This document shows positions 1 through 64,000 of a stretch of 64,000 bases of DNA, piece by piece; positions within the stretch are counted from its first letter, which is position 1; every line of letters starts with the position of its first letter. This DNA is from Candidatus Ozemibacter sibiricus (GTDB lineage Bacteria; Muiribacteriota; Ozemobacteria; Ozemobacterales; Ozemobacteraceae), in the NCBI GenBank assembly GCA_003327425.1, contig QOQW01000011.1, positions 62,001 through 126,000 of the forward strand, in the 5' to 3' direction. The notes below the pieces were generated by a model. The model worked only from the letters and a program-made list of their open reading frames with translations, searched no databases and was not told where the DNA came from. The position numbers were made by a program, and so were the translations under genes.

Positions 1-2768
1 GCGAGACGCGGGGGGCGGCGGCGGTTGCCGGGAGCCCCTTGCCCGGACAGGACGCGGTGGACTATGCGGATCAGCTCGGACAGGTCATAAGGCTTTTCGA
101 GGAAATCCCCTTCACCGGTTTCCACGAACGAGCCCAGTTCCTGATCCATGCGGAACCCTGAAGACATGATGATGGGCAGGGTGGGGTCGATCTCGCGCAT
201 CCGCTCGGCGGCCACCCGCCCATTGCATCCCGGCATCAGCAGGTCGAGCAGGGCGGCATCGATGCGGGCGCGATGCTCCCGGAAGAGGACCACCGCTTCT
301 TCCCCGCTGCGGGCGGTGAGGACGGTATAGCCTTGGTTGGTCAGGATCTCCTGGACGGTGATCCGGATGATCTCTTCGTCATCGGCGAGCAGAATGCAGG
401 GAGGGCTGGTCGGCTGGTCGACGACGACAGGCGCCGGGGTGGCGGGGGCCGCGTCATCCATCTCTCTCGACGCGGATGGAGGGGAACTGGACGCTTCGGG
501 CTCGGCAGGGCGGTCGGTCGTCGCGGGCAGGACGACCTCGAAGCGGCTGCCCTGGCCCGGGCGGGAGTCCACGCGGATCTCGCCGCCGTGATGGCGAACG
601 ATGGTCTGCGCGACAGGCAGACCGAGGCCGACGCCATCGGCTCGGTGCTTGGTCGTGAAGAACGGCGTGAAGAGATCTTTCATGGCCTCCGGCGAAATGC
701 CTACTCCCTCGTCGGTGACGGTCACGCGCCAGGCCGGGCGGACCCCGGGGAGGGTGGTCGCGGCGAGGTCGACGGCCAGCCGGCCCCCGGGAACGGTGCC
801 GGGAGGACGCATGACCGTCATGGCCTGGATACCATTGAGGCACAGGTTGAGGAAGACCTGGGCGAGGTGGGTGGGATCGCCTTCCACCCAGGCAGGCTGT
901 TCAGGCAGCGAGAATTGCAGGCGGACCGACGGGTCGGCGGTGGTGCGGAACAGCGTTTCGATTTCGGACAGGACGACGCGGAGATCGACCACCTCTCGCC
1001 GGAAGGGCTGGCGTCGTCCCAGAGTGAGGAGGCGGTCGACCAGATCCCGGGCCCGGCGGGTGGCTTGGCGGATGCCCTCCAGATGGGGTTGCAGATCGTT
1101 GGGGGCGAGGGCCTCGCCGGCCTCGGTCTTGCCCAGAAGCAACGAGGTGGAGGCCGAGATCCCCATCAAGATGTTGTTGAAATCATGGGCCAGGCCGCCG
1201 GCCAGAATGCCGATCAGTTCGGCTTTCTGGGCTTCCCGGCGTTCTTCGTTCCAGCGTTCCAGTTCGGTCAGGTCGGAGACCCGGATGACCAGGCCGCCCG
1301 ACTGCGGATGGGACAGCGGCGAAAAGGCGATGCCGACGATCTGCTCCTCGCCGGTGGCGGGATGGCGGATGGCATGCCTGGGGATTTCGCGGGGCAGGCC
1401 GGTGGCCAGGGTTTCCCGCGCCACCGCGATATGCGCCGCCAGGGCTGGCGCGGCCTCCCACCAGAGCTGACCGATGGCCTGGGCGGCGGAGCGGCCGAAC
1501 AAGGCTTCGGCGGCCCGGTTCCAATGGGTTACGCAGCCGTCGGCGTCGGCGGCGATGACGCCGCCGGGCAGCGCCTGCAAGATTTCGGCCAGGTATTCCT
1601 TGACGCGTTGCAGCTCGGTCTGGGCGGCCAGGGATTCATCGCGCCGGCGGGCGGTTTCGGCGGCCAGGCGATTGATCTGCTCGGCGATGCCGGCGATCTC
1701 GTCTTCGCCGGTGACGGGCAGGCGAATCTCGTAGGTGCCCGCGGTGATCGTCTCGAGCCCCTGGCTGATGGTCAGGATCGGCTCGATCAGGCGGCGATTG
1801 ACCAGATGGGAGAACACCAGATAGCTGAGCCCGCCCACCAGAACGGTGCCGACCAGGAAAACCAGCAGGATCATGCGGGGCAGGTGATCGGCCAGCGAGA
1901 AGTCGAATTCCAATCTGACCAGCGGCGGGGGCAGGGCGAACATGGAGCTCTTCGCCGGTCGCAGGCAGCGGAAGATGATCTGACGGCCGCCCTCATGGCG
2001 GATGATTTCCTGGTCAGGATTGGCCAGGAACGAGTCCACGAAGGAGGGATCGACCAGGAGGGGCTTCCCCTCGTTCACGATGGACCAGCAGCCCCGTCGA
2101 TTGAGCTGGAAGATGTCGATGGCGCGCAAGAACGGGTCGTTGGAGACGACCCCGGCGAACAGCTCGCCGAAGAGGAAGGTGGCGACCCGGGCGTCGTACC
2201 GCCGTTCGACGTACGGCCGCATGGCGAAGGCGATCTCGATCAGGATGCTGCTGCCGGGCGGGCTGTAGTAGAGGTATTTGTGCAGGCGGCCGGTCAGAGT
2301 CGAGATGGACAGCCGCTGCGATTCCACGCGGCCTTTGCCGTAGAGGTCCTTCAGGAACTGGGCGAAGCCAGGATCGAGAGCGAACAGATCGAAATTCAGA
2401 TCGGTCGGAAAGCTGGTGCGACGCACGATGCCGTTCTGGTCGATCAGGTAGATCTCAGCGATGCCGAGCGAGGCGGCCAGGCGCTGCAACTCCTCGGTGG
2501 TGAGGGGTTCCCAGGTGCGGGGATCGGCGAACCGCTCGCCAAGCTCGCGAATGACCTTCTCGCCTTGCCGGTGCATGTCGAGTTCGATGGCGTAGGTGAA
2601 GTGATCGTAGGTGGCCAGGGCATGGTTGACCTCGGCGAACGCCTGGGCCTTGCTCTGCTGCATGATGCGATGCATCAGGCGGTTGGCGTGGAATCCGATG
2701 AAGAGGGCATTGACGCCGGCGGCCACCAAGACGGCCAGCAGCAGATAGCGCCCGAACGTTCTTCGCAT
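1..2768 (-). CDS. Hybrid sensor histidine kinase with C-terminal receiver domain (partial, cut by window edge)
   Basis: Membrane-bound sensor kinase read on the minus strand from ATG 2768 and still open at base 1, giving 922 visible residues. An N-terminal membrane helix is followed by about 250 extracytoplasmic residues, a second helix near residue 290, a HAMP linker, and a PAS-like segment beginning around ILQALPGGVIAADADG. The HisKA H-box is GGLAHDFNN with phosphoacceptor His528. The ATPase domain shows a GVGLGLPVAQ G-box. The receiver domain starts at ILLADDEE, with phosphoacceptor Asp842 in LLDLLMPG and the conserved KP of LEKPYD. By family it autophosphorylates on His and relays to its own receiver; the signal is unknown. 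Only the last few residues are probably missing. No good ribosome binding site is seen before the start. It is divergent from the small gene at 2974. Confidence 0.93.
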   Translation of the reverse strand, partial: MRRTFGRYLLLAVLVAAGVNALFIGFHANRLMHRIMQQSKAQAFAEVNHALATYDHFTYAIELDMHRQGEKVIRELGERFADPRTWEPLTTEELQRLAASLGIAEIYLIDQNGIVRRTSFPTDLNFDLFALDPGFAQFLKDLYGKGRVESQRLSISTLTGRLHKYLYYSPPGSSILIEIAFAMRPYVERRYDARVATFLFGELFAGVVSNDPFLRAIDIFQLNRRGCWSIVNEGKPLLVDPSFVDSFLANPDQEIIRHEGGRQIIFRCLRPAKSSMFALPPPLVRLEFDFSLADHLPRMILLVFLVGTVLVGGLSYLVFSHLVNRRLIEPILTISQGLETITAGTYEIRLPVTGEDEIAGIAEQINRLAAETARRRDESLAAQTELQRVKEYLAEILQALPGGVIAADADGCVTHWNRAAEALFGRSAAQAIGQLWWEAAPALAAHIAVARETLATGLPREIPRHAIRHPATGEEQIVGIAFSPLSHPQSGGLVIRVSDLTELERWNEERREAQKAELIGILAGGLAHDFNNILMGISASTSLLLGKTEAGEALAPNDLQPHLEGIRQATRRARDLVDRLLTLGRRQPFRREVVDLRVVLSEIETLFRTTADPSVRLQFSLPEQPAWVEGDPTHLAQVFLNLCLNGIQAMTVMRPPGTVPGGRLAVDLAATTLPGVRPAWRVTVTDEGVGISPEAMKDLFTPFFTTKHRADGVGLGLPVAQTIVRHHGGEIRVDSRPGQGSRFEVVLPATTDRPAEPEASSSPPSASREMDDAAPATPAPVVVDQPTSPPCILLADDEEIIRITVQEILTNQGYTVLTARSGEEAVVLFREHRARIDAALLDLLMPGCNGRVAAERMREIDPTLPIIMSSGFRMDQELGSFVETGEGDFLEKPYDLSELIRIVHRVLSGQGAPGNRRRPPRL

Positions 2769-2973
2769 GGATGGAACCCGCCCGCGAGGAGATCCCGGGC
2801 CCAACCCTCCCACCGATTTTCTTTCATTGGTACCCCACGCTGGGAAGCCCCGTCAAGGAAAATCACGTCGGCCGACCGAACCCCGAAGGATCCCCTCGCG
2901 GTGGGGGTCGGTCGGCCGCGGCTAGACAGAGCGCGCGAAGGCATGTATGCTGAACAGGGAAGAGGTGACTGGC

Positions 2974-3159
2974 ATGCCCAAAGAAGCCATCAAAGATCTC
3001 GTGGACCGCATCATCGCCGATGGGGTGATCACCCGCGCCGAACAGCAGCATCTCAACAACGCCATTCTGAAAGACGGCCAGATCGATCCCGCCGAGAAGG
3101 AGCAGATCGAGCGGCTGTTCGACATGATCTATCGGGGCGAGATCCGCGCCGTTCCCTAG
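2974..3159 (+). CDS. Small conserved-looking helical protein of unknown function (61 aa)
   Basis: A short charged protein of 61 residues, predicted mostly helical, with the stretches KDLVDRIIADGVIT and DGQIDPAEKEQIERLF. The two halves look like repeated helix-turn-helix units with acidic turns, reminiscent of TerB-like or degenerate EF-hand small proteins, but no family is certain. An in-frame ATG at 2947 would add nine residues. ATG 2974 is preferred because AGAGGTG lies at a good distance upstream. There is no signal peptide or membrane segment. It stands alone between the divergent kinase and the Hint gene. Its function is unknown. Confidence 0.6.
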   Translation: MPKEAIKDLVDRIIADGVITRAEQQHLNNAILKDGQIDPAEKEQIERLFDMIYRGEIRAVP

Positions 3160-3427
3160 GCAAGAGGCGTAGAACCGGCCGGCGGCGCCGAAGGGACCGC
3201 CTTGAGCCGAGCTGGCGATCCCTCACGGCCCGAGACGACGAGGGGCGAGGGCGCGATCGGGAGGTCGCCCCGCCCGGCATGGCCGCTGGGCTCGGCTGCG
3301 AGGCGAGGCCGGCGCCGCCGAGACTCTTGATCGGAGGGCCAAGGGGTCGGGCGCAGCGCGGCGGTCGACCCGGCGAGTACGGTATGATATGGTGGTCCGA
3401 CTCTGACCGTGGAGGGCTCGCCCGTCC

Positions 3428-4561
3428 GTGCTGACTGCTGATCTTCGAATGCTGTGCGCCGACCAGGAACGGTCGGTGCGCGAAGTACGGGAAGACACTG
3501 CCGTGATCGGGGCGATCGGCTGGGGCGAGGTCGGTACCGAGAAGGTGGCCGATGTGCTGGTCCAGTACGACCACAAAGGCCCTGTGCTGACGCTGACCAC
3601 CTCGCGGGGGGCGGTGTTGCGGGCCAGCCCCGAGCACCTGTGCTTCGGCCGTCTCAATCCGCTGTGCCGCCAACACTACCTCTACCTCATGGAACGGTCG
3701 TCCCTGGGCTTTCGCGTGGGGTTGACCAGCGACCTGCAGCGGGATCTTGTCGCGGTCCAGAACCTCAAGCTCGATCTCTTCCACCAGCATGAGGTGGTCG
3801 ACCGGCTCTGGATCATCGAGGCCACCGACAGTCTGCCGCGGGCGACCTTCCTCGAAAAGCTGTGCACGTTCAAATACGGCCTGCCCAACATCCCGTTCAC
3901 CGGGCGGCATCTCGAGTCCGACCTGCCCGAGGAACTGGTGCTCGAGCTGTTCAACCAGATCGATACGCCGTCGCGGGCTCACCAGCTCTTGATGGATTGG
4001 TACATGTTCCAGGATTCCCCCCATATCACGCTGCGCCTGGCCGGGGCGCAGGCGGGGGGGAGCAATGCCGTCCAGTTCACCATCTTCGGAGGCGCAGAAA
4101 AGAATCGGCGGCAGACCAACTACACCCACCTGATCCGCATCGACAGCAATGTCGAACTGAAGCGGGCCGAACATCAGCAGTTCAAGCGCCGCATGGGGGC
4201 GCGGGGCATGTGGAATCTGGAAGTGACCCGCGACGACCTCGAGGAGGCCCAGCTCTTCGTCAAGACGCTCGCCTGCCTCGACAATCTCGAAGTGGTGCGG
4301 AAGATCCAGCTCACCAAGAAGGCGCCGTTCTACCTGCTGCCGGCCTCGCACCTCAAGGTGGGCATGAACGTGCCGATCATGGGGCCCCATGGCATCGAAG
4401 AAGATTCGATCGTGTCGATCACGGTCGATGATGTCCAGGGGCCGCTCTACGACTTTCGGCTGAACGGCTTGAGCAACTATGTGGTCGGCCAATGGGTGGT
4501 GGGCGCCTGGCAGGGCAACCCCGCCCGGTTGCTGGGAAAACCCGATGAACCCCGTCTTTGA
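3428..4561 (+). CDS. Free-standing intein-like Hint protein with GIY-YIG-like segment, coupled to pcrA
   Basis: A 377-residue protein resembling the large inteins found inside PcrA/UvrD helicases, but here a separate gene. Near the N-terminus GWGEVGTEKV (31-40) and the block-B-like region ending SPEHLCFG (67-74, His70) match the Hint fold. A GIY-YIG-nuclease-like motif follows in YLYLMERSSLGFRVG (84-98). The C-terminal Hint strands are ASHLKVGMNVPI and YDFRLNGLSNYVVG. The terminal His-Asn needed for splicing is replaced by Gly359-Ala360, and Cys10 is the only plausible block-A cysteine, so splicing looks dead. The GTG start has GGAGGG at 3411-3416. The last 17 bases overlap the helicase start at 4545 in another frame, implying translational coupling. 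The family assignment is by motif recognition; the function is inferred. Confidence 0.72.
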   Translation: MLTADLRMLCADQERSVREVREDTAVIGAIGWGEVGTEKVADVLVQYDHKGPVLTLTTSRGAVLRASPEHLCFGRLNPLCRQHYLYLMERSSLGFRVGLTSDLQRDLVAVQNLKLDLFHQHEVVDRLWIIEATDSLPRATFLEKLCTFKYGLPNIPFTGRHLESDLPEELVLELFNQIDTPSRAHQLLMDWYMFQDSPHITLRLAGAQAGGSNAVQFTIFGGAEKNRRQTNYTHLIRIDSNVELKRAEHQQFKRRMGARGMWNLEVTRDDLEEAQLFVKTLACLDNLEVVRKIQLTKKAPFYLLPASHLKVGMNVPIMGPHGIEEDSIVSITVDDVQGPLYDFRLNGLSNYVVGQWVVGAWQGNPARLLGKPDEPRL

Positions 4562-6920
4562 GCAGGCCCTGGCCGGCCTCAATCCGCGCCAGCGTGAAGC
4601 GGTCGCCTTGACCCAGGGGCCGGTGCTGGTCATCGCCGGCGCCGGGTCGGGGAAGACCCGCATGCTGACCGTGCGCATCGCCTGGCTGATCGAGCGCGAA
4701 CAGGTGCCGCCCTCGGCCATTCTGGCTCTGACCTTCACCAACAAAGCGGCTCGCGAGATGCGCGAGCGGGTGCAGCAGTTGATTCCCGGCGCCGGCGACG
4801 AGGTCACGCTCTCGACCTTCCATGCCTTCTGCTGCAGCCTGCTGCGGCGGTGGTCGACGGCGGCCGGCTACCCCGAGGGGTTCACGATTTACGATGAAGA
4901 TGATTCCGAGAAGGTGATGAAAGGGGTGCTCGACAACCTCGATCTCGACCCCAAGAAATATGCGCCGCGCAAGATGTTGAACCTGATCTCGCAGCTCAAG
5001 AATGAACTCGTCGAGCCTGAGGCGTTCCAGGCCACCCTGCCCGACGATGAGAAGCTGCGCGAGGTCTACCGCCGCTACCAGGACCGCTTGCGCGAGAACA
5101 AGGCGCTCGATTTCGATGACCTGCTGCTGGTCACCCATCGGCTGCTGTCGACCCAGCCCGAGCTGTTGGCGAAATTCCACCGCCGCTATCGGTACTTCCT
5201 GGTCGACGAGTACCAGGACACCAACCACGCCCAGTATCGACTGCTGCATCTGTTCGCGCGCGACTCGGGGAACCTGTGCGTGGTCGGCGATGAAGACCAG
5301 TCGATCTACAGCTGGCGCGGCGCCACCATCCGCAACATCCAGGAGTTCGAAAAGGACTTCCCGGGGACGCGGGTCGTCCTGCTCGATCAGAACTACCGAT
5401 CGACTCAACGCATCCTCGATGCCGCCGGCGCCCTGATCGCCCGCAATCGGCGGGCCCATGCCAAGCACCTCTGGACCGACCGGGCCGGCGGCGAGCCGCT
5501 GACGTTCCATCTGGCGGCCGATGAGCGCGAAGAGGCCGAATGGGTGGCCGGACGCATCGCCCGGTTGCGCGACCAGGGGCTGCCGTTGCGGTCGTTCGCC
5601 GTTCTCTTCCGCATGAACAGTCTGAGCCGGTCGTTCGAGCAGGCCTTGAACCGGTACGGCCTTCCGTATGAGGTGACCGGCGGCATCCGGTTCTTCCAGC
5701 GGCGCGAAGTCAAGGATATCCTGGCCTACCTGCGGGTCATCGCCAACCCCTGGGATTCGGTCTCGCTGGCGCGCATCATCAACACCCCGCGCCGCGGCAT
5801 CGGCAAGACCATGCTCGACAAACTCGGCCAGGACGGCCCCCTGTGGGAGGGGCTCCAGAAGCAGGCGGCCGCCAGTCCGCATGGCAAGGTGGCGGAATTC
5901 TACGAGCTGGTGCGCGGCTGGCAGGAACTGGCGGGGCGGGCGAGCGTGTTTTCCCTGGTGCGGTCGGTGCTCGATCGCACGGGGTACCTCGACTGGCTGC
6001 AAGAGGACGACCCCGACACGGCCAAGGAACGGCAGGAAAACATCGACAGCCTGGTCTCGGATATCCGCGCCCAGGAAGAGAACAACCCCGATCTCGGATT
6101 GCGGGGGTACCTCGAGCAGGCGGCGCTGCAGGCTGATATCGACGGCCTCGACGAGCAGGCCGATCGGGTGCATCTGATGACGCTGCACAACGCCAAGGGA
6201 CTCGAATTCCCGGTGGTCTTCATGGTGGCCATGGAAGAAGGGATCTTCCCCCATTTCTCCTCGCATGCCGACCCCACTGAACTCGAGGAAGAACGGCGCC
6301 TGGCCTACGTCGGCATGACCCGGGCCATGCAGCGCCTGTATCTATCGGCCGCCCGGCGCCGGATGGTCTTCGGCTCCTGGAAGGACAACCTGGTTTCTCG
6401 CTTCATCACCGAACTGCCGCGAGAGACCTTCGGCGAACCGGCCCCTTGGGGGGCGGCCTTGTCCAGCTCGATGGCAACATCGAAGGGGGGGACGTCTTTC
6501 CCCTGGTCGACCAGGGGGCCGGGCGGAGGGGGGCCTGGCAGCCAGCCGGCCGACCCAGCCGTGCCGCGCGGTCTCGCCAACCCGGGATTTTTCGACCAGA
6601 CCGCGGGCAGAAAAGGCGGCGGTTCGACTCGTACCCCGCGCCTCAACGCTGGGTCAGGTAGCCCCATCGCTGGCGGTCCCGGGACTGGCGAGGGCTCAGG
6701 CCCGGGCTCGGCGGCCAGCAGTGCGGCGACCATGCTGAATGCCGTGCCGGGGGCGGAGGTCTTCCACCAGGTGTTCGGTCATGGCCGGGTGCTGGCCACG
6801 GAAGGCGCCAGCCTGGGCGATTTCCGCCTGACCATCGAGTTCAAAAATGTCGGAAAAAAGACCTTGCTTTTGCAGTATGCCAATCTTAGAGTAATACATA
6901 CCAATTCTTCGGGAGGTTGA
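4545..6920 (+). CDS. pcrA: ATP-dependent DNA helicase PcrA/UvrD
   Basis: Superfamily 1A 3'-5' DNA helicase of 791 residues, acting in repair, replication-fork rescue and removal of stalled RNA polymerase. Motif I is AGAGSGKT (31-38); further motifs are VDEYQDTN (II), GDEDQSIYSWRGA (III), LDQNYRS (IV), MTLHNAKGLEFPVV (V) and AYVGMTRA (VI). A Gly/Pro/Ser-rich linker of about 100 residues follows the motor. The protein ends in a Tudor-like domain (VFGHGRVLATEG...) typical of PcrA, which in known family members binds RNA polymerase. ATG 4545 is chosen because MNPVFEQALAGLNPRQREAV matches the usual PcrA N-terminus, although the frame is open further upstream. The start lies inside the Hint gene; the membrane protein gene at 6927 follows after six bases. 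The helicase itself carries no intein. Confidence 0.96.
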   Translation: MNPVFEQALAGLNPRQREAVALTQGPVLVIAGAGSGKTRMLTVRIAWLIEREQVPPSAILALTFTNKAAREMRERVQQLIPGAGDEVTLSTFHAFCCSLLRRWSTAAGYPEGFTIYDEDDSEKVMKGVLDNLDLDPKKYAPRKMLNLISQLKNELVEPEAFQATLPDDEKLREVYRRYQDRLRENKALDFDDLLLVTHRLLSTQPELLAKFHRRYRYFLVDEYQDTNHAQYRLLHLFARDSGNLCVVGDEDQSIYSWRGATIRNIQEFEKDFPGTRVVLLDQNYRSTQRILDAAGALIARNRRAHAKHLWTDRAGGEPLTFHLAADEREEAEWVAGRIARLRDQGLPLRSFAVLFRMNSLSRSFEQALNRYGLPYEVTGGIRFFQRREVKDILAYLRVIANPWDSVSLARIINTPRRGIGKTMLDKLGQDGPLWEGLQKQAAASPHGKVAEFYELVRGWQELAGRASVFSLVRSVLDRTGYLDWLQEDDPDTAKERQENIDSLVSDIRAQEENNPDLGLRGYLEQAALQADIDGLDEQADRVHLMTLHNAKGLEFPVVFMVAMEEGIFPHFSSHADPTELEEERRLAYVGMTRAMQRLYLSAARRRMVFGSWKDNLVSRFITELPRETFGEPAPWGAALSSSMATSKGGTSFPWSTRGPGGGGPGSQPADPAVPRGLANPGFFDQTAGRKGGGSTRTPRLNAGSGSPIAGGPGTGEGSGPGSAASSAATMLNAVPGAEVFHQVFGHGRVLATEGASLGDFRLTIEFKNVGKKTLLLQYANLRVIHTNSSGG

Positions 6921-6926
6921 TCATCC

Positions 6927-7385
6927 ATGATCCGTTTGCTGCGGTTTATCTGGAAGCTGTTCATCCTGGCCAGCGCCTTCGGGATCGGCTACATCATCGG
7001 CCGCGAGCACAGCTTCGAGGAAGAGGAAGATTGGGATAGCGACGAAGAAGCCGGCACCAGCACGGGTTCCACCACCGGAACCGGCGCTGCCGACGAGAAG
7101 AAGCCTGAGACGCCCGCCCCCGCCACCGAATCCCAGGTCGAGTTCACCTACACCGATCCGAAGGCCACCGCGGTGGCCGTGGTCGGCGATTTCAACGACT
7201 GGAACAAGGACAAGAACCCCATGCAGCTCGTCGATGGGGTCTGGAAAGCGACCGTGGCCCTGAAGCCGGGCCGCCACGAGTACAAGTTCGTGGTCAACAA
7301 CACCGATTGGATCACCGATCCGAAGAGCGCCGAAACGGTCGCCGACAAATACGGCGGACGGTCCTCCATCGTCGTCGTTCCCTGA
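6927..7385 (+). CDS. Membrane-anchored CBM48/AMPK-type glycogen-binding-like protein
   Basis: A 152-residue protein. An N-terminal hydrophobic helix (FIWKLFILASAFGIGYIIG) anchors it in the membrane, followed by an acidic and Thr/Gly/Ala-rich linker to about residue 65. The last 80 residues form a CBM48/AMPK1-like immunoglobulin-fold domain recognised by VVGDFNDWNKDKNP, the KPGRHEYKFVVN strand and WITDP. Such domains bind alpha-glucans in enzymes of glycogen metabolism and in AMPK beta subunits. Here no enzyme is attached, so it may be a scaffold or sensor. GGGAGG lies nine bases upstream of the ATG. It follows pcrA by six bases and is probably co-transcribed with it, although no functional link is obvious. 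Confidence 0.82.
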   Translation: MIRLLRFIWKLFILASAFGIGYIIGREHSFEEEEDWDSDEEAGTSTGSTTGTGAADEKKPETPAPATESQVEFTYTDPKATAVAVVGDFNDWNKDKNPMQLVDGVWKATVALKPGRHEYKFVVNNTDWITDPKSAETVADKYGGRSSIVVVP

Positions 7386-7458
7386 GCGCTCGCGCCGGCC
7401 GGGCCGCGGCGCCGCTGGCCCGGCCTTTCCACTCCTGGAGACGACCTGACACCGCATC

Positions 7459-10400
7459 GTGGTCAAACGCATCTTCTTCGAAGAAATCGTCGACCGGGAA
7501 CTGCTCAAGCGTTTCCTGCAGCGCTTCCAGAAGCTGACCGGGCTGAGCCTGCTGCCGTTCAACGAACGGGGCGAGGCGGTGGTCGGCGATCCCGCCCCCA
7601 TTCTCGGCGGGGTGAACGAGGCGGAAGACCTCGTCCACTTCCCCGATCGGCAGCGCCTGTCGCGGCATGACGGGGCCAGCCTGCGGCTCCTCAAGCTCGA
7701 GTTGCGCGGGCACCTGTATGGTGCGGTGCTGATCGGCCCGTATATCGGGCCGGGCGACGCCTATACCGGCCAGGCGCCGCTGCCGCGGCTGACCGATGAG
7801 CAGATCGAAGCAGCCGCCGAGATGATCGAGCAGTTCTTCGGCCAGCAGGTCGAGATCGCCGCCGAACGGGAAGACCTGCGCCGGAAGGAGAAGATCCTGT
7901 CCGTTCTCGAAGAGGCGTCGAACATCATGAACTCCAGCCTCGACTTCCAGAACCTGCTGGAGTTCCTGATGGATATCGCCATCGACATCACCGGGGCGAC
8001 CTGCGGCGCTCTGCTCTTGAAGAAAGAGAAGAAGCGCTACCTCGAAGTGGCGGTGGCGCGGGGCAAATTCCCCCAGGAAGTGAAGAAGATCCGGGTGCCG
8101 ATCGGCAAAGGCGTCACCGGGTGGGTCGCCCGCAATCGCGAGCCGCTGATCGTGCCCAACGTGCTGCTCGAGCCGCGTTACATCGAGACCCCAGAGACCA
8201 TCTATTCCGAGATGGCGGTGCCCCTGGTGGTCGGCGATCGCTTGATCGGCGTGGTGGCGGTCGATTCCTCGGAGATGAATGCCTTCTCCAAGGAAGACTG
8301 CACCATCCTCAGCACGCTCGCCAGCATGGTGACCAAGGTGCTCGAGAATGCCCGTCTGCTGGCCGAGTCGCAACAGAAGATCCGCGAGATGACCAGGCTG
8401 TTCGCCATCTCCGAGCGGCTGGCGGGGGCCTGGGGCGAGTCCGAGGGCGTGCTCGACGCCGTGCTGAACGATGCCATGGAGGCCATCGGCTGCGCCGGCA
8501 TGGCGCTGATGTTCTACAACAGCGACCGCGAAGACCTCGCCATGGTCGCCTGCCGGGGCCTGCCCGTCGAACTCGAGCATCTGCGCATCCCGCTCGGCAA
8601 GGGCATCCACGGCTGGGTCGCCCAGCAGCGCAAGCCTTTGCTGATCACCGACGCCACCCAGGATCTGACCATCGCCAAGCATTCCTTCCTCGACCAGTTC
8701 TCGCGGTCGTTCCTGTGCATCCCGCTGCAGACGCCCGAACGCCTGGTCGGCGTGCTCGGCGCCTACCAGAAACGCGAGAAGGGGGTCTTCCAGGAGGATG
8801 ATCAGCAGCTGCTGACCACGATCGGCCAGCTGCTCACCGCGTTCTTCGAGAATCGGCGCCTGTTCGAGGATTCCCGCCGCAAGCTCGAATACTTCTCGAC
8901 CTTGTACAAAGTCAGCTCGTCGGTCAGTCGCACCCTGAACATCAGCAAGCTGTTCGGCATGATCCTGCAGCAGGTGCAAGATGTGATGGATGTCGAGAAC
9001 TGCTCGCTGATGATGTACGATGCCATCAAAAACCAGCTCACCCTCGATGCCGCCATCGGTCTGCCCAAGGACATGGTGGGCAAGATCCGGGTCGAGGTCG
9101 GGGAAGGGATCGCCGGCTGGGTCGCGCAGCACAAGCAGCCCGTCTTCCTTAAGGATATCTCGAAGGATGAGCGGTTCGTCCATCGGCATGGCCGGCTCGA
9201 CTACAAGACCCGGTCGGTGCTGTCGGTGCCGATCATGCACAACAAGGTGCTGCTCGGCGTGCTCAACGTCAACAACAAGCGGTCCGGGCAGGCCTTCACC
9301 GAGGACGACCTCAACCTGTTGCTGGGCATTTCGGGGCAGATCTCGCAGGCGCTGGCCAACGCCAACCTGCATGAGCGCACCGAGCAGCAGGTGGCCGAAC
9401 TCAGTCTCATCCAGGAGCTGGGCAAGGCGATCAACAGCTCGCTCGATCTCGATTCCGTCCTCAACTACTTCATCGATATGACCTCGCGCATCCTCGAGGC
9501 CGACCGCTCGACCCTGATGCTCTACGACGAACAGGAAAAAGAACTCTATGTGCAGGTCTCGCGCGGGTTCGAAGACAAGCGGATCCGGGAGATCCGCTTC
9601 AAGATCGGCGAGGGCATCGCCGGGCGGGCGGCCGAGCTGCGCAAGCCGATCCGGGTGGCGCACACCCATCTCGACCAGACCTACAAACGTCTGCCGTTCA
9701 GCGAGACCGAGAAGGCCTGCACCCTGATCTCGGCTCCGTTGATGAACCGCGACCACCTGATCGGCGTGATCAACTGCGAGCGCGAACTCGACAAGAAGGG
9801 GCCGTTCACCGCCGAGAACCTCGATCTGCTCGACACGCTGGCCTCGCAAGCCTCGGTCGCCATCCAGAACGCGCGGTTGTACAACAACCTGCTGAACTAC
9901 TACTTCGAGACCATCCAGGCACTGGCCGCGGCCATCGATGCCAAAGACAGCTATACCCATGGCCATTCCCGACGGGTCACCGATCTCAGCATCGGCATCG
10001 CTCAGGTGATGGGGCTCAGCCGCGATGAGGTGCATTCGATCCGGCATGCGGCCTTGCTGCACGACGTGGGCAAGATCGGCATCAGCGAGCAGATCCTGCT
10101 CAAGCCCGGTCGGCTGACCGACGAGGAGTTCGAGACGATCAAGACCCACCCCCATATCGGGGCGGGCATTCTCGATTCGATCGAGTTCCTGAAGACGGTC
10201 TGCCTGATGATCGAGCACCACCACGAGCGCTACGACGGGCGCGGCTATCCGGCCGGCCTGAAAGGGGAGGAGATCCCCCTCGGCGCTCGCATCATCGGCG
10301 TGGCCGACTCCTTCGACGCCATCACCTCGACCCGGCCCTACCGCAAGCCGCTCACCTTCGCCGAGGCCAGCAACGAGATCCTGCGGTGCTCGGGCACCCA

Positions 10401-10521
10401 GTTCGATCCGGCGGTGGTCAAGGCTTTCATGCAATTGCGCGACAGCCCATTCTGCCCAGAGTGGCTGAAACAGGACGCCCTCGAAGAGCCCCCGGCCACC
10501 GCCCGGAACGCGGCCCGCTAG
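7459..10521 (+). CDS. Multi-GAF HD-GYP phosphodiesterase-family protein
   Basis: A 1020-residue cytoplasmic signalling protein starting at GTG 7459. The first 140 residues (LLKRFLQRFQKLTGLSLLPF) look like a PocR-type ligand-binding domain. Four GAF domains follow, starting near residues 148, 311, 475 and 648, each with the recurrent GKGxxGWVA or GEGIAGRAA loop. The C-terminal HD-GYP domain begins near 815, with the HD pair at 868-869 (LLHDVGKIG), an HHHE metal-binding stretch, and the GYP signature at 929-931 in DGRGYPAGL. All expected metal and GYP residues appear present, so hydrolysis of cyclic-di-GMP or a related cyclic dinucleotide is likely. Input would come from the PocR/GAF ligands, which are unknown. 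There is no membrane segment. Confidence 0.92.
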   Translation: MVKRIFFEEIVDRELLKRFLQRFQKLTGLSLLPFNERGEAVVGDPAPILGGVNEAEDLVHFPDRQRLSRHDGASLRLLKLELRGHLYGAVLIGPYIGPGDAYTGQAPLPRLTDEQIEAAAEMIEQFFGQQVEIAAEREDLRRKEKILSVLEEASNIMNSSLDFQNLLEFLMDIAIDITGATCGALLLKKEKKRYLEVAVARGKFPQEVKKIRVPIGKGVTGWVARNREPLIVPNVLLEPRYIETPETIYSEMAVPLVVGDRLIGVVAVDSSEMNAFSKEDCTILSTLASMVTKVLENARLLAESQQKIREMTRLFAISERLAGAWGESEGVLDAVLNDAMEAIGCAGMALMFYNSDREDLAMVACRGLPVELEHLRIPLGKGIHGWVAQQRKPLLITDATQDLTIAKHSFLDQFSRSFLCIPLQTPERLVGVLGAYQKREKGVFQEDDQQLLTTIGQLLTAFFENRRLFEDSRRKLEYFSTLYKVSSSVSRTLNISKLFGMILQQVQDVMDVENCSLMMYDAIKNQLTLDAAIGLPKDMVGKIRVEVGEGIAGWVAQHKQPVFLKDISKDERFVHRHGRLDYKTRSVLSVPIMHNKVLLGVLNVNNKRSGQAFTEDDLNLLLGISGQISQALANANLHERTEQQVAELSLIQELGKAINSSLDLDSVLNYFIDMTSRILEADRSTLMLYDEQEKELYVQVSRGFEDKRIREIRFKIGEGIAGRAAELRKPIRVAHTHLDQTYKRLPFSETEKACTLISAPLMNRDHLIGVINCERELDKKGPFTAENLDLLDTLASQASVAIQNARLYNNLLNYYFETIQALAAAIDAKDSYTHGHSRRVTDLSIGIAQVMGLSRDEVHSIRHAALLHDVGKIGISEQILLKPGRLTDEEFETIKTHPHIGAGILDSIEFLKTVCLMIEHHHERYDGRGYPAGLKGEEIPLGARIIGVADSFDAITSTRPYRKPLTFAEASNEILRCSGTQFDPAVVKAFMQLRDSPFCPEWLKQDALEEPPATARNAAR

Positions 10522-10972
10522 GACCTGACGCCACCCGCACGCCCACCGATGCCCGTTTCCCGAACGAGCGGATCGTTCGACGTGGCTGGCGCGGCGGTCG
10601 ATCCGACGCCGGGCGACCGCTGCCTTCCCTTCTCCTGGCAAGCGATGGCGACGGCGGCCTGATCGATACGTTCGGGTGCCAGAAGTCAAGGCGGACGGAC
10701 CGCTCGGGCGGCTGGTTCGATCATCGGATTGGGAGGGTCGCGATGCGGCGACGCCATGATGGTCGCCAACGGCTTTCTGATTGGGAGAAGGTATCAGACG
10801 AACGGCCGAGTCTGGGGGAATGGCGACGAGCGAGGGGATGACCGGCGACGAGGGCGATGCTGGCTGCGAGGGCGAGGGGTGAACAGAGGAGTGCCTCTTG
10901 CCGATGAAAGGCGGTGTCTTCCCCCACTTTTTCTGGGGGGGGGACGACTACGGTCATCCCTCGGAGGTCGTC
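10522..10972. other. Non-coding stretch between HD-GYP gene and outer-membrane protein gene
   Basis: About 450 bases without a convincing gene; the open frames crossing it have no family resemblance and continue as shadows into neighbours. A small inverted repeat, CCCCCA/TGGGGG around a CTTTTTC loop, lies at 10921-10939 just before the next gene. A purine-rich TCGGAGG at 10960-10966 supplies the ribosome binding site of the gene at 10973. No promoter close to consensus was found. Confidence 0.4.
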
Positions 10973-11815
10973 ATGCGGAGGGTCTGCCTGTGCGCGGTGG
11001 TGCTGGTGCTGGTCGCGGCGGTGCCGGGAGCCGCCTGGGAACGGGATTTCGCCTGGGGGCGGCGCGGCAAGATGGCGTTGCGGCCGAACACGACCGCCGA
11101 AGTGTTCGCCTGGCGGACCGAGCTGTTCGGCGACGTCGAGGTGAAAGGCATGGCCCTCGGCCTCGAGAGCGAGGCGTCGTTCGCGGCGAAGACTCGCCTC
11201 GGCCTGACTCTGACCCATGGGCTCTCGGAGGCCAACAATCTGGTGCTGACCTACAACAGTTTCGATCACACCGGGCGGATCCACAAGGCGGTCACCTTCG
11301 ATCGTCGGAACTATCAGCCCGGGGCCAATATCCAGATCCAGAACAACTGGTTCGACCTCGCCTGGTCGCATAACTTCCGGTTCTGGGAGAACGCCGCCGG
11401 GCCGGCGCGACGCGAGCGCCGGGGGGGCTTCCTCGACGGGCTGCTCGGCATCAAGGTCTGCAAGGCCGATGTCGATGTAGCCGGCCTCGAGCCGTTGACC
11501 AACGCGCGCGCCCGCGGGACCTGGAGCGGTTCCTTCCCGATTCCCTACATCGGCGTGGGGGGCGGGAGCCAGTTGTCGCCCAACCTCTGGGTCGATGGCC
11601 ATGCCCGCTTCATCGCCACGACCATTGGCGGCGGCAGCCTGCGCTCCAGCGATATCGACCTCAACGCCGCCCTGCGCTTGAACCCCGGAGGGAAAGACGC
11701 CCAGTGGTTCGGCGTGCTGGGGTATCGCTTCTTCCGGGTCGATGGGGCCTCGGGCGGCGATGATGCCAACCTGGGCTATCGCGGTCCGATGGTCGGCCTC
11801 CTGGGGCGGTTCTGA
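10973..11815 (+). CDS. Predicted outer-membrane beta-barrel protein, family unknown
   Basis: A 280-residue protein with a clear signal peptide (RRVCLCAVVLVLVAAVPGAA) cleaved before WERDF. The mature part alternates polar and hydrophobic residues in about ten strands, with aromatic-rich segments such as WFDLAWSHNFRFW and WFGVLGYRFFRVDG, and it ends with phenylalanine (GLLGRF). That pattern is typical of outer-membrane barrels. ATG 10973 is preferred over an upstream start at 10898 because GGAGG lies seven bases before it and the signal peptide begins there. It appears to be a single-gene unit. Substrate and function are unknown; a structural barrel or a small porin both fit. Confidence 0.7.
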   Translation: MRRVCLCAVVLVLVAAVPGAAWERDFAWGRRGKMALRPNTTAEVFAWRTELFGDVEVKGMALGLESEASFAAKTRLGLTLTHGLSEANNLVLTYNSFDHTGRIHKAVTFDRRNYQPGANIQIQNNWFDLAWSHNFRFWENAAGPARRERRGGFLDGLLGIKVCKADVDVAGLEPLTNARARGTWSGSFPIPYIGVGGGSQLSPNLWVDGHARFIATTIGGGSLRSSDIDLNAALRLNPGGKDAQWFGVLGYRFFRVDGASGGDDANLGYRGPMVGLLGRF

Positions 11816-11850
11816 GCCGGTCGCTCGGTGCGGTCGGGGTCATCTTCGGG

Positions 11851-11959
11851 CGGGGGTCCGACCGGCGTCGCGGGCGAGACGGAGCCCACACCTGGGAACG
11901 TCTCGGCTGGCGCTGATGTCTGGCGGGCGTCCGCCTGGCGTTGCGGGCGAGACGGAGCC
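11851..11959. repeat. Imperfect 36-base direct repeat
   Basis: Two copies of a 36-base GC-rich unit lie at about 11851-11886 and 11924-11959, differing at only about four positions and both ending in GGGCGAGACGGAGCC. They sit in the 268-base gap between the outer-membrane protein gene and the convergent nadC gene. No function is known. Confidence 0.55.
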
Positions 11960-11977
11960 GGCGCTGTCAGCGCCGGC
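11957..11977. terminator. Hairpin between convergent genes
   Basis: A perfect 8-base-pair stem GCCGGCGC/GCGCCGGC around a TGTCA loop, between the end of the gene at 11815 and the convergent end of nadC at 12084. There is no T tract, so it could be a factor-assisted or bidirectional terminator. This is inferred from position and structure only. Confidence 0.3.
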
Positions 11978-12083
11978 CGCGCCGTCGACCACGACGGGCC
12001 GGGCTGGCTGGGCCTCAGGCGTGAAGGGGCTGGCGCCGTCAGCGAAGGCGGGGCGTCGGCGACGAGCCGAACCGGTCAGCGCT

Positions 12084-12947
12084 TCAGGCGAGCCGGATCT
12101 TCATCGAGATGTCGAGGGCCGGCGCGGAGTGGGTGAGGGCGCCGACCGAGATGTAATCGACGCCGGTCTCGGCGACCGCTCGCACGGTCTCGAGGGTGAT
12201 GCCCCCCGATGCTTCGAGAGGCACTCGTCCGGCCACCTCGGCGACGCACTGCCGCATCAGGGCCGGTGGCATGTTGTCGAGCATGATCAGATCGGCGCCG
12301 GCCGCCACTGCTGCGCGCACCTGCTCGAGCGTGGCGGTCTCGACCTCGATGCGCACGGCCGGTCCGCTGCGGCGTCGGGCCTCGGCCACCGCCAGGGCGA
12401 TGTCGCCGCCCATGGCGGTGAGGTGATTGTCCTTGAGCATGACCATGTCGTAGAGACCGAAGCGGTGGTTGACCCCGCCGCCGGTCCGGACCGCCGTCTT
12501 CTCGAGACTGCGCAGGCCGGGCGTGGTCTTGCGGGTGTCGAGGATGCGGGCGCGGGTGCCGGCCACGGCGTCGACGAACCGGCGGGTCAGGGTGGCGATG
12601 CCAGACAGCCGCTGCATCAGGTTGAGCAGCGTGCGCTCGGCGGTCAACAGGGTGCAGACCGGCCCCCGCAAGCGTGCCACCACGGTGCCGGCGCCGACCC
12701 GATCGCCGTCGACGGCCAGCGGTTCGATCGTGGTCGGGAAGGCCTGCCGAAAGGTCGAGACGGAGGCAGCTTCGACCAGTTCGATGACGGGGCCGATCAC
12801 CCCGATGCCGCACAGCACGCCGTCCGCTTTGACCAGCACCTCGCCGATGGCCGGCCGTTCGCGGGCCGGACCGAGGGCTTCGGTCGACAGATCGCGCCAG
12901 GCGGGGCCGAGATCTTCCCGCAGCGCTCGCCGGATCGTTTCCCGCAT
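12084..12947 (-). CDS. nadC: Nicotinate-nucleotide pyrophosphorylase (carboxylating)
   Basis: A 287-residue cytoplasmic enzyme converting quinolinate and PRPP to nicotinate mononucleotide in de novo NAD synthesis. Family motifs are ERTLLNLMQRLSGIAT, ILDTRKTTPGLR, EKTAVRTGGGVNHRFGL, MLKDNHL, IEVETATLEQ and the barrel-end segments EASGGI and YISVGALTHS. Length is normal for NadC and the catalytic Arg, Lys and Glu motifs look intact. The start MRETIRRALREDLG is a typical N-terminus. No nadA or nadB is adjacent; the neighbours face away or converge, so it is probably transcribed alone. Confidence 0.97.
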   Translation of the reverse strand: MRETIRRALREDLGPAWRDLSTEALGPARERPAIGEVLVKADGVLCGIGVIGPVIELVEAASVSTFRQAFPTTIEPLAVDGDRVGAGTVVARLRGPVCTLLTAERTLLNLMQRLSGIATLTRRFVDAVAGTRARILDTRKTTPGLRSLEKTAVRTGGGVNHRFGLYDMVMLKDNHLTAMGGDIALAVAEARRRSGPAVRIEVETATLEQVRAAVAAGADLIMLDNMPPALMRQCVAEVAGRVPLEASGGITLETVRAVAETGVDYISVGALTHSAPALDISMKIRLA

Positions 12948-13139
12948 TGCTTTCCTCCCTGGGTGTGATACCCTGTCGCCAGGCCCTGCGCTCGAACCGG
13001 AGGGGCGACAGCGTGGCCCCCGGCCCGCCCGGCAGATGCGGGTGCCGCCGCCCCCGGGCCGTGCGGGTCAGGAAGCCGGTTCCCAGCATAGCACAGATCG
13101 GGCAACTTTTTGGGCGCGGGCGGTGTCGAATCGAATGAG

Positions 13140-13694
13140 ATGAGCCCACACGTCGAAATCGACCAACCGGTGATCGAACGCGCGAAGGCCGGCGATGCCC
13201 GGGCCTTCGCGGCGATCTACCACGCCTATGCGGCGCTGGTGTTCAGCGTGGCTTTGCGCATCTCCCGGGTCTGGCAGGACGCCGAGGAGATCACGCAGGA
13301 AGTCTTCCTCACCCTGTTCCGCAAATTCTCGCAGTTCAACTTCCTGTCGTCGCTGAAGACCTGGCTCTACCGGATCGCGGTCAACACCGCGCTCAACGCT
13401 CGTCGCGGCCACCTCCGCGAGGAGGCCCGCCGGCTCGTCTACCAGAAGTCCGCCATCCTGGGCCGGGGGGCGGTCACGGACCCCGCGGCTCAGGTGGAGG
13501 CCGAGGCCGAGGCCAACGCCCTGCTCGACCTGCTGCCGCCGGAGCAGCGGGTCTGCCTGGTTCTGCGCACGATCGAAGGGCTGTCCTACCAGGAGATTGC
13601 CGAGGTGCTGCAGATCAACATCAATACTGTCCGGTCACGCTTGAAGCGCGGCAGGGAGACCCTCCTTGCCTGGAAGCAGGGGGAAGCGAAATGA
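13140..13694 (+). CDS. ECF-type RNA polymerase sigma factor
   Basis: A 184-residue extracytoplasmic-function sigma factor. Region 2 begins at AKAGDARAFAAIYHAYAALVFSVALR and contains the DAEEITQEVFL core. Region 4 is LPPEQRVCLVLRTIEGLSYQEIAEVL with the recognition helix NTVRSRLKRGRE. ATG 13140 is chosen; a TTG further upstream is in frame but less likely. The stop overlaps the start of the anti-sigma gene at 13691 (ATGA), so the pair is translationally coupled. By analogy it is held inactive by that membrane partner and probably controls its own operon and envelope genes. Confidence 0.93.
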   Translation: MSPHVEIDQPVIERAKAGDARAFAAIYHAYAALVFSVALRISRVWQDAEEITQEVFLTLFRKFSQFNFLSSLKTWLYRIAVNTALNARRGHLREEARRLVYQKSAILGRGAVTDPAAQVEAEAEANALLDLLPPEQRVCLVLRTIEGLSYQEIAEVLQININTVRSRLKRGRETLLAWKQGEAK

Positions 13695-14245
13695 ACTGCG
13701 AACACTGGCGCGATCTCATCCTGACCGATCATCTCGATGGCGAGATCGCTCCTGCCGATCGGGAGGCGTTGAACGCCCACGTGGCCGTCTGCCCGGCCTG
13801 CCGGGAACTGATGGAACAGGCGCCGGCCGCCCTGATCGAGCCCTTCGCCCGCCTGGAGCGGGTGGCTCCGCCCCCCGCCGTCTGGGAGAAGATCGCGGTC
13901 GAAATGGGCATCGATCCATCGGTCGGAAGGGAGGACCCTGCGCCGCCCCCGCCATCCCTCGAGCCGACGGAGCCCGGGCCGTCAGGGTGCGGCCCCTGGC
14001 TGCTGGCGGGGGCGGTGGCGGCCGGGTTCATCCTGGTGGCCGCGGTCGCCTTCTGGCTCATGATCTGGGCCTGGCCAGCTCCGCCGGTGGTGCCGCCGCC
14101 CACGGTCACCCTGCCCGGGGTCGCCACGCCGAGCCAGGTTTCTCCCGCCCGTCCGGTGGTCGAGCCGGTTCCGGTCGATGGTTCGGCATCGGCAGGAATT
14201 TCTTCGAGCGCGGAACTTTTTGACGCCGAGCGGACGTCCAAGTAG
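13691..14245 (+). CDS. Membrane anti-sigma factor with zinc-binding (ZAS) domain
   Basis: A 184-residue anti-sigma factor for the preceding ECF sigma. The N-terminus carries the zinc anti-sigma motif His30-x3-Cys34-x2-Cys37 (NAHVAVCPACREL) in a cytoplasmic helical domain. A proline-rich linker and one membrane helix (LLAGAVAAGFILVAAVAFWLM) follow. The C-terminal extracytoplasmic tail is about 60 residues, Pro/Val/Ser-rich and without a recognisable domain. Regulation in this class is by stress-induced proteolysis or conformational change. It overlaps the sigma gene by four bases. Confidence 0.9.
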   Translation: MNCEHWRDLILTDHLDGEIAPADREALNAHVAVCPACRELMEQAPAALIEPFARLERVAPPPAVWEKIAVEMGIDPSVGREDPAPPPPSLEPTEPGPSGCGPWLLAGAVAAGFILVAAVAFWLMIWAWPAPPVVPPPTVTLPGVATPSQVSPARPVVEPVPVDGSASAGISSSAELFDAERTSK

Positions 14246-14544
14246 GTAGACGCACCCCGGAGCCGACCTGACGGCTTGTCTTCTGGCGGTTCGTCCGTTC
14301 GTCCCGTCGCTGGTCCCGTTTCCTGTTCCGTTTCCGTTCCTGTTTCCCGTTTCCTGACCCTTCTGGCGACCGGGGTCGAGCGATGGCCGAGCTGCCGGTG
14401 GCAGTTCGATGGTCGGTTCTTCGGGGGTGCCATCACGGTGAAAGGAGGGTGGAACATCGTCCCGGCGTCCGTCACGGAGGACGGAACGACCGACGGGGAA
14501 TCGCCCCGCGGCGCCCCGGCGGATCACGCGGAAAGGAGCACGAT

Positions 14545-15459
14545 ATGAGTATCGGTGCGATCGGTGGGTTGGTGCAACCCACGCTTCAGGAACGCATCCA
14601 GGCGTTCAAACAAGGAACCGGCACCTTGCAGAAGGCCGATCTGGTCGACCTCAAGACCGGGGTCGAAGCGGTGGCCCCCCAGGCCGGCCGGCCCCTTCAG
14701 GCCATTCTCGATGCCTTCGACCGGATCGATCAGAACCAGGACGGCATCAGCGCCCAGGAGCTGGCCCAGTTTGCCGGGGCCAAGGCTCCGCCCGCCCGGC
14801 CCGGCCCGGCGGATGGGCCTCCTCCTCGCGGGGTGGGCGGTGGCGGCCTGCCTGTCATGGTGGTCATGATGTCCCAGGGCGGCGCCTCGCCGACGGTGGC
14901 CACCGGAACCCCGCAGGGAGGCGGAGAGCCCAAGGCCGTCTCCAAAGAAGACCTGCTGAACCTCAAAGACCTGCTGGAAAAGGCCGGTCTGAACGTGCCC
15001 GAGGAGCTGCAGACCCTGATCGATTCCTTCGACAGGCTCGACGCTGATCGGAGCGGCACCCTGAGTCTGCCCGAAGTGCGGGAGGCGATGAAGGACCAGC
15101 CGTTGCCGGCCCAACCCCCTGCCGAAGCCCTGTCTGGCAGTCGCGCGGCGGGACGGGCGGGCGGTTCCCTGGGCGCCCAGCTCAAGGACCTGCTGGCGCG
15201 GGTCGGTCAGGCGCTGGCCAGTGCCCTGGCGGCCGCCGAGGGACCGTCTGTCGATGGTCGGGAGACAGCTGGTGCCCCTGGAGGAGCACCCGTTGAGGCG
15301 GCGCCCGGGCAGATGGAAGAGCAGCAGGGCAGCGTGCGGTTCTCGCTGCGGGCTTCGGTGAGCGAAGTGTCGGCCCAGGCCCGGCGGGCCTACGGCCAGA
15401 CGACTGCGGTCAGCTATGCCGCCGAGGCGTCTGTCTCTATGGTCGATCTGAAGGTCTGA
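14545..15459 (+). CDS. EF-hand calcium-binding protein
   Basis: A 304-residue protein containing two EF-hand loops, DRIDQNQDGISAQE near residue 68 and DRLDADRSGTLSLPE near 170, each preceded by a helix (LQAILDAF, LQTLIDSF). The arrangement looks like an internal duplication. Between and after them are Pro/Gly/Ala-rich linkers. There is no classical signal peptide. ATG 14545 has the strong site GGAAAGGAGCACGAT; the frame is open further upstream but that start is poor. A calcium-dependent structural or regulatory role is inferred from the loops alone. It follows the anti-sigma gene after about 300 bases of pyrimidine-rich non-coding DNA (14246-14544), in which nothing else was recognised. Confidence 0.75.
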   Translation: MSIGAIGGLVQPTLQERIQAFKQGTGTLQKADLVDLKTGVEAVAPQAGRPLQAILDAFDRIDQNQDGISAQELAQFAGAKAPPARPGPADGPPPRGVGGGGLPVMVVMMSQGGASPTVATGTPQGGGEPKAVSKEDLLNLKDLLEKAGLNVPEELQTLIDSFDRLDADRSGTLSLPEVREAMKDQPLPAQPPAEALSGSRAAGRAGGSLGAQLKDLLARVGQALASALAAAEGPSVDGRETAGAPGGAPVEAAPGQMEEQQGSVRFSLRASVSEVSAQARRAYGQTTAVSYAAEASVSMVDLKV

Positions 15460-15660
15460 TCCTCGTCTCAACGATTTCGTCACATTCCCGTCGCCCTGGG
15501 TGTCGATCCCTGGCGGATCGGCTTCCGGGGCGTTTTTTCGTCGGCCGGCCTTCCCATTCCCAAGAGGATCTTGAGACTCTGGCGCGATTCCGGTTCTCCT
15601 TTGGAGATCGGGTCGGTTCGGCATTTGCAGGGGTCGGGGGAATCTGGTACAGTGCCCCAC

Positions 15661-17085
15661 ATGGGCACCTGTCGCTTCATCGCCAGTGCGCTTCTGATGT
15701 CGTGGTTCGCCGCGTGCCCCGCCGAGGCGCAGCCGGTCGCCAGCTCGTCTCGCCCCGCCGTCGTCGCTGCCAACACCGAGCAGGCGAGGGCCCCTGCCGC
15801 TGAGCGTGCGGTCGTACGCCCCTGGTCGCTCGAAGACTGCCTGCTGTATGGCCTGTCCCATCATCCGTCGATCCGGCAGGCGGCCGGGGCGGTCGAGTCG
15901 GCGCGGGCCCGCCTCGGCAGCTCCCGCGCGACGCTGGGCACCAAGGTGACCGCCAGCGGGGCGTTTTCCCGGCGGCGCACCGAGTATGCGCGCGCCTGGG
16001 CCAATGCGCGCATTCCCGGCGGCACCGACGATCTGGTCGACAGTACCTCGGAATCGCTCGGCGCCCGCAAGGTGCTGACCGATTTCGGCCGGACGGCCAC
16101 CCGGCTGCAGAGCCTCGGCCTCGATCTGCGGGGCGCCCGCGAAGACCTGCGCTGGACCGAGGTGCAACTGGCGGCCGAGATCAAGATCGCCTGGTTGCGG
16201 GCCCTGCGGGCCAAGGCGCTGCTGGCCGTGCAGGAAGAGAATCTCGCCCGGTTCCAGCAGCATCTCGACAAAGTGAGAAGCTTCGTCGAGGTCGGCAGCA
16301 AGCCGCCCTACGACATCACCAAGGCCGAAGTCGACGTGGCCAACGCCCGGGTCTCCCTGATCGGGGCCGAAAGCGCCTTCCGCAATGCCTTGTCGGGGCT
16401 GCGCAAGACGGTCGGCACCGCCGAGGACCTCACTGTCGAGGCGGCCGACGTGACCGTCGAAGCGGTCGACGTGGCCTCGCGGCCAGCCATCCCTGATCTG
16501 GCCATCGACCGTCTGCTGGCCGAAGCGCTGGCGCGGCCCGACCTGCGCGCCGGACGACTGGCGTTGGAAGCGGCCCGCTCGCGCCTGCGCGAGGCCCGGC
16601 TGGGGAAGCAACCCACGCTGTCGGCCTCGGCCGACTACTCCTGGAGCGGTTCGGTGACCCCCCTCGACCGCGGGTATACGCTGGGGCTGTCGCTCAGCGC
16701 TCCGCTCCTGGATGGACGGGCCACCGAGTTCGCCGTGCGGGAAGCGAAGGCCGGCTGCGACGTGGCCGCGGGCCGGCTCGACCAACTGGCCTTGACGCTG
16801 CGCCACGAGATCGAAACCGCTGTGACCGGCGTGCTCGATGCCCGTCAGCGCTACGAAGCGGCCGTGATCCTGGTGCGACAGGCCAGCGAGACCCTCGAAC
16901 TGGCCGAGGGGCGCTACGAAGCCGGTCTCGGCTCGCCGCTCGAATTGACCGATGCGCGCACCGGGTTCGCCAGTGCGCGGGGCAGCCTGGTGGCCGCCTA
17001 TTTCGACGAACGGATCGCCCTGGCCACGCTCGACCGCGTGCTGGGGCGCTTCCCCCCCGAAATGCAGGGCTGGGAGGAGAAGTGA
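15661..17085 (+). CDS. TolC-family outer-membrane efflux channel
   Basis: A 474-residue TolC-like protein. A signal peptide (FIASALLMSWFAACPAEA) precedes the characteristic ALxxHPSIRQ start (LEDCLLYGLSHHPSIRQAAG) and two repeats of long coiled-coil helices rich in Ala/Arg/Glu. The GSPLELTDARTGFASARG segment near the C-terminus matches the second TolC repeat. It would form the outer-membrane exit duct for the transporter encoded immediately downstream. ATG 15661 is chosen because the signal peptide begins there. The adaptor gene starts four bases after its stop, so they form one operon. Confidence 0.93.
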   Translation: MGTCRFIASALLMSWFAACPAEAQPVASSSRPAVVAANTEQARAPAAERAVVRPWSLEDCLLYGLSHHPSIRQAAGAVESARARLGSSRATLGTKVTASGAFSRRRTEYARAWANARIPGGTDDLVDSTSESLGARKVLTDFGRTATRLQSLGLDLRGAREDLRWTEVQLAAEIKIAWLRALRAKALLAVQEENLARFQQHLDKVRSFVEVGSKPPYDITKAEVDVANARVSLIGAESAFRNALSGLRKTVGTAEDLTVEAADVTVEAVDVASRPAIPDLAIDRLLAEALARPDLRAGRLALEAARSRLREARLGKQPTLSASADYSWSGSVTPLDRGYTLGLSLSAPLLDGRATEFAVREAKAGCDVAAGRLDQLALTLRHEIETAVTGVLDARQRYEAAVILVRQASETLELAEGRYEAGLGSPLELTDARTGFASARGSLVAAYFDERIALATLDRVLGRFPPEMQGWEEK

Positions 17086-17089
17086 GCCG

Positions 17090-18523
17090 ATGAGGAAGGG
17101 GTGCCTGCTCTTCGTTCTGCTCGCCGTGGCGGCGCTGGCCGCGCTCGGCTACTGGTATTACCAGCGCAGTCGACGGCCTCCCACCTGGGTCACGCAGCCC
17201 GTCGAGGTGGGCGAGGTGCGGCAGACGGTGTCGGCTTCCGGCGCGCTCGATGCGCTGACCAAGGTCGAGGTCGGCTGCCAGATCAGCGGCATCATCGCCT
17301 CGATCGCGGTCGATTTCAACGATCGGGTGGCGGCAGGACAGCCGATCGCCTTGATCGATCCGTCGACGTTCCAGGCCCAGGTGCAGCAGGCGGTGGCCAA
17401 TCTCGAAAGCGCCCGCGCCAGCGAACGGTCGGTGGCGGCGCAGATCCAGATGCAGCAGGCCAATCTGGCCAATCTCGGCGCCGATGACAAGGTCGCTCGC
17501 GCCAACCTCGCCAAGGCCCAGGCGGCCTGCGCCGAAGCCGAACGCAACTATCGGCGGATCGCCGATCTGGCCGGGCGCAAGCTGGTGTCGGCCGCCGATC
17601 TCGACACCGCCAGCACCACCCTGCAATCGCAGAAGGCCGCGGTCGAAGCCGCCACCGCCCAGGTCGAAGCGGTGGGGTTCAAACGCCAGGCGCTCCAGGC
17701 CCAGATCGAGGCCAGTCGCGCCGAGCTGGAAGGGGCCCGGGCCCGGGTCCGCCAGATGGAGGCGCAACTGGCGGTGGCCGAGATCAATCTCAGCCGCACC
17801 CGCATCTACTCGCCCATCGATGGCGTCGTCATCTCGCGCAAGGTCGACGTCGGGCAGACCGTGGCCGCCAGCCTGCAGGCGCCGACCTTGTTCACCATCG
17901 CCAACGATCTGCGCAAGATGATGATCAATACGGCGGTCGACGAGGCCGACATCGGCAAGGTGCGCGAGGGCCAGGAGGTCGCCTTCACCGTCGATGCCTT
18001 CAAGGGGCGCACCTTCCGCGGAACGGTGGGGCAGGTGCGGCTGTCGCCCACCATCACCCAGAACGTCGTGACCTATGCCGTCATCGTCAACGTCGACAAT
18101 GACGATCTGAGCTTGCTGCCTGGCATGACCGCCAACGTCGAGATCCTGGTCGATCGACGCGAGAACGTCTTGCGCGTGCCGACGCGCGCGCTGTTCTTCA
18201 AGCCGTCCCCCGCCTGGACCCCGGCCCGCCTGCCGGCGCTGCCCGAGGGAGCCACCAATACGGCCGTGCTGTGGCGCCTGGGGCGGGGCGGGCTTCCCCA
18301 CCCGGTGGCGGTCGAGACCGGTCTGGCCAACAACCAATTCACCGAACTGGTGGCCGGCGAGCTGGCTTCGGGGGACGCCGTCATCGTCGAGGAACGCCAG
18401 GAGACCGGCGGAGCGGGCAACAACCGCGCTGGCGGCTGGGGTGGCTCCGGCGGCCGGAACGAACGCGGCAACCGGTCCGGCGGCGGTGGCGGGGTGCCGG
18501 GCGTGCGCATCCGCCTCCGCTGA
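17090..18523 (+). CDS. Periplasmic adaptor (HlyD/MacA-family membrane fusion protein)
   Basis: A 477-residue membrane-fusion protein linking the inner-membrane ABC transporter to the TolC channel. It has an N-terminal membrane anchor (LLFVLLAVAALAALGYWYY), a lipoyl half-motif (VSASGALDALTKVEVGCQ), a long coiled-coil hairpin (about residues 100-230), the second lipoyl half (IYSPIDGVVISRKVDVGQTV), then beta-barrel and membrane-proximal segments. The last 40 residues are Gly/Asn/Arg-rich low complexity (NNRAGGWGGSGG), which is unusual for the family. The ATPase gene follows after 15 bases. Confidence 0.94.
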   Translation: MRKGCLLFVLLAVAALAALGYWYYQRSRRPPTWVTQPVEVGEVRQTVSASGALDALTKVEVGCQISGIIASIAVDFNDRVAAGQPIALIDPSTFQAQVQQAVANLESARASERSVAAQIQMQQANLANLGADDKVARANLAKAQAACAEAERNYRRIADLAGRKLVSAADLDTASTTLQSQKAAVEAATAQVEAVGFKRQALQAQIEASRAELEGARARVRQMEAQLAVAEINLSRTRIYSPIDGVVISRKVDVGQTVAASLQAPTLFTIANDLRKMMINTAVDEADIGKVREGQEVAFTVDAFKGRTFRGTVGQVRLSPTITQNVVTYAVIVNVDNDDLSLLPGMTANVEILVDRRENVLRVPTRALFFKPSPAWTPARLPALPEGATNTAVLWRLGRGGLPHPVAVETGLANNQFTELVAGELASGDAVIVEERQETGGAGNNRAGGWGGSGGRNERGNRSGGGGGVPGVRIRLR

Positions 18524-18538
18524 GACTCGCATCCTGCG

Positions 18539-19369
18539 ATGGCATCGTCCTCCGCGCTGCCCCCTGCCGCCGCCTCTGCGGCGCCGTCCGCCCCCTCGCC
18601 GTCGGGGGGCGGGTCGGCCGGCCCGTGGCTGATCGAGATCCGCGGTCTGCACAAGACCTATTTCATGGAAGGTGTCGACGTCAAAGCCCTCAAAGGAATC
18701 GATCTCACCATCGCGGCGGGGGAGTTCGCCTGCATCATGGGCGCGTCAGGATCGGGCAAATCGACGATGATGAACATCCTCGGCTGCCTCGATCGGCCGA
18801 CCCGCGGCCAGTACTTCCTGGCCGGCCAGGATGTCTCGACCCTGTCGAATGACGAGCTGGCCGAAGTGCGCAACAAGCGGATCGGCTTCGTCTTCCAGGG
18901 CTTCAACCTGCTGACCCGCACCAGCGCCCTCGAGAACGTCGAGATGCCGATGGTCTACGCCGGCGTGCCGGCCGCCGAGCGGCATCGGCGCGCGATGGCC
19001 GCCCTCGCCGCGGTCGGGCTGGCCGGGCGCGAGCATCACTATTCCAACCAACTGTCGGGCGGGCAGCAGCAACGCGTCGCCATCGCCCGCGCCCTGGTCA
19101 ACCAGCCGTCGCTGATCCTGGCCGACGAACCGACCGGCAATCTCGATTCCCGCTCGAGCATCGAGATCATGGGCATCTTCCAGGACCTCAACGCCAAAGG
19201 CATCACCATCGTGCTGATCACCCATGAACCCGACATCTCGCGGTTCGCCCGCCGGCGCATCCTGCTGAAAGACGGTCGCCTCATCAGCGATGCCCCGATC
19301 ACCGACCGCCTCGACGCGGCCGAAGAGCTGGCCAACCTGCCCCGCGACCCCGAGCACGAGGAAGAGTGA
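18539..19369 (+). CDS. ABC transporter ATP-binding protein (MacB/LolD type)
   Basis: A 276-residue ATPase energising the export complex. Walker A is GASGSGKST (68-76), the signature [16 protein letters not shown], Walker [14 protein letters not shown], and the H-loop is in VLITHEP. The first 28 residues are an Ala/Pro/Ser-rich extension absent from typical LolD/MacB ATPases. In MacB the ATPase and permease are fused; here they are separate genes, as in YknY/YknZ. The permease start lies one base after its stop. Confidence 0.96.
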
Positions 19370-19370
19370 G

Positions 19371-20657
19371 ATGGAGGTCATCCGGCTGCCCTTCCAGGTG
19401 CTGGCCTGGATCATCCTCGGCCCCTTGACCGGGCGCGGGGTCGATGTCTGGTCGGTGCTGCGCCTGGCCTTCGTCAGCCTCAGCCGCAACAAGACCCGTT
19501 CGTTCCTGACCGCCCTCGGCATCATCATCGGGGTCGGATCGGTGATCACCATGGTCGGGCTCGGCCAGGGGGCCTATTCGTCGGTGCAGGATTCCATCTC
19601 CAAGATGGGAACCAACCTGATCATGGTCCTGCCGGGCAGCCATTCGCAGGGCGGGGCCCGGATGGGCATGGGCACCACCACGACCCTCAACGAGGCCGAT
19701 GCCATCGCCGTTCAGACCCAGTGCCCCGCGGTGGCCCTGGTCTCGCCGGTCGTGCGCACCACCGCCCAGGCGGTGTTCGCCAGCCAGAACTGGACCACCT
19801 CGGTGATGGGCGTCGGCGCCGACTTCCTGCGGATCCGGAATTGGGAGCTCGATCAGGGGCGGTTCTTCACCCCCATGGAGTTGCGCAATGGGGCCAAGGT
19901 CTGCGTGCTGGGCAGCACGGTGGCCGAAAACCTGTTCGGGGCGGTGAATCCGGTCGGCCGGATGATCCGGCTCAAGAAGCTGCCGTTCGAGGTCATCGGG
20001 GTGCTGCAGAGCAAGGGCGGCTCGGGCCTCGGCCAGGACCAGGATGACGTCATCCTGGCCCCGTTCCCGACCGTGCAGCGTCGGATGCTGGGGATCACCT
20101 TCCTGCACATGCTGATGGTCTCGGCGACGGGCGACGATACCGTCGACCAGGCCCAGGAGGAGATCCGGGCCGTGCTGCGGCGCCAGCATCGGCTCGAAGA
20201 GCGCGAAGACGACGATTTCAGCATCCGCACCCAGGCCGACATCGCGGCCATGGCCGGATCGACCCTGGCCATCGTCAACCTCCTGCTCGGCAGCATCGCC
20301 TCGGTGTCCTTGCTGGTCGGCGGCATCGGCATCATGAACATCATGCTGGTCTCGGTCACCGAACGTACCCGGGAAATCGGCATCCGCATGGCGATCGGGG
20401 CCAAGAGCCGCGACATTCTGACCCAGTTCCTGGTCGAAGCGATGAGCCTGTCCTGCGTGGGCGGGATCATCGGGATCGCGGGCGGCATCGGCCTGACCCA
20501 TCTCATCTCCCGCTTCACCGAGTGGCCGGTCTTCATCTCGCTTCCGGTCATCGCCATCGCGGTCGGGTTCTCGGCCCTGGTCGGCATCTTCTTCGGCCTC
20601 TACCCGGCCTGGAAAGCCGCGCACCTCGATCCGATCGAGGCCTTGCGCTTCGAATAG
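19371..20657 (+). CDS. FtsX/MacB-type ABC transporter permease
   Basis: A 428-residue inner-membrane permease with the MacB topology. One N-terminal helix is followed by a large periplasmic domain (about residues 60-290) and three C-terminal helices. Family motifs are [23 protein letters not shown] near the first helix, the SxVAENLFG and VNPVGRxIRL segments of the MacB periplasmic domain, [22 protein letters not shown], and the ending [18 protein letters not shown]. It works with the ATPase, adaptor and TolC genes upstream. MacB-class pumps move peptides, lipopeptides, macrolides or siderophores from the periplasm; the substrate here is not evident. Confidence 0.96.
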
Positions 20658-20665
20658 GCACCGCC

Positions 20666-22111
20666 ATGGTTCAGGTTCCTACTGGCTCTTCCCCTGCGCT
20701 GGCGGGTGCCGAGGGCCGGCCGATCGTGCCCGGCTCGTCCCCATCCGAGGCACAAGCGGTTGCGCCTGGCTCGCCCTCGCCGGCCGTTTATCCGGCCAGC
20801 CGCGCCCATCTCGGCCCGGCGTGTCTGCTGATCGGCCTGTTCCTGGTCTATGGGGTGGCGGCCGCTCCCCCCGAAGGCGTGCTGGCCGCCTGGAGCCGGC
20901 TGCTGCGGGCGCCCTGCCTGGTCGGCACCGACTTCCTGGCGCTGGCCGGGCCGGCCGCCCTGGTCAACGCCGCGGTGCTTGGGCTGATCGGCCTGGCGAT
21001 CATCCTGCTCCTGCGGGTGGACCGCCCCGGTTACGAGGTGGCCGGCCTGTCGCTATGGATGGGCTGCGGCCTGATCGGGAAGCACGTGCTCAACATCTGG
21101 CCCACCATCGCGGGGGTGATGCTGTTCCGCCGAGTGAGCGGCCGCTCCTGGCGCGAGCTGTTCCCGCCGCTCTTCTTCGGCACCACGCTGGCTCCCGTCT
21201 TCAGCCAGTATGCGTTCGGGGCGGGGCTGGGGCCGGCCGGCGTCGCGCTGGGCCTGGGGTTGGGCGTGCTGGCGGGCTTTCTGCTGGCCGCGCTGATGGA
21301 CCACGTCTATACCTTCCACCTCGGCCAGAACCTCTACAACATCGGCACGGCGGGCGGCTTCGTCGGCATCGTCATCGCCATGACCATGCGGGGGTTCGGA
21401 CTCGAGAACCACCCCGCCCCGACCTGGTCGACGGCCTGGTCCGGTCCCCTGACCTGGCTCATGGGGGCGTTCTTCCTCGGATTGATAGGCTGGGGCCTGG
21501 CGGCCGGCGCCGATGGCGCTGGCTACCTCCAGATGGTGCGCAGCAGCGGTCGGCTGCCGACCGAATTCATCCGCCTCGCCGGGTGGGGGAACACGCTGGT
21601 CAACATGGGGATCATGGGGCTGATCGGGCTCCTCTACGTGCGCGGCGTGGGCGGGGCGGTCAATGGGCCCACCGTGGCCGGCATGCTGGCCCTGTCAGGC
21701 TTCGGCGCCATGGGGAAGCATCCGCGCAACTGCCTGCCCATCATGGCCGGCGTGTGGGCGGTATGCTGGCCCAAGATCTGGGCCCCGGCCGATCCCGGGC
21801 CGTTGCTCGCCGCCCTGTTCTGCACCACCCTGGCGCCGTTCTGCGGCCGCTTCGGCCTGCTGGCCGGCTTCGTCGCCGGCGCCCTCCACCTGCCGATGGT
21901 CATGCACGTCGGCCAGATCCACGGCTTCCTCAATCTCTACAACAATGGCTTCGCCGGCGGTTTGACGATGATGATCGTGGTCGGCGTCTTGAAGGGGATC
22001 TGCCCGGGCGTCCTCGGCGAGTCCAACGAATCGGCCCGGCCCGCCGCCAGCCCCGTGGCGATCGCCACCCTGCCGGAGGGAGGAGGCACGGGCGCGCCGG
22101 CCGGGCGGTAG
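20666..22111 (+). CDS. Polytopic membrane protein, DUF1576-like
   Basis: A 481-residue membrane protein with about 50 hydrophilic N-terminal residues, roughly ten hydrophobic helices and an internal duplication. GLIGKHVLNIWPTIAGVMLF in the first half mirrors GAMGKHPRNCLPIMAGVWAV in the second, and FHLGQNLYNIGTAGGFVG mirrors HGFLNLYNNGFAGGL. I recognise this pattern as the DUF1576 family, whose function is not established. The start ATG 20666 lies eight bases after the permease stop, so it is likely to belong to the export operon. An inverted-repeat transporter fold is suggested by the duplication. The next gene converges. Confidence 0.82.
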   Translation: MVQVPTGSSPALAGAEGRPIVPGSSPSEAQAVAPGSPSPAVYPASRAHLGPACLLIGLFLVYGVAAAPPEGVLAAWSRLLRAPCLVGTDFLALAGPAALVNAAVLGLIGLAIILLLRVDRPGYEVAGLSLWMGCGLIGKHVLNIWPTIAGVMLFRRVSGRSWRELFPPLFFGTTLAPVFSQYAFGAGLGPAGVALGLGLGVLAGFLLAALMDHVYTFHLGQNLYNIGTAGGFVGIVIAMTMRGFGLENHPAPTWSTAWSGPLTWLMGAFFLGLIGWGLAAGADGAGYLQMVRSSGRLPTEFIRLAGWGNTLVNMGIMGLIGLLYVRGVGGAVNGPTVAGMLALSGFGAMGKHPRNCLPIMAGVWAVCWPKIWAPADPGPLLAALFCTTLAPFCGRFGLLAGFVAGALHLPMVMHVGQIHGFLNLYNNGFAGGLTMMIVVGVLKGICPGVLGESNESARPAASPVAIATLPEGGGTGAPAGR

Positions 22112-22126
22112 ACGTCAGTCCGTCGC

Positions 22127-23239
22127 TCAGTCGGCGGCGCGCGGGTGCCGCAGGAACCGTTCGTGGCTCGCCGCGGCGATCGAGGAGACCAGGGCCAGCC
22201 CGCTCAGACCGGCCAGCGGATGGGCGGCCCCCAGGCCCCCCGCTTCGAGGAAGACGCTCTGGCCTTTGGCTTCCACCCAGATCGAATCGGCGAATTTCTG
22301 CAGGGCAGCGCCGGTCGGGCCGCCTCCCGGCAAGGCGGGGGAGAGGCTGGCGATCGCCTCTCTGACCGTGCCGGCCACCCCTTCGGTCAGGCTCAGCAGC
22401 GCCGCCCGTTGGGTGTCGTCGGGGGTGTGGAGCTGGAGCTTGATCAATTGCGGATCCATCAGCAAGCGAAAGGTCGCGACCGATGAAAGGGGCGGGCCCA
22501 GGCGGAGGGCCTCGGACCGCCCGGTCGCCAGGATGCCGGCCACGGCCTGCAGATCGGCTTCCACCGCCACCAGCGGGCGCCGCTGCACCATGGCCCGGAA
22601 CGTCTTGAAGCGCTCGGTCAGCCCCGAGGTGCCCAGCCGCAGCGCATCGACCAGGTTGCCCTCGAGTTCGGCAGGGGTCAGGAAGATCACCCCCGGCCGG
22701 ACATGCAGCGCCAGATGACCGCGGCCGCTGCCGTCGGGCAGCAGGATGGCGAAGCCCTGGTCGCGCGGCAGCACCTGCGCGGCCGGGAACAGATCGCGCC
22801 AGCGGGCCGGGTCGATGGTTCCGGTCAGCACCAGGGCGAACTCCTGGCGACTGCGCAGGTAGAAGGAGACGTCCTCGGGAACGAAGTCGCGGACGGTGGC
22901 CAGCTCGCGCAGCCAGCCGGCGGGGTCTTCGACCAGGCTCGATACCGGCCCCGAGGCCACCCCGGGGCGGCCGGCGCCGCGCCAGTCTCGCCAGGCCTGG
23001 GTGGCCTGCCGCAGGAACTCGGCCGCCAACCGGGTCTGCTGATTCCTGGGATCGCCTACCACCAGATCGAAGGTGTCGCGCACCCGCCAGAACAGACACA
23101 GAACCGGCGAGTCGAGCGGGGCCACCGGGCGGTCCATGCCGATGGCCGCCCACCCCAGCACCAGCAGAGATGCCAAAAGCGGGCGCCGGGCCAGCCGGCG
23201 GCCGGCCTGACGGAGAATATGCCAAAACGTTCTGGTCAT
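22127..23239 (-). CDS. Predicted exported/membrane-anchored protein of unknown function
   Basis: A 370-residue protein. Positively charged N-terminal residues are followed by a hydrophobic segment (PLLASLLVLGWAAIGM), which would anchor or export it. The remainder is soluble, with alternating beta and helical segments such as FALVLTGTIDPARWRDLFPA and LALHVRPGVIFLTPAELEGN; this resembles families of periplasmic proteins that measure or quench a bound ligand, but no domain could be named. AAGGAGG precedes the ATG at 23239 at a somewhat long distance. It is divergent from the possible peptidase gene at 23435 and may share a control region with it. Confidence 0.7.
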   Translation of the reverse strand: MTRTFWHILRQAGRRLARRPLLASLLVLGWAAIGMDRPVAPLDSPVLCLFWRVRDTFDLVVGDPRNQQTRLAAEFLRQATQAWRDWRGAGRPGVASGPVSSLVEDPAGWLRELATVRDFVPEDVSFYLRSRQEFALVLTGTIDPARWRDLFPAAQVLPRDQGFAILLPDGSGRGHLALHVRPGVIFLTPAELEGNLVDALRLGTSGLTERFKTFRAMVQRRPLVAVEADLQAVAGILATGRSEALRLGPPLSSVATFRLLMDPQLIKLQLHTPDDTQRAALLSLTEGVAGTVREAIASLSPALPGGGPTGAALQKFADSIWVEAKGQSVFLEAGGLGAAHPLAGLSGLALVSSIAAASHERFLRHPRAAD

Positions 23240-23434
23240 GCGCAGGATTCCCTTCCTCCTTTTCGGCAGGTGGCGCCGATTTCTTTCCTGCCGAACGATG
23301 GCTGATCGAACGGCCGCCGTCGGTGCGTTCGCGGCAGGGCGTGTCGGCCTGCTTGCTGCGGCACCGGCAAGAGCCTGTCGAAAACCGCGGAACCTGCCGA
23401 TGAAGGCGGCAAAGTCTGGAAGGGAGACCTCCGG

Positions 23435-25531
23435 ATGTTCATCGGTCTGATGCAGAGATGCCGGCGAGGCTGGCCGAAGTGGGCCCGTCTGCCTCGCCTG
23501 CTGGGCCTGGCCCTGCTGCTGATCGCTACATGGGCCACGGGGGAAGCGGTCGTGCAGGCCGCGGCCTGGGTCGTCTCGTCGCCGCGCTGGACCGATCGGG
23601 ACGAGAAGGTCTACGAGGACTTCGTCGCCGCGCTGGGCCGTTCCAAATACGGCAACCTCAACAAGTTCATTCGCGATCCCCAGGCCAATCCGCTCTACGG
23701 CCAGGAAGACCAGAAGTTCTCGCTGAGCCCCGATTGCGCCGATCTGCCGTATTTGCTACGGGCCTACGTCGCCTACAAGCTCCGTCTGCCGTTCGGCTGG
23801 ACCTCGGCCATCGCTGGGCGCGGCGGCGACCAGCGCTACAGTCGGGGCAACCGCCCGACCGCCACGCGGGACCAGGACGGCTGCTCCTCCCCCCAGAACC
23901 TGTTCGGGGCGGTGACCCTCGTCAATTCCGGCTATTATCGTATGGCCCCCGAGATCCAGGATTCCGATACCTACCCGGTGAAGATCCAGCGCGAATCGAT
24001 CAAGCCGGGCACCATCTACTACGATCCCAACGGCCACGTGGCCGTCGTCTCGGAAGTGACCGACGATGGCCGGATCCGCCTCATCGACGCCCATCCCGAT
24101 CGCAGCATCTCCAAGCCATGGTTCGGGGCCAAGTTCGCCCTGGGCAATGCCCAGAACGGCGGCGGGTTCCGGCGATGGCGCCCGCAGTGGTACTCCTCCG
24201 ACGGCCGGATCGTCCGGCTCGGCAACCACAACATTCCCGATTTCTCGGCCACCGATCAGTATCAGAAGAGCTTCACCTTCAACGGGCGCGGCGGCATGAG
24301 CTACTTCGACTACGTCCGGGCCCGGTTGTCGAACCGGGGCGATCGCATCCGTCCCGTCGAAGATTTCCATGACATGCTGGCCGATGTCTTCGAAGATATC
24401 CGGTACCGGGCCGAGGCGGTCGAGATCTGCATCAAGGCCGGCATCCATCGCAAACCGCACCCGGGCGCCCTGCCTACCAACATCTACGGCACCGACGGCG
24501 AATGGGAGGAATACTCGACCCCGTCGCGCGATGCCCGCTTGAAGGTGGCCTTCCGCGATCTGTTCCTGCGCACGGTCGGCTGGATCAAGATGGCCGAGAC
24601 CGGCGATCCCCGGCTCGAATATCGGGGCGATGGGCCGGCGCTGGCGCGCGAGCTGATCGATCTGTACGACCGCTTGAATCAACAGATGCGCATCCAGTAC
24701 ATCAATTCGGCCGGGCAGCCCGTTGTGCTGTCGTTTCATGACGTGGCGGTGCGGTTGTTCGATCTGTCGTTCGACCCCTACCATTCGATCGAGCGGCGGT
24801 GGGGGGCGAAGGGGGCCGAACTGGCCACAGCTCGCGATGATGCCGTCAAGGTGCGATTCTATGAGCAGGAACGCCGCCTGCGGAATCAACTGGAACGCCT
24901 CTACAACGTGCCGACCGGCCTGAATCTCGGGCCGGAGCATCCCGTCGAGGTCGACATCCGCGCCTGGCTGGCCCGGTATCTGGCCGGGCAGGTGCGCCCC
25001 GAGACGGTTCTGGCCGAACCTGATGCCGCTTCGCCTGTTGGCTCGGTGGCGGCGGTTTCCCCCGCTTCTCCCGCTGATTCCGCCACGATGGTGGCGGCTG
25101 CTCCGGTGGCGCCGCCCAACGTGGTCGCGCCCGTTCCGGGGAAGGAATCGCCGGGGTCGGCGAACCCGAGCAGCTCAACGCACGCTCCGCCAACGGCTGA
25201 CTCGGCCAGAATCACCGCTGCTCCGATCCCCGCTGGGGCTGCTCTTCCCTCGCCTCCCAAGGACGCTGCCTCGGTGACGGCTCCCCTTCAGCCACCTTCT
25301 TCTCCGGCCGCCCAGGTGCTGGCCAGGGCCGAGCCGGCCAGGCCTGCCGCTGCGCCTGGCGCCGCTCCCGCCGGGGCGGCGGCCCGTCCGCGCCAGCGGA
25401 GCGGCTCGGCGCGGACGGTCGGGCCACCGGCCTGGCGCTTTGCCGAGACGATCTTCGGTTCGCTCGAAGATCTGGGCGTGACCCTGCTCGAGCATTCCAC
25501 GCTGGCCCCGCCTCGTCTGGCTTCCCGCTGA
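23435..25531 (+). CDS. Exported protein with a candidate Cys-His-Asp peptidase (NlpC/P60- or transglutaminase-like) core
   Basis: A 698-residue protein with an N-terminal export helix (LLGLALLLIATWATG) and mature start near residue 42. A segment of about 130 residues carries Cys101 at the start of a helix (SPDCADLPYLLRAY), then GTIYYDPNGHVAVVSEV with His201, and IRLIDAHPD with Asp218. This is the order and spacing of NlpC/P60-like cysteine peptidase triads, including the pattern of a Gly-His-Val strand before an Asp strand. The middle region (about 230-520) is well conserved in composition but unrecognised. The last 170 residues are Ala/Pro/Ser-rich low complexity. GGGAG precedes ATG 23435. 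Activity is inferred from residues only. Confidence 0.65.
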   Translation: MFIGLMQRCRRGWPKWARLPRLLGLALLLIATWATGEAVVQAAAWVVSSPRWTDRDEKVYEDFVAALGRSKYGNLNKFIRDPQANPLYGQEDQKFSLSPDCADLPYLLRAYVAYKLRLPFGWTSAIAGRGGDQRYSRGNRPTATRDQDGCSSPQNLFGAVTLVNSGYYRMAPEIQDSDTYPVKIQRESIKPGTIYYDPNGHVAVVSEVTDDGRIRLIDAHPDRSISKPWFGAKFALGNAQNGGGFRRWRPQWYSSDGRIVRLGNHNIPDFSATDQYQKSFTFNGRGGMSYFDYVRARLSNRGDRIRPVEDFHDMLADVFEDIRYRAEAVEICIKAGIHRKPHPGALPTNIYGTDGEWEEYSTPSRDARLKVAFRDLFLRTVGWIKMAETGDPRLEYRGDGPALARELIDLYDRLNQQMRIQYINSAGQPVVLSFHDVAVRLFDLSFDPYHSIERRWGAKGAELATARDDAVKVRFYEQERRLRNQLERLYNVPTGLNLGPEHPVEVDIRAWLARYLAGQVRPETVLAEPDAASPVGSVAAVSPASPADSATMVAAAPVAPPNVVAPVPGKESPGSANPSSSTHAPPTADSARITAAPIPAGAALPSPPKDAASVTAPLQPPSSPAAQVLARAEPARPAAAPGAAPAGAAARPRQRSGSARTVGPPAWRFAETIFGSLEDLGVTLLEHSTLAPPRLASR

Positions 25532-25546
25532 TCGGGGGGCCGGAAA

Positions 25547-25580
25547 CAGCAGCGCCCGCCTTCAGGGGCGGGCGCTGCTG
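25547..25580. terminator. Strong bidirectional hairpin between convergent genes
   Basis: A perfect 14-base-pair stem CAGCAGCGCCCGCC paired with GGCGGGCGCTGCTG around a TTCAGG loop. It lies sixteen bases after the stop of the gene ending at 25531 and before the convergent gene ending at 25615. There is no good T tract on either strand, so termination efficiency is uncertain. Confidence 0.6.
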
Positions 25581-25614
25581 TCGGGAGCGAATCAGACCGA
25601 TCCGCTGTCTACCT

Positions 25615-26082
25615 TCAACCTGATATGATGGGGCCGCACCCACCGCCTGCCCCGCTAGGCGGTTGGACATAGCGGCGCTTCACCGGCTGGCTGACAGGTT
25701 CGTCGACCTTCTCGACCAGGGCGATGTTGCAGGAAGGGCAATCTCCCGGTTCGTTCAGCGTATAGGCGCACTGCGGACAGACATAGGTCTTGCCGGCCGC
25801 GGCCGCCTCTTCCTCTTCAGCGCCCTCTTCCGTCGCTTCCTCGCCGGTTTCTTCGGTCAGGGTGCCTGGTTCGCTGTCTTCGGTGGGAGTTTCCTCCAGT
25901 ACACCCGGAGCGGCCTCTTCAGAATCGGGTGACGTGCCGGACGGGTCGCTCGCGGAGCGGCCTTCCTTGGTGAAGACCTCGGGGCTGTCGGCGGTTTCAT
26001 CGTCCTGCGCGAAGGCGGGCGCCCAGGACCAGGGCAGAGCCAGCAGCAGGCCGGCCACCAGCATCAGCGTCATCCAGCGCAT
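25615..26082 (-). CDS. Exported acidic protein with a C-terminal zinc ribbon
   Basis: A 155-residue protein. A signal peptide (MLVAGLLLALPWSWAPAFA) is followed by about 75 residues dominated by Glu, Thr and Ser (ETGEEATEEGAEEEE). A zinc-ribbon knuckle pair then follows, YVCPQCAYTLNEPGDCPSCN, with four cysteines as C-x2-C...C-x2-C. The tail is short and basic-Gly-rich. Such ribbons occur in metal-binding domains of exported copper/heavy-metal proteins, but the exact family is uncertain. ATG 26082 has AAAGGAG six bases upstream and is preferred over an earlier in-frame start at 26172. It is upstream-adjacent to the PhnD-like gene on the same strand. Confidence 0.72.
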   Translation of the reverse strand: MRWMTLMLVAGLLLALPWSWAPAFAQDDETADSPEVFTKEGRSASDPSGTSPDSEEAAPGVLEETPTEDSEPGTLTEETGEEATEEGAEEEEAAAAGKTYVCPQCAYTLNEPGDCPSCNIALVEKVDEPVSQPVKRRYVQPPSGAGGGCGPIISG

Positions 26083-26168
26083 ACGTGCTCCTTTCGAAAG
26101 GAAATCCATCCATTTCCATTCTACCACCTGGCGAAGGAATCTGGAATCTCTGACCAATATGGGCACTC

Positions 26169-27329
26169 TCAAGGGCGTCGCGGGGTCGGGGGTTTGATGT
26201 CGCGGGTGGCCTTGATCACTTCGCGGACGCGGGCCAGGTCGGCCTCATTGACGGGCAGGAACTCCATGATGGGAGCAAGGCCAGGAGTTCCGGTGGCCGT
26301 CTTGGCCAAGGTCGTCGTCTTGAGGAGGGCGGCCTGGAGCCGGTCGCGCAAGACCGGATGGCAGTCGGCCCGGCAGGCGACGATGTCGCTCGGCACCTGG
26401 TCGGTCTTGCCGAGCACCATGATCTGGTCGAGGATACGACGGTCCTTGATCGTCTCGATGGTATCGTCGAGGCAGACGCCGACATCGACCTTGCGCGTCA
26501 GCACGGCGTTCAGCACCGCGTCGTGCTTCTGCAGGAACACCACCTGGCGGCAGTACGTATAGGGGTTGATCTTGGCCCGCTTCAGGTAATAGAGCGGGAA
26601 AAGATACCCGCTCGCCGATTCGGGGTCGACGAACCCGATCGTCCTGCCTTTGATGTCTTCGATGCCGAGGATGCCGGAATCCTTGCGGGTGATGAAGACC
26701 CCGTAGTATTTGGGCCCGGTGCGGCGCTTGGCCTGGGCGATGGCGAGCAGCGGGATCTTCTCGTTGCCGAGCACGAACGCGGTCGGCCCCAGCCAGGCGA
26801 AATCGATGGTGCCGCGCTCGAGAGCGCTCAGAACGCTGGCATAATCCTTGGCGGTCACCATCCGGACATTCTTGACGCCCATCTCTTTGCGAAGGTAGTC
26901 GGTGAGCCCTTTGACCTGCTGCAACATGCCTTTGACGTTCATGTACGGCGGTCGGCCGATCATGACCACTTTCTGAGCCAGCCGGATGGGCGGCGGCGGC
27001 GCGGCCGGCTTCGGCTCGGGACCGGTCGGCGGCACATAGACGCCGGGCGCCTCATCATCGTCGACCGGAAAGATCGTGGGATCGCGGTATTCGGAAGCAT
27101 CGGGGTCGCCAAAGTCGGTCGAAGTGCCGGCATCTCCTTGTTCGGTGGGGTAGGAGACATCGTCTGGAACTTCGCCATCGAGTTCCCCGCGAGTCATCAA
27201 TTCGCTGTAGGTGGGCTGATCCTCAGCCAAGCACGGTCGAATTCCCGAACTTTCCAGAACCCAGGTCAAGGTTATGCAGGCAAGCAGCGTCAAAGCACGC
27301 GACCAACGTGGAGTGTTCATTTTTTCCAT
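26169..27329 (-). CDS. PhnD-like phosphate/phosphonate-type substrate-binding protein (orphan)
   Basis: A 386-residue exported protein. After a signal peptide (ALTLLACITLTWVLE) comes an acidic, Pro-rich linker to about residue 115. The binding-protein fold follows: VVMIGRPPYMNVKGM, LTDYLRKEMGV, SVLSALERGTIDFAWLGPTAF, GRTIGFVDPESASGYLFP and VDVGVCLDDTIE. These are hallmarks of the PhnD/TctC-like family that supplies ABC importers for phosphonate, phosphite or related anions. No permease or ATPase gene is adjacent, and the long linker is unusual, so a sensor role is possible. The start has CAGGAG and a spacer of six bases; an upstream in-frame ATG at 27416 has no site. Confidence 0.88.
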   Translation of the reverse strand: MEKMNTPRWSRALTLLACITLTWVLESSGIRPCLAEDQPTYSELMTRGELDGEVPDDVSYPTEQGDAGTSTDFGDPDASEYRDPTIFPVDDDEAPGVYVPPTGPEPKPAAPPPPIRLAQKVVMIGRPPYMNVKGMLQQVKGLTDYLRKEMGVKNVRMVTAKDYASVLSALERGTIDFAWLGPTAFVLGNEKIPLLAIAQAKRRTGPKYYGVFITRKDSGILGIEDIKGRTIGFVDPESASGYLFPLYYLKRAKINPYTYCRQVVFLQKHDAVLNAVLTRKVDVGVCLDDTIETIKDRRILDQIMVLGKTDQVPSDIVACRADCHPVLRDRLQAALLKTTTLAKTATGTPGLAPIMEFLPVNEADLARVREVIKATRDIKPPTPRRP

Positions 27330-27668
27330 ACGTAACTCCTGTCTGAATCCTGGACCCCGCATGAAGGGGCAAGGAACAGCCTCCAGGGAGGCGGGCGGTA
27401 GGGGCAGGTGGGACAACCCTTGGTATTGGAACCAGAATACTCTATCAATCGAAAGTTTGCATTTGGTGACTGGCGCTCGCTCCCTTCAGTGGCGCCTGAT
27501 GATCTGGCCTTGCCCTTGACGACGTGGCGATCGCGGGAATTCGAATGCCGCAGGTGGCCCTGGTCTTTCCAATGTTCTTCAGAGCTGAGGGACGCTCGGT
27601 CCGAGAAATCGAACTTGGCAGCCTCTTTGCCCTTGGAAGCGCTGCGATACTCGTGTTGTTGGGGATTG
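27330..27668. other. Intergenic stretch at left edge of the defence island
   Basis: About 340 bases, visibly less GC-rich than the flanks, between the divergent PhnD-like gene and the duplicated hsdM control region. No gene, tRNA or integrase remnant was recognised. It is a reasonable place for the left junction of the island. Confidence 0.4.
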
Positions 27669-27684
27669 AGCGGTGCCGTATAAT
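27656..27684 (+). promoter_or_regulatory. Promoter of the mini-hsdM / ATPase / TOPRIM unit
   Basis: A perfect -10 box TATAAT at 27679-27684, with a weaker -35 TTGTTG at 27656-27661 (17-base spacer). The same -10 and its downstream leader recur in front of the intact hsdM at 29928, so this is a copy of the hsdM promoter driving the upstream module. Confidence 0.6.
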
Positions 27685-28043
27685 GGCATCAGTTCATTGA
27701 CCTGAATCGTTGGCCAATATACCGTGTGAAAGCGCCTGATGGCTGAACGAGTGCTGACACGGTATGGCGTTGCCAGCGAATTTGCGCCGGGCGGTCGGGC
27801 TTCGGGGAACAAAGACGGCAAACCATGCCCAGGGTAGGAATACGATGCCACGGAAAGACACGACGAAAAATGGCAACGGTGGCGACCTCGGCTTCGAGGC
27901 CGAACTCTTCAAGGCCGCCGACAAGCTGCGCGGCAACATTGGGGCCGGCGACGACAAGCATGTCGCCTTGGGCTTGATCTTCCAGCCACACATCTCAGAC
28001 GCCTGCGAGGCCAAGCACCGGTCGCTGTTGGCCAACGAGCCCC
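27669..28043 (+). repeat. Duplicated hsdM control region, copy A
   Basis: This 375-base segment is a diverged duplicate of 29918-30303. Both contain the TATAAT box, a leader of about 165 bases, the same ribosome binding site (GGGTAGGAAT) and the first hsdM codons. The first 31 encoded residues are identical; similarity then declines and ends where copy A gives way to the ATPase gene. The two copies flank the ATPase/TOPRIM pair as direct repeats. Confidence 0.85.
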
Positions 28044-28066
28044 AGACGCGAGGAGTCGAGCCGTGA
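27845..28066 (+). pseudogene. Truncated hsdM copy (73 codons), possibly a mini-HsdM leader protein
   Basis: The N-terminal 65 or so residues of HsdM ([13 protein letters not shown]...), matching the intact gene at 30105 exactly over 31 residues. It then diverges ([14 protein letters not shown] against LIFLKYISD) and stops at 28064-28066 before any methyltransferase motif. It cannot methylate. Its stop TGA overlaps the ATG of the ATPase gene, so if translated it would couple translation to that gene. It is either a relic of the insertion that placed the ATPase/TOPRIM pair here, or a retained leader or decoy peptide. The ribosome binding site is intact. Confidence 0.8.
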
Positions 28067-29265
28067 TGTCGAACGTCCCACCGCGTATCGAAAACCTGCG
28101 CGTCAAGAACTATCGCGCCTTACGGGACGTCGAGCTGAAGTCCATCACTCCGTTGACGGTGCTCCTGGGCCCGAACGGCAGCGGCAAGTCCACGGTGTTC
28201 GACGTGTTCGCCTTTCTGGCCGAATGCTTTTCGGAGGGCTTGCGCAAGGCCTGGGATCGGCGAGGGCGATTTCGCGAACTGCGCAGCCGAGATCAGGAGG
28301 GCCCCATCGTCATCGAGTTGCAGTACCGAGAACGCCCCCGTTCTCCTCTCATCACCTATCACCTGGAGATCGACGAACAGGCCAAAGGCCCGGTGGTGGC
28401 GCGCGAGTTCTTGCGCTGGAAGCGTGGCCATCCGGCCGCCCCTTTCCATTTTCTCGATTATCACTACGGCCAGGGCAAAGTCATCACTGGCGAAATGCCG
28501 GAAGCGAGCGACACCCGTATCGAGAAACCGCTGTCGGGGCCGGATGTCCTCGCCGTCAGCACCTTGGGCACCTTGGCCGAGAATCCGCGGGTGATCGCCT
28601 TGCGCGATTTCATCACGGGCTGGCATCTTTCCTATCTCTCCGCTGACGCCGCGCGCGGCAATCCCGAGGCTGGCGCCGAAGAACGGCTGTCGCCGACCGG
28701 CCACAACCTGCCCAATGTCGTGCAATACCTGCTGGAACAGCACCCCGAGCGGCTCGAACAGATCTTCGAAACCCTGCGCCGACGGATCCCTCGCCTCGAG
28801 AAGGTCGAGGCCCAGGTCTTGGAAGACAGCCGTCTCCTGCTCTTGGTCAAGGATGCGCCTTTTTCCAAACCGGTGTTGTCGCGCTTCGCTTCGGACGGCA
28901 CGCTCAAGCTGTTGGCCTACCTGACGGTGCTCTACGACCCTGCCCCCCCCCCGCTGGTGGGCATCGAGGAGCCCGAGAACTACCTCCATCCCCGCCTGCT
29001 GCCGGAACTGGCCGAGGAGTGCCAGCAGGCCGCCGCGCGCACCCAGTTGATCGTCACCACCCATTCGCCGTTCTTCATCAACCCGCTGCAGCCGGAAGAA
29101 GTGCGTGTGCTGTACCGCGCCGCCGATGGCTATACCCGCGTGCATCGGGTGATCGACATGCCGGGCATCCAGGATTTGCTCCGGCATGGCGCCGCGCTGG
29201 GGGAACTATGGATGGAAGGGCATTTCGATGCCGGTGATCCGTTCGCCCTGGGGGAGGAGTCGTGA
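28066..29265 (+). CDS. AAA ATPase (AAA_21/COG4637-like) of a PARIS-like defence pair
   Basis: A 399-residue OLD/SMC-like predicted ATPase. [12 protein letters not shown] and Walker [10 protein letters not shown] (35-43) are N-terminal. The ABC-like signature region [14 protein letters not shown], Walker [12 protein letters not shown] near residue 300 and the switch histidine in [11 protein letters not shown] are C-terminal. The partner gene starting at 29262 encodes a DUF4276 TOPRIM-like protein and overlaps its stop by four bases. An AAA ATPase plus small TOPRIM gene is the architecture of PARIS (AriA/AriB), where the ATPase cages a nuclease until phage anti-restriction proteins appear. The effector family here differs. 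ATG 28066 has GGAG upstream; GTG 28063 is an alternative. Confidence 0.9.
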
Positions 29266-29876
29266 TCCAGATCGTCTTCCTGGTGGAAGAGCCTTCGGCC
29301 GAAGAAGCGCTCAGGCGCCTGCTGCCGAAGCTGCTTCGCGGCCGTGCGCGATGGAAGCTGATCAATCTGGGAAGCAAGAACAAGCTGCTGAAGAACCTGC
29401 CCGACCGGCTTGCCGGGTACCGTGATCGCATCGCCCGCGGCGAACCCTTGCGGATCGTTGTGCTGGTAGATCGGGATGCCGATGATTGCGTTTCGCTCAA
29501 ACACCGGCTCGAAGCGATGGCCAGGGAGGCCGGGCTGGCGACCAAGACCCGTCCTGACGGTCAAGGGCGATTCTTCGTCGTCAATCGTATCGCGGTCGAG
29601 GAATTGGAATCCTGGTTCGTCGGCGATCCTGCCGCCTTGCGCCAGGCGTTCCGAGGCCTGCCTGCGATCGATGCCAGCAAAGGGATATTCCGCCATCCCG
29701 ATAACGGCGGCTCTTGGGAAGCATTGCACCGTTTCCTGAAGAAGCATGGCATCTACCAGAGCAGGTATCCGAAAATCGAAGCGGCGCGGCGCATCGCCCC
29801 CCATCTCGACCTTCTGGGCAACCGCTCCCGCAGTTTCCAGGTGTTTATGCAAGGCCTGGAGGCGCTCCTGGCCTGA
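29262..29876 (+). CDS. DUF4276 TOPRIM-like protein, partner of the AAA ATPase
   Basis: A 204-residue protein starting at GTG 29262 with GGGGAGGAG upstream. It begins [12 protein letters not shown] (Glu9/Glu10), then [12 protein letters not shown] with Asp70-x-Asp72, followed by [15 protein letters not shown]. The acidic residue on the first strand and the DxD on the third fit a TOPRIM-like metal site, as expected for DUF4276. In related ATPase/TOPRIM systems the TOPRIM partner is the toxic nuclease, cutting DNA or tRNA. Target and trigger are unknown here. It is translationally coupled to the ATPase; the intact hsdM promoter starts about 30 bases after its stop. Confidence 0.85.
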
Positions 29877-29917
29877 CCTTCGGTGGCGATGTCGACCCTC
29901 TATATTGGCGGGAGGGA

Positions 29918-33016
<3,099 letters not shown>

Positions 33017-33020
<4 letters not shown>

Positions 33021-33766
33021 CCCTGGACTGGTGCCCCGGCATTCGCGAGGCCTGTACCCATTGGCGCGACGCGCCGATGTTGCAGCAGACCTTCGAGGCG
33101 CTGGAGCGCAATCTGGAGCAGAACAACGATGCGTGCATCGACTGCGCCAAGACCATCGCTGAGGTGGTGTGCCGCGTGGTGGTGGAGAGCTTCCACACCC
33201 CGCAAACCCCGCTCAAGCCCACGCAGGAGACGCCCTCGCTGTCGGACTGGCTGACGGCAGCCATTCGCGCGCTCAAGCTGGGTGATGTCCGCGACGAGAA
33301 GTTCAAGAAGCTGGTGTCCAGCCATCACAAGCTGGCCGACGCGCTGAGCGAGCTGCGCAACAAGGCGGGCCCCGCCAGCCACGGCAAGGACCCGTATCTG
33401 GAACGGCTGGCGGAGCACCACCGTCGCAGCGCGGTTCTGGCAGCCGATGCCATCGTGGCCTTTCTGCACAAGGCCTATCTGGATGCACAACTCGACCCGA
33501 TTAGCTCCCGCGAGCCGTGGGAGCGGTTCGCGGCGGACAACGCGCTGATCGACGCGCACGTGGGGCTGGCGGTGGATGCCGAGGACGGCGATGCCCCGAC
33601 CCTGCGTTTCCTGCTGCCGGGCGGGGATGAGCTGCCCATCAACATCGAAGTCAGCCGCCTGCTGTATCTGCTGGATCGGGACGCCTACGTGGAGGCGTTG
33701 AACGCGGCGCGCGGGGCAGCGGCTTCTGCCGTGGAGCCCGTCGGTCAACAAGGAGAGCCGGCATGA
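33017..33766 (+). CDS. Abi_C-like abortive-infection family protein
   Basis: A 249-residue helical protein. The segment [20 protein letters not shown] (111-130) followed by a long helix matches the abortive-infection C-terminal (Abi_C) family; Arg114 and His122 form an R...H pair like that of HEPN ribonucleases, but with seven residues between. No membrane segment is present. It is inside the hsd operon: its start overlaps the hsdS stop (ATGA) and its stop overlaps the start of the RloC-like gene (ATGA). It is likely a partner, immunity protein or second effector of that ATPase. Function is inferred from family and position. Confidence 0.72.
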
Positions 33767-36057
33767 AGTTGACGCGCATCGCCAAGCTCAAGCTCCGGGT
33801 TTTTCGGGACTTTGTCTGGCCCAAAGACCTGCATCCGTTCGCCCGGTTCAATCTGATCTATGGCTGGAACGGCAGCGGAAAAACGACACTGGCCTGGCTG
33901 CTCTCACTGGTCGAGAAGCAAATGGCGCTCATCGAGGGGGAGGTCGAACTGGAGTTCGACGGCACCACGAAAATAAAGGGCTCTTCGTTCGCATCGGCGG
34001 GGCTTCCCCAGATACGCGTCTTCAACCGCGATTTCGTCAACGCCACCCTCTCACAGACCAGCGGCATCGCCCCCATCTACTTTCTGGGCAAAGACAGCAT
34101 CGAAAAGCAAGCGCAGGTCGATGAACTAAAGAAAGGGCTTGCCGAAATCAAGGCCGAAGTGGGAAAGGCGGAGTCCACGAAAAGAAGCGCCGAAAAGGAG
34201 CTTGACGATTTCTGCGTGGGGAGGGCCAAGCTCATCAAGGAGCTGCTCACCACCGCGAACAATCCGTCTTACAACAATTACGACAAGCGCAATTTCAGGC
34301 GTGCCGTCGAAGCGCTGGATGCACAGAGCGCCGCAGCCGCGTTGCTCACCGACGAAGAAAAGGCGCGGCTGCGCAGCCAGAAGGACGCTCAGCCGAAACC
34401 CACTATCGACAAGATCGCCGCGCCGTCCGTCGACCTGGATGCGTTGACGCGGGAGGTTGATGCACTGGTCACCCGTTCCGTCGTCGCACAGACACTCGAT
34501 GAGCTGACCAGAGATGCCAGGCTTGCCAAATGGGTGCAAGAGGGACTGATGTTGCACTCTGGTGAACATGCCTCCGACACTTGCCGCTTTTGTCTGCAAC
34601 CCCTTCAAGCGTGGCGACGCGCCGCTCTTGAAGCCCATTTCAACGACGCCTTCGCAAGATTCCAACAGGATCTGGCCGGTCTTTTTAAGACGCTGGAGTC
34701 GGTCAAGCGGGCGTTGGGATCGGTGTCGCTTCCGGATGTTTCGCGTTTTTACGAGACGCTCGCTTCTGATGCGTCGGAAGCGAGTCAAAAGGTTTCATCA
34801 GCCTGCGCCGAGGCGCAAACCGCGATTGAAGCGCTCATGGCGCGTGTGGCGGCGAAGCGCGATCAGCCATTCGCGCCTGCTGTCACGGCGGGCACCGTTT
34901 CTGGTTCGACTCGGTCCTCGCTTGCCGACGCTGTCGCCGCATTCAACGCCGTCATCGAAGAGCACAACAAGATCTCAGTGCAGTTCAAACCGTCGGTGGA
35001 TGAAGCCTGCAAGAAGCTGGAGGCCTCATACGTTGCCGAGGCGCGGGCTGAGTTTGCGCAACGTTCCGATGCTGTGAAGACCGCAACCTCTGCGTTGGAA
35101 ACCGTGAATAAACGGTATGCTGATGTTCGGGCGAAGATCGATGAACTAGAGCGTGATATCCTGCAACATCACCGCGCCGCTGATGAATTGACCGCCGAGT
35201 TACGCGCCTACCTTGGCCGCGACGAACTGCGCTTCGAAACGAAAGACACTGGCTATGCTTTGACCCGCAACGGCGAGTACGTGCAGCATTTGAGCGAGGG
35301 GGAGCGCACGGCGATTGCGTTTCTGTATTTCCTCAAATCGCTACAGGACAAATCTTTCGATCTCAAGAACGGCATCGTCGTCATTGACGACCCGGTGTCG
35401 AGCCTCGATGACAATGCGCTGTTCTCGGCCTTCGGATACATGAAGGAGCGCACCAAAGAGGCCGGGCAGCTTTTCATCTTCACGCACAGCTTTTCGTTCT
35501 TCAGGTTGGTGAAGAATTGGTTTCATCACCTGCCGGGACAGCGCAAGAAGCAAATCGAAAGCCGGCCGGCCCGGTTCTTTCTGCTTCGCTCCCGTCGGTA
35601 CGATGACGGATCAAGAACCAGTGAGCTAGGAAACCTTGATCGTCTCCTTGAGGAGCACGAGTCGGAATACCAGTATTTGTTCAAGTGCGTCTACCAGGAA
35701 GCCAACCGTAGTGATGTGGTCGAGCTTGAACGCTACTACGGATTGCCCAATGTTGCCCGTCGCTTGTTGGAGGCGTTCTTGGCGTTCCGCTTTCCTGATA
35801 TGAGCGGCGATTTGCAGCCCTGCCTCGACCGAGTGGCCTTTGATAACGCGAAGAAGACCCGCATCCTGCGGCTGCTCAATACCTACTCGCACGCAGGGGC
35901 GATTGCCGATCCTGAACATGACCTTTCGCTCCTGGCTGAAACGCAGCCGGTTTTGCGTGATCTGCTAGAGCTGATGAAGGCTGTCGACAAGGATCATTAC
36001 GACGGGCTGATCAAGATAGTGACCCTGTCCTCCGTCGAAGAACAAGGAGAACCATAA
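33763..36057 (+). CDS. RloC/PrrC-like AAA_13 ATPase, candidate anticodon nuclease
   Basis: A 764-residue ABC/SMC-type ATPase. Walker A is GWNGSGKTT (34-42). A coiled-coil region (about 110-480) contains Cys274-x2-Cys277 (TCRFCLQPL), a possible zinc hook as in RloC. The signature is [12 protein letters not shown], Walker [15 protein letters not shown], and the switch His is in FIFTHSFSF. After the ATPase, Arg666-x3-Glu670 and His710 (TYSHAG) match in order and spacing the Arg-Glu-His triad of PrrC anticodon nuclease. Its place between hsdS and hsdR mirrors prrC in the E. coli prrI locus, where the nuclease is silenced by the restriction complex and released by phage anti-restriction factors. 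All starts and stops overlap. Confidence 0.8.
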
Positions 36058-39000
36058 TGGCGTTTCTGTCGGAGGCTGACATCGAAAGCGCCCTGCTGGA
36101 GCAACTGGGTGTCCTTGGCTACCGCATCGAGCGCGAAGAGGACATCGGGCCCGATGGGCATCGCCCGGAGCGCGAGAGTCACGATGAGGTCGTGCTCAGG
36201 AAACGGCTCGAAGCGGCGGTGGCGCGCCTGAATCCTGGCCTTCCCCACGAGGCGCGCCAGGAGGCCGTGCGGCGCATGACGCAGACCGAGCTGCCCGCCC
36301 TGCTCGAAGAGAACCGCCGGCGGCATCGGCTTCTGACCGAAGGCGTCGATGTCGAATACTACGCCGACGATGGCACCCTGACGACGGGCAAGGTACGACT
36401 CATCGATGTCGAACATCCTGAACGGAACGACTGGCTGGCGGTCGGCCAGTTCGTGGTGATCAATGGCCAGAATCGTCGGCGGCCCGATGTCGTCGTGTTC
36501 GTCAACGGCTTGCCGCTCGCGGTGATCGAGCTGAAAGCACCGGGAAGCGCCGGCGCGCATCTCGCCGGCGCGTTCCACCAACTACAGACCTACAAGCAGG
36601 AAATACCCCAGCTTTTCTGCACCAACGCCCTGCTGGTCGCCTCGGATGGCATGACGGCCCGGGTGGGGTCGCTGTCGGCCGACCTGGAGCGGTTCATGCC
36701 GTGGCGGACCACCGACGGCCAGTTCGTCGCCCCGACAGGGGAGCCGGAGCTTCCGACCCTGATCGAGGGCGTGTTCGAACCTCGCCGCTTCCTCGATCTG
36801 GTTTGCCATTTCACGGTCTTCGGCGAAACGGGCTCGGGGCTGGTCAAGATCATTGCCGGATACCACCAGTTCCACGCGGTGAAAAAGGCCGTGGAGCAGA
36901 CGTTGCGCGCCATGCCGTCGGGCCATGTGGTGCAGGATGACCCAGCCGCGTACGGCTTGCCTTCGGTTCGGAGCCAGAAACCTGGAGACCGGCGGGTGGG
37001 AGTGATCTGGCACACCCAAGGTTCGGGCAAGAGTCTCTCGATGGCCTTCTACGCCGGCTTGCTGGTCAAGCATCCGGCGCTCGCCAACCCGACGCTCGTG
37101 GTGCTGACCGACCGCAACGACCTCGACGATCAGTTGTTCGCCACCTTTTCGATGTGTCGCGACCTGATCCGACAGACGCCGGTGCAGGCCGAGAGCCGCG
37201 AGCATCTGCAAGCGCTGCTGAATCGGGCAGCGGGCGGGGTGGTATTCACCACGCTGCAGAAGTTTGGGGCCGTCGACGGGCCGCTCACCGTGCGGCGCAA
37301 TGTCGTCGTCATCGCCGATGAGGCGCACCGGAGCCAGTACGGGTTCAAGGCCAGGGTTGATACCAAGACGGGCGAGATCGCCTATGGGTTCGCCAAATAC
37401 CTGCGCGATGCCCTCCCGAACGCGTCTTTCATCGGCTTCACCGGCACCCCTATCGAAGCGGATGATATCAATACGCCGGCCGTCTTTGGCAACTACATCG
37501 ACGTCTATGACCTCAGCCGCGCGGTGGAGGACGGCGCGACGGTGCCGATCTATTACGAATCCAGATTGGCGCGCATCGAACTCGACGAGGAAGAGAAGCC
37601 GAAGATCGACGCGGAGATCGAAGAGATTCTCGAAGATGAAGAAGAGACGGCCCGCGAGCGGGCCAAGCAGAAATGGGCCACCGTCGAAGCGCTCGTCGGC
37701 GCGACCAAGCGTTTGCGGCTCATCGCCCAGGATATCGTCCAGCACTTCGAAAACCGTCTGTCGGCGCTGGCGGGCAAAGCGATGATCGTCTGCATGAGCC
37801 GACGGATCTGTGTGGCCCTCTACGACGAGATCGTGAAGCTGCGTCCAGATTGGCACAGCGTCGACGACCGCGCGGGCGCGGTCAAGATCGTGATGACGGG
37901 CAACGCCAGCGACCCGCCCGGCTGGCAGGTCCACATCGGCAACAAGGCGCGGCGCGAGCTGCTGGCCCGCCGGGTCCGCGATCCGGCAGACCCCCTGCAG
38001 CTCGTGATCGTGCGCGACATGTGGCTGACCGGGTTCGATGCGCCGTGCCTGCATACGATGTACGTGGACAAGCCGATGCGCGGTCATGGCCTAATGCAAG
38101 CCATGGCGCGCGTCAACCGGGTGTTCCGGGACAAGCCCGCCGGACTGATCGTGGACTATATCGGCATCGCCCACAACCTCAAAGCGGCGCTGGCGCAGTA
38201 CTCGCCGCGCGACCGCGCGAACATCGGCATCGAGGAGGCCGACGCGGTTCGCGTCTTGCAAGAGAAATACGAGGTCGTGCGCGATATGTTCCACGGCTTC
38301 GATTACCGCTCCAGGCTCGACGGTTCGGCCCAGGAGCGGTTGGCGCTGATGGCTGGCGCCATCGAATGGATCCTGGAGAAGCAGCAGCGATGGGCCGCGA
38401 TGGAAACTACCCCGGAAGGCAAGAAAGCGGCGCATCGCCGCTTTTCCGATGCCGTGCTGGCCTTGTCGAAGGCGTTCGCCTTGGCTTCCGCCTCCGACGA
38501 GGCCCGTTGCATCAGGGAAGAAGTCGGCTTCTTCCAAGCGGTCCGGGCTGCGTTGAGCAAAAGCCGGGCCGGCCCCGGCGCCACCTCGCGCGAGCGCGAG
38601 CTGGCCATCCAGCAGATCATCAGTCGGGCGGTCGTCTCCACCGAGATCGTGGATATTCTGGCCGCTGCCGGTATCAAAAGCCCCGACATTTCCATCCTGT
38701 CCGACGAGTTCTTGGCCGAAGTGCAGCAGATGGAGAAGAAGCATCTGGCGTTGGAGGCCTTGCGGAAGCTGATCAGCGATAGCATCCGGTCTCGGGCCAA
38801 GGCCAACGTGGTGGAAACTCGCGCCTTCACCGAACGTCTGGAGGATGCCGTGGCCCGCTACCACGCCAATGCCATCACCGCTGCCGAGGTTCTGCAGGAG
38901 CTTATCCAGCTCGCCAAAGACATCCGCGCCGCCCGCCAGCGGGGCGAAGGGTCAGGATTGTCCGACGAGGAAATCGCCTTCTACGATGCTCTGGCCGAGA

Positions 39001-39260
39001 ACGAAAGCGCCGTGCAGGTCATGGGGGACGACCAGTTGCGCGTGATCGCCCATGAGTTGCTGGTGAGCCTGCGGGAAAACGTGACCGTCGATTGGGCCCA
39101 CCGCGCCTCGGCCCGGGCCAGGATGCGGGTGCTGGTCAAGCGCATTCTGCGAAAGTACGGGTATCCGCCAGACCTCCAGGATGCCGCGGTGCAAACGGTG
39201 TTGCAGCAGGCCGAGGCGTTGTCCTCGGAGTGGGTAGTCTCAGGCGGGGAGGCCGCTTGA
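36057..39260 (+). CDS. hsdR: Type I restriction enzyme subunit HsdR
   Basis: A 1067-residue motor and nuclease subunit. The N-terminal PD-(D/E)xK nuclease has Asp144 ([10 protein letters not shown]) and Glu158-x-Lys160 (IELKAP). Superfamily 2 translocase motifs follow: HTQGSGKS with Lys325, DEAHRSQYG from Asp421, GFTGTPI, and the C-terminal motor motifs near [26 protein letters not shown] and AMARVNRVF. The C-terminal helical domain binds HsdM/HsdS. The start is within TAATG overlapping the preceding stop. It ends the operon; a weak hairpin with a CTTTT run lies at 39389-39404. Confidence 0.97.
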
Positions 39261-39388
39261 TCGCTTCGCCGCCAGTGGTTCCACCCCACGGCTCTCACCC
39301 TTGGTCTTCGGGTGGCATGACATGAAAAGAGGCTGGAAATCAAAGGGGTGAGGTGGATAACCGCCAGGGCTGTCGGCGATTCGAGGGA

Positions 39389-39405
39389 ACCCGCCCGGGT
39401 CTTTT
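39389..39405 (+). terminator. Weak terminator after hsdR
   Basis: A short hairpin ACCCG/CGGGT with a two-base loop followed by CTTTT, 130 bases after hsdR. It is the only T-tracted hairpin in the 271-base gap before the tRNA gene. Confidence 0.3.
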
Positions 39406-39470
39406 GGCTGCTCCCTCCTCGGTTTCGCAGCTTGGCTCAGCGCAAACGGTCGTCGCCCATCTGAAGCACA

Positions 39471-39495
39471 AAGGCCCGCTTCGACAGCGGGCCTT
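39471..39495 (-). terminator. Terminator downstream of tRNA-Ala
   Basis: A perfect 10-base-pair stem AAGGCCCGCT/AGCGGGCCTT around a five-base loop. Read on the minus strand, the direction of the tRNA gene, it ends CCTTTGTG. It sits 37 bases past the tRNA 3' end. Confidence 0.6.
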
Positions 39496-39531
39496 CGAGA
39501 CGGTCCGAGGTTGGCTCGGACTCGCTTCCGG

Positions 39532-39605
<74 letters not shown>

Positions 39606-39619
39606 ATTGGATACCACCC

Positions 39620-39648
39620 ATGATACGACATCCCCGGTCGGATGTCAA
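39620..39648 (-). promoter_or_regulatory. Promoter of tRNA-Ala
   Basis: On the minus strand, TTGACA (39648-39643), 17-base spacer, and TATCAT (39625-39620), ending 14 bases before the tRNA 5' end. A near-perfect sigma-70 promoter. Confidence 0.85.
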
Positions 39649-39848
39649 GAAATTTATGGGGAAATTTGCAAGCATGCTTTCGGGGGGGGAGGGAAGGCGA
39701 CGATTCCGAACCTGCCACATCCATCACGACCGTCCCCCAGGGCACTATGAGATCTCCTTCCACGGTCGGAGCGCCTGCGCAAGACGAAGACGGCGATGGC
39801 TGCGCGGTTGGCACCTTGCTTCAGGTCGTTGAGCGAGTATTCTCGAGT

Positions 39849-39877
39849 TTGACAGGGAAGGAGGCATTTGCTACAGT
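39849..39877 (+). promoter_or_regulatory. Promoter of FecR-like anti-sigma / ECF sigma operon
   Basis: TTGACA at 39849-39854, 17-base spacer, TACAGT at 39872-39877, about 90 bases before the start at 39968. It resembles a housekeeping sigma-70 promoter rather than an ECF promoter, so basal expression is independent of the encoded sigma. The rest of the 362-base gap 39606-39967 holds only the tRNA promoter. Confidence 0.75.
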
Positions 39878-39967
39878 CCTGAGCAGAAGTCGGGAGACCC
39901 GGCCGGAAGGGGATTTTCTTTGAACCTGCCAGCCGGTGGCGGCGTAGAGATGGTCGGGAGGGCGCCT

Positions 39968-40891
39968 ATGAACTGCCAGGATGTCCGTGCCGAACTCGAT
40001 CGTCTCGAAACCGCCCGGGCCATCTCCCAGGAGGTCGCCGACCACGCCCGGGGCTGTCCCGCCTGCCAGGCCTTGCTGCAGGCTGATCGCCGGCTCGAAG
40101 CGAGCCTGCTCGTTCTCGAGCAGGCCACCCCGCAGGTTCGGCTGACGCCTCGCATCATGGCGGCCGTCGCCCGCGAAGCGTCCACCGCTGCCGCCGCCCC
40201 AGCCCCCCTTTCCTTCCTCGATCGGCTCGTCGGGGCCATCTTTCCCGTCGCCGCCGGCAGGCGATGGGTGGCGGTCGGAGTGGCGCTCCTGCTGCTGGCG
40301 ATCGTGGCCCATCAGACCCTGGTCCGCTCCCCTTCGTCCATTCCCACCCCCCAATGGGAAATGACGCTCCTGAGCTTCGACGCCGAGCGCCTTCCCCGCG
40401 AGTGGGCCGCCCGCCCGGCCGGCATTCTGCTGCCCTGGGGCGAACCGGTCGATCTCGGCCCCGGCAGCCTCTGCTCGCTGCAATGGCCCGGCCGCGCCAC
40501 CGCCGCCATCCGCGATGGACGCTTCGTCCCGGCCGCCGCGGGCTTCCGCCTCGAACGCGGGCGGGCCACCGTCCAGGTCGTGAAGACGTCGCCGGCCACG
40601 CCCTTCACCGTCGCCACCCCCTTCGCCGAGGTGGCCGTGGTGGGCACCCGGTTCACCCTCGATCTGTCGGCCGACCGCCTGCACGTGTCGGTCGCCCAGG
40701 GCCGGGTCCGGGTCGTTCACCCCACTGGAACCCGGGATCTCAACCCCGGCGAGTCGCTCGCCGTCGGGGCGACCGGGTTCGTGCCCGTAGAGCTGCCCCC
40801 GCTCGCGCCCGGCGAGCCGGCTTCGTCGGTGTCGCCGGCGGTCGCTGGCTCGATCAGTTCAACGCTCGAGGAGGAAAGTCCCGGCCGTTGA
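39968..40891 (+). CDS. FecR-like anti-sigma factor with zinc-finger N-terminus
   Basis: A 307-residue membrane protein. The N-terminus has the zinc anti-sigma motif His26-x3-Cys30-x2-Cys33 (ADHARGCPACQAL); a membrane helix lies at about 98-118 (WVAVGVALLLLAIVAHQTL). The extracytoplasmic part carries a FecR-like domain: GFRLERGRATVQVVK, TPFTVATPFAEVAVVGTRFTL and VSVAQGRVRVVHPTGTRDLNPGE. The gene for its ECF sigma follows 18 bases later. ATG 39968 is chosen for GGGAGG upstream; a start at 39920 is in frame. FecR domains normally sense an outer-membrane receptor, but none is adjacent. Confidence 0.9.
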   Translation: MNCQDVRAELDRLETARAISQEVADHARGCPACQALLQADRRLEASLLVLEQATPQVRLTPRIMAAVAREASTAAAAPAPLSFLDRLVGAIFPVAAGRRWVAVGVALLLLAIVAHQTLVRSPSSIPTPQWEMTLLSFDAERLPREWAARPAGILLPWGEPVDLGPGSLCSLQWPGRATAAIRDGRFVPAAAGFRLERGRATVQVVKTSPATPFTVATPFAEVAVVGTRFTLDLSADRLHVSVAQGRVRVVHPTGTRDLNPGESLAVGATGFVPVELPPLAPGEPASSVSPAVAGSISSTLEEESPGR

Positions 40892-40909
40892 GCGGCCGAC
40901 TCGCCACGA

Positions 40910-41494
40910 ATGCCGATCCCTCATGGTGACCCTCCCGATCGTGACCTGGTGGCCGCGACCCGCGCCGGTCGCCTCGCCGCGTTCGAAACCCTCGTCGATC
41001 GCTACCAGGGCCTGGTCTTTCGCTTCCTGTTCCATTTCATGGGCCATCGGGGCGATGCCGAAGACATCACCCAGGAAACCTTCCTGCAGTTGTTCCGCAA
41101 GCTCGATCGCTACGATCCTGCCCAGTCGCTCAAAGCCTGGCTTCTGACCATGGCTCGGCACCTGGCCATCTCCCATCACCGGCGCCAGGCCCCAGCCCCC
41201 CTCGATCCGGCCGTCATCGGGGAGCTGGTGCGCGACGTGGTGAGCGGGCCCGAGGCCGAGGTGCTCTCCCGCGATGAAGTTCGCATCGTCCACGAGGCCT
41301 TGCACCAGCTTCCCGACGAGTATCGCGAGGTGCTGGTGATGCGCTACCTCCTCGACATGCCCTTGCAGAAAGTGGCCGAAGTGCTGAACATCCCCGAGGG
41401 AACCGCCAAGTCCCGGGTGTTCCATGCCCGGGGCCTCCTTCGCGACGCCCTCCTCCGTCAGGAGAACCGCCAGGCCCAGATGTCCGGGCTGTGA
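40910..41494 (+). CDS. ECF-type RNA polymerase sigma factor
   Basis: A 194-residue sigma factor with region 2 (AAFETLVDRYQGLVFRFLFHFMGHRGDAEDITQETF) and region 4 (LPDEYREVLVMRYLLDMPLQKVAEVL, recognition helix GTAKSRVFHARGLL). Placed directly downstream of its presumed FecR-like anti-sigma, it would be released when that protein senses its signal. Order is anti-sigma then sigma, the reverse of the pair at 13140. Only 86 bases without features separate it from the next, convergent gene. Confidence 0.93.
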   Translation: MPIPHGDPPDRDLVAATRAGRLAAFETLVDRYQGLVFRFLFHFMGHRGDAEDITQETFLQLFRKLDRYDPAQSLKAWLLTMARHLAISHHRRQAPAPLDPAVIGELVRDVVSGPEAEVLSRDEVRIVHEALHQLPDEYREVLVMRYLLDMPLQKVAEVLNIPEGTAKSRVFHARGLLRDALLRQENRQAQMSGL

Positions 41495-41580
41495 TCGTCC
41501 AGCCTCGCCGAAGGCATGGGCGGGTCGGCTGACTGTCTGAGCACCGATGCCCTGCCGCTCAGGGGATCGCGATCGTTTTC

Positions 41581-44016
41581 TCAGGGCGTGTCGGAACCTG
41601 CCGCGGCTTCTTCGCCAGGGATGGTGGGCGCGGGGCCGGCCATCCACCAGGCCGCCAGCAAAGCGATCGCATAGCAGGCGAGGCCCGCCCGGAAGGCCAC
41701 CGAGATCCCCCAGCCGAACGCGAGCACCATCGCCAGCACCGACCCCAGGATCGAAGTCGCCCCGTTCACTCCCCAGAACCAAGGCGCCATCCCAGGATGG
41801 CGTCGTCCGGCCAGGCCCATCCCGAGCGGGAAAACCGCTCCCATGCACAGCCCCAGTGGTACCAGCAGTCCGAGCGCTACCCCGATGCGCAACCCCGTCG
41901 AACCCGGCTGGGCCCAGGCCAGCAGCGCCGGCCAGCCGATCGCCACGCCGGTCAGCAGCACCAGGAGCACGCCCAGCCGACCAGCGGCCAGCCGACGGGT
42001 GAGGGGCCGGTCGCGCACCAGCCAGCTGCCGGCCCCGCCGGCCAGCAACAGGGAGAACAGCACCACGACCAGGCTGTAGGTCGGATGCCCGAGCAGGATC
42101 TGGAGCTTCTGAATGAGGGAAACCTCGACCAGCATGAACCCGAACCCGATGGCGGCGAAAAAGACCAGCGGAGTGCCCCACCCGCTTTCGCCGGGGCGCG
42201 GGCCGGCCAGGACCAGGGGCAGGCCGATCGCCCCCAGGGTCAGCCCCGTGACCACCACCAGCAACCCGCACAGGAACGCGACCACTCCGTCGTTCCACCG
42301 CCCCACCTCGAGCACGTCGCGCAACCGCAGCATGTTGAAGAAGAAAGGGCGGTCATCGGTCGACGGGGAAATGTCCATCGCATGCCCGGCCACGAACGAT
42401 TCGAAGGTGGCGGGGTCGGTCAGGGCGGCCAGGTCGGCCGAGCGGCAGAAGTCGGGCGCCAGCACCACCTCGAACCCCTGGGCGGAAGCCACGGCGGTGA
42501 GGGCCTGGCGGTCGGCTTCGCTCCAGGGGTCGCGGTTGACCAGGATGGTGCAGACCCCGTCGCCGGCCGACCCGGTTTGGGTCGGCGACGGCACCTTGAG
42601 CAGGGCCAGGTGGGCGCGGGGCGCGGTCGCTCCCCGACGTTGCAAGGCTGCCATGCCCAGGGCGACCAGCCGATACATCTCCCAGGGTTTGCCGTCGGCA
42701 TACCACCGCGAGAAGGTCAGCAGCCCGCCCGGCCGCAGGCGATCGAGGAAGGTCTGCCAGGCTTCGACCGTGTAGAGCCCGTTCTCGGAGAGGGCGAAGG
42801 CGCCGGCGGCGGTGGCCGCCCAGGTGTCGATGAGCGAGACCTGGATGATATCGAACCGTTCGCCGGTGCGGGCCACGTAACTGCGGGCCTCGTCGGCGAC
42901 GAACCGCACCCCTGGCACCCGATCGAGGTGGCCGGTGAACTCGCCGAAGACCCCGTTGACCAGATGCAGGATATCTTCGTTGATCTCGACGGCCAGCACC
43001 GACTTCTGTTGGAAGACCAAGGCCGACAGCACGTCCCGGCCGCCGCCTGCCCCGATCACCAACACATCCGACGGCTGCCGCAGGGCGTGGGCGACGTTGC
43101 AGATGTCGTGCCGCAGATGGACGAGGGGGCGCAGATCTCCGTTGAACCTGGTCATGACGGTCCCGGCGGTGGCGTCGATGTTCAGAACCAGCTGGGGCAG
43201 CAGGATCGATGGCTTGAAAAAAGGGCTGAACCCCCAGCCGAAGGGGGGGGAAGGCCAGTCCGGATCGCCGTAGACCCGGATCCGGGAGAAGGAATTCCAC
43301 TTTTCGTACAAGGCGGGGCCTTCGATCTCACCCTTGACGTAGCGCAACTTCAATAATGGATCCTGCTCAGCGATGCGTCCCTTGTTGATCGCGCTGAAGC
43401 CGCCGGTGGCCAGGCAGATGAGCAGGGCGAGCAGTCCCAGCCGGGGGGCCTCTGCCTCCCAGGCCAGCAGCCAGCCGCCCAGGGCGGCGGCGAAGGCGGC
43501 CATCACCACCGCGGTGGGACCGTCGAGCACCTGCAACAGCCCGTGCAGCAGCAGGCACCCGGCGGCCGCTCCCGCCAGATCAGCGGCGTAGAGCCGGCCG
43601 ACCGCGCCCGGAAACCGGGTCAGCGCCAGGGTCAGGCAGATGCCGCTGGCGGTGAAGGGGAGCGCCATCAGAACGTAGGTCAGCGTCACCGACCCCACGC
43701 CGGCCACCGAGGCTTCGAATCGGAAGGGAATCCACAGATGGGCCAGGAACCCCAGGACGATCAGCGCTGCGAAGGCCACCGCCGCGATCGTTGCCTGTCG
43801 GCGGGTCGCGGCGGGGGTGAACACCTGCGGCAGCAGGAACACCGCCATGCCGCCGGCCGTCAAGCCGAACATGGCGATCGAAATGGCCAGGAAGGCGAAG
43901 TGATACCACATGGTGACGCTGAAGATCCGGGTCAGCAGGATCTCGAACAGCAGCGTCGTGAGCGAAACGAAGGCCACCCCGGCCAGAAAGGGGGGGGCGA
44001 TGCGGTCTTCCGTCAT
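41581..44016 (-). CDS. Membrane-embedded spermidine synthase-like protein
   Basis: An 811-residue protein fusing two membrane parts with a SpeE-like aminopropyltransferase/methyltransferase fold. About seven helices precede residue 230. The soluble domain (about 240-570) has the dcSAM/SAM-binding loop VLVIGAGGGRDVLSAL, an acidic strand end AVEINEDIL, FDIIQVSLIDTWAATAAGAF and LRPGGLLTFSRWY. Six or so further helices close the protein. Such fused proteins are known from several phyla but their substrate is unsettled, and polyamine synthesis should not be assumed. ATG 44016 begins MTEDRIAPPFL; an earlier in-frame start is weaker. Confidence 0.85.
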   Translation of the reverse strand: MTEDRIAPPFLAGVAFVSLTTLLFEILLTRIFSVTMWYHFAFLAISIAMFGLTAGGMAVFLLPQVFTPAATRRQATIAAVAFAALIVLGFLAHLWIPFRFEASVAGVGSVTLTYVLMALPFTASGICLTLALTRFPGAVGRLYAADLAGAAAGCLLLHGLLQVLDGPTAVVMAAFAAALGGWLLAWEAEAPRLGLLALLICLATGGFSAINKGRIAEQDPLLKLRYVKGEIEGPALYEKWNSFSRIRVYGDPDWPSPPFGWGFSPFFKPSILLPQLVLNIDATAGTVMTRFNGDLRPLVHLRHDICNVAHALRQPSDVLVIGAGGGRDVLSALVFQQKSVLAVEINEDILHLVNGVFGEFTGHLDRVPGVRFVADEARSYVARTGERFDIIQVSLIDTWAATAAGAFALSENGLYTVEAWQTFLDRLRPGGLLTFSRWYADGKPWEMYRLVALGMAALQRRGATAPRAHLALLKVPSPTQTGSAGDGVCTILVNRDPWSEADRQALTAVASAQGFEVVLAPDFCRSADLAALTDPATFESFVAGHAMDISPSTDDRPFFFNMLRLRDVLEVGRWNDGVVAFLCGLLVVVTGLTLGAIGLPLVLAGPRPGESGWGTPLVFFAAIGFGFMLVEVSLIQKLQILLGHPTYSLVVVLFSLLLAGGAGSWLVRDRPLTRRLAAGRLGVLLVLLTGVAIGWPALLAWAQPGSTGLRIGVALGLLVPLGLCMGAVFPLGMGLAGRRHPGMAPWFWGVNGATSILGSVLAMVLAFGWGISVAFRAGLACYAIALLAAWWMAGPAPTIPGEEAAAGSDTP

Positions 44017-44235
44017 GCGTTGGCATGATACCGGGTTTTCTCGGCGAGGGAAAGTCGGTGGCCGACGCCCAGGGCCAGCCTCCATCCACGATGGGGCTCC
44101 GAGGCTCAGAGCGAACAGAGCGCCATTGGTTCCTTGGCCTCGCCTGGGCGGCGGGGCGCTCGAAGCCGGATCGGGGCCGTGGGAGGCGCGTTCCGCCGGC
44201 GGGATGACCGTGGGGCGGGCCGGCCTGATCGCTGG

Positions 44236-45438
44236 TCAGTCGCTGGCCGGCTGATGATGCAGGAGGGTTTCGTCGAGGTCGGTGACGGCCGAGGCGGGGG
44301 AGGGCTCGGGCCCGGGGCCGGTCGCGGGCTCAGCCAGGCCGTGGGCGGCGGTGGCGGCGGTCGCCGACGCCTGCACCGGGGCTGCCCCGGCCGGGGCAAC
44401 CCGGACGGCGTCAGGCGCTTCGAGAGCCGCCGAAGCGACCGAAGGCGGGGAGGCGATCTGGTAGCGCAGGCCGGGATCGAGGCAAGGGAGCCAGGGAGCC
44501 GCGGCAGCGGTGGCCAGCGGCTCGAGACGCACCTGGGTGCCCTCCAGGCGGAGGGCGGTGAGCGAGGGCACGGTCAGCGGCCGGCCGGATGGTTGGGTGG
44601 CGATCTCCAGGGCACCGCTGAAGACGCATCCCTGGAGGCCGTCGGGAGTGATGGCCAAGCCCGCCTGGGCCTCATGCGCGTGGATGGTGACATCCCCGTG
44701 GCGGATGGTCAGCGGCGCTTGGTCGGGGGGCGGTGGGGAGGCCCGCAGCCAGGCTGCTCCCTGATTGAGCCGCAAGGCCCCGGCCTCGATGGTGCCGGCC
44801 GATTCAGGCAGCAGCACGAGGGTGGCGAAGGGGGCCGCCGCGTCTTCGTGCGCCATGGCGGGCGGACGTCGGCCGATGCAGGCCAGTTCGAGCCGGCCAT
44901 CAGGGCCGGTCTGGAGTCGGGTGCCGTCTGGCACGGCCTCGGCCACCCTGACCCCTGCCGCCTGCCAGGATCCTTCGGCGCGGGCCAGGATGAGCGTGGG
45001 CGGGGCGATGACCGGGGCGGCGGTCGGCGCGGTCGGCGTCGCCACCGGCGGCGTGGGGTGGGTCGGTTCCCCTCCTGTGGGGAGGGCGCCCGGGGCCCGG
45101 CCGCTCGGTCTGGCCGGTTCCTGGCTGCTCAACAGGGCCAGCGCTCCCCCGATGGCCAGGCCGATCACCAGGACGAAGGGCAGCCAGGGGCGAGCGGTGG
45201 GGGACTCGGCGGTCGGGACCGGCAGCCGGCATACTCGTTCCATGATCGGGGCGGTCAGGTCGGGGCCCGGGCGCAGGGTCAGGCCGCGCAAGGCCTGGTG
45301 GGCTTCGCGGGCCGACTCGAGGGCGGCCCGGCACTCGGGGCATGACCGGCAGTGGGCTTCCAGGTCGGCCTGGTCGGCCGGCGACAAGGTGCCGTCGAGG
45401 TAGTCGAGCAGTCGGGCTTCGTTTTCGTGCTGGCTCAT
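44236..45438 (-). CDS. Anti-sigma factor with zinc finger and FecR-like periplasmic region
   Basis: A 400-residue protein. The zinc anti-sigma motif is His29-x3-Cys33-x2-Cys36 (EAHCRSCPECRAAL). One membrane helix (WLPFVLVIGLAIGGALALL) lies near residue 90-105. A Pro/Thr/Ala-rich linker precedes a beta-rich periplasmic region with a FecR-like pattern (AGVRVAEAVPDGTRLQTGPDGRLELACIG). The C-terminus is Ala-rich. The sigma gene on the same strand ends 42 bases before its start, so the pair is co-transcribed after the prepilin genes. The preceding 219-base gap (44017-44235) has no recognised feature. Confidence 0.88.
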   Translation of the reverse strand: MSQHENEARLLDYLDGTLSPADQADLEAHCRSCPECRAALESAREAHQALRGLTLRPGPDLTAPIMERVCRLPVPTAESPTARPWLPFVLVIGLAIGGALALLSSQEPARPSGRAPGALPTGGEPTHPTPPVATPTAPTAAPVIAPPTLILARAEGSWQAAGVRVAEAVPDGTRLQTGPDGRLELACIGRRPPAMAHEDAAAPFATLVLLPESAGTIEAGALRLNQGAAWLRASPPPPDQAPLTIRHGDVTIHAHEAQAGLAITPDGLQGCVFSGALEIATQPSGRPLTVPSLTALRLEGTQVRLEPLATAAAAPWLPCLDPGLRYQIASPPSVASAALEAPDAVRVAPAGAAPVQASATAATAAHGLAEPATGPGPEPSPASAVTDLDETLLHHQPASD

Positions 45439-45480
45439 GGGGTCATCCGTATCTTCCCCCGGGGTGGGGGGAAAGTTACA

Positions 45481-46188
45481 TCATGACGTCGGTTTTCCAG
45501 AGTCGCCGCCAGGAGTGGGAAGATCGGGGCCGGCCTGGCGCCGCAAGATGTCGCCCAGCGCTTTCTTGCCGCGGAACAATCGGATCTTCACCAAATGCAG
45601 AGGGATATCCAGGATCTCAGCGATCTGGGCATAGCTGCGATCGAAGAAATAGAACAGCCAGATGACCAGTTTCTGGTCGTCGGGAAGGCTTTTGAGAGCG
45701 CTGATGACCATGTCTTGGCGTTCGCGGGCGAGCAGGGTCTCTTCGGGATCGACGAACGGGTGGATGGCCTCTTCAGGAGCCCGACGCGCACCGGCCGGCC
45801 GCCGCACCGCCTTGCAACAGTGATGGGTGGCGATCTGCAGGATCCAGTTGGTGAAGGAGCGGGTCGGATCATACCGACCCAGGCTCTGATAGGTGGCCAG
45901 GAAGATCTCCTGCACCACATCCTCGGCTGCCGCAACGCTGCGGGTGTAGAACAGGGCCATGCTGAAGATCTTGCCCTGATAGCGACGGATGATCTCGGCG
46001 AATGCGTCGGGGTGGCCGGCCATCACCTGCCGTGCCAGTTCTTCTGGTGAAGGAACGGCCCTGGTCGCAGCGGGCGAGATGGGGGCGGGGGGCGAGACTG
46101 GGGATGGGGGGGAGGGTGCGACCGCGGACGGGGAGGAGGGTGCGGCCGAGGGGGCTGGGCGTTCGGCGAACGGGCCGCGCGGAGTCAC
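45481..46188 (-). CDS. ECF-type sigma factor coupled to prepilin genes
   Basis: A 235-residue sigma factor. An unusual Pro/Ala/Ser-rich N-terminal region of about 50 residues precedes region 2 (EELARQVMAGHPDAFAEIIRRYQGKIFSMAL, with AAEDVVQEIFL) and region 4 (LPDDQKLVIWLFYFFDRSYAQIAEIL, HLVKIRLFRGKKAL). The frame is open further upstream, but GTG 46188 is preferred because it overlaps the stop of the prepilin gene (GTGA). Translation is thus coupled to the prepilins, suggesting the sigma is made with, and may control, pilus or envelope genes. Confidence 0.87.
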   Translation of the reverse strand: MTPRGPFAERPAPSAAPSSPSAVAPSPPSPVSPPAPISPAATRAVPSPEELARQVMAGHPDAFAEIIRRYQGKIFSMALFYTRSVAAAEDVVQEIFLATYQSLGRYDPTRSFTNWILQIATHHCCKAVRRPAGARRAPEEAIHPFVDPEETLLARERQDMVISALKSLPDDQKLVIWLFYFFDRSYAQIAEILDIPLHLVKIRLFRGKKALGDILRRQAGPDLPTPGGDSGKPTS

Positions 46189-46751
46189 GGGGTCTGCCAC
46201 CCCAGGCTCTGGCTGTTGCTGGCGTGATTGCGGCAAAGGATGAACCGTTCCAGGGCGAATTCCTCGCTGCCGGTCGGGTAGGTTCCCGTTTTCAAGAGCA
46301 CTTTGAACCCGATCCGCTGGTCTTCCAGGTCGAGCCGGGTGAACGAGCAATCGAGCACTTTCAGTCCGCGACAGAAGGCATGCACCTCGGGCGCGGCCCC
46401 GCCTCCGGGGTCGCGGGTCCGCTTGATGCCCTGGGGATCGCCGGCTCGTTCATAGATGATGGCGCTGGTGGCCACCCGCCCGTCCTGGTCTTCGAGGATG
46501 ACGAATTTGACCGATGACTCGGGCACGCCAGGGGCGACGAAGCTGACGTCCACGGCCCGCTGCAGGTCCTCCTCGATCTGCGACATGAGCAGCGAAGTGG
46601 CCTGGACGTTGGTCAGATGCGCCGATCCCTTGGTCGAGGTTCGCATGCCTGAAGACAGCATCCGGCTCGCCGCCAACAGTACGATGGCGCCAAGCAGGAC
46701 GCTGACCGCGATCTCGGCCAGGGTCAATCCGCGTCGGGGGCGTGGCGACAT
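46185..46751 (-). CDS. Prepilin-like protein (type IV pilin/pseudopilin family)
   Basis: A 188-residue protein with a class III prepilin signal. The basic leader ends RRG, cleavage would precede LTLAEIAVSVLLGAIVLLAA, and Glu5 of the mature helix is present. The globular part has no recognised domain but two cysteines (AFCRG, LDCSF). It is assembled or processed by a prepilin peptidase encoded elsewhere. ATG 46751 overlaps the stop of the preceding prepilin gene (ATGA), and its own stop overlaps the sigma factor start. Confidence 0.85.
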   Translation of the reverse strand: MSPRPRRGLTLAEIAVSVLLGAIVLLAASRMLSSGMRTSTKGSAHLTNVQATSLLMSQIEEDLQRAVDVSFVAPGVPESSVKFVILEDQDGRVATSAIIYERAGDPQGIKRTRDPGGGAAPEVHAFCRGLKVLDCSFTRLDLEDQRIGFKVLLKTGTYPTGSEEFALERFILCRNHASNSQSLGWQTP

Positions 46752-47200
46752 CACTTCGCCCTGGTCAGCAGTCCGGTCAGCCGTACGCTCCGGGTCTGCT
46801 CGTCGTTGGGTTTCCAGCTCACCTCGGCGACCAGGACTTTGTACTGGTAGGGCCAGGCGGCCGCGGACAATGGGGGGACCCGCACGTGCAGGACCCGAGT
46901 GAAGCGCGGATCGACGGGCAGGGCAATGGCTCCTCCGCCCAACGCCCGAAGTTCGAGGGGGGTGATCGTTCGGTTTTCGCCCACCGCGACCTGGGGGTCG
47001 TCGAACCCGCGGGCCTGGGCGAATTCCAGCATCTCCTGGGCGTAGGCATAGGCCAGCACTTCGTCACGGCTCTGGACGGTGCCGGTCGAACTGCGCGAGA
47101 ACATGAAAAAGATCGGGGTCATGCTGGCGCCGATGATCAGTACGGCGATCATCACCTCCACGATGGTGAAGGCGGCGGGGCGGCCAGGGATCGTTCTCAT
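46751..47200 (-). CDS. Prepilin-like protein (minor pilin/pseudopilin, GspI/PilV type)
   Basis: A 149-residue protein with the prepilin signature AFTIVEVMIAVLIIGASMTPIF; cleavage would leave Phe1 with Glu5. The N-terminal helix is followed by a short C-terminal domain ending in strands (YKVLVAEVSWKP). It resembles GspI/PilV-type minor pilins with the helix plus small beta domain. It starts ten bases after the stop of the large pilus-type protein at 47211 and overlaps the next prepilin by four bases. Confidence 0.86.
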   Translation of the reverse strand: MRTIPGRPAAFTIVEVMIAVLIIGASMTPIFFMFSRSSTGTVQSRDEVLAYAYAQEMLEFAQARGFDDPQVAVGENRTITPLELRALGGGAIALPVDPRFTRVLHVRVPPLSAAAWPYQYKVLVAEVSWKPNDEQTRSVRLTGLLTRAK

Positions 47201-47210
47201 GGGCGGTCTC

Positions 47211-49421
47211 TCATTTCAAGAACCAGGGAGTGGGATTGACGCTGCAGCTCAGGAGCGGCGCCTCGGAATCGGGCTCGGCGACGGCTCCTGGCAAGACCCC
47301 CAGGGCCGTGTCGTAGACCAGGTCGACCCCTTGCTGGACGCTGGCCAGATCGAAGCGACTCATCGCCACCGCCCCGGTGATCCGGCCGCGGCCGCCCGCC
47401 CCGACCCGCACGCGTCCTTTGTGCGCCACCAGGCCGGCCTGGACCTTCTGGTTGGTATCGACGATGATGTCGCCGTCCAGGGTGACCAGCTGGAGATGGG
47501 CTTCGGGGCCGATCGTACTGATTTCATGCCCGATCATGATATTGCCTTTTTTCAGGACGATGCCGCCATTCGACTGGACCACCACCTTCTGGGTCAGCCG
47601 CAGGTCGCCCGCATCATCGACGTAGATCCAGCCGTTGAGGTCGAGGGTGTTGCCCTGGGCCAGCCCTCGGGCTTTCAGGCAATCCAGGATCGTGCGGTTC
47701 TCGGCGGTGGGATTGATCACCCAGGCGGTACGGTCTCCCGGGATGCCGAGCGATTGCAGCAGGGCGCGCATCGATTTGAGATCGGGGGCGGAGGTCAAGG
47801 GGCGGAGCGCGTCGGGAATCGCATGGACCAAGGTCGTATTCGGCGGGTTGGCCATCAACGCTTTCAGAGGGCCCTCGGGCAGGTCGACCCAGGGGCGAGG
47901 GGCCAGATTGTTGGCTCGGATCATGGCCAGACTGCGATTATACGGAGTGCGATCCCAGTTGCTGGCCAGGACTTCATTGTAGATGGTCAGATCTTGTGGC
48001 GAGCCGGTCAATGGCAGGTTGACCCCGGCCTGGGTCAGCTCGGGGAAGAGCGAAGGAAGGTGGAACTGGTTGAAGGTGGCGATATTGTCTCGCTCGCCAG
48101 CATGGGCGGGACTGATGAACTCTTGCCAGTTGGTCAGGTCGTGGGCCGGCTGATGGGTGAGGAACGTTGGTCGGAAATGGTACGGACTGGAAGGATTGGT
48201 GTGTTTGATCGCTCGGGTCCGAATATATGACCGATAGACCTCCCCAAGCATGATGGTCGGCGAGGGTTGGCGGTCGGTGCCGTACGGGCGGAGCGCCGAA
48301 CTTTTCCGCAGATATGGAGCCCAGCGGGACTCACGGATGGTGTCATACCAATCGCGAGACCCACCCCCCGAGGTTTCGACGGTGACTCCTTGGTCCCAAT
48401 TCAATAGGTAGGTGTCCTGGAGCTTGCGAAAGACATAGAGCCCATCGCCGCGGCCAGAGTTGAAGAAGTGAAAACCCTCAGCGAATTCGCCGAAGGGGTT
48501 GCTGCCGCGAGCGGCATTCAGATACAACCGGCCGCCCCCGAGATAGACCAGGCCGCGGCGGCTGGTGATCCAATCGTTGAGATGGTCGGGGCGAGCGTCG
48601 CCTTCGCATCCGTTCTGAAGCACCCAGGGCAGGCCATCGGGCGGCGAGGTCCGGTTGCCGGTGGCGGTGTTGGAAACCACATTGAGGCGGAAGGAGGCAT
48701 CGGCATCGGTCACATCTGAGGACTCGCGGGCATCCTCGACATACAGGGTGAATTTCGACAGGATCGGAACCAGCGCCGCCGTGACCTTGACCTGGGTGAC
48801 GAAATGGAATTCTTCGCGGAGTTCGAGCGTCGTTCCCCCGGTTTTCCTGAAGATCGTGGCGATGGCCAGATGGATCAAGCCACGTTTCTCGCGGGTGTAG
48901 GCCGAATCGCGCAGGGGCCGGAAATCGGAGCCGCGGCAGGAATACTGGATCTCATAGGAGAAGGCCCCCAGATGACTGAGGGGTTCGACCATCTCGCGAA
49001 GAATGGGGGACAGATCGGTGGCCCCTTGATCGAGACGAACGAACGTATCGGCCGCGGCGGGCAGGTCGCCGAGGCTGCTCAGCGGTTTCTTGAGATAGCG
49101 GGCGAGTTTGCTGGCAGGGTCGCGGACGACCTCGCGTTGGATCTTCTGGATGGCCAGCGTGGCCAGGGCGAAGGCCAGCGAGGTGCTGATCCGTTGTTGG
49201 CCCTGGCGGTGGGTGAGCCGGTTCTGCATGACCATGAACTGGAAGAACCAGCCGGCGAGCAGAAGGAGGACGAAAAGAATGCCGCCGGCGATCAGAATGA
49301 CCGACCCCCGGCGGGGCGGTGCGCACCGCGCGGAAGGACCTGGAACGGTGTTCACGGTCGGCCGGGACCCCGCAGGGAAAAGGGGCGGATGGCTAGCGGG
49401 GTGGACGGATGGCTCTGGCAT
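47211..49421 (-). CDS. Large pilus-associated exported protein (PilX-like N-terminus, bactofilin-like C-terminal strands)
   Basis: A 736-residue protein. After a Pro-rich stretch, basic PPRRGSVILIAGGILFVLLLLAGW forms one membrane helix in the style of PilX/GspK minor pilins. A long region of mixed structure follows. The last 130 residues contain repeated short beta units (VVVQSNGGIVLKKGNIMIG, VTLDGDIIVDTNQKVQAG, GRGRITGAVAMS) reminiscent of bactofilin-like or right-handed beta-solenoid stretches. No catalytic motif is seen. It precedes two prepilins in one operon and may be the tip or anchor subunit. The start ATG 49421 lacks a convincing ribosome binding site; GTG near residue 24 is an alternative. 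Confidence 0.72.
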   Translation of the reverse strand: MPEPSVHPASHPPLFPAGSRPTVNTVPGPSARCAPPRRGSVILIAGGILFVLLLLAGWFFQFMVMQNRLTHRQGQQRISTSLAFALATLAIQKIQREVVRDPASKLARYLKKPLSSLGDLPAAADTFVRLDQGATDLSPILREMVEPLSHLGAFSYEIQYSCRGSDFRPLRDSAYTREKRGLIHLAIATIFRKTGGTTLELREEFHFVTQVKVTAALVPILSKFTLYVEDARESSDVTDADASFRLNVVSNTATGNRTSPPDGLPWVLQNGCEGDARPDHLNDWITSRRGLVYLGGGRLYLNAARGSNPFGEFAEGFHFFNSGRGDGLYVFRKLQDTYLLNWDQGVTVETSGGGSRDWYDTIRESRWAPYLRKSSALRPYGTDRQPSPTIMLGEVYRSYIRTRAIKHTNPSSPYHFRPTFLTHQPAHDLTNWQEFISPAHAGERDNIATFNQFHLPSLFPELTQAGVNLPLTGSPQDLTIYNEVLASNWDRTPYNRSLAMIRANNLAPRPWVDLPEGPLKALMANPPNTTLVHAIPDALRPLTSAPDLKSMRALLQSLGIPGDRTAWVINPTAENRTILDCLKARGLAQGNTLDLNGWIYVDDAGDLRLTQKVVVQSNGGIVLKKGNIMIGHEISTIGPEAHLQLVTLDGDIIVDTNQKVQAGLVAHKGRVRVGAGGRGRITGAVAMSRFDLASVQQGVDLVYDTALGVLPGAVAEPDSEAPLLSCSVNPTPWFLK

Positions 49422-49464
49422 CAAAGGTGACTGGCCACTGCGTGGTGGTCAGGGATGGCGACCG

Positions 49465-49857
49465 TCAATAGTCATACCTGGTCAGAGGTTCAATTTCTTT
49501 GGGTTGGATTTCCGGGCGGGTCGGATCCGTTGATAGCAGGGTCGGATAGGGGTGGTTGGAGGCATCCTGGTCATCGACCTCGGCGTAGTCGAGGACCTCG
49601 ATATAGCCGCTGTACACCCATTTCCCCTGGTAGGGGCCGGTATTCACCTGGTACCAGCTGCCGCTCACCGCGAGAATGGTCACCTCATCGCCGTTGGCGA
49701 TGGTGCCCAGGACGGTATAGTTCATCCCTGGGCCGGTGCGGACGTTGAGGGCGGTACAGGTGACCCGGCCGCGAGAAGGGATGCGGGCAGCCCACACGGT
49801 CGTCGCGGTCAGCAGGGGAACAAGGACCAGGAGCAGGAATACCGAACGTCTGGTCAT
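49465..49857 (-). CDS. Exported bacterial SH3-domain protein
   Basis: A 130-residue protein with a signal peptide (SVFLLLVLVPLLTATTVWA). One bacterial SH3 (SH3b) domain follows: TCTALNVRTGPGMNYTVLGTIANGDEVTIL and WYQVNTGPYQGKWVYSGYIEV. SH3b domains bind peptidoglycan or protein ligands in the envelope. The C-terminal 35 residues are charged and unstructured. GAGGAGG lies before the ATG. It heads the pilus-type gene cluster, 43 bases before the large protein gene, so a cell-wall-binding role for the assembly is plausible. Confidence 0.85.
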   Translation of the reverse strand: MTRRSVFLLLVLVPLLTATTVWAARIPSRGRVTCTALNVRTGPGMNYTVLGTIANGDEVTILAVSGSWYQVNTGPYQGKWVYSGYIEVLDYAEVDDQDASNHPYPTLLSTDPTRPEIQPKEIEPLTRYDY

Positions 49858-49917
49858 GGGCGTATCCTCCTCTTCCCGATGTTACCCGATCGGGTGGGGA
49901 AAGTTACGACCCCCGGG

Positions 49918-50919
49918 TCAGGGCAGGGCTTCCCGGAGCATCTGGGCGGCGTCTTCCGGGGGGGTGGGGTTGATGTAGAACCCTGATCCCCATTCGAAGC
50001 CGGCCACTTTGGTCAGCTTGGGAATGATCTCGACGTGCCAGTGGAAGAAATCGCGATAGGAATCGGAGCAGGGCGAGGTGTGGAGGATGAAGTTGTAGGG
50101 GATGTCGGGCAGCAGGCGGTCCATACGTTTGAGAGCGGCCTGCAGCGCCTGGGCGAACCCCTGCACATGGTCGTTGTCGATGGTCTCGAAGAACGGTTGA
50201 TGGACTTTGGGGATGATCAGCATTTCAAAGGGGAAGCGGGAAGCGAACGGGCAGAAGACCAGGAACAGGTTGTCCTGCAGGACGATGCGGCTGGGTTCCT
50301 GGACCTCCTGGCGGATGATATCGCAATAGATGCAGCGGTCGTGGTAGTGGAAATACTCCCGGGCGCCGTCGATCTCCTCTTCGATACGTTTCGGGATGAT
50401 CGGCGTAGCGACGATGTGCGAGTGCGAGTGGGCGAAATTCGACACCCCTCGCCCGCTGTTCTTCACCACCAGGAAATGCTTGTAGCGTGGATTCTTCTTG
50501 ATTTCGAGCAAGCGCTGCTTGTAGGCCCAGATGACCTCTCGCACCTGATCGAGGGTGGCCGATTGCAGGGTCTGGTGGTGGGAGGGGGTTTCGACCACCA
50601 CCTCATGGACGCCGATCGAGTTCATGGCGTCGAACATTCCGATGCCGACCCGCCCGGCGTCGCCGGTCGGGATGAGGATCGGGTTCTGATCAGGAATCAC
50701 CCTCACCCACCAGCCGGGTTGATCGGGCAGGGTCCCGTTGCGTCGGAAGGCCATGGTTTCGTTGGGGGTCAACCGCTCGTTGCCCTCGCAGAAGGGGCAA
50801 GGTCCTGAATCGTCGACCGGCCCGCCCCGTTCGGGCTTGAAATCGTGGGGTCGCTTGCCGCGCTCGGGCGAAATGATCACCCATTGCTTGAGGACCGGAT
50901 CCTTGCGGAGTTGGGGCAT
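49918..50919 (-). CDS. GalT-family nucleotidylyltransferase with altered active site
   Basis: A 333-residue paralogue of galactose-1-phosphate uridylyltransferase. The Cys41-x2-Cys44 zinc pair (CPFCEGN) and a second metal region are kept. The active-site histidine triad reads HSHSH (164-168) instead of HPHxQ: both nucleophilic-region histidines remain, but Pro165 is Ser and Gln168 is His. Gln168 stabilises the uridylyl intermediate in classical GalT, so the donor or acceptor specificity may differ. Its gene follows the canonical copy by 34 bases on the same strand, so they are co-transcribed. Confidence 0.85.
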   Translation of the reverse strand: MPQLRKDPVLKQWVIISPERGKRPHDFKPERGGPVDDSGPCPFCEGNERLTPNETMAFRRNGTLPDQPGWWVRVIPDQNPILIPTGDAGRVGIGMFDAMNSIGVHEVVVETPSHHQTLQSATLDQVREVIWAYKQRLLEIKKNPRYKHFLVVKNSGRGVSNFAHSHSHIVATPIIPKRIEEEIDGAREYFHYHDRCIYCDIIRQEVQEPSRIVLQDNLFLVFCPFASRFPFEMLIIPKVHQPFFETIDNDHVQGFAQALQAALKRMDRLLPDIPYNFILHTSPCSDSYRDFFHWHVEIIPKLTKVAGFEWGSGFYINPTPPEDAAQMLREALP

Positions 50920-50953
50920 GCGCTACCTCGTGGGACTCGGGCCGGACGGCGGA

Positions 50954-51955
50954 TCAGCCGGCCCCCGACTGGATGAGGTGCCGAGCGGCATCCTCGGGAG
51001 GAACGGGATTGACGTAGAAGCCGGACCCCCACTCGAACCCGGCGACCTTGGTCAAGCGGGGCATGATCTCCAGGTGCCAGTGGTAGTAGTCCGTGCAGAG
51101 TTCGTCGCAGGGCGAGGTGTGGATGATGTAGTTGAACGGCGGATCGCCGAGCGTCTTGATCAGCCGGCGCAGGGTGCCGTGCAGAGCGTTGGCGAAGGCT
51201 TCCTGTTCGGGTTCTTCGATGTCCCCGAACGACGCTTTGTGATCTTTGGGGGCGATCCAGGTCTCGAAGGGGAAGCGAGAGGCGAAGGGCGCGAAGGCCA
51301 CGAAGCTCTCGTTCTCATAGATGACCCGGGTGCCGGAGCTGAGTTCCTGCCGGATGATGTCGCAGAAGACGCAGCGCTCTTTGTAGTAGAAATACTGTTT
51401 GGCGCCCTCGACTTCCTCCATGACCCGCTTGGGGATGATCGGGGTCGCGATGAGCTGGGAATGAGGGTGGTCGAGACTGGCGCCGGCCGCCGCGCCGCTG
51501 TTCTTGAAAATGAGGATGTACCGGAACCGGCGATCGCGCTTCAGATCGCGATAGCGGTCGCAGTAGGCATTGACGATCTTGAGCACCTGATCGCGGGAGA
51601 AGGTGGCGAAGCCGCCATGGTGGTCGGGCGTTTCGATGATGACCTCGTGGGCCCCGACCCCGTTCATCATGTCGTACAGACCGATGCCGGTGCGGTCGAG
51701 ATCGCCCTCGATCTGGAGCGCCGGATACCGGTTGGGCACCACCCGCACCCGCCATCCGGGCTGGTTCGGCAGGGTATTGGGCTCGCGGTACGACATGACC
51801 TCGGGCGGCGTCTGTCCCTCGTGCCCGCTGCAGAACGGGCAGTCGTTGCCCTCGAGCTGTTTGCTCAACGTCGGAAAATCTCGAGGGCCCTTGGGGTTTT
51901 CGAGGATGGTGATCACCCATCGTTTGGTGACCGGATCTTTGCGCAGCTGGGGCAT
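50954..51955 (-). CDS. galT: Galactose-1-phosphate uridylyltransferase
   Basis: A 333-residue GalT of the HIT superfamily, which exchanges UMP between UDP-glucose and galactose-1-phosphate in the Leloir pathway. Cys39-x2-Cys42 (CPFCSGH) forms part of the zinc site. The active site is canonical HPHSQ (163-167), in which the second histidine is the covalent nucleophile. C-terminal FNYIIHTSPC and HWHLEIMPRL match the family. ATG 51955 has GAGGAGGACCC upstream; the frame is open much further upstream but without support. A promoter lies at 51990-52019. No galK or galE is adjacent, so the sugar route cannot be confirmed here. Confidence 0.92.
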   Translation of the reverse strand: MPQLRKDPVTKRWVITILENPKGPRDFPTLSKQLEGNDCPFCSGHEGQTPPEVMSYREPNTLPNQPGWRVRVVPNRYPALQIEGDLDRTGIGLYDMMNGVGAHEVIIETPDHHGGFATFSRDQVLKIVNAYCDRYRDLKRDRRFRYILIFKNSGAAAGASLDHPHSQLIATPIIPKRVMEEVEGAKQYFYYKERCVFCDIIRQELSSGTRVIYENESFVAFAPFASRFPFETWIAPKDHKASFGDIEEPEQEAFANALHGTLRRLIKTLGDPPFNYIIHTSPCDELCTDYYHWHLEIMPRLTKVAGFEWGSGFYVNPVPPEDAARHLIQSGAG

Positions 51956-51989
51956 GGGTCCTCCTCGAGTCAATTTCCCAATGGGGGGT

Positions 51990-52019
51990 ATTATAAATCC
52001 CTTCGGCGGGAAATGGCAA
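51990..52019 (-). promoter_or_regulatory. Promoter of the two GalT-family genes
   Basis: On the minus strand, TTGCCA (52019-52014), 18-base spacer, and perfect -10 TATAAT (51995-51990), about 35 bases before the start codon at 51955. Confidence 0.75.
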
Positions 52020-52252
52020 TGCCCATGCGCCGTCCGCACCTCCGATGCAGCTGCCGTCCGGGGCGGACGTCCCGTTCGCTCGCTGGATCCTGCTGCCGAT
52101 TCGCTCACACAGGCTTCTGGAAAGAGCGTACAAAGGGGCGTGCATCGCCCCAACCGCCCGGAAGCACACTTTGGCGGCAGGCGGTGCCCGGACCGGGGAG
52201 CGGCGTTCCCGGAACGGGCGAAAGGCACGATTGGCTGGTTGCCAAAAAAGAT

Positions 52253-52281
52253 TTGACAACCCCCGAGTGTTCGGGTAAATT
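52253..52281 (+). promoter_or_regulatory. Promoter of the 52360 gene
   Basis: Perfect -35 TTGACA (52253-52258), 17-base spacer, -10 TAAATT (52276-52281). Transcription near 52288 would leave a leader of about 70 bases. The 404-base gap 51956-52359 contains this promoter, the divergent galT promoter, and no further feature recognised. Confidence 0.75.
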
Positions 52282-52359
52282 ACCCCGATTGTAATCCTTG
52301 GTTACAGCCCCAACCCCGGTCGGGTCCAGATATCCGTACCGCCAATGAAGAGGTAAATC

Positions 52360-52950
52360 ATGGGACGCAAGAGAACCTGCGAACTTCCGTTCTGTCAGGG
52401 CGCCGTAGAGGGTACCCGCAACAAGCGCCGGTGCGACAACGATCGCAATATCCACCTGCATCAGGTGATCTCCAAGAACGTGAAGAAGATCATGCGGTAC
52501 ATCGAGAACCACGAAGATTTCACCGCCAATGATGTCAACCGCGACCTCTTCAAGAACCGGCTCGACAAGAACGAGAAAGGGTCGATGTACCGCCTGTTCC
52601 AGGCCATGGTGCGCGAAGGCTACCTGACCGAACGGGGCAAGCGGGAAGGTCTCAAGGTCTACGCCTACGCCGGCCGTCCCGCCGACAGCGCGACGCCCGC
52701 CGTGCCGCCCGCCTCGGCGGCCCCGGCCCCGGTTGCACCGGTGGTTCACGAACCGCCCCCTCTTTCGCCCCGAGAGATCCTCCTCGGAAAACTGCGCGAG
52801 TTCGTCTACATGAAGAACGGCTCCTGGAACCACGATGACTGGATGTGGCTGATCAATCGCCCCGACATCCGTGAATTCGGCATGGCCGATGCCGACATCG
52901 GCCTGATGCTCGAAGAAGAGAAAGCCCGCTTCTGGGCGCGCAAGCAGTAA
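52360..52950 (+). CDS. Conserved-looking cytoplasmic protein of unknown function, Cys-rich N-terminus and winged-helix-like core
   Basis: A 196-residue protein. The first 30 residues (RKRTCELPFCQGAVEG, RRCDNDRN) contain Cys7, Cys12 and Cys25 among many basic residues, suggesting a small metal-bound or nucleic-acid-contacting element. The segment IMRYIENHEDFTANDVNRDLF through YRLFQAMVREGYLTERGKREG reads as a winged-helix-like DNA-binding core. A Pro/Ala-rich linker follows, then a C-terminal helical domain (REFVYMKNGSWNHDDWMWLINR). It is transcribed alone from a strong promoter with a strong terminator, as a highly expressed regulator or nucleoid protein would be. The family was not recognised. 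Confidence 0.72.
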   Translation: MGRKRTCELPFCQGAVEGTRNKRRCDNDRNIHLHQVISKNVKKIMRYIENHEDFTANDVNRDLFKNRLDKNEKGSMYRLFQAMVREGYLTERGKREGLKVYAYAGRPADSATPAVPPASAAPAPVAPVVHEPPPLSPREILLGKLREFVYMKNGSWNHDDWMWLINRPDIREFGMADADIGLMLEEEKARFWARKQ

Positions 52951-52982
52951 CGCGTTCCCCTCTTCCGTTCGCTCTTTCGACG

Positions 52983-53016
52983 GGCCCCATCTCTCCCAAG
53001 AGAGATGGGGCCTTTA
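52983..53016 (+). terminator. Rho-independent terminator after the 52360 gene
   Basis: A perfect 13-base-pair stem GGCCCCATCTCTC/GAGAGATGGGGCC with a CCAA loop, then TTTA. It is 33 bases past the stop codon at 52950. Confidence 0.85.
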
Positions 53017-53149
53017 CCATCGGAGGCGCTGGTCGTGCGTTGACGAACCGGCCTGAAGAACGAACCACGCCCAGCCGCAACCGGCTGAGCGTGGAATGAT
53101 GGCGTTCAGGTCGGGCCGGTGACCTGACCGAGGAACAGCGCGAGGGAGT

Positions 53150-53330
53150 CTACTCCTCGTCTTCGTCCTCGTCTTCGTCTTCTTCGTCGTCGAAGTCGTC
53201 TTCGTCTTCGTCGTCGAAGTCCTCCTCATCTTCGTCGTCGAAGTCGTCTTCGTCTTCGTCGTCGAAGTCGTCCTCATCTTCGTCGTCGAAGTCATCTTCC
53301 TCGTCGAGGTCTTCGTCGTCTTCATCCTCG
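53150..53330. repeat. Tandem repeat array inside the acidic protein gene
   Basis: Imperfect units of about 27 bases built from GTCTTCGTC/GTCGAAGTC runs encode repeated DDFDDEDED. The array may vary in length between strains. Confidence 0.7.
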
Positions 53331-53563
53331 TCGAGGTCTTCATCCTCGAGGTCGTCGTAGTCTTCGTCTTCCTCGTCTTCGTCGAGGTCTTCGTCCTCGT
53401 CGTAGCTGTCGAACTCCTCGTCCAGGTCTTCCTCGTCGTCCTCGTCCTCTTCCTCGTCTTCCAGGTCTTCGTCGTTTTCTTCGGTATCTTCGTCCACGTC
53501 CTCCCATTTTTTCTTGGGGGACAGGAGTTCGGTTTCGTCGATCAGGTTCTTCCGGGTGGGCAT
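53150..53563 (-). CDS. Extremely acidic low-complexity protein
   Basis: A 137-residue protein. The first 18 residues (PTRKNLIDETELLSPKKKW) are ordinary; almost all of the rest is Asp and Glu with a few Leu, Phe and Tyr, including a repeated DDFDDEDED unit encoded by imperfect tandem repeats at 53150-53330. It has AAAGGAG before ATG 53563 and a promoter at 53603-53631, so it looks expressed rather than accidental. Comparable acidic tails act as histone- or nucleic-acid-mimicking chaperones or metal buffers, but no specific function can be assigned. It is divergent from ffh. Confidence 0.75.
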   Translation of the reverse strand: MPTRKNLIDETELLSPKKKWEDVDEDTEENDEDLEDEEEDEDDEEDLDEEFDSYDEDEDLDEDEEDEDYDDLEDEDLDEDEDDEDLDEEDDFDDEDEDDFDDEDEDDFDDEDEEDFDDEDEDDFDDEEDEDEDEDEE

Positions 53564-53602
53564 GGCGAATGCTCCTTTCAGATGGGTAGGATGACCGCGA
53601 AG

Positions 53603-53631
53603 AATATTGCATAATTCCCCCCACGTGTCAA
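53603..53631 (-). promoter_or_regulatory. Promoter of the acidic protein gene
   Basis: On the minus strand, perfect -35 TTGACA (53631-53626), 17-base spacer, AATATT (53608-53603), 40 bases before ATG 53563. Confidence 0.65.
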
Positions 53632-53797
53632 CAGGGAAGATGGAGGCTCTGGAATGAGCCAGGGGAGCGGTTCTGCGCCGGAGTGGCGACCGCGCCGGGA
53701 AGAAAATCCGGCCCGTCGTTTGGATGACCAGAGCGGGGGGCGGGGAGTCGCGCGGCAGTGGAGGGAGGGTGAGGTGGAGGAAGGGTACCCCTTCACC

Positions 53798-53826
53798 TTG
53801 ACGCATCCAGGTACTTGGGGTATACT
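53798..53826 (+). promoter_or_regulatory. Promoter of ffh and the downstream ribosome-related operon
   Basis: TTGACG (53798-53803), 17-base spacer, TATACT (53821-53826), 35 bases before ffh. A strong sigma-70-type promoter in the 298-base region between the divergent acidic protein gene and ffh. Confidence 0.8.
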
Positions 53827-53861
53827 GACTTTCCATCCCTGCATAAAGGACTGGTGAACGC

Positions 53862-55205
53862 ATGTTCCAGAATCTGTCCGAGAAACTGGCTTCGATTTTC
53901 GACCGATTGCGCCGCTCGGGCAAATTGACCGAACAGGACATCGACGTCGCGCTCGGCGAAGTCAAGATGGCCCTGCTCGAGGCCGACGTCAACTTCAAGG
54001 TCGTCAAGCAGTTCACCAAACGGGTCAAAGAGAAGGCGATCGGGGCCGAGATCTTCAAGAGTCTGACGCCCACCCAGCAGGTCATCAAGATCGTCCTGGA
54101 CGAACTGACCGCCCTGCTCGGCGGCGAGCGCGCCAAGATCACCTTCTCGCCGAAGAAGCCCACCGTCTTCCTGATCGCCGGTCTGCAGGGCTCGGGCAAG
54201 ACGACCACCTGCGCCAAGCTGGCCCTGCATCTGCGCAAGGCCGAGAAGAAGAACCCCCTCCTGGTGGCCTGCGACATCTATCGTCCGGCGGCCATCAAGC
54301 AACTCGAAGTGCTCGGCCAGCAGCTGAACGTGCCCGTTTTCTCCAAACCCCCAGGAACCAGGCCGGCCGAGATCGCCGCCGCGGCGGTCGAGCATGCCCG
54401 CGAACAGGATCACGATGTGGTCATCGTCGACACGGCCGGGCGCCTCCACATCGACGACGAGATGATGAACGAGGTCAAGGGCCTGAAAGAGGTGCTGAAC
54501 CCGCATGAGATCCTGCTCGTCGTCGATGCCATGACCGGCCAGGACGCGGTCACCATCGCCAAGAGCTTCAACGATCTGCTCGAATTGACCGGCATCATCC
54601 TGACCAAGCTCGATGGCGACGCGCGCGGTGGCGCCGCGCTGTCGATCCGCGAGGTGACCGGCAAACCGATCAAGTTCGTCGGGGTCGGCGAGAAGGCCTC
54701 GGCGCTCGAGCCCTTCTACCCCGATCGTATGGCCCAGCGCATCCTCGGCATGGGCGACCTGGCGTCTCTTTTCGAGAAGGCCCAGGCCGAAATGGACGAG
54801 GCCAAGATGAAGGAACTTGAGAGCCGCCTGCGCGAGGCCGAGTTCAACTTCAACGATTTCCTCGACCAGCTCAACCAGATGAAGCGCATGGGGCCCCTCG
54901 ACCAGCTGCTCAGCATGATTCCCGGCTTCAGCGGCCTGCCCCAGCTATCCGAGCTGTCGTTCGACAACAAGAACTTCAAACGGTTCGAAGCGATGATTCT
55001 GTCCATGACCCCGGAGGAACGCGCCAATCCCGATATCATCGACGGCAGCCGCCGCAAGCGGATCGCCGCCGGCAGCGCCAATTCCATCCAGAATGTCAAC
55101 ATGCTGCTCAAGCAGTTCGCCCAGATGCGCCAGATGATGAAGAACCTGACCAGCGTCACCAAACGCTCGAAGCTGGGCAAGCTCTTCGGCGGGAAATTCT
55201 TTTAG
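53862..55205 (+). CDS. ffh: Signal recognition particle GTPase Ffh (SRP54)
   Basis: A 447-residue protein that binds SRP RNA and signal sequences to deliver proteins to the membrane with FtsY. The N domain begins [21 protein letters not shown]. The GTPase has G1 [10 protein letters not shown], the SRP-specific insertion, [12 protein letters not shown] and [13 protein letters not shown]. The methionine-rich M domain shows [17 protein letters not shown] and [15 protein letters not shown]. Length is normal. It opens the conserved block ffh-rpsP-khpA-rimM-trmD-rplS. The SRP RNA gene was not found nearby. Confidence 0.98.
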
Positions 55206-55261
55206 CACCAGAGCCGGGCCAGTCCCGGTCATTCACCAGCACGCAAGAAGGAGTACACGTC

Positions 55262-55558
55262 ATGTCCGTCGCCCTCAGACTGAAAGTCATCGGAACCAAG
55301 CACCGCCCCATCTACCGGGTCGTCGCGGTCGATTCGCGCAAGGCCCGTGATGGTCGCACCCTGGCCAATCTCGGCCACTACAACCCCCTGACCGAGCCGG
55401 CCGAGATCTGCCTCGACGAGGAGCGCGTGCTGAACTACCTCAAGTGCGGCGCCCAGCCGTCCGACACCGTTCGGCAGCTGCTGCTCAAGAAGGGCATCCG
55501 TCAGACCCCGATCAAGCAGGAGAACGGCACCAAGCTGGCCTGGGCCAAGGTCGGCTGA
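55262..55558 (+). CDS. rpsP: 30S ribosomal protein S16
   Basis: A 98-residue ribosomal protein of the small subunit, binding 16S rRNA. It begins with the invariant [20 protein letters not shown] and has [15 protein letters not shown] strong AAGGAG precedes ATG 55262. It lies 56 bases after ffh and 28 before khpA in the usual order. Confidence 0.98.
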
Positions 55559-55586
55559 GCCGGTCGCACGAGCAGGAGCAGAAGGC

Positions 55587-55829
55587 GTGCCGATCCAAGC
55601 AACCCAGGCCATGGTCGAAAGCCTCGTGAAGGCGTTGGTGGAGCATCCCGACGAAGTCTCCGTCAAGCCGATCGAAGGCGACAACACCGTCGTGCTCGAG
55701 GTGCAGGTCAATACCGAGGATGCGGGCAAGGTGATCGGCAAGAAAGGCCGCACCATCAATGCCCTGCGCACCCTGGTACGGGCCGCGACCAGCCGGCATG
55801 ACAAGAAAGTGATGATGGAGCTGGTCTGA
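55587..55829 (+). CDS. khpA: RNA-binding KH-domain protein KhpA
   Basis: An 80-residue single KH-domain protein starting at GTG 55587. It contains the GxxG loop in IGKKGRTINALRTLV. KhpA acts with KhpB in RNA binding and cell-division control in some Gram-positive bacteria, and the gene is typically between rpsP and rimM, as here. It ends three bases before rimM. Confidence 0.93.
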   Translation: MPIQATQAMVESLVKALVEHPDEVSVKPIEGDNTVVLEVQVNTEDAGKVIGKKGRTINALRTLVRAATSRHDKKVMMELV

Positions 55830-55832
55830 CCC

Positions 55833-56546
55833 ATGCCGACGCCCGCCCCCACCCCGCGCCCCCGCGGGATGCGCCGTCCGTCGCTGCGTTCGCGGCGGAG
55901 CGCGCCCGCCCGGGGGAGCCCGGCCATCCGTTGGCCGGTCGTCCCGTCGGCCGGCGCCGAGCCGGTCGCGCCCGTGCCGGGCGAGCCGGTCGCGGCCGCG
56001 GCGCCGCCGGTGGGCAGCGAGGCGTGGGTGGTGGTGGCGCGGCTCGGCAAGGTGGTGGGTCTGCAGGGGCTGGTCCGTCTCCACCCCTGGACCGACCACC
56101 CCGAGCGCTTCCGGCGGGGAGCCCGGCTCTTCTTGCGGCGCCCGTCGCAGAGCGGGCCGCCGCGCGAGGTCCGGCTCGACGAGGTGCGGGTCTCGGCCGA
56201 CGGCGGGATGGTGACCATCCGACTGGCAGGCATCGCCACCCCCGAAGAAGCCCGTGAACTGACGGGCGCCGAGCTGGTCATTCCGGTCGCCGAGCGGGTG
56301 CCGCCCCCACCGGGGGCCTACTATCCCGACGAACTCGTCGGTCTTACCGTGCTTTCTCCAGCCGGTGACCCGGTCGGCCGGGTCACCGATTTCGACCCCG
56401 ATGTTCCCTCGCCCTACCTGACCATCCATTCCGAATGCCTGGGCGAGGTCCTGGTCCCTTTCCGGAAAGTCTTCATCGGCGAGATCTCACGGGAGGAACG
56501 CACTCTTCGCCTGTGCGAACCGCTCGAGATCCACGTGCCGCGGTGA
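55833..56546 (+). CDS. rimM: 16S rRNA processing protein RimM, with N-terminal extension
   Basis: A 237-residue protein. The RimM barrel starts around residue 64 (AWVVVARLGKVVGLQGLVRL). The PRC-barrel domain follows with YYPDELVGLTVLSPAGDPVGRVTDF and ends EVLVPFRKVFIGEIS. It assists 30S head maturation together with S19. The first 60 residues are Pro/Ala/Arg-rich and not part of the family; a later start would remove them, but no good alternative ribosome binding site is visible. ATG 55833 is three bases past khpA. trmD follows after four bases. Confidence 0.9.
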   Translation: MPTPAPTPRPRGMRRPSLRSRRSAPARGSPAIRWPVVPSAGAEPVAPVPGEPVAAAAPPVGSEAWVVVARLGKVVGLQGLVRLHPWTDHPERFRRGARLFLRRPSQSGPPREVRLDEVRVSADGGMVTIRLAGIATPEEARELTGAELVIPVAERVPPPPGAYYPDELVGLTVLSPAGDPVGRVTDFDPDVPSPYLTIHSECLGEVLVPFRKVFIGEISREERTLRLCEPLEIHVPR

Positions 56547-56550
56547 GCCC

Positions 56551-57306
56551 ATGCGCATCGATATCCTGACCCTGCTGCCGGCGACGTTCACCGGGGTGTT
56601 CGACGAGAGCATCCTCGGCGCCGCCCGCCGCAACGGCCTGATCGACATCCGCATCCACCCCTTCCGCCCCTACGGGGAAGGCCGGCATCGTACGGTCGAT
56701 GATACCCCGTTCGGCGGCGGGCCCGGCATGGTGCTCAAGCCCGGGCCATTGGCCGCGGCCCTGGCCGATCTGCGGAAAGACGGGCCCCCCGCCCCGGTCA
56801 TCGGGCTGACGCCGCAGGGCCATGTCTTCGACCAGACCATGGCCCGCGAGCTGGCGCGCCTGCCGCGCGTGATCCTGGTCTGCGGGCGGTACGAAGGGTT
56901 CGATGAGCGCATTCTTCCTGAATTCGACCTGCAGATCTCGATCGGCGACTACGTCTTGACCGGCGGGGAATTCCCCGCCATGGTCGTCGTCGATGCCCTC
57001 TCCCGCATGATCCCCGGCACCGTCGGCGACCCCGATTCGGTGCGCGAGGACTCGTTCTTCGACGGCACCCTCGATCATCCCCAGTACACCCGTCCCGCCA
57101 TCTGGCAGGAGCGTGCCATCCCCGCCGTGCTGCGCGACGGACATCATTCCCGCATCGCCGATTGGCGGCGTGGCGAAGCCCTCTGGCGCACCGTCGCCCA
57201 TCGCCCCGATCTGTTCCGGCAGCTCGCCCTCTCCTCGCGTGACCGAGCGCTGCTGCAGGATGCTCTGGCCAACCATTCGCAATCCATTCCGGACAAAGGA
57301 GCCTGA
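56551..57306 (+). CDS. trmD: tRNA (guanine-N1-)-methyltransferase TrmD
   Basis: A 251-residue SPOUT methyltransferase that methylates G37 of tRNAs reading CNN codons, preventing frameshifts. The trefoil-knot motifs are [30 protein letters not shown] and [22 protein letters not shown]-terminal helix residues ([16 protein letters not shown]) complete the dimer interface. Length and start are typical. rplS starts three bases after its stop. Confidence 0.97.
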
Positions 57307-57308
57307 AT

Positions 57309-57680
57309 ATGAACCCCATCATCGAAAGCATCGAACGCGGCTACATGAAGAACAAGAAAGACATCCCCGATTTCCGCCCGGGCGATACCCTGCGCGTGGC
57401 CATCAAGGTCCGCGAAGGCGAAAAAGAACGCCTGCAGAATTTCGAGGGTGTCGTCATCGCCAAGCGCTATGCCGGCCTGCGCGAGAACTTCACCATCCGC
57501 AAGATCTCCTATGGCGTCGGCGTCGAGCGCACCTTCATGATCCACTCGCCCACGATCGCCGAGATCACCGTGGTGCGCCGCGGCAAGGTGGCCCGCGCCA
57601 AGCTGTACTACCTGCGCGATCGCGTCGGCAAGAAGACCCGGGTGAAAGACAAGTTCCAGGTCGCCAGCAAGGCTCAGTAA
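57309..57680 (+). CDS. rplS: 50S ribosomal protein L19
   Basis: A 123-residue large-subunit protein at the 30S-50S interface. Hallmarks are [41 protein letters not shown] and [16 protein letters not shown]. It is translated just after trmD, as in most bacteria, and followed by lepB six bases later. Confidence 0.98.
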
Positions 57681-57686
57681 TCCGAC

Positions 57687-58697
57687 TTGGATCCCACTCC
57701 CGTCGCTTCGTCCGAACCCCGCGACCATTCCGTCTTCTTCCGGGAAGTCACCCTCCGGGTCGGGCAGGGCACCGCCATCGCCCTCGAACACCTCGACCCG
57801 GAGGAAGTGCTTGCCGAACCCGTCGTGCATCTGGCTGGCAGCCTGGGCGGGCGGTTGCCGGAGGGCCTGGCGGTGCGGCTGCGCCAGACCTTGCGGGGGC
57901 GACGCACCTTCGACGTCCCCCTGGAGGCCCCGGCGCGCGGCCGGTTCAATGGACGCCTCCAGCTGCGCAACGGGTTGAACGAATTCTGTCTGCAGGTCGT
58001 CCGCCCGGATGGCGAGATCCTGCAGGAGCGGGTCTTCGGCATCAGCTACAAATCCTCGTTCCGCGAATGGAACGAGACGATCTTCATCGCCTTCGTGCTG
58101 GCCCTGATCATCCGCAGCCTCGTCGTGCAGGCCTTCTGGATCCCGACCGGGAGCATGGAGCCGACCCTCTACGGCGAGAAGCACGATCCGCAGACGAAGG
58201 AACTCACCCGCTCGGGCGATCGCATCCTGGTCAATCGCTTCGCCTACGTGGCCGACCTGTCGCTCGACGGGCGGATCCCGTTCGCCCCCCGGATCTGGCT
58301 GGCCATGCCGCGGCGGGGCGACATCATCGTCTTCAAGTTTCCCGACCCTGATCCGAACGCTCCGCCCCGCGATTTCATCAAACGGGTGATCGGGCTGCCC
58401 GGCGACGAGGTGCGCATCATCGATGGCACGGTCTTCATCAACGGGACCCCGCTGAAGGAGCCGTACATCGCGGAGCCGCCCTGGCAGGACTACTCGACGA
58501 CGGTCCCGTCCGACAGCCTCTTCGTCATGGGCGACAACCGCAACAACAGCGCCGACAGCCGGTTCTGGGGGCCCATGCCCCTGGCCAACCTGAAGGGGCA
58601 GGCGGTGCTGATCTATTCTCCGCTGAAGCGCATCCGGCCCATTCGCAGCTATCCCCATCCGGTCCTGGCCAGGGCGCCGTCGTCGTCAGGATCGTGA
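57687..58697 (+). CDS. lepB: Signal peptidase I with N-terminal accessory domain
   Basis: A 336-residue leader peptidase cleaving exported preproteins at the membrane. Catalytic Ser156 is in PTGSMEPTL and general-base Lys232 in DFIKRVIGLPGD; MGDNRNNSADSRFWG closes the fold. One membrane helix (TIFIAFVLALIIRSLVVQAFW) precedes the catalytic domain. The first 125 residues form an extra soluble beta-rich domain (VVHLAGSLGGRLPEGLAVRL) not found in typical signal peptidases. TTG 57687 is the likely start, as no in-frame ATG lies before this region. Confidence 0.93.
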   Translation: MDPTPVASSEPRDHSVFFREVTLRVGQGTAIALEHLDPEEVLAEPVVHLAGSLGGRLPEGLAVRLRQTLRGRRTFDVPLEAPARGRFNGRLQLRNGLNEFCLQVVRPDGEILQERVFGISYKSSFREWNETIFIAFVLALIIRSLVVQAFWIPTGSMEPTLYGEKHDPQTKELTRSGDRILVNRFAYVADLSLDGRIPFAPRIWLAMPRRGDIIVFKFPDPDPNAPPRDFIKRVIGLPGDEVRIIDGTVFINGTPLKEPYIAEPPWQDYSTTVPSDSLFVMGDNRNNSADSRFWGPMPLANLKGQAVLIYSPLKRIRPIRSYPHPVLARAPSSSGS

Positions 58698-58722
58698 TGG
58701 TCCGGGTCGCTGGGTTGCCCTG

Positions 58723-59616
58723 ATGAGCAGTGGGGGACGACGCGACCTGCCGGGCCACATCCGGCGGGCGTTTCGCTCGATCGAGCGCTTTCTGCCCGTC
58801 GTCGACGTGGTGATCGAGCTGCTCGATGCGCGGATGCCGTTCTCGTCGCGCCTTCCCGGTCTGGTGGCGCGTCTGGGCAAACGGTCGGTGGTGGTGCTGG
58901 GCAAGGCCGATCTGGCCGACCCAGTCGAGACGGCGCGCTGGATCGAGCGCTTCGCACAGGAGGGGGAAACCTGCGTGGCGCTCGATGCGCGGCAACCGGC
59001 GCTGGTCAAACGGTTGGCCGCCACCATTCGCGACGTGGCGGCCAAAGCCCGGCCGGCCGTCGGCCGTCAGGTCTGCCGCCTGCTGGTCATCGGCATTCCG
59101 AATGTCGGGAAATCGACGCTGATCAACGCCCTGGCCGGGCGACGGGCGGCGCGGGTGGCCAATCTGCCTGGCGTCACGCGCCACATCCAGTGGGTGAAGA
59201 TTCCCGGCCACCTGGAGCTCCTTGACCTGCCCGGAATTCTGGACTATCGTCTCCTGAAGATGGGTGAGACCCTCCGCTTGATCAATACCGTCCCTGGGCC
59301 GACCGAAGATCCTGAGGCGAGCGCCCGCCACCTGTTCGACCTGCTGCACGCCGCGGGCCTGGCTGCCTGCCTGCCCGATGGCGGAGGCGAGGCGAACGCC
59401 CGGTTCGAGACGTTTCTGGAAGCCTATGCCACCCGCATGAACTTCCTGGCGGCGGGGGGCCAGCCTGACCGGCGGCGGGCCGGTGCCGACCTCATCCGAC
59501 GGTTCCAGGCCGGGGGGTTCGGCCGGTTGACCCTTGAACGGGCCGATCGTGCCTATGCCCCTCCGTTGGATGAACCGGGCGCGGACCTGGCCGATCACCC
59601 GGAGGAGCACCCATGA
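58723..59616 (+). CDS. rbgA: Ribosome-biogenesis GTPase RbgA/YlqF
   Basis: A 297-residue circularly permuted GTPase that acts late in 50S subunit assembly. The guanine-specificity motif (VVVLGKADLAD) comes before Walker A (GIPNVGKSTLIN), then TRHIQ and LLDLPGIL. The permuted order identifies the YlqF/RbgA family. The C-terminal domain is shorter and less conserved than in B. subtilis. It follows lepB in an order common for this block. Confidence 0.9.
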   Translation: MSSGGRRDLPGHIRRAFRSIERFLPVVDVVIELLDARMPFSSRLPGLVARLGKRSVVVLGKADLADPVETARWIERFAQEGETCVALDARQPALVKRLAATIRDVAAKARPAVGRQVCRLLVIGIPNVGKSTLINALAGRRAARVANLPGVTRHIQWVKIPGHLELLDLPGILDYRLLKMGETLRLINTVPGPTEDPEASARHLFDLLHAAGLAACLPDGGGEANARFETFLEAYATRMNFLAAGGQPDRRRAGADLIRRFQAGGFGRLTLERADRAYAPPLDEPGADLADHPEEHP

Positions 59617-59635
59617 CGACCGAGGGCGGCACCGT

Positions 59636-60646
59636 ATGACCACCAATGAGCAGACCTTCGCTCTGTCGGAAGAAGTGGCCCGCCGCCTGTTCGGCATCGG
59701 GCAAGGCCGCGGTCTGGAGCTGATCCGCCAGCTCCCCCAGGTGACCGCGCGGGCGCGTGGCAACTGCCTGGTGGTCAAAGGGCCGCCCGACCAGCTGACG
59801 GTGGTGGGACGGTTCCTCGAGGCGTTGGCCCGCCGCCTGGAGGGCGGGGGCGGCGGCGAGTTCGACCAGGCCGATCTGCAGCGGTTGTTCCAGGAGTTCA
59901 CCGAAGGGACCGGCGCCGGTTCGACCGGCGAGCGCCTGCCGCGCGAGGCTCCCTATGACGAGCTGCTGGTCACGCACAGCGGCCGGTCGGTCCGCCCCAA
60001 GACGGCGGCTCAGCAGGCCTACGTCGAGGCCATGCGCCGCCACCTGGTGACGGTGGCGATCGGCCCCGCCGGCACCGGCAAAACCTACCTGGCCATCGCC
60101 ATGGCCGTGCGGGCCCTGCGCGACAAGCAGGTCAGCCGGGTGATCCTGTCGCGCCCGACCATCGAGGCCGGCGAGAAGCTGGGCTACCTGCCGGGCGATC
60201 TGCTCGAGAAGGTCGATCCGCATTTCCGGCCGCTGTACGATGCCCTGCAGGAATTCCTCGGCGTGTCGCGCTTCCAGCAATACCTGCGGCAGGGCATCAT
60301 CGAGATCACGCCTCTGGGGTTCATGCGGGGGCGCACCTTCAACGAGGCGTTCATCGTGCTCGACGAGGCCCAGAACACGACCGTGAAGCAGATGCGCATG
60401 TTCCTGACCCGGATGGGCTTCGGCTCGCGGGTGGTGGTGACCGGCGATCGTACCCAGATCGACCTGCCCTCCTCCCGCGATTCGGCGCTGCTGACCCTGC
60501 GCAAGGTGCTGGGCGAGATCGCCGATGTCGCGTTCGTCGACCTGTCGGCCCGCGATGTCATCCGGCATGAGCTGGTCAAGAAGATCATCCAGGCGTATGA
60601 ATCGTTCTTCCACGAGTCCGAGAGGGAGGAGCCCGCGTTGTCGTGA
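59636..60646 (+). CDS. phoH: PhoH-family ATPase (YbeZ)
   Basis: A 336-residue nucleotide-binding protein. An N-terminal KH-like region is followed by the PhoH ATPase: GPAGTGKT (143-150), [29 protein letters not shown] and [13 protein letters not shown]. PhoH/YbeZ partners YbeY in ribosomal RNA maturation; ybeY is indeed two genes downstream. ATG 59636 follows GAGGGCGG. Its stop overlaps the start of pgpH. Confidence 0.95.
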
Positions 60647-62844
60647 CCGAACCCGCCTCCCCCGTGCTCTTCTCCAGCTACCTGTCCTGGCTCGACATCC
60701 CGGTCAAGCGGCAACGCACCTTCCTGCTCCAGTTGGCCGGATTTTCGGCCGTGGTGGTGCTCATCCTGCTGATCGATTTCTCGTCGTTCAGCGCCGACGT
60801 CGAAGAAGGGAAGGAGGCCCCCAAGACGATCCTGTGCCCGCGCTCGATCTCGTTCATCGACGAGAAGAAGACGCAGGAGCTGCGACGTTCCGCTGAAGAG
60901 AAGATCGAGCCGGTCATCACCCACCTCGAGCATGCCGAAGCCGAGGCGGTGGTCAAGCTCGAGCGGTTCCTCGAGGAGGCCACCCTGTTCTATCAGGCGT
61001 TGCACGATCGCCCGGAGGCGGCCGAAGGGGCGATCGCCTCCTATTTCCCCAACGAACGCCTGCTGGAGCCGGACGGCCTGCGCGACCTGCTGGCGCTCAG
61101 CCCGATGGAGTTCGATCGGCTGAAGCGCTCGGCGGTCCAGATCCTGCGGAATTTCTCGCAGGAGGTCATCACCGCTCGCACCATCGAACTGGTGCGGGGG
61201 AAGGTCGCCAACAGCACGAAATCGCTGCCGGGGTCGATGCGCTTCCGGCAGTTGATCGCCGATGTCGTCAAGAACGCCCTGTCGATCAATGCGATCGAGG
61301 ACGAGAAGCAGACCCGCCAGTTGCGGGAAGCGGCCTCCCGGTCGGTGGCGCCGGTCATGCGCAGTTTCGCCAAGGGACAGAAGATCATCGAGAAAGGGGT
61401 CATCGTCACCGCCGACGACCTCTACGTGCTGCGCACCATCGAGAACCAGATCCACAAGAACCGGGTGCTGGCGCTGGCGGGCAACCTGCTGCTGGCTTCG
61501 CTGCTGGTGGTCATTTCGCTGGCCTACCTGCGCCTGTCGCGGCCCCAGATCCTCAAGGAGAACGAGTTGTTCCGGCTGATCGGGGGATTGTGGCTGGCGG
61601 CGCTGCTGCTCGGCAAGATCGTCTTCTCGTTCGGCGACGCCTACGATCAGCCCACCCTGGCCATCCTGCTGACGCCGCTGCCGTCCATCGGCATCCTGAT
61701 GGCGATCCTGATCGATTTCCAGGTGGCGATGTTCAATCAATTGCTGCTGGGCCTGCTGATGCTCCTGGTCGCGCAGGCCAATGCCCGGTTCGCCATCGTC
61801 AGCCTGCTCGGCGGGGTGATCGGCATCCTCGCCTGGCGCACCTCGGCCCGCGATGCCACCATGCGCAGCACGGTGGGCTGGTCGGGGGTCAAGGTCGGGA
61901 TCGGCAACAGCGTCGCCCTGTTGGGCCTGCTGCTGCTCGATGCCGAGAGTTTCTCCTTCATGAAGGTGCGCGAGATCGTCGAGCTGGTTGGGTTCGGGTT
62001 CGGCAATGGCATCCTGTCGGGCATTTTGACGAATGGCGCGTTGCCCTACATCGAGAGTTTCTTCGCCCTGGCCACCAGTTCGCGCCTGCTCGAGCTGGCC
62101 GATCTGTCGCAGCCCCTGATCAAGCGGCTGGCCGAGGAGGCCCCCGGCACCTACCAGCACAGCATCATCGTCGGCAATCTGTCCGAAGCGGCGGCCAACG
62201 CGATCGGGGCCGATGCCCTGCTGGCCAAGATCGGGGGCTATTTCCACGACATCGGCAAGCTGAAGCGTCCGGCCTATTTCGTCGAGAACCAGACTGGCGG
62301 CAATCGGCACGACCAGGTGACGCCCTACATGTCCAGCCTCATCCTGGTCGGGCACATTCGCGACGGGCTCGACCTGGGAAGGGAATACGGGCTGCCCGAA
62401 CGGGTGCTCTCCTTGATCGCCCAGCACCATGGCACCACCCTGATCTCCTATTTCTACGAACAGGCCAAGACCGACACCGAGGGCCAGAAGGTCAATGAAG
62501 AACGGTTCCGCTACCCTGGCCCCAAACCCCAGACCAAGGAGGCCGCCATCGTCATGCTGGCCGACTCGGTCGAAGCGGCCTCGCGCACCCTGACCCAGCC
62601 GACCCACGGCCGCATCGAAGGCCTGGTCGAAAAGATCATCGAGAACAAGTTCAACGACGAGAACCAGCTCGATGAAAGCGATCTGACGCTCAAAGACATC
62701 GAGCAGATCCAGCAGACCTTTGTCAGGGTACTCTCTTCCATGTATCATGGAAGAATCGACTACCCGGGGAAACTCTCCAACCAGCCCAAGGGAGGATCAG
62801 ATGGAAGTCCTCATCAACAACCGCCAAAAGAAGATCCGTCTTAA
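60643..62844 (+). CDS. pgpH: Cyclic-di-AMP phosphodiesterase PgpH (7TMR-HD)
   Basis: A 733-residue membrane protein starting at GTG 60643. One N-terminal helix (LQLAGFSAVVVLILLIDF) and an extracytoplasmic domain (about 50-270) are followed by about six to seven helices (271-480). The cytoplasmic HD domain has His535-Asp536 in GGYFHDIGKLKRP and HHGTTL; this is the PgpH/YqfF family. It hydrolyses cyclic-di-AMP and is regulated by its external domain. ybeY begins inside its last 44 bases. Confidence 0.93.
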   Translation: MTEPASPVLFSSYLSWLDIPVKRQRTFLLQLAGFSAVVVLILLIDFSSFSADVEEGKEAPKTILCPRSISFIDEKKTQELRRSAEEKIEPVITHLEHAEAEAVVKLERFLEEATLFYQALHDRPEAAEGAIASYFPNERLLEPDGLRDLLALSPMEFDRLKRSAVQILRNFSQEVITARTIELVRGKVANSTKSLPGSMRFRQLIADVVKNALSINAIEDEKQTRQLREAASRSVAPVMRSFAKGQKIIEKGVIVTADDLYVLRTIENQIHKNRVLALAGNLLLASLLVVISLAYLRLSRPQILKENELFRLIGGLWLAALLLGKIVFSFGDAYDQPTLAILLTPLPSIGILMAILIDFQVAMFNQLLLGLLMLLVAQANARFAIVSLLGGVIGILAWRTSARDATMRSTVGWSGVKVGIGNSVALLGLLLLDAESFSFMKVREIVELVGFGFGNGILSGILTNGALPYIESFFALATSSRLLELADLSQPLIKRLAEEAPGTYQHSIIVGNLSEAAANAIGADALLAKIGGYFHDIGKLKRPAYFVENQTGGNRHDQVTPYMSSLILVGHIRDGLDLGREYGLPERVLSLIAQHHGTTLISYFYEQAKTDTEGQKVNEERFRYPGPKPQTKEAAIVMLADSVEAASRTLTQPTHGRIEGLVEKIIENKFNDENQLDESDLTLKDIEQIQQTFVRVLSSMYHGRIDYPGKLSNQPKGGSDGSPHQQPPKEDPS

Positions 62845-63442
62845 TACCCGTCGGATCCGCCTCATCGCTGAGGAGATCATGCGGTTCGAAGGCCTCCCCG
62901 ACCGGACCGAACTGTCGCTGGTCTTCTGCGATGACGATTTCATCCAGAAACTCAACCATCAGCATCTCGGCCGGGACGAGCCCACCGACGTGCTGTCCTT
63001 CCCGCTCGAGGAAGACGATTTCGAGCATGGCGACCGGCTGATCGGCGATATCGTCATCAGCGTCGAGACGGCCTGTCGGCAGGCGCAGAAACTGCGCCAT
63101 TCGGTCGGCCTGGAGATCGTCTTCCTTTTGATCCATGGCTTGCTGCACTTGGAGCACTACGATCACCAGCGCCGGGAAGATCTCAAACGCATGCGCGACC
63201 GGGAGATGACCATCTTTTCGCATCTCAGCGAGAAGAAGCTGCTGAAGGGCATCGAGGTCGGCCCCCAGGCCTCCCTCATCGCCCGGACCCAGCGCCGTTC
63301 GACCTCGAAGACCTCTCAGTCAGCAGGGGCAGAAGACGAGAAAGGAACCAAGAGGCGTTCAGTGAAACGCCGGGCAGGCGGTGCGGCCCGCTCCGCCGAG
63401 ACGCGCCTCCGTTCGCGCCAGCCTTCTCGTACGGAGAATTGA
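62801..63442 (+). CDS. ybeY: Endoribonuclease YbeY
   Basis: A 213-residue zinc-dependent rRNA maturation and quality-control nuclease. The metal site HGLLHLEHYDH has the three histidines of the family. LGRDEPTDVLSFPLEED, and IGDIVIS before it, match YbeY. The last 60 residues are a Lys/Arg/Ser-rich tail absent from most homologues. ATG 62801 has AAGGGAGG upstream and overlaps the end of pgpH; an earlier in-frame start at 62720 is unlikely. Confidence 0.94.
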   Translation: MEVLINNRQKKIRLNTRRIRLIAEEIMRFEGLPDRTELSLVFCDDDFIQKLNHQHLGRDEPTDVLSFPLEEDDFEHGDRLIGDIVISVETACRQAQKLRHSVGLEIVFLLIHGLLHLEHYDHQRREDLKRMRDREMTIFSHLSEKKLLKGIEVGPQASLIARTQRRSTSKTSQSAGAEDEKGTKRRSVKRRAGGAARSAETRLRSRQPSRTEN

Positions 63443-63599
63443 CGGTGCCCATGGGGCGAGCAACGCAGATGGCGATGCGCCTTTCCCGCCTTCGGGAGCG
63501 CCGACGACGGCCTGGAGGTCGGTCGCGCGGCCCGCACCCCGACGACCTGCACCCGGAAGGCTGGTCTGACCGCGCCCCCGGCGGACCGACGGTCTGACC

Positions 63600-64000
63600 A
63601 TGGAGACGGCGTTCCATACCCTGGTCTTCCTCTTCCTGCTGTGTTGTTCGGCCTTCCTGTCGGCCAGCGAGACCGCCTTCTTCTCGCTCTCTCCGCTGCG
63701 CCTGCGCAAGCAGGAGGATGAAGGCGATGCGGCCGCCACCGAGATCCTGGGGGTGCTGGCCGACAAGCAGACCCTGCTGACCACGGTCCTGCTGGGCAAT
63801 ACCTTCGTCAATGTCGCGGCCACCGCCATGGCCACGCATTTCCTGCTCGATCGGCTGCCCGGGCTGGCGGGCGATCCGGCCGGCGGCTGGCTGGCGTCTC
63901 CCCAGGCCGCGGTGGCCGTCGCCTCGGTGGTGATGACCGTCATCCTGCTGCTGTGCGGCGAGATCACGCCCAAGGTGGTGGCGCTCTACAATGCCCCCGG
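63600..64000 (+). CDS. CNNM/CorC-family membrane protein (HlyC/CorC), partial
   Basis: The first 133 residues of a CNNM transmembrane (DUF21) protein are visible before the window ends. The opening FHTLVFLFLLCCSAFLSASETAFFSL and TVLLGNTFVNVAATAMAT, then VIFLLCGEITPK-like VILLLCGEITPKVVALYN, identify the family. Full-length members also have CBS and CorC-HlyC domains and are linked to magnesium transport or membrane integrity. Located after ybeY, where corC often lies. The 157-base gap before it has no feature. Confidence 0.92.
   Translation, partial: METAFHTLVFLFLLCCSAFLSASETAFFSLSPLRLRKQEDEGDAAATEILGVLADKQTLLTTVLLGNTFVNVAATAMATHFLLDRLPGLAGDPAGGWLASPQAAVAVASVVMTVILLLCGEITPKVVALYNAP

Follow-up and report, generated by a model that had tools for sequence, protein, structure and literature searches.

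What an intein-type protein may be kept for, when it interrupts no host protein and lacks the residues needed for splicing, is the question raised by a gene that overlaps the start of pcrA in the window (the whole stretch of 64,000 nucleotides from Candidatus Ozemibacter sibiricus analysed here). The usual description of inteins is that of splicing elements, with a regulatory role in some cases; among those turned into ordinary genes, the best known, yeast HO, is kept for its nuclease. With high confidence, the window gene is regarded here as a domesticated former intein that does not splice.

An intein unit with its own start codon in front of an intein-free pcrA

The first-pass annotation had described an intein-type protein encoded as a gene of its own, and this was borne out by its open reading frame and by a pcrA left uninterrupted at the insertion site (Table 1).

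Table 1. Features of the Hint gene and of pcrA (positions in the window)
Feature	Position	Strand	Remarks
Shine-Dalgarno-like GGAGGG	3411..3416	+	11 nt 5' of the GTG; read directly from the sequence
Gene of the free-standing, splicing-dead, intein-derived (Hint) protein	3428..4561	+	377 aa; GTG start
Hint N-terminal half, residues 1-76	3428..3655	+	Met1 in place of intein Cys1; block B Ser-x-x-His70 kept
GIY-YIG-like (probable) nuclease-derived segment, residues 83-157	3674..3898	+	YLYLMERSSLGFRVG ... KYGLP; motifs align with those of helicase inteins from phages and bacteria; predicted fold
Glu143 codon	3854..3856	+	aligns with the putative catalytic Glu of GIY-YIG; still present in the window copy
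Second, nuclease-associated domain, residues 158-300	3899..4327	+	includes part of the best conserved stretch; no longer basic
Hint C-terminal half, residues 301-361	4328..4510	+	PASHLKVGM ... QWVVGA
Gly359-Ala360 codons	4502..4507	+	replace intein penultimate His and terminal Asn; alignment
Overlap of Hint gene and pcrA	4545..4561	+	17 nt, different frames; translational coupling range
pcrA, UvrD/Rep-family DNA helicase	4545..6920	+	791 aa, intein-free; ATG at 4545
Vacant intein insertion site in pcrA	5300..5301	+	between GDEDQ and SIYSWRG; filled in f5 PcrA

Using profile-profile comparison, a profile of 13 free-standing members was found to match, across 334 columns, one built from ten helicase inteins of the in-frame kind (E 1.2e-53), so that a lack of similarity to Hint domains or PcrA inteins, which would have refuted the initial assignment, can clearly be dismissed. 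The same 13-member profile, which includes no inteins, also finds solved inteins (E 4.5e-5), and the Pfam Intein_splicing model is matched by 17 of 20 family members, the window protein taken alone giving only a weak match (E 6e-4). In end-to-end alignment with the in-frame inteins of PcrA/UvrD, Met1 is paired with Cys1, and the terminal His-Asn with residues 359-360. An AlphaFold2 model computed from the window protein together with close relatives and phage inteins reached a mean pLDDT of 74.6 and a pTM of 0.75, as against a pLDDT of 32 with close relatives alone. Foldseek searches with this model retrieved mini-inteins at a TMt of about 0.8 and the Hint domain of hedgehog at 0.85. The model was also matched in its entirety by a 924-aa phage protein whose name is unlisted (TMq 0.75), which is partly expected from the phage sequences in the AlphaFold2 alignment. 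Comparison of the model with Hint structures in the PDB, and the intein profiles, thus place both the N- and the C-terminal halves of the Hint fold in the window protein. From the Cys1 position to block G, the gene comprises a complete intein unit, preceded by no other protein and provided with a start codon of its own.

The downstream product is matched by UvrD/PcrA models, and its motif I (GAGSGKT) is uninterrupted, as had been noted at the outset, though the site occupied by the intein in relatives is not motif I and lies between GD(D/E)DQ and SIYSWRG. The overlap of 17 bases in different frames was likewise found as described, and no terminator-like site could be detected on the genes' own strand between the Hint gene and pcrA. 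GC3 values of the two genes are 0.84 and 0.83, respectively, and their codon use is alike; hence the Hint gene has not been acquired recently from a foreign source. Beyond pcrA, after 6 bp, the window contains a gene for a small membrane-anchored protein with, as judged by eye, a glycogen-binding (AMPK/CBM48-type)-like domain (6927-7385), followed by one for a GAF and HD-GYP-like protein (7459-10521).

In-frame relatives and the loss of splicing residues

Intact in-frame homologues exist within the same phylum, in the PcrA of family f5, where the intein begins with C after GDDDQ and ends with HN before SIYSWRG, and in a diverged PcrA-like helicase of family f4. The same intein type, with complete splicing residues, interrupts UvrD/PcrA-type helicases of other phyla (G123, G392); it is also found in UvrD helicases of Justusliebigvirus, annotated as intein-containing, and in IMG/VR contigs, where 22 hits were obtained using a degenerate DNA pattern, single-protein scans being mostly unproductive. 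The UvrD/PcrA inteins of f5 Riflebacteria and of phage (Escherichia phage JohannJBalmer, bas62_0080) share their full-length architecture with the window protein and align with it end to end at 20-30% identity. However, they interrupt the helicase and retain C1, the block B His and the terminal HN, whereas the window gene is separate and lacks C1 and HN. Among other phage helicase inteins (L150, L151, L158, L159, L168, L170), several carry Gly-Asn in place of the final His-Asn and are shorter in their central region, and that of L158 occupies a different position in its helicase, after DFD.

Cys1, the block B His and the terminal His-Asn are kept in all 14 inteins compared. In the free-standing copies, Met1 is present in 28 of 28, the window included, and the His-Asn pair in none, while the block B His survives in eight, among them the window copy, which reads Ser-Pro-Glu-His for the TxxH of intein block B. 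The earlier reading of Gly359-Ala360 as standing in place of the penultimate His and terminal Asn was confirmed by alignment. An in-frame insertion, Cys or Ser at position 1, and a penultimate His with terminal Asn followed by C/S/T are among the hallmarks of a functional intein and are absent here, and splicing by the window protein is excluded on known chemistry.

A probably nuclease-derived centre that has lost its putative catalytic residue in most members

The label GIY-YIG-like, given to the central segment in the first-pass annotation, stands as probable rather than proven: motif order and predicted fold speak for it, and the profile support is weak. In 13 phage and bacterial inteins, invariant V-Y, R-x-G, Arg and Glu positions follow each other in the order of GIY-YIG nucleases, and the AlphaFold2 model gives the segment a predicted beta-beta-alpha-beta-alpha topology. 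Alignment with genuine GIY-YIG domains using hhalign was weak (P 0.015), yet all four motifs were in register; the Pfam GIY-YIG model reached only E 0.066 with one intein, and an HMM comparison with PDB yielded no GIY-YIG match.

The window copy keeps Tyr86, Gly98, Glu143 and a candidate Arg105, although the GIY-YIG Arg is hard to align and Arg105 varies within the family. Among the 22 family members compared, the putative catalytic Glu is replaced by Leu, Gln, His or Ala in 17 and retained in five Ozemobacteraceae, belonging to the window genus, its neighbour G010 and g8. With Tyr86, the candidate Arg105 and Glu143 in place, some residual nuclease activity in the window genus cannot be excluded; across the family, however, the loss of this putative residue from most members implies that selection does not act to maintain nuclease activity. 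The second domain of phage inteins is basic (pI 8.8-11), that of most free-standing copies near neutral, and such a loss of predicted charge argues against retained DNA targeting. A separate observation concerns the inteins of the f4 PcrA-like helicases (L035, L036) and of L113 (G123), in which all splicing residues are kept while the GIY-YIG-like motif and its Glu are lost, and which by their residues look like nuclease-dead inteins.

Distribution of the free-standing form

The separate-gene layout was recovered in 23 of the 24 Ozemobacteraceae genomes, always as one homologue per genome; G002 carries a single gene split over two contigs. The 24th genome is 64% complete and retains only a pcrA paralogue, the pcrA orthologue being absent as well. 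Despite high divergence, pcrA starts between -17 and +18 nt from the end of the Hint gene in 23 of 23 genomes, from 10 genera. As the spacing varies in this range without a constant frame, a frameshifted Hint-PcrA fusion was rejected; the single homologue per genome also led to rejection of an additional pcrA that would carry the intein.

Among the genomes searched, the free form is confined to this phylum, and only in-frame copies were seen in phages and in other phyla. The f2 copy follows dnaG-rpoD and precedes a STAS protein gene, and the f6 copy lies between PhoH-side genes and a chemoreceptor gene; pcrA is intein-free in both families. In f7 (genus g17) the copy comes directly after an ECF-type sigma gene (L037 3953-5104, minus strand; L039 3935-5077, plus strand), a frequent place of anti-sigma genes. 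A very diverged copy in f3 genus g13, missed by the first profile search, was recovered by HMM (E 1.1e-12, Z = 10,000) and is supported by a second genome; it stands one gene from pcrA, in the order mnmA, copy, galU, pcrA (L143 6007-7069, minus strand; L238). No free-standing copy was found in f3 genus g19 (G032, G039), where pcrA is present and, in G039, mnmA and galU adjoin, nor in f8.

Selection, direction of change and rival explanations

Using the NG86 method on close pairs, dN/dS of the free gene ranges from 0.02 to 0.24, with 0.13 for the nearest full-length pair, as compared to 0.02-0.27 for pcrA of the same genomes. Values for the free-standing copies of f3 and f7 are 0.047 and 0.165. 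With dS of about 0.7-2, several values being near saturation, these ratios are only approximate, yet all of them stay far from 1; three saturated pairs gave no dS, and YN00 was unusable for many pairs. In 21 genomes, the trees of the free gene and pcrA have 12 of 18 splits in common, where shuffled trees share 0.22 on average and 3 at most, and the distances of the two genes are correlated (Mantel r 0.71) with means of 1.15 and 1.06. The free gene has been inherited together with pcrA throughout Ozemobacteraceae under purifying selection. Its best conserved stretch, at about residues 271-310, is away from the splicing and nuclease sites, and the tail (residues 362-377) is short, poorly conserved and without CxxC. 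A functionless intein remnant in decay, which the lost splicing motifs might suggest and which had been considered unlikely from the start, is hardly conceivable and is rejected, since frames are open in all genomes, dN/dS is as low as that of pcrA, including in f3 and f7, the tree matches and the rate is the same. Of the combination that was to have refuted the idea of a useful ex-intein, active in-frame relatives with neutral decay of the window copy, the in-frame relatives do exist and the window copy is not decaying.

The proposal that an intein escaped from its host gene is supported by the end-to-end intein match, the vacant site in pcrA and the in-frame relatives. On the Hint tree, which is unrooted, free and intein forms are parted by one weak branch (support 63/78), and the rpoB tree unites f4, f5 and f2 to the exclusion of the others. 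Taken at face value, this amounts to two changes, one escape in f2 and one preceding f1, f3, f6 and f7; since f2 and f6 have long branches, the gene having escaped only once is also compatible with the trees. The opposite course, in which a free Hint protein was ancestral and only afterwards invaded the pcrA of f4 and f5 to become an intein, draws on the larger number of families with the free form on the rpoB tree, as well as on the missing root and the weak split of the Hint tree, but is quite improbable given the in-frame type with complete splicing residues in other phyla and many phages, and the restriction of the free form to one phylum. A change from intein to free gene is the more likely course, the in-frame form being the only one seen here outside this phylum, in phages as well as in bacteria.

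A helicase intein would thus have left its host gene and become domesticated. Protein splicing and homing would no longer be its function, the Hint and nuclease-derived fold being retained as a non-catalytic accessory protein, whose production would be tied to that of PcrA via coupled translation and which would most likely contact PcrA or a PcrA-bound complex, a former interaction in cis being kept in trans. Taken as a whole, this account, with the accessory protein probably acting by contact, is our best explanation, held with confidence and doubt about equally balanced. Its part concerning action on or with PcrA is only tentatively inferred, without direct binding evidence. The location of the conserved stretch and the near-neutral second domain would fit a protein-contact role better than DNA targeting. 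A more far-reaching version, in which the intein became an obligate trans-acting subunit or chaperone of PcrA, co-translated family-wide and with an apparently separate origin in the f2 lineage, is possible on still slimmer grounds. PcrA can work without a free copy, because f3 genus g19 has pcrA and no copy.

The latter finding, and the f2, f6 and f7 copies located beside other genes, count against a PcrA partnership and in favour of the main rival, according to which the domesticated ex-intein has a function unrelated to PcrA, the adjacency being a trace of local escape and the coupling mere co-expression without contact. Against this rival stand the spacing to pcrA, kept across 10 divergent genera, and the f3 g13 copy, again within one gene of pcrA; it falls short of being the expected outcome but has to be taken seriously. 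A free-standing homing element that cuts pcrA alleles lacking it and is copied in beside them is less likely, indeed improbable. It has a model in the yeast WHO, intein-derived, splicing-dead and beside its host gene (PMC7282813), and both Tyr86 and the putative catalytic Glu143 are still present in the window copy. Nevertheless, this Glu is gone from most members compared, the gene tree follows pcrA by vertical inheritance without sign of transfer, a single copy is fixed in Ozemobacteraceae, and the DNA-binding-like domain is no longer basic.

Comparison with known systems

Bacterial intein-like (BIL) domains belong to larger proteins, in which they retain the residues for autoprocessing. They likewise show the Hint fold outside classical inteins, and the solved BIL structure 2lwy is matched by the window protein, which, unlike them, has neither a flanking protein nor autoprocessing residues. 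No case of a domesticated or orphan bacterial intein was described in the literature searched. A phylum-wide set of ex-inteins under strong selection, lacking splicing residues and, for the most part, the putative nuclease Glu, would demonstrate that the scaffold of an intein can be of use in its own right. As the Ozemobacteraceae gene still sits with the gene of its former host protein, the debated domestication of inteins beyond splicing and cutting becomes directly testable with two proteins.

A role given to an intein by its host is described for RadA (PMC8987985) and DnaB (PMC6195587), where inteins in DNA recombination and replication proteins undergo conditional splicing; the window protein cannot splice, and in its way of working an intein is what it resembles least. 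The nearest known parallel, and by analogy the organisation most alike, is that of the yeast HO endonuclease and WHO elements, which are intein-derived and free-standing, have no exteins and no motif G, and in the case of WHO genes adjoin the host gene FBA1 (Coughlan et al. 2020, PMC7282813). The window protein is similarly intein-like without exteins or motif G and encoded beside its host gene. However, HO and WHO are kin of the LAGLIDADG-type VDE, carry a C-terminal CxxC zinc finger and function in DNA cleavage, whereas the window family has a GIY-YIG-like segment with its Glu lost in most members and no zinc finger, and the window gene is that of a bacterium, close enough to its host gene for translational coupling. 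The window protein is therefore classed here as a domesticated intein derivative, neither as a functional intein nor as a homing endonuclease, and the strong selection on a former intein beside a helicase suggests that a parasitic element has turned into a working cell protein.

Follow-up and report, generated by a model that had tools for sequence, protein, structure and literature searches.

In the FlgM/FliA system of flagella a sigma factor is controlled by export state, the anti-sigma factor being coupled to the traffic of an envelope machine. Other described systems share further parts with the locus reported here. The SigW/RsiW and SigL/RslA pairs have the ZAS N-terminus of the anti-sigma in common with it, and the FecI/FecR and PupI/PupR pairs likewise combine an ECF sigma factor with a membrane anti-sigma that carries a periplasmic FecR-type beta domain; for PupR, contact with another envelope protein is described as expected to drive signalling (PMC7186176). 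ECF sigma factors are reported to be autoregulated in most instances, with CGT in the -10 box and a co-transcribed anti-sigma among their early hallmarks, the definition later being narrowed to sigma2 and sigma4 domains (PMC8103513). The ComZ/PilA2 competence pilus tip of Thermus thermophilus is described as having a large beta-solenoid minor pilin beside small minor pilins (PMC6561018).

The window is a 64,000-nucleotide stretch of Candidatus Ozemibacter sibiricus DNA (contig QOQW01000011.1, positions 62,001 to 126,000), and it contains a cassette of minor pilin genes followed by an ECF sigma factor and its anti-sigma, all on the minus strand. Our preferred reading, held with moderate confidence, is that an autoregulated ECF sigma/anti-sigma switch controls the minor-pilin cassette together with a set of tag-addressed exported enzymes, mostly acting on the cell wall, and that the anti-sigma senses a free cargo-docking site.

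The first gene of the operon (49465–49857) codes for a predicted exported SH3-domain protein, assigned by Pfam (SH3_3, E 2.5e-13) and by synteny, and is followed by a large minor pilin (47211–49424, starting at TTG 49424 or GTG 49355), a PilV-like prepilin (46751–47200; N_methyl at 20.0 bits, cut-off 21.2, plus a weak PilV match) and a PilW-like prepilin (46185–46751, with ATG at 46751 and GTG 46754 also possible). The N_methyl match of PilW was 20.0 bits in the window search and 23.1 bits, over the cut-off, in the genome scan (G000:C54:108668-108742). The GTG start of the sigma gene (46186–46188) and the TGA stop of pilW (46185–46187) share four bases as GTGA, and a GTGA or ATGA overlap is present in all nine sigma-bearing cassettes that were read, which indicates that the prepilin–sigma junction is more than chance. 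The order SH3-PilX-PilV-PilW-sigma is kept in six genomes of the same family (G001, G002, G004, G007, G008 and G014); gene starts came from a simple codon-usage caller that called some starts too short, prepilins there were recognised by regular expression, and signal peptides were assessed by eye. The first-pass annotation had described the co-directional genes, the sigma start within the prepilin stop and a neighbourhood whose conservation could be checked, all of which is borne out here, and the range that it gave, 46185–49857, covers the pilin operon and ends before the sigma and anti-sigma genes themselves. A fixed pilin:sigma ratio as the point of the finding we have dropped, because such an overlap alone is common, shows coupling potential and not stoichiometry, and is less informative than the dispersed regulon and the tag described below.

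The large pilin is assigned to a PilX/GspK/ComZ-like type by its N-terminus and a predicted solenoid, and has no Pfam match; a PDB sequence search gave one match (E 0.096), which was set aside. A fold search with the beta-solenoid region of the model recovered ComZ (6qvi; Z 9.5, 22% identity over 139 residues), which is a lead only, since the AlphaFold model is poor (mean pLDDT 54.9). The likeness is limited further in that solenoids other than pilins score equally well, ice-binding ones reaching Z 10.3. In contrast to ComZ/PilA2, these pilins occur together with an SH3 protein and with either tagged exported proteins or an ECF sigma, and nothing seen here points to DNA uptake by them. Assembly ATPases and secretin are present in the genome of the window, G000 (28 T2SSE and five secretin matches over cut-off), and minor pilins are very numerous (72 N_methyl matches). 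For six of the 25 PF08281 places in G000, the window's own among them, the nearest N_methyl match is less than 3 kb away (1.5 expected, P 0.003), which is only suggestive of a proximity of ECF sigma factors and prepilins in this genome.

The sigma factor (45481–46188) has sigma2 and sigma4 domains only (Sigma70_r2, 4.5e-15; Sigma70_r4_2, 8.6e-14), matches TIGR02937 at 88.7 bits (cut-off 42.9) and has SigW as its best NCBIfam model, under the cut-off of that model. The Pro/Ser-rich N-terminal extension singled out in the first-pass annotation is real in the window, G001 and G002 and absent in G004, G007 and G014; being a genus-level feature, it was dropped as a functional candidate. The anti-sigma gene (44236–45438) adjoins the sigma gene as had been noted, with a gap of 42 bases that contains a promoter-like motif of its own (GTAAC-N16-GGGAAGAT, 45451–45479), missed in the first pass; in one cassette, G001:C134, no anti-sigma adjoins the sigma. 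A second copy (GTAAC-N16-GGTAACAT, 49879–49907) precedes the SH3 operon, and both belong to the motif TGTAAC-N15/16-GGNAARAT. An ECF-type motif had indeed been proposed as something to look for before the SH3 gene and elsewhere. The AAC of ECF -35 elements is found in TGTAAC or CGTAAC upstream of SH3 and in TGTAAC upstream of the anti-sigma at all seven syntenic loci, and before the anti-sigma of G005 as well; the -10 region, GGNAARAT in the genus, lacks the CGT hallmark, unlike that of SigW/RsiW and SigL/RslA. The motif precedes both the sigma's own operon and the anti-sigma, an arrangement that may reflect positive autoregulation, and in this, as in its position beside pilins, the pair differs from FecR/PupR systems.

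The motif also appears to define a dispersed set of genes. The pattern GTAACN{15,16}GGNAASAT has 16 matches in the three congeneric genomes G000–G002 (four in the reversed control). Six of them belong to the SH3 and anti-sigma genes, and each of the ten others precedes a gene for a predicted exported protein with a common tag. Seven of these ten have peptidoglycan-hydrolase domains, the set comprising two SLT proteins, a C39 protein, a CHAP/NlpC-like protein (under cut-off), three M23+SH3 proteins, a metallophosphoesterase, a glucosaminidase and an M15 protein. Among 368 called genes at 23 loci of G000–G002, the motif precedes only six, each an SH3 or anti-sigma gene. Since ten of the 17 tagged genes of the genus were found through the motif, the unbiased count is that of the reverse test, with G010 kept apart because its contig stops inside pilW: the motif precedes four of the seven found by a tag HMM, and is absent within 160 nt of the other three. 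A combined promoter-plus-tag pattern, searched in 24 genomes, gave nine matches inside the genus (control 0); outside it there were four, fewer than the eight of the reversed control, so the pattern is uninformative there, and a tag search of those four loci showed no exported gene with the tag. The reading of the motif in G007, G014 and G008 is weak: within 160 nt, its strict form is absent from all four tagged genes of G014 (two have TGTAAC with a different -10), and the motif is absent from both of G007 and the single one of G008. Nine rows of the motif count are cassettes with no adjacent sigma; in G012 a related sigma lies elsewhere, in G023 the upstream sequence is only 89 bases long, and in G006, G015 and G018 the N-terminus is diverged. 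Under the preferred reading, the sigma would recognise TGTAAC-N15/16-GGNAARAT before its own operon, the anti-sigma and the dispersed enzyme genes.

In the ten proteins of G000–G002 the tag, D[LM]xxxLxxHxP, lies at the mature N-terminus directly after a signal-peptide-like leader, with G in place of D in one. The same element ends the anti-sigma: in the window it reads DLDETLLHHQP (44248–44280), three residues ahead of the stop, and the tag (LxxHQP) closes the extracytoplasmic C-terminus of all six syntenic anti-sigmas that are complete. That count leaves out the truncated G004 anti-sigma, and those of G005, G012 and G001:C125, which are not syntenic orthologues, were counted separately. When the anti-sigmas are aligned, no column past residue 275 is invariant apart from the L, H, Q and P of the tag. 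A weight matrix built from 27 cargo tags only, two of them (G017 and G023) from the sigma-less cassette type that was itself scored later, ranks the three anti-sigmas of the genus first among 1131 C-termini (from loci of at least 9 kb, except L009). A cargo-only HMM matches the G002 anti-sigma C-terminus at E 0.017, or 0.077 with a larger alignment, this being the only one of the six tagged anti-sigmas among its listed matches. Tag 1 is missing from the anti-sigmas of G005 and G012, which accompany a related, non-syntenic sigma (matrix scores -13.5 and -11.0), and G004, which is 79% complete, keeps the sigma cassette, with no tagged cargo found at E <= 0.01. A tag-like C-terminus occurs in nine of 685 distinct proteins at 53 loci, six being the syntenic anti-sigmas and the other three a G012 prepilin and two orthologous C-termini, by their position presumably RimM. 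Chance resemblance was rejected on this count, the weight matrix and the genome search for a second tag described below; in sequence, cargo and anti-sigma share the tag.

An ordinary envelope-stress ECF sigma that activates cell-wall enzymes and minor pilins, with the coupling matching sigma to pilins and the tag having no regulatory part, would fit the conserved motif and sigma/PilW overlap, and autoregulation and a co-transcribed anti-sigma are described as typical of ECF sigma factors (PMC8103513). We consider this quite improbable, as it explains neither why LxxHQP is conserved where the periplasmic tail that it ends is otherwise poorly conserved, nor the existence of a second matched tag pair. 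That the tag is solely a localisation or scaffold signal, placing the anti-sigma at the envelope site of the enzymes where their amount is not sensed, strikes us as rather unlikely: a common tag requires just a common binding partner, but it would then be unclear why the regulator of the cargo copies the tag, in two cassettes with two tags, and why tag 1 ends so few of the proteins (9/685).

The anti-sigma is predicted to consist of a zinc-finger (ZAS) domain, a transmembrane segment (86–104), a FecR-type domain (about 148–307), a disordered linker and the terminal tag. Its zf-HC2 match of 29 bits (cut-off 22.2) and its place beside an ECF gene put it in class I (ZAS), and its N-terminus matches RsiW and RslA in profile and fold searches. 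The juxtamembrane FecR all-beta subdomain typical of cell-surface signalling regulators is recognised by its similarity to PupR (6ovk; Z 15.1, rmsd 2.9 over 133 residues in the fold search, and 6ovk_R at E 0.0037 in the profile search); Pfam FecR has no match in the window anti-sigma and does match the paralogue at G001:C125. The zinc finger sets the protein apart from PupR, as may its C-terminus, where PupR has an STN-type subdomain and the low-confidence model here shows disorder past residue 320, save a helix at 388–394, ending in the short cargo-like tag. No TonB-dependent transducer was noticed among the neighbours, part of which were covered by the profile scan. The g4 genes that follow the anti-sigma were considered as cargo with a common C-terminus and rejected, being FecR proteins.

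This layout would also suit a tag that is a recognition or cleavage site of a periplasmic protease, one that matures the enzymes and starts proteolysis of the anti-sigma, so that protease load and not docking is sensed. The tags lie at termini, within or beside flexible regions, and PupR, also of FecR type, is described as proposed to undergo regulated intramembrane proteolysis (PMC7186176). Loss of the last 10–20 residues, however, would leave the FecR-type domain in place unless something else removed it. Conservation of the tag extends over several positions, not one bond, and the tag falls in a predicted helix (388–394, low confidence); among the scanned neighbours of the sigma, none stood out as a protease gene. 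We regard this alternative as unlikely.

In the preferred reading of a docking sensor, the short helical tag would dock the enzymes on a receptor, for which the SH3/PilX/PilV/PilW assembly, perhaps pilus-tip-like, or a partner of it is the most likely candidate. The pilins are a candidate receptor by neighbourhood, because in other genera a protein with a related tag sits in the same cassette. The predicted architecture suggests that the anti-sigma keeps sigma at the inner membrane and shows the tag on a flexible extracytoplasmic arm beyond the FecR-type domain, so that the arm would compete with cargo for the receptor and report its occupancy. We favour, as a guess, a homeostatic sign, in which a free receptor binds the arm and sigma is released, and a cargo-filled receptor leaves sigma inhibited; the opposite sign may also apply. 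Unlike FlgM, the anti-sigma is membrane-bound, bears a cargo tag and is not known to be exported, and unlike RsiW and RslA it has an extracytoplasmic end that copies the tag of its regulon. The feedback between surface assembly and transcription suggested in the first pass is thus partly supported: its link to an export/pilin cassette becomes more concrete, and the copied tag suggests that what is sensed is cargo and not the dosage of pilins.

A second tag pair occurs in the paralogous cassette G001:C125, where the anti-sigma (zf-HC2, FecR) ends in TPKELLRTIPP and an exported C39 peptidase beside it starts with NPKELLKPRAP; in the 7.1 Mb G001 genome the back-translated pattern has no match other than these two. 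A search there for a shared motif gave one TGTAAC upstream of the operon and nothing firm at the cargo. With two anti-sigma/cargo pairs of different sequence, D[LM]xxxLxxHxP and [NT]PKELL[KR], we tentatively raise the possibility of a family-wide principle, in which each paralogous minor-pilin cassette docks or exports its own enzymes by a cassette-specific tag and the anti-sigma copy acts as a decoy, so that transcription follows cassette load.

Searches of the open-licence PMC literature listed no description of such a tag-copying anti-sigma. If the proposal is true, ECF signalling would have a new kind of input: with the cargo's tag on its own end, the anti-sigma would follow traffic in export or docking, and the cell could thereby monitor what it exports. 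The tag would then be a short address at the terminus of enzymes that pilin-type assemblies handle. Substrates could be predicted from it and orthogonal pairs of tag and anti-sigma built with it, and some minor pilins and ECF sigma factors of a little-known, uncultured group would gain a first testable function.

A related tag, NFN[ED]TLxxH, is found on a protein within the pilin cassette in six genomes with no adjacent sigma (G017, G021, G012, G009, G023 and G022). It has diverged, with D replaced and the final P kept in G017 only, and of these six places an 11-row tag HMM listed G017 (E 0.031) and G023 (E 1.6) and none of the other four. In the two scanned with Pfam, the tagged protein has an SH3 domain only, and the tag bearer would thus be less clearly an enzyme. 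By eye, and with no Pfam assignment, the SH3 protein of these sigma-less cassettes looks CHAP-like in its C-terminal part, and the adjoining 315-residue protein looks NHL-like. Further candidate tags were seen beside other cassettes.

The cassette lies on the minus strand of the window (49857 down to 44236), with six genes transcribed in one direction and coding for an SH3 protein, a large pilin (PilX), PilV, PilW, an ECF sigma factor and its anti-sigma factor, in agreement with the first-pass annotation. The sigma start, placed there within the preceding prepilin stop, indeed overlaps the PilW stop codon as GTGA, and an overlap of four bases, GTGA or ATGA, recurs at this junction in 9/9 sigma cassettes read: the window, one in G002 and three in G001 (both of the same genus), and one each in the same-family genomes G004, G007, G008 and G014. 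The neighborhood is conserved too, as tblastn finds the SH3-PilX-PilV-PilW-sigma order in all six relatives, with the anti-sigma gene after the sigma gene in each (the G004 copy is cut by the contig end). Upstream, conservation extends in five of the six (all but G008) to two tandem galT-type genes (49918–51955, minus strand), which are about 50% identical to each other and of which the first matches GalP_UDP_transf and GalP_UDP_tr_C; still further upstream, ffh is found in G001, G002 and G004. A short protein with a very long terminal Asp/Glu run is encoded at 53150–53563 (minus strand), and G004, G007 and G014 encode similar proteins close to their locus.

The source genome (G000) is a 5.68 Mb draft of 58 contigs, 97.9% complete, of the Ozemobacteraceae, which we take to belong to the Riflebacteria. 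Among named relatives, it is closest to a Candidatus Ozemobacteraceae MAG (G002, locus L009; 81% identity over the best sigma segment), and the nearest non-syntenic sigma factors, in G005 and G012 (44–45% identity), adjoin other prepilins. The large protein is predicted to be a pilin, its ComZ-like solenoid coming from a low-confidence model against which ice-binding solenoids score equally well; a pilus or pseudopilus is possible, because the genome codes for assembly ATPases and secretins. Over cut-off, the genome has 72 matches to prepilin N_methyl and 28 to T2SSE ATPases, seemingly unusually many.

The sequence TGTAAC or CGTAAC precedes both the SH3 and anti-sigma genes in 7/7 syntenic loci, and within the genus it is followed after 15–16 bases by GGNAARAT or GGTAACAT. 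The pattern GTAACN{15,16}GGNAASAT has 16 matches in G000, G001 and G002, versus four in the reversed control, two per genome being the SH3 and anti-sigma sites. A search for an ECF-type motif before SH3 and elsewhere had been proposed as a check. The other ten matches lie 55–97 bases ahead of start codons, and in the product of each of these ten genes a signal-peptide-like leader (judged by eye) is followed by D[LM]xxxLxxHxP, with G for D in one; this tag was not used in the motif search. After the tag come a Pro/Ala/Thr-rich linker, in most cases an amphipathic stretch, and then the catalytic domain, which is SLT (two), M23 with SH3 (three), glucosaminidase, M15, C39, metallophosphoesterase, and a CHAP/NlpC-like domain that is below Pfam cut-offs.

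Tagged genes were also sought without reference to the promoter, using an HMM built from the N-termini of these exported cargo proteins, and the motif was found within 160 bases in 4/7 new tagged genes of the genus; two of the other three, orthologous to each other, are missing the final P as well. The background is 6/368 called genes (23 loci in G000, G001 and G002), these six being the SH3 and anti-sigma genes of the three genomes. The G010 tagged gene has the motif (1/1); it is absent from the tagged genes of G007 (0/2) and G008 (0/1) and from cassette proteins without an adjacent sigma (0/9), and the strict form from those of G014 (0/4), where two have TGTAAC with another -10.

The anti-sigma factor itself carries the tag. 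The window protein ends in DLDETLLHHQPASD, and the other five complete syntenic anti-sigmas end in DLDETLLHHQPSGD, GLDDTLFRHQPN, DLRDCLIEHQPGGR, DMLGILDDHQPTE and DMMNILNGHQPSSIASELEN; they are only 17–63% identical to the window protein, yet keep this ending. The alignment has no invariant column from residue 275 up to the tag, where L392, H395, Q396 and P397 are invariant. Tag-like C-termini occur in nine of 685 distinct called proteins (53 loci), six of which are the syntenic anti-sigmas. A weight matrix trained on 27 cargo tags only ranks the G002, window and G001 anti-sigmas top of 1131 C-termini (17.1, 10.5 and 9.1; next 5.6), and those of G008, G007 and G014, entered separately, score 12.0–22.3. 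A cargo-only HMM picks up the anti-sigma of G002 (E 0.017, and 0.077 with a larger alignment) and none of the other five. Most of the 27 cargo tags have HDP; 6/6 anti-sigmas have HQP.

The anti-sigma was modeled (mean pLDDT 66.7) with an N-terminal zinc-finger helical domain, a transmembrane helix (86–104), a beta domain around 148–307 that is predicted mostly with confidence, and a disordered stretch up to 387, ending in a short helix (388–394) that is the tag. In fold searches the N-terminus matches RsiW and RslA (Z 6.0 and 5.4), with sequence matches as well, and the beta domain matches the PupR cell-surface signaling domain (Z 15.1, rmsd 2.9, 133 residues). With this predicted membrane topology and FecR-type domain, the tag is most likely outside the cytoplasm, on the same side as the mature cargo tags.

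A second pair is found in G001, where contig C125 has its own PilX-PilV-PilW-sigma set and an anti-sigma gene that runs convergently to it, with zf-HC2 and FecR domains. This anti-sigma and an exported C39 peptidase, whose gene immediately precedes that of the anti-sigma, are encoded at L114, 7561–9626. The anti-sigma ends in RTPKELLRTIPPGPR, and the peptidase starts, after its leader, with ANPKELLKPRAP; a different tag, [NT]PKELL[KR], is therefore common to a different anti-sigma and its neighbor. The back-translated pattern occurs at two places in the 7.1 Mb G001 genome, exactly these two genes; across seven further genomes it turns up three times, once within a short frame and twice where no suitable frame was obtained. 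We regard this pair as the strongest argument that the tag copying is meaningful.

Exported proteins adjoining other pilin cassettes, at L301 (G005 contig C110, 8271–10493) and L299 (G001 contig C19, 2421–3629), start after the leader with a short acidic stretch (QSLDEML..., QSLEEMV..., QDLETFL...), perhaps further tags. At L112 and L113 (G012 and G005), FecR proteins encoded after the anti-sigma share with it a C-terminal motif starting SP, and a prepilin of the same operons ends in ATM[IV]ANHHP plus seven residues.

In a search of 39 genomes from the phylum, hits to the large pilin (>100 bits) and to the tag (E <0.01) fell only in the window's family. Six of these genomes (G017, G021, G012, G009, G023 and G022) have a sigma-less, one-directional cluster in which the large pilin is encoded together with a tagged exported SH3 protein and an exported protein of 315 residues. 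PilV and PilW are part of it wherever the contig extends far enough, and G009, G023 and G022 also have a separate SH3 protein. The exported SH3 protein starts with a related tag, MNFN[ED]TLxxH, lacking the D and keeping the P in G017 alone. An 11-row HMM built without these sequences finds G017 (E 0.031) and G023 (1.6) and lists no match at the sigma-less places of G021, G012, G009 and G022. In G006, G005, G015 and G018 a protein in the same position has a more diverged N-terminus. SH3_3 is the sole Pfam assignment in the two tagged SH3 proteins scanned, and the one 315-residue protein scanned has none. Tag and cassette are thus linked through the promoter motif in the genus of the window and, more weakly, through neighborhood in some genera.

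The conserved operon with its overlap, the common motif, the tag on exported proteins and anti-sigma, and the second pair suggest a scheme in which the sigma factor would read the TGTAAC-type motif, the tag would bind a common receptor associated with the pilin cassette, and the anti-sigma would report receptor occupancy. It would work like cell-surface signaling, but we do not file it as a Fec/Pup system because no TonB-dependent transducer was noticed among the neighboring genes looked at and no STN-type subdomain could be made out, the stretch after the beta domain being modeled as disordered. We place it among the ECF/class I anti-sigma systems, for which its sensor end is unusual.

A second pair of ECF and anti-sigma genes is present in the window at 39968–41494 (plus strand), 3 kb from the first, with the anti-sigma gene (Pfam FecR, 39.5 bits) preceding the ECF gene; G001 and G002 have a similar ECF close to the orthologous locus. 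Other ECF genes of the source genome adjoin prepilin clusters on contigs C4, C54 (57.5k), C47, C8 and C6 (L144, L146, L147, L149 and L156). Genome-wide, 6/25 PF08281 places have an N_methyl match no more than 3 kb away, versus 1.5 expected.
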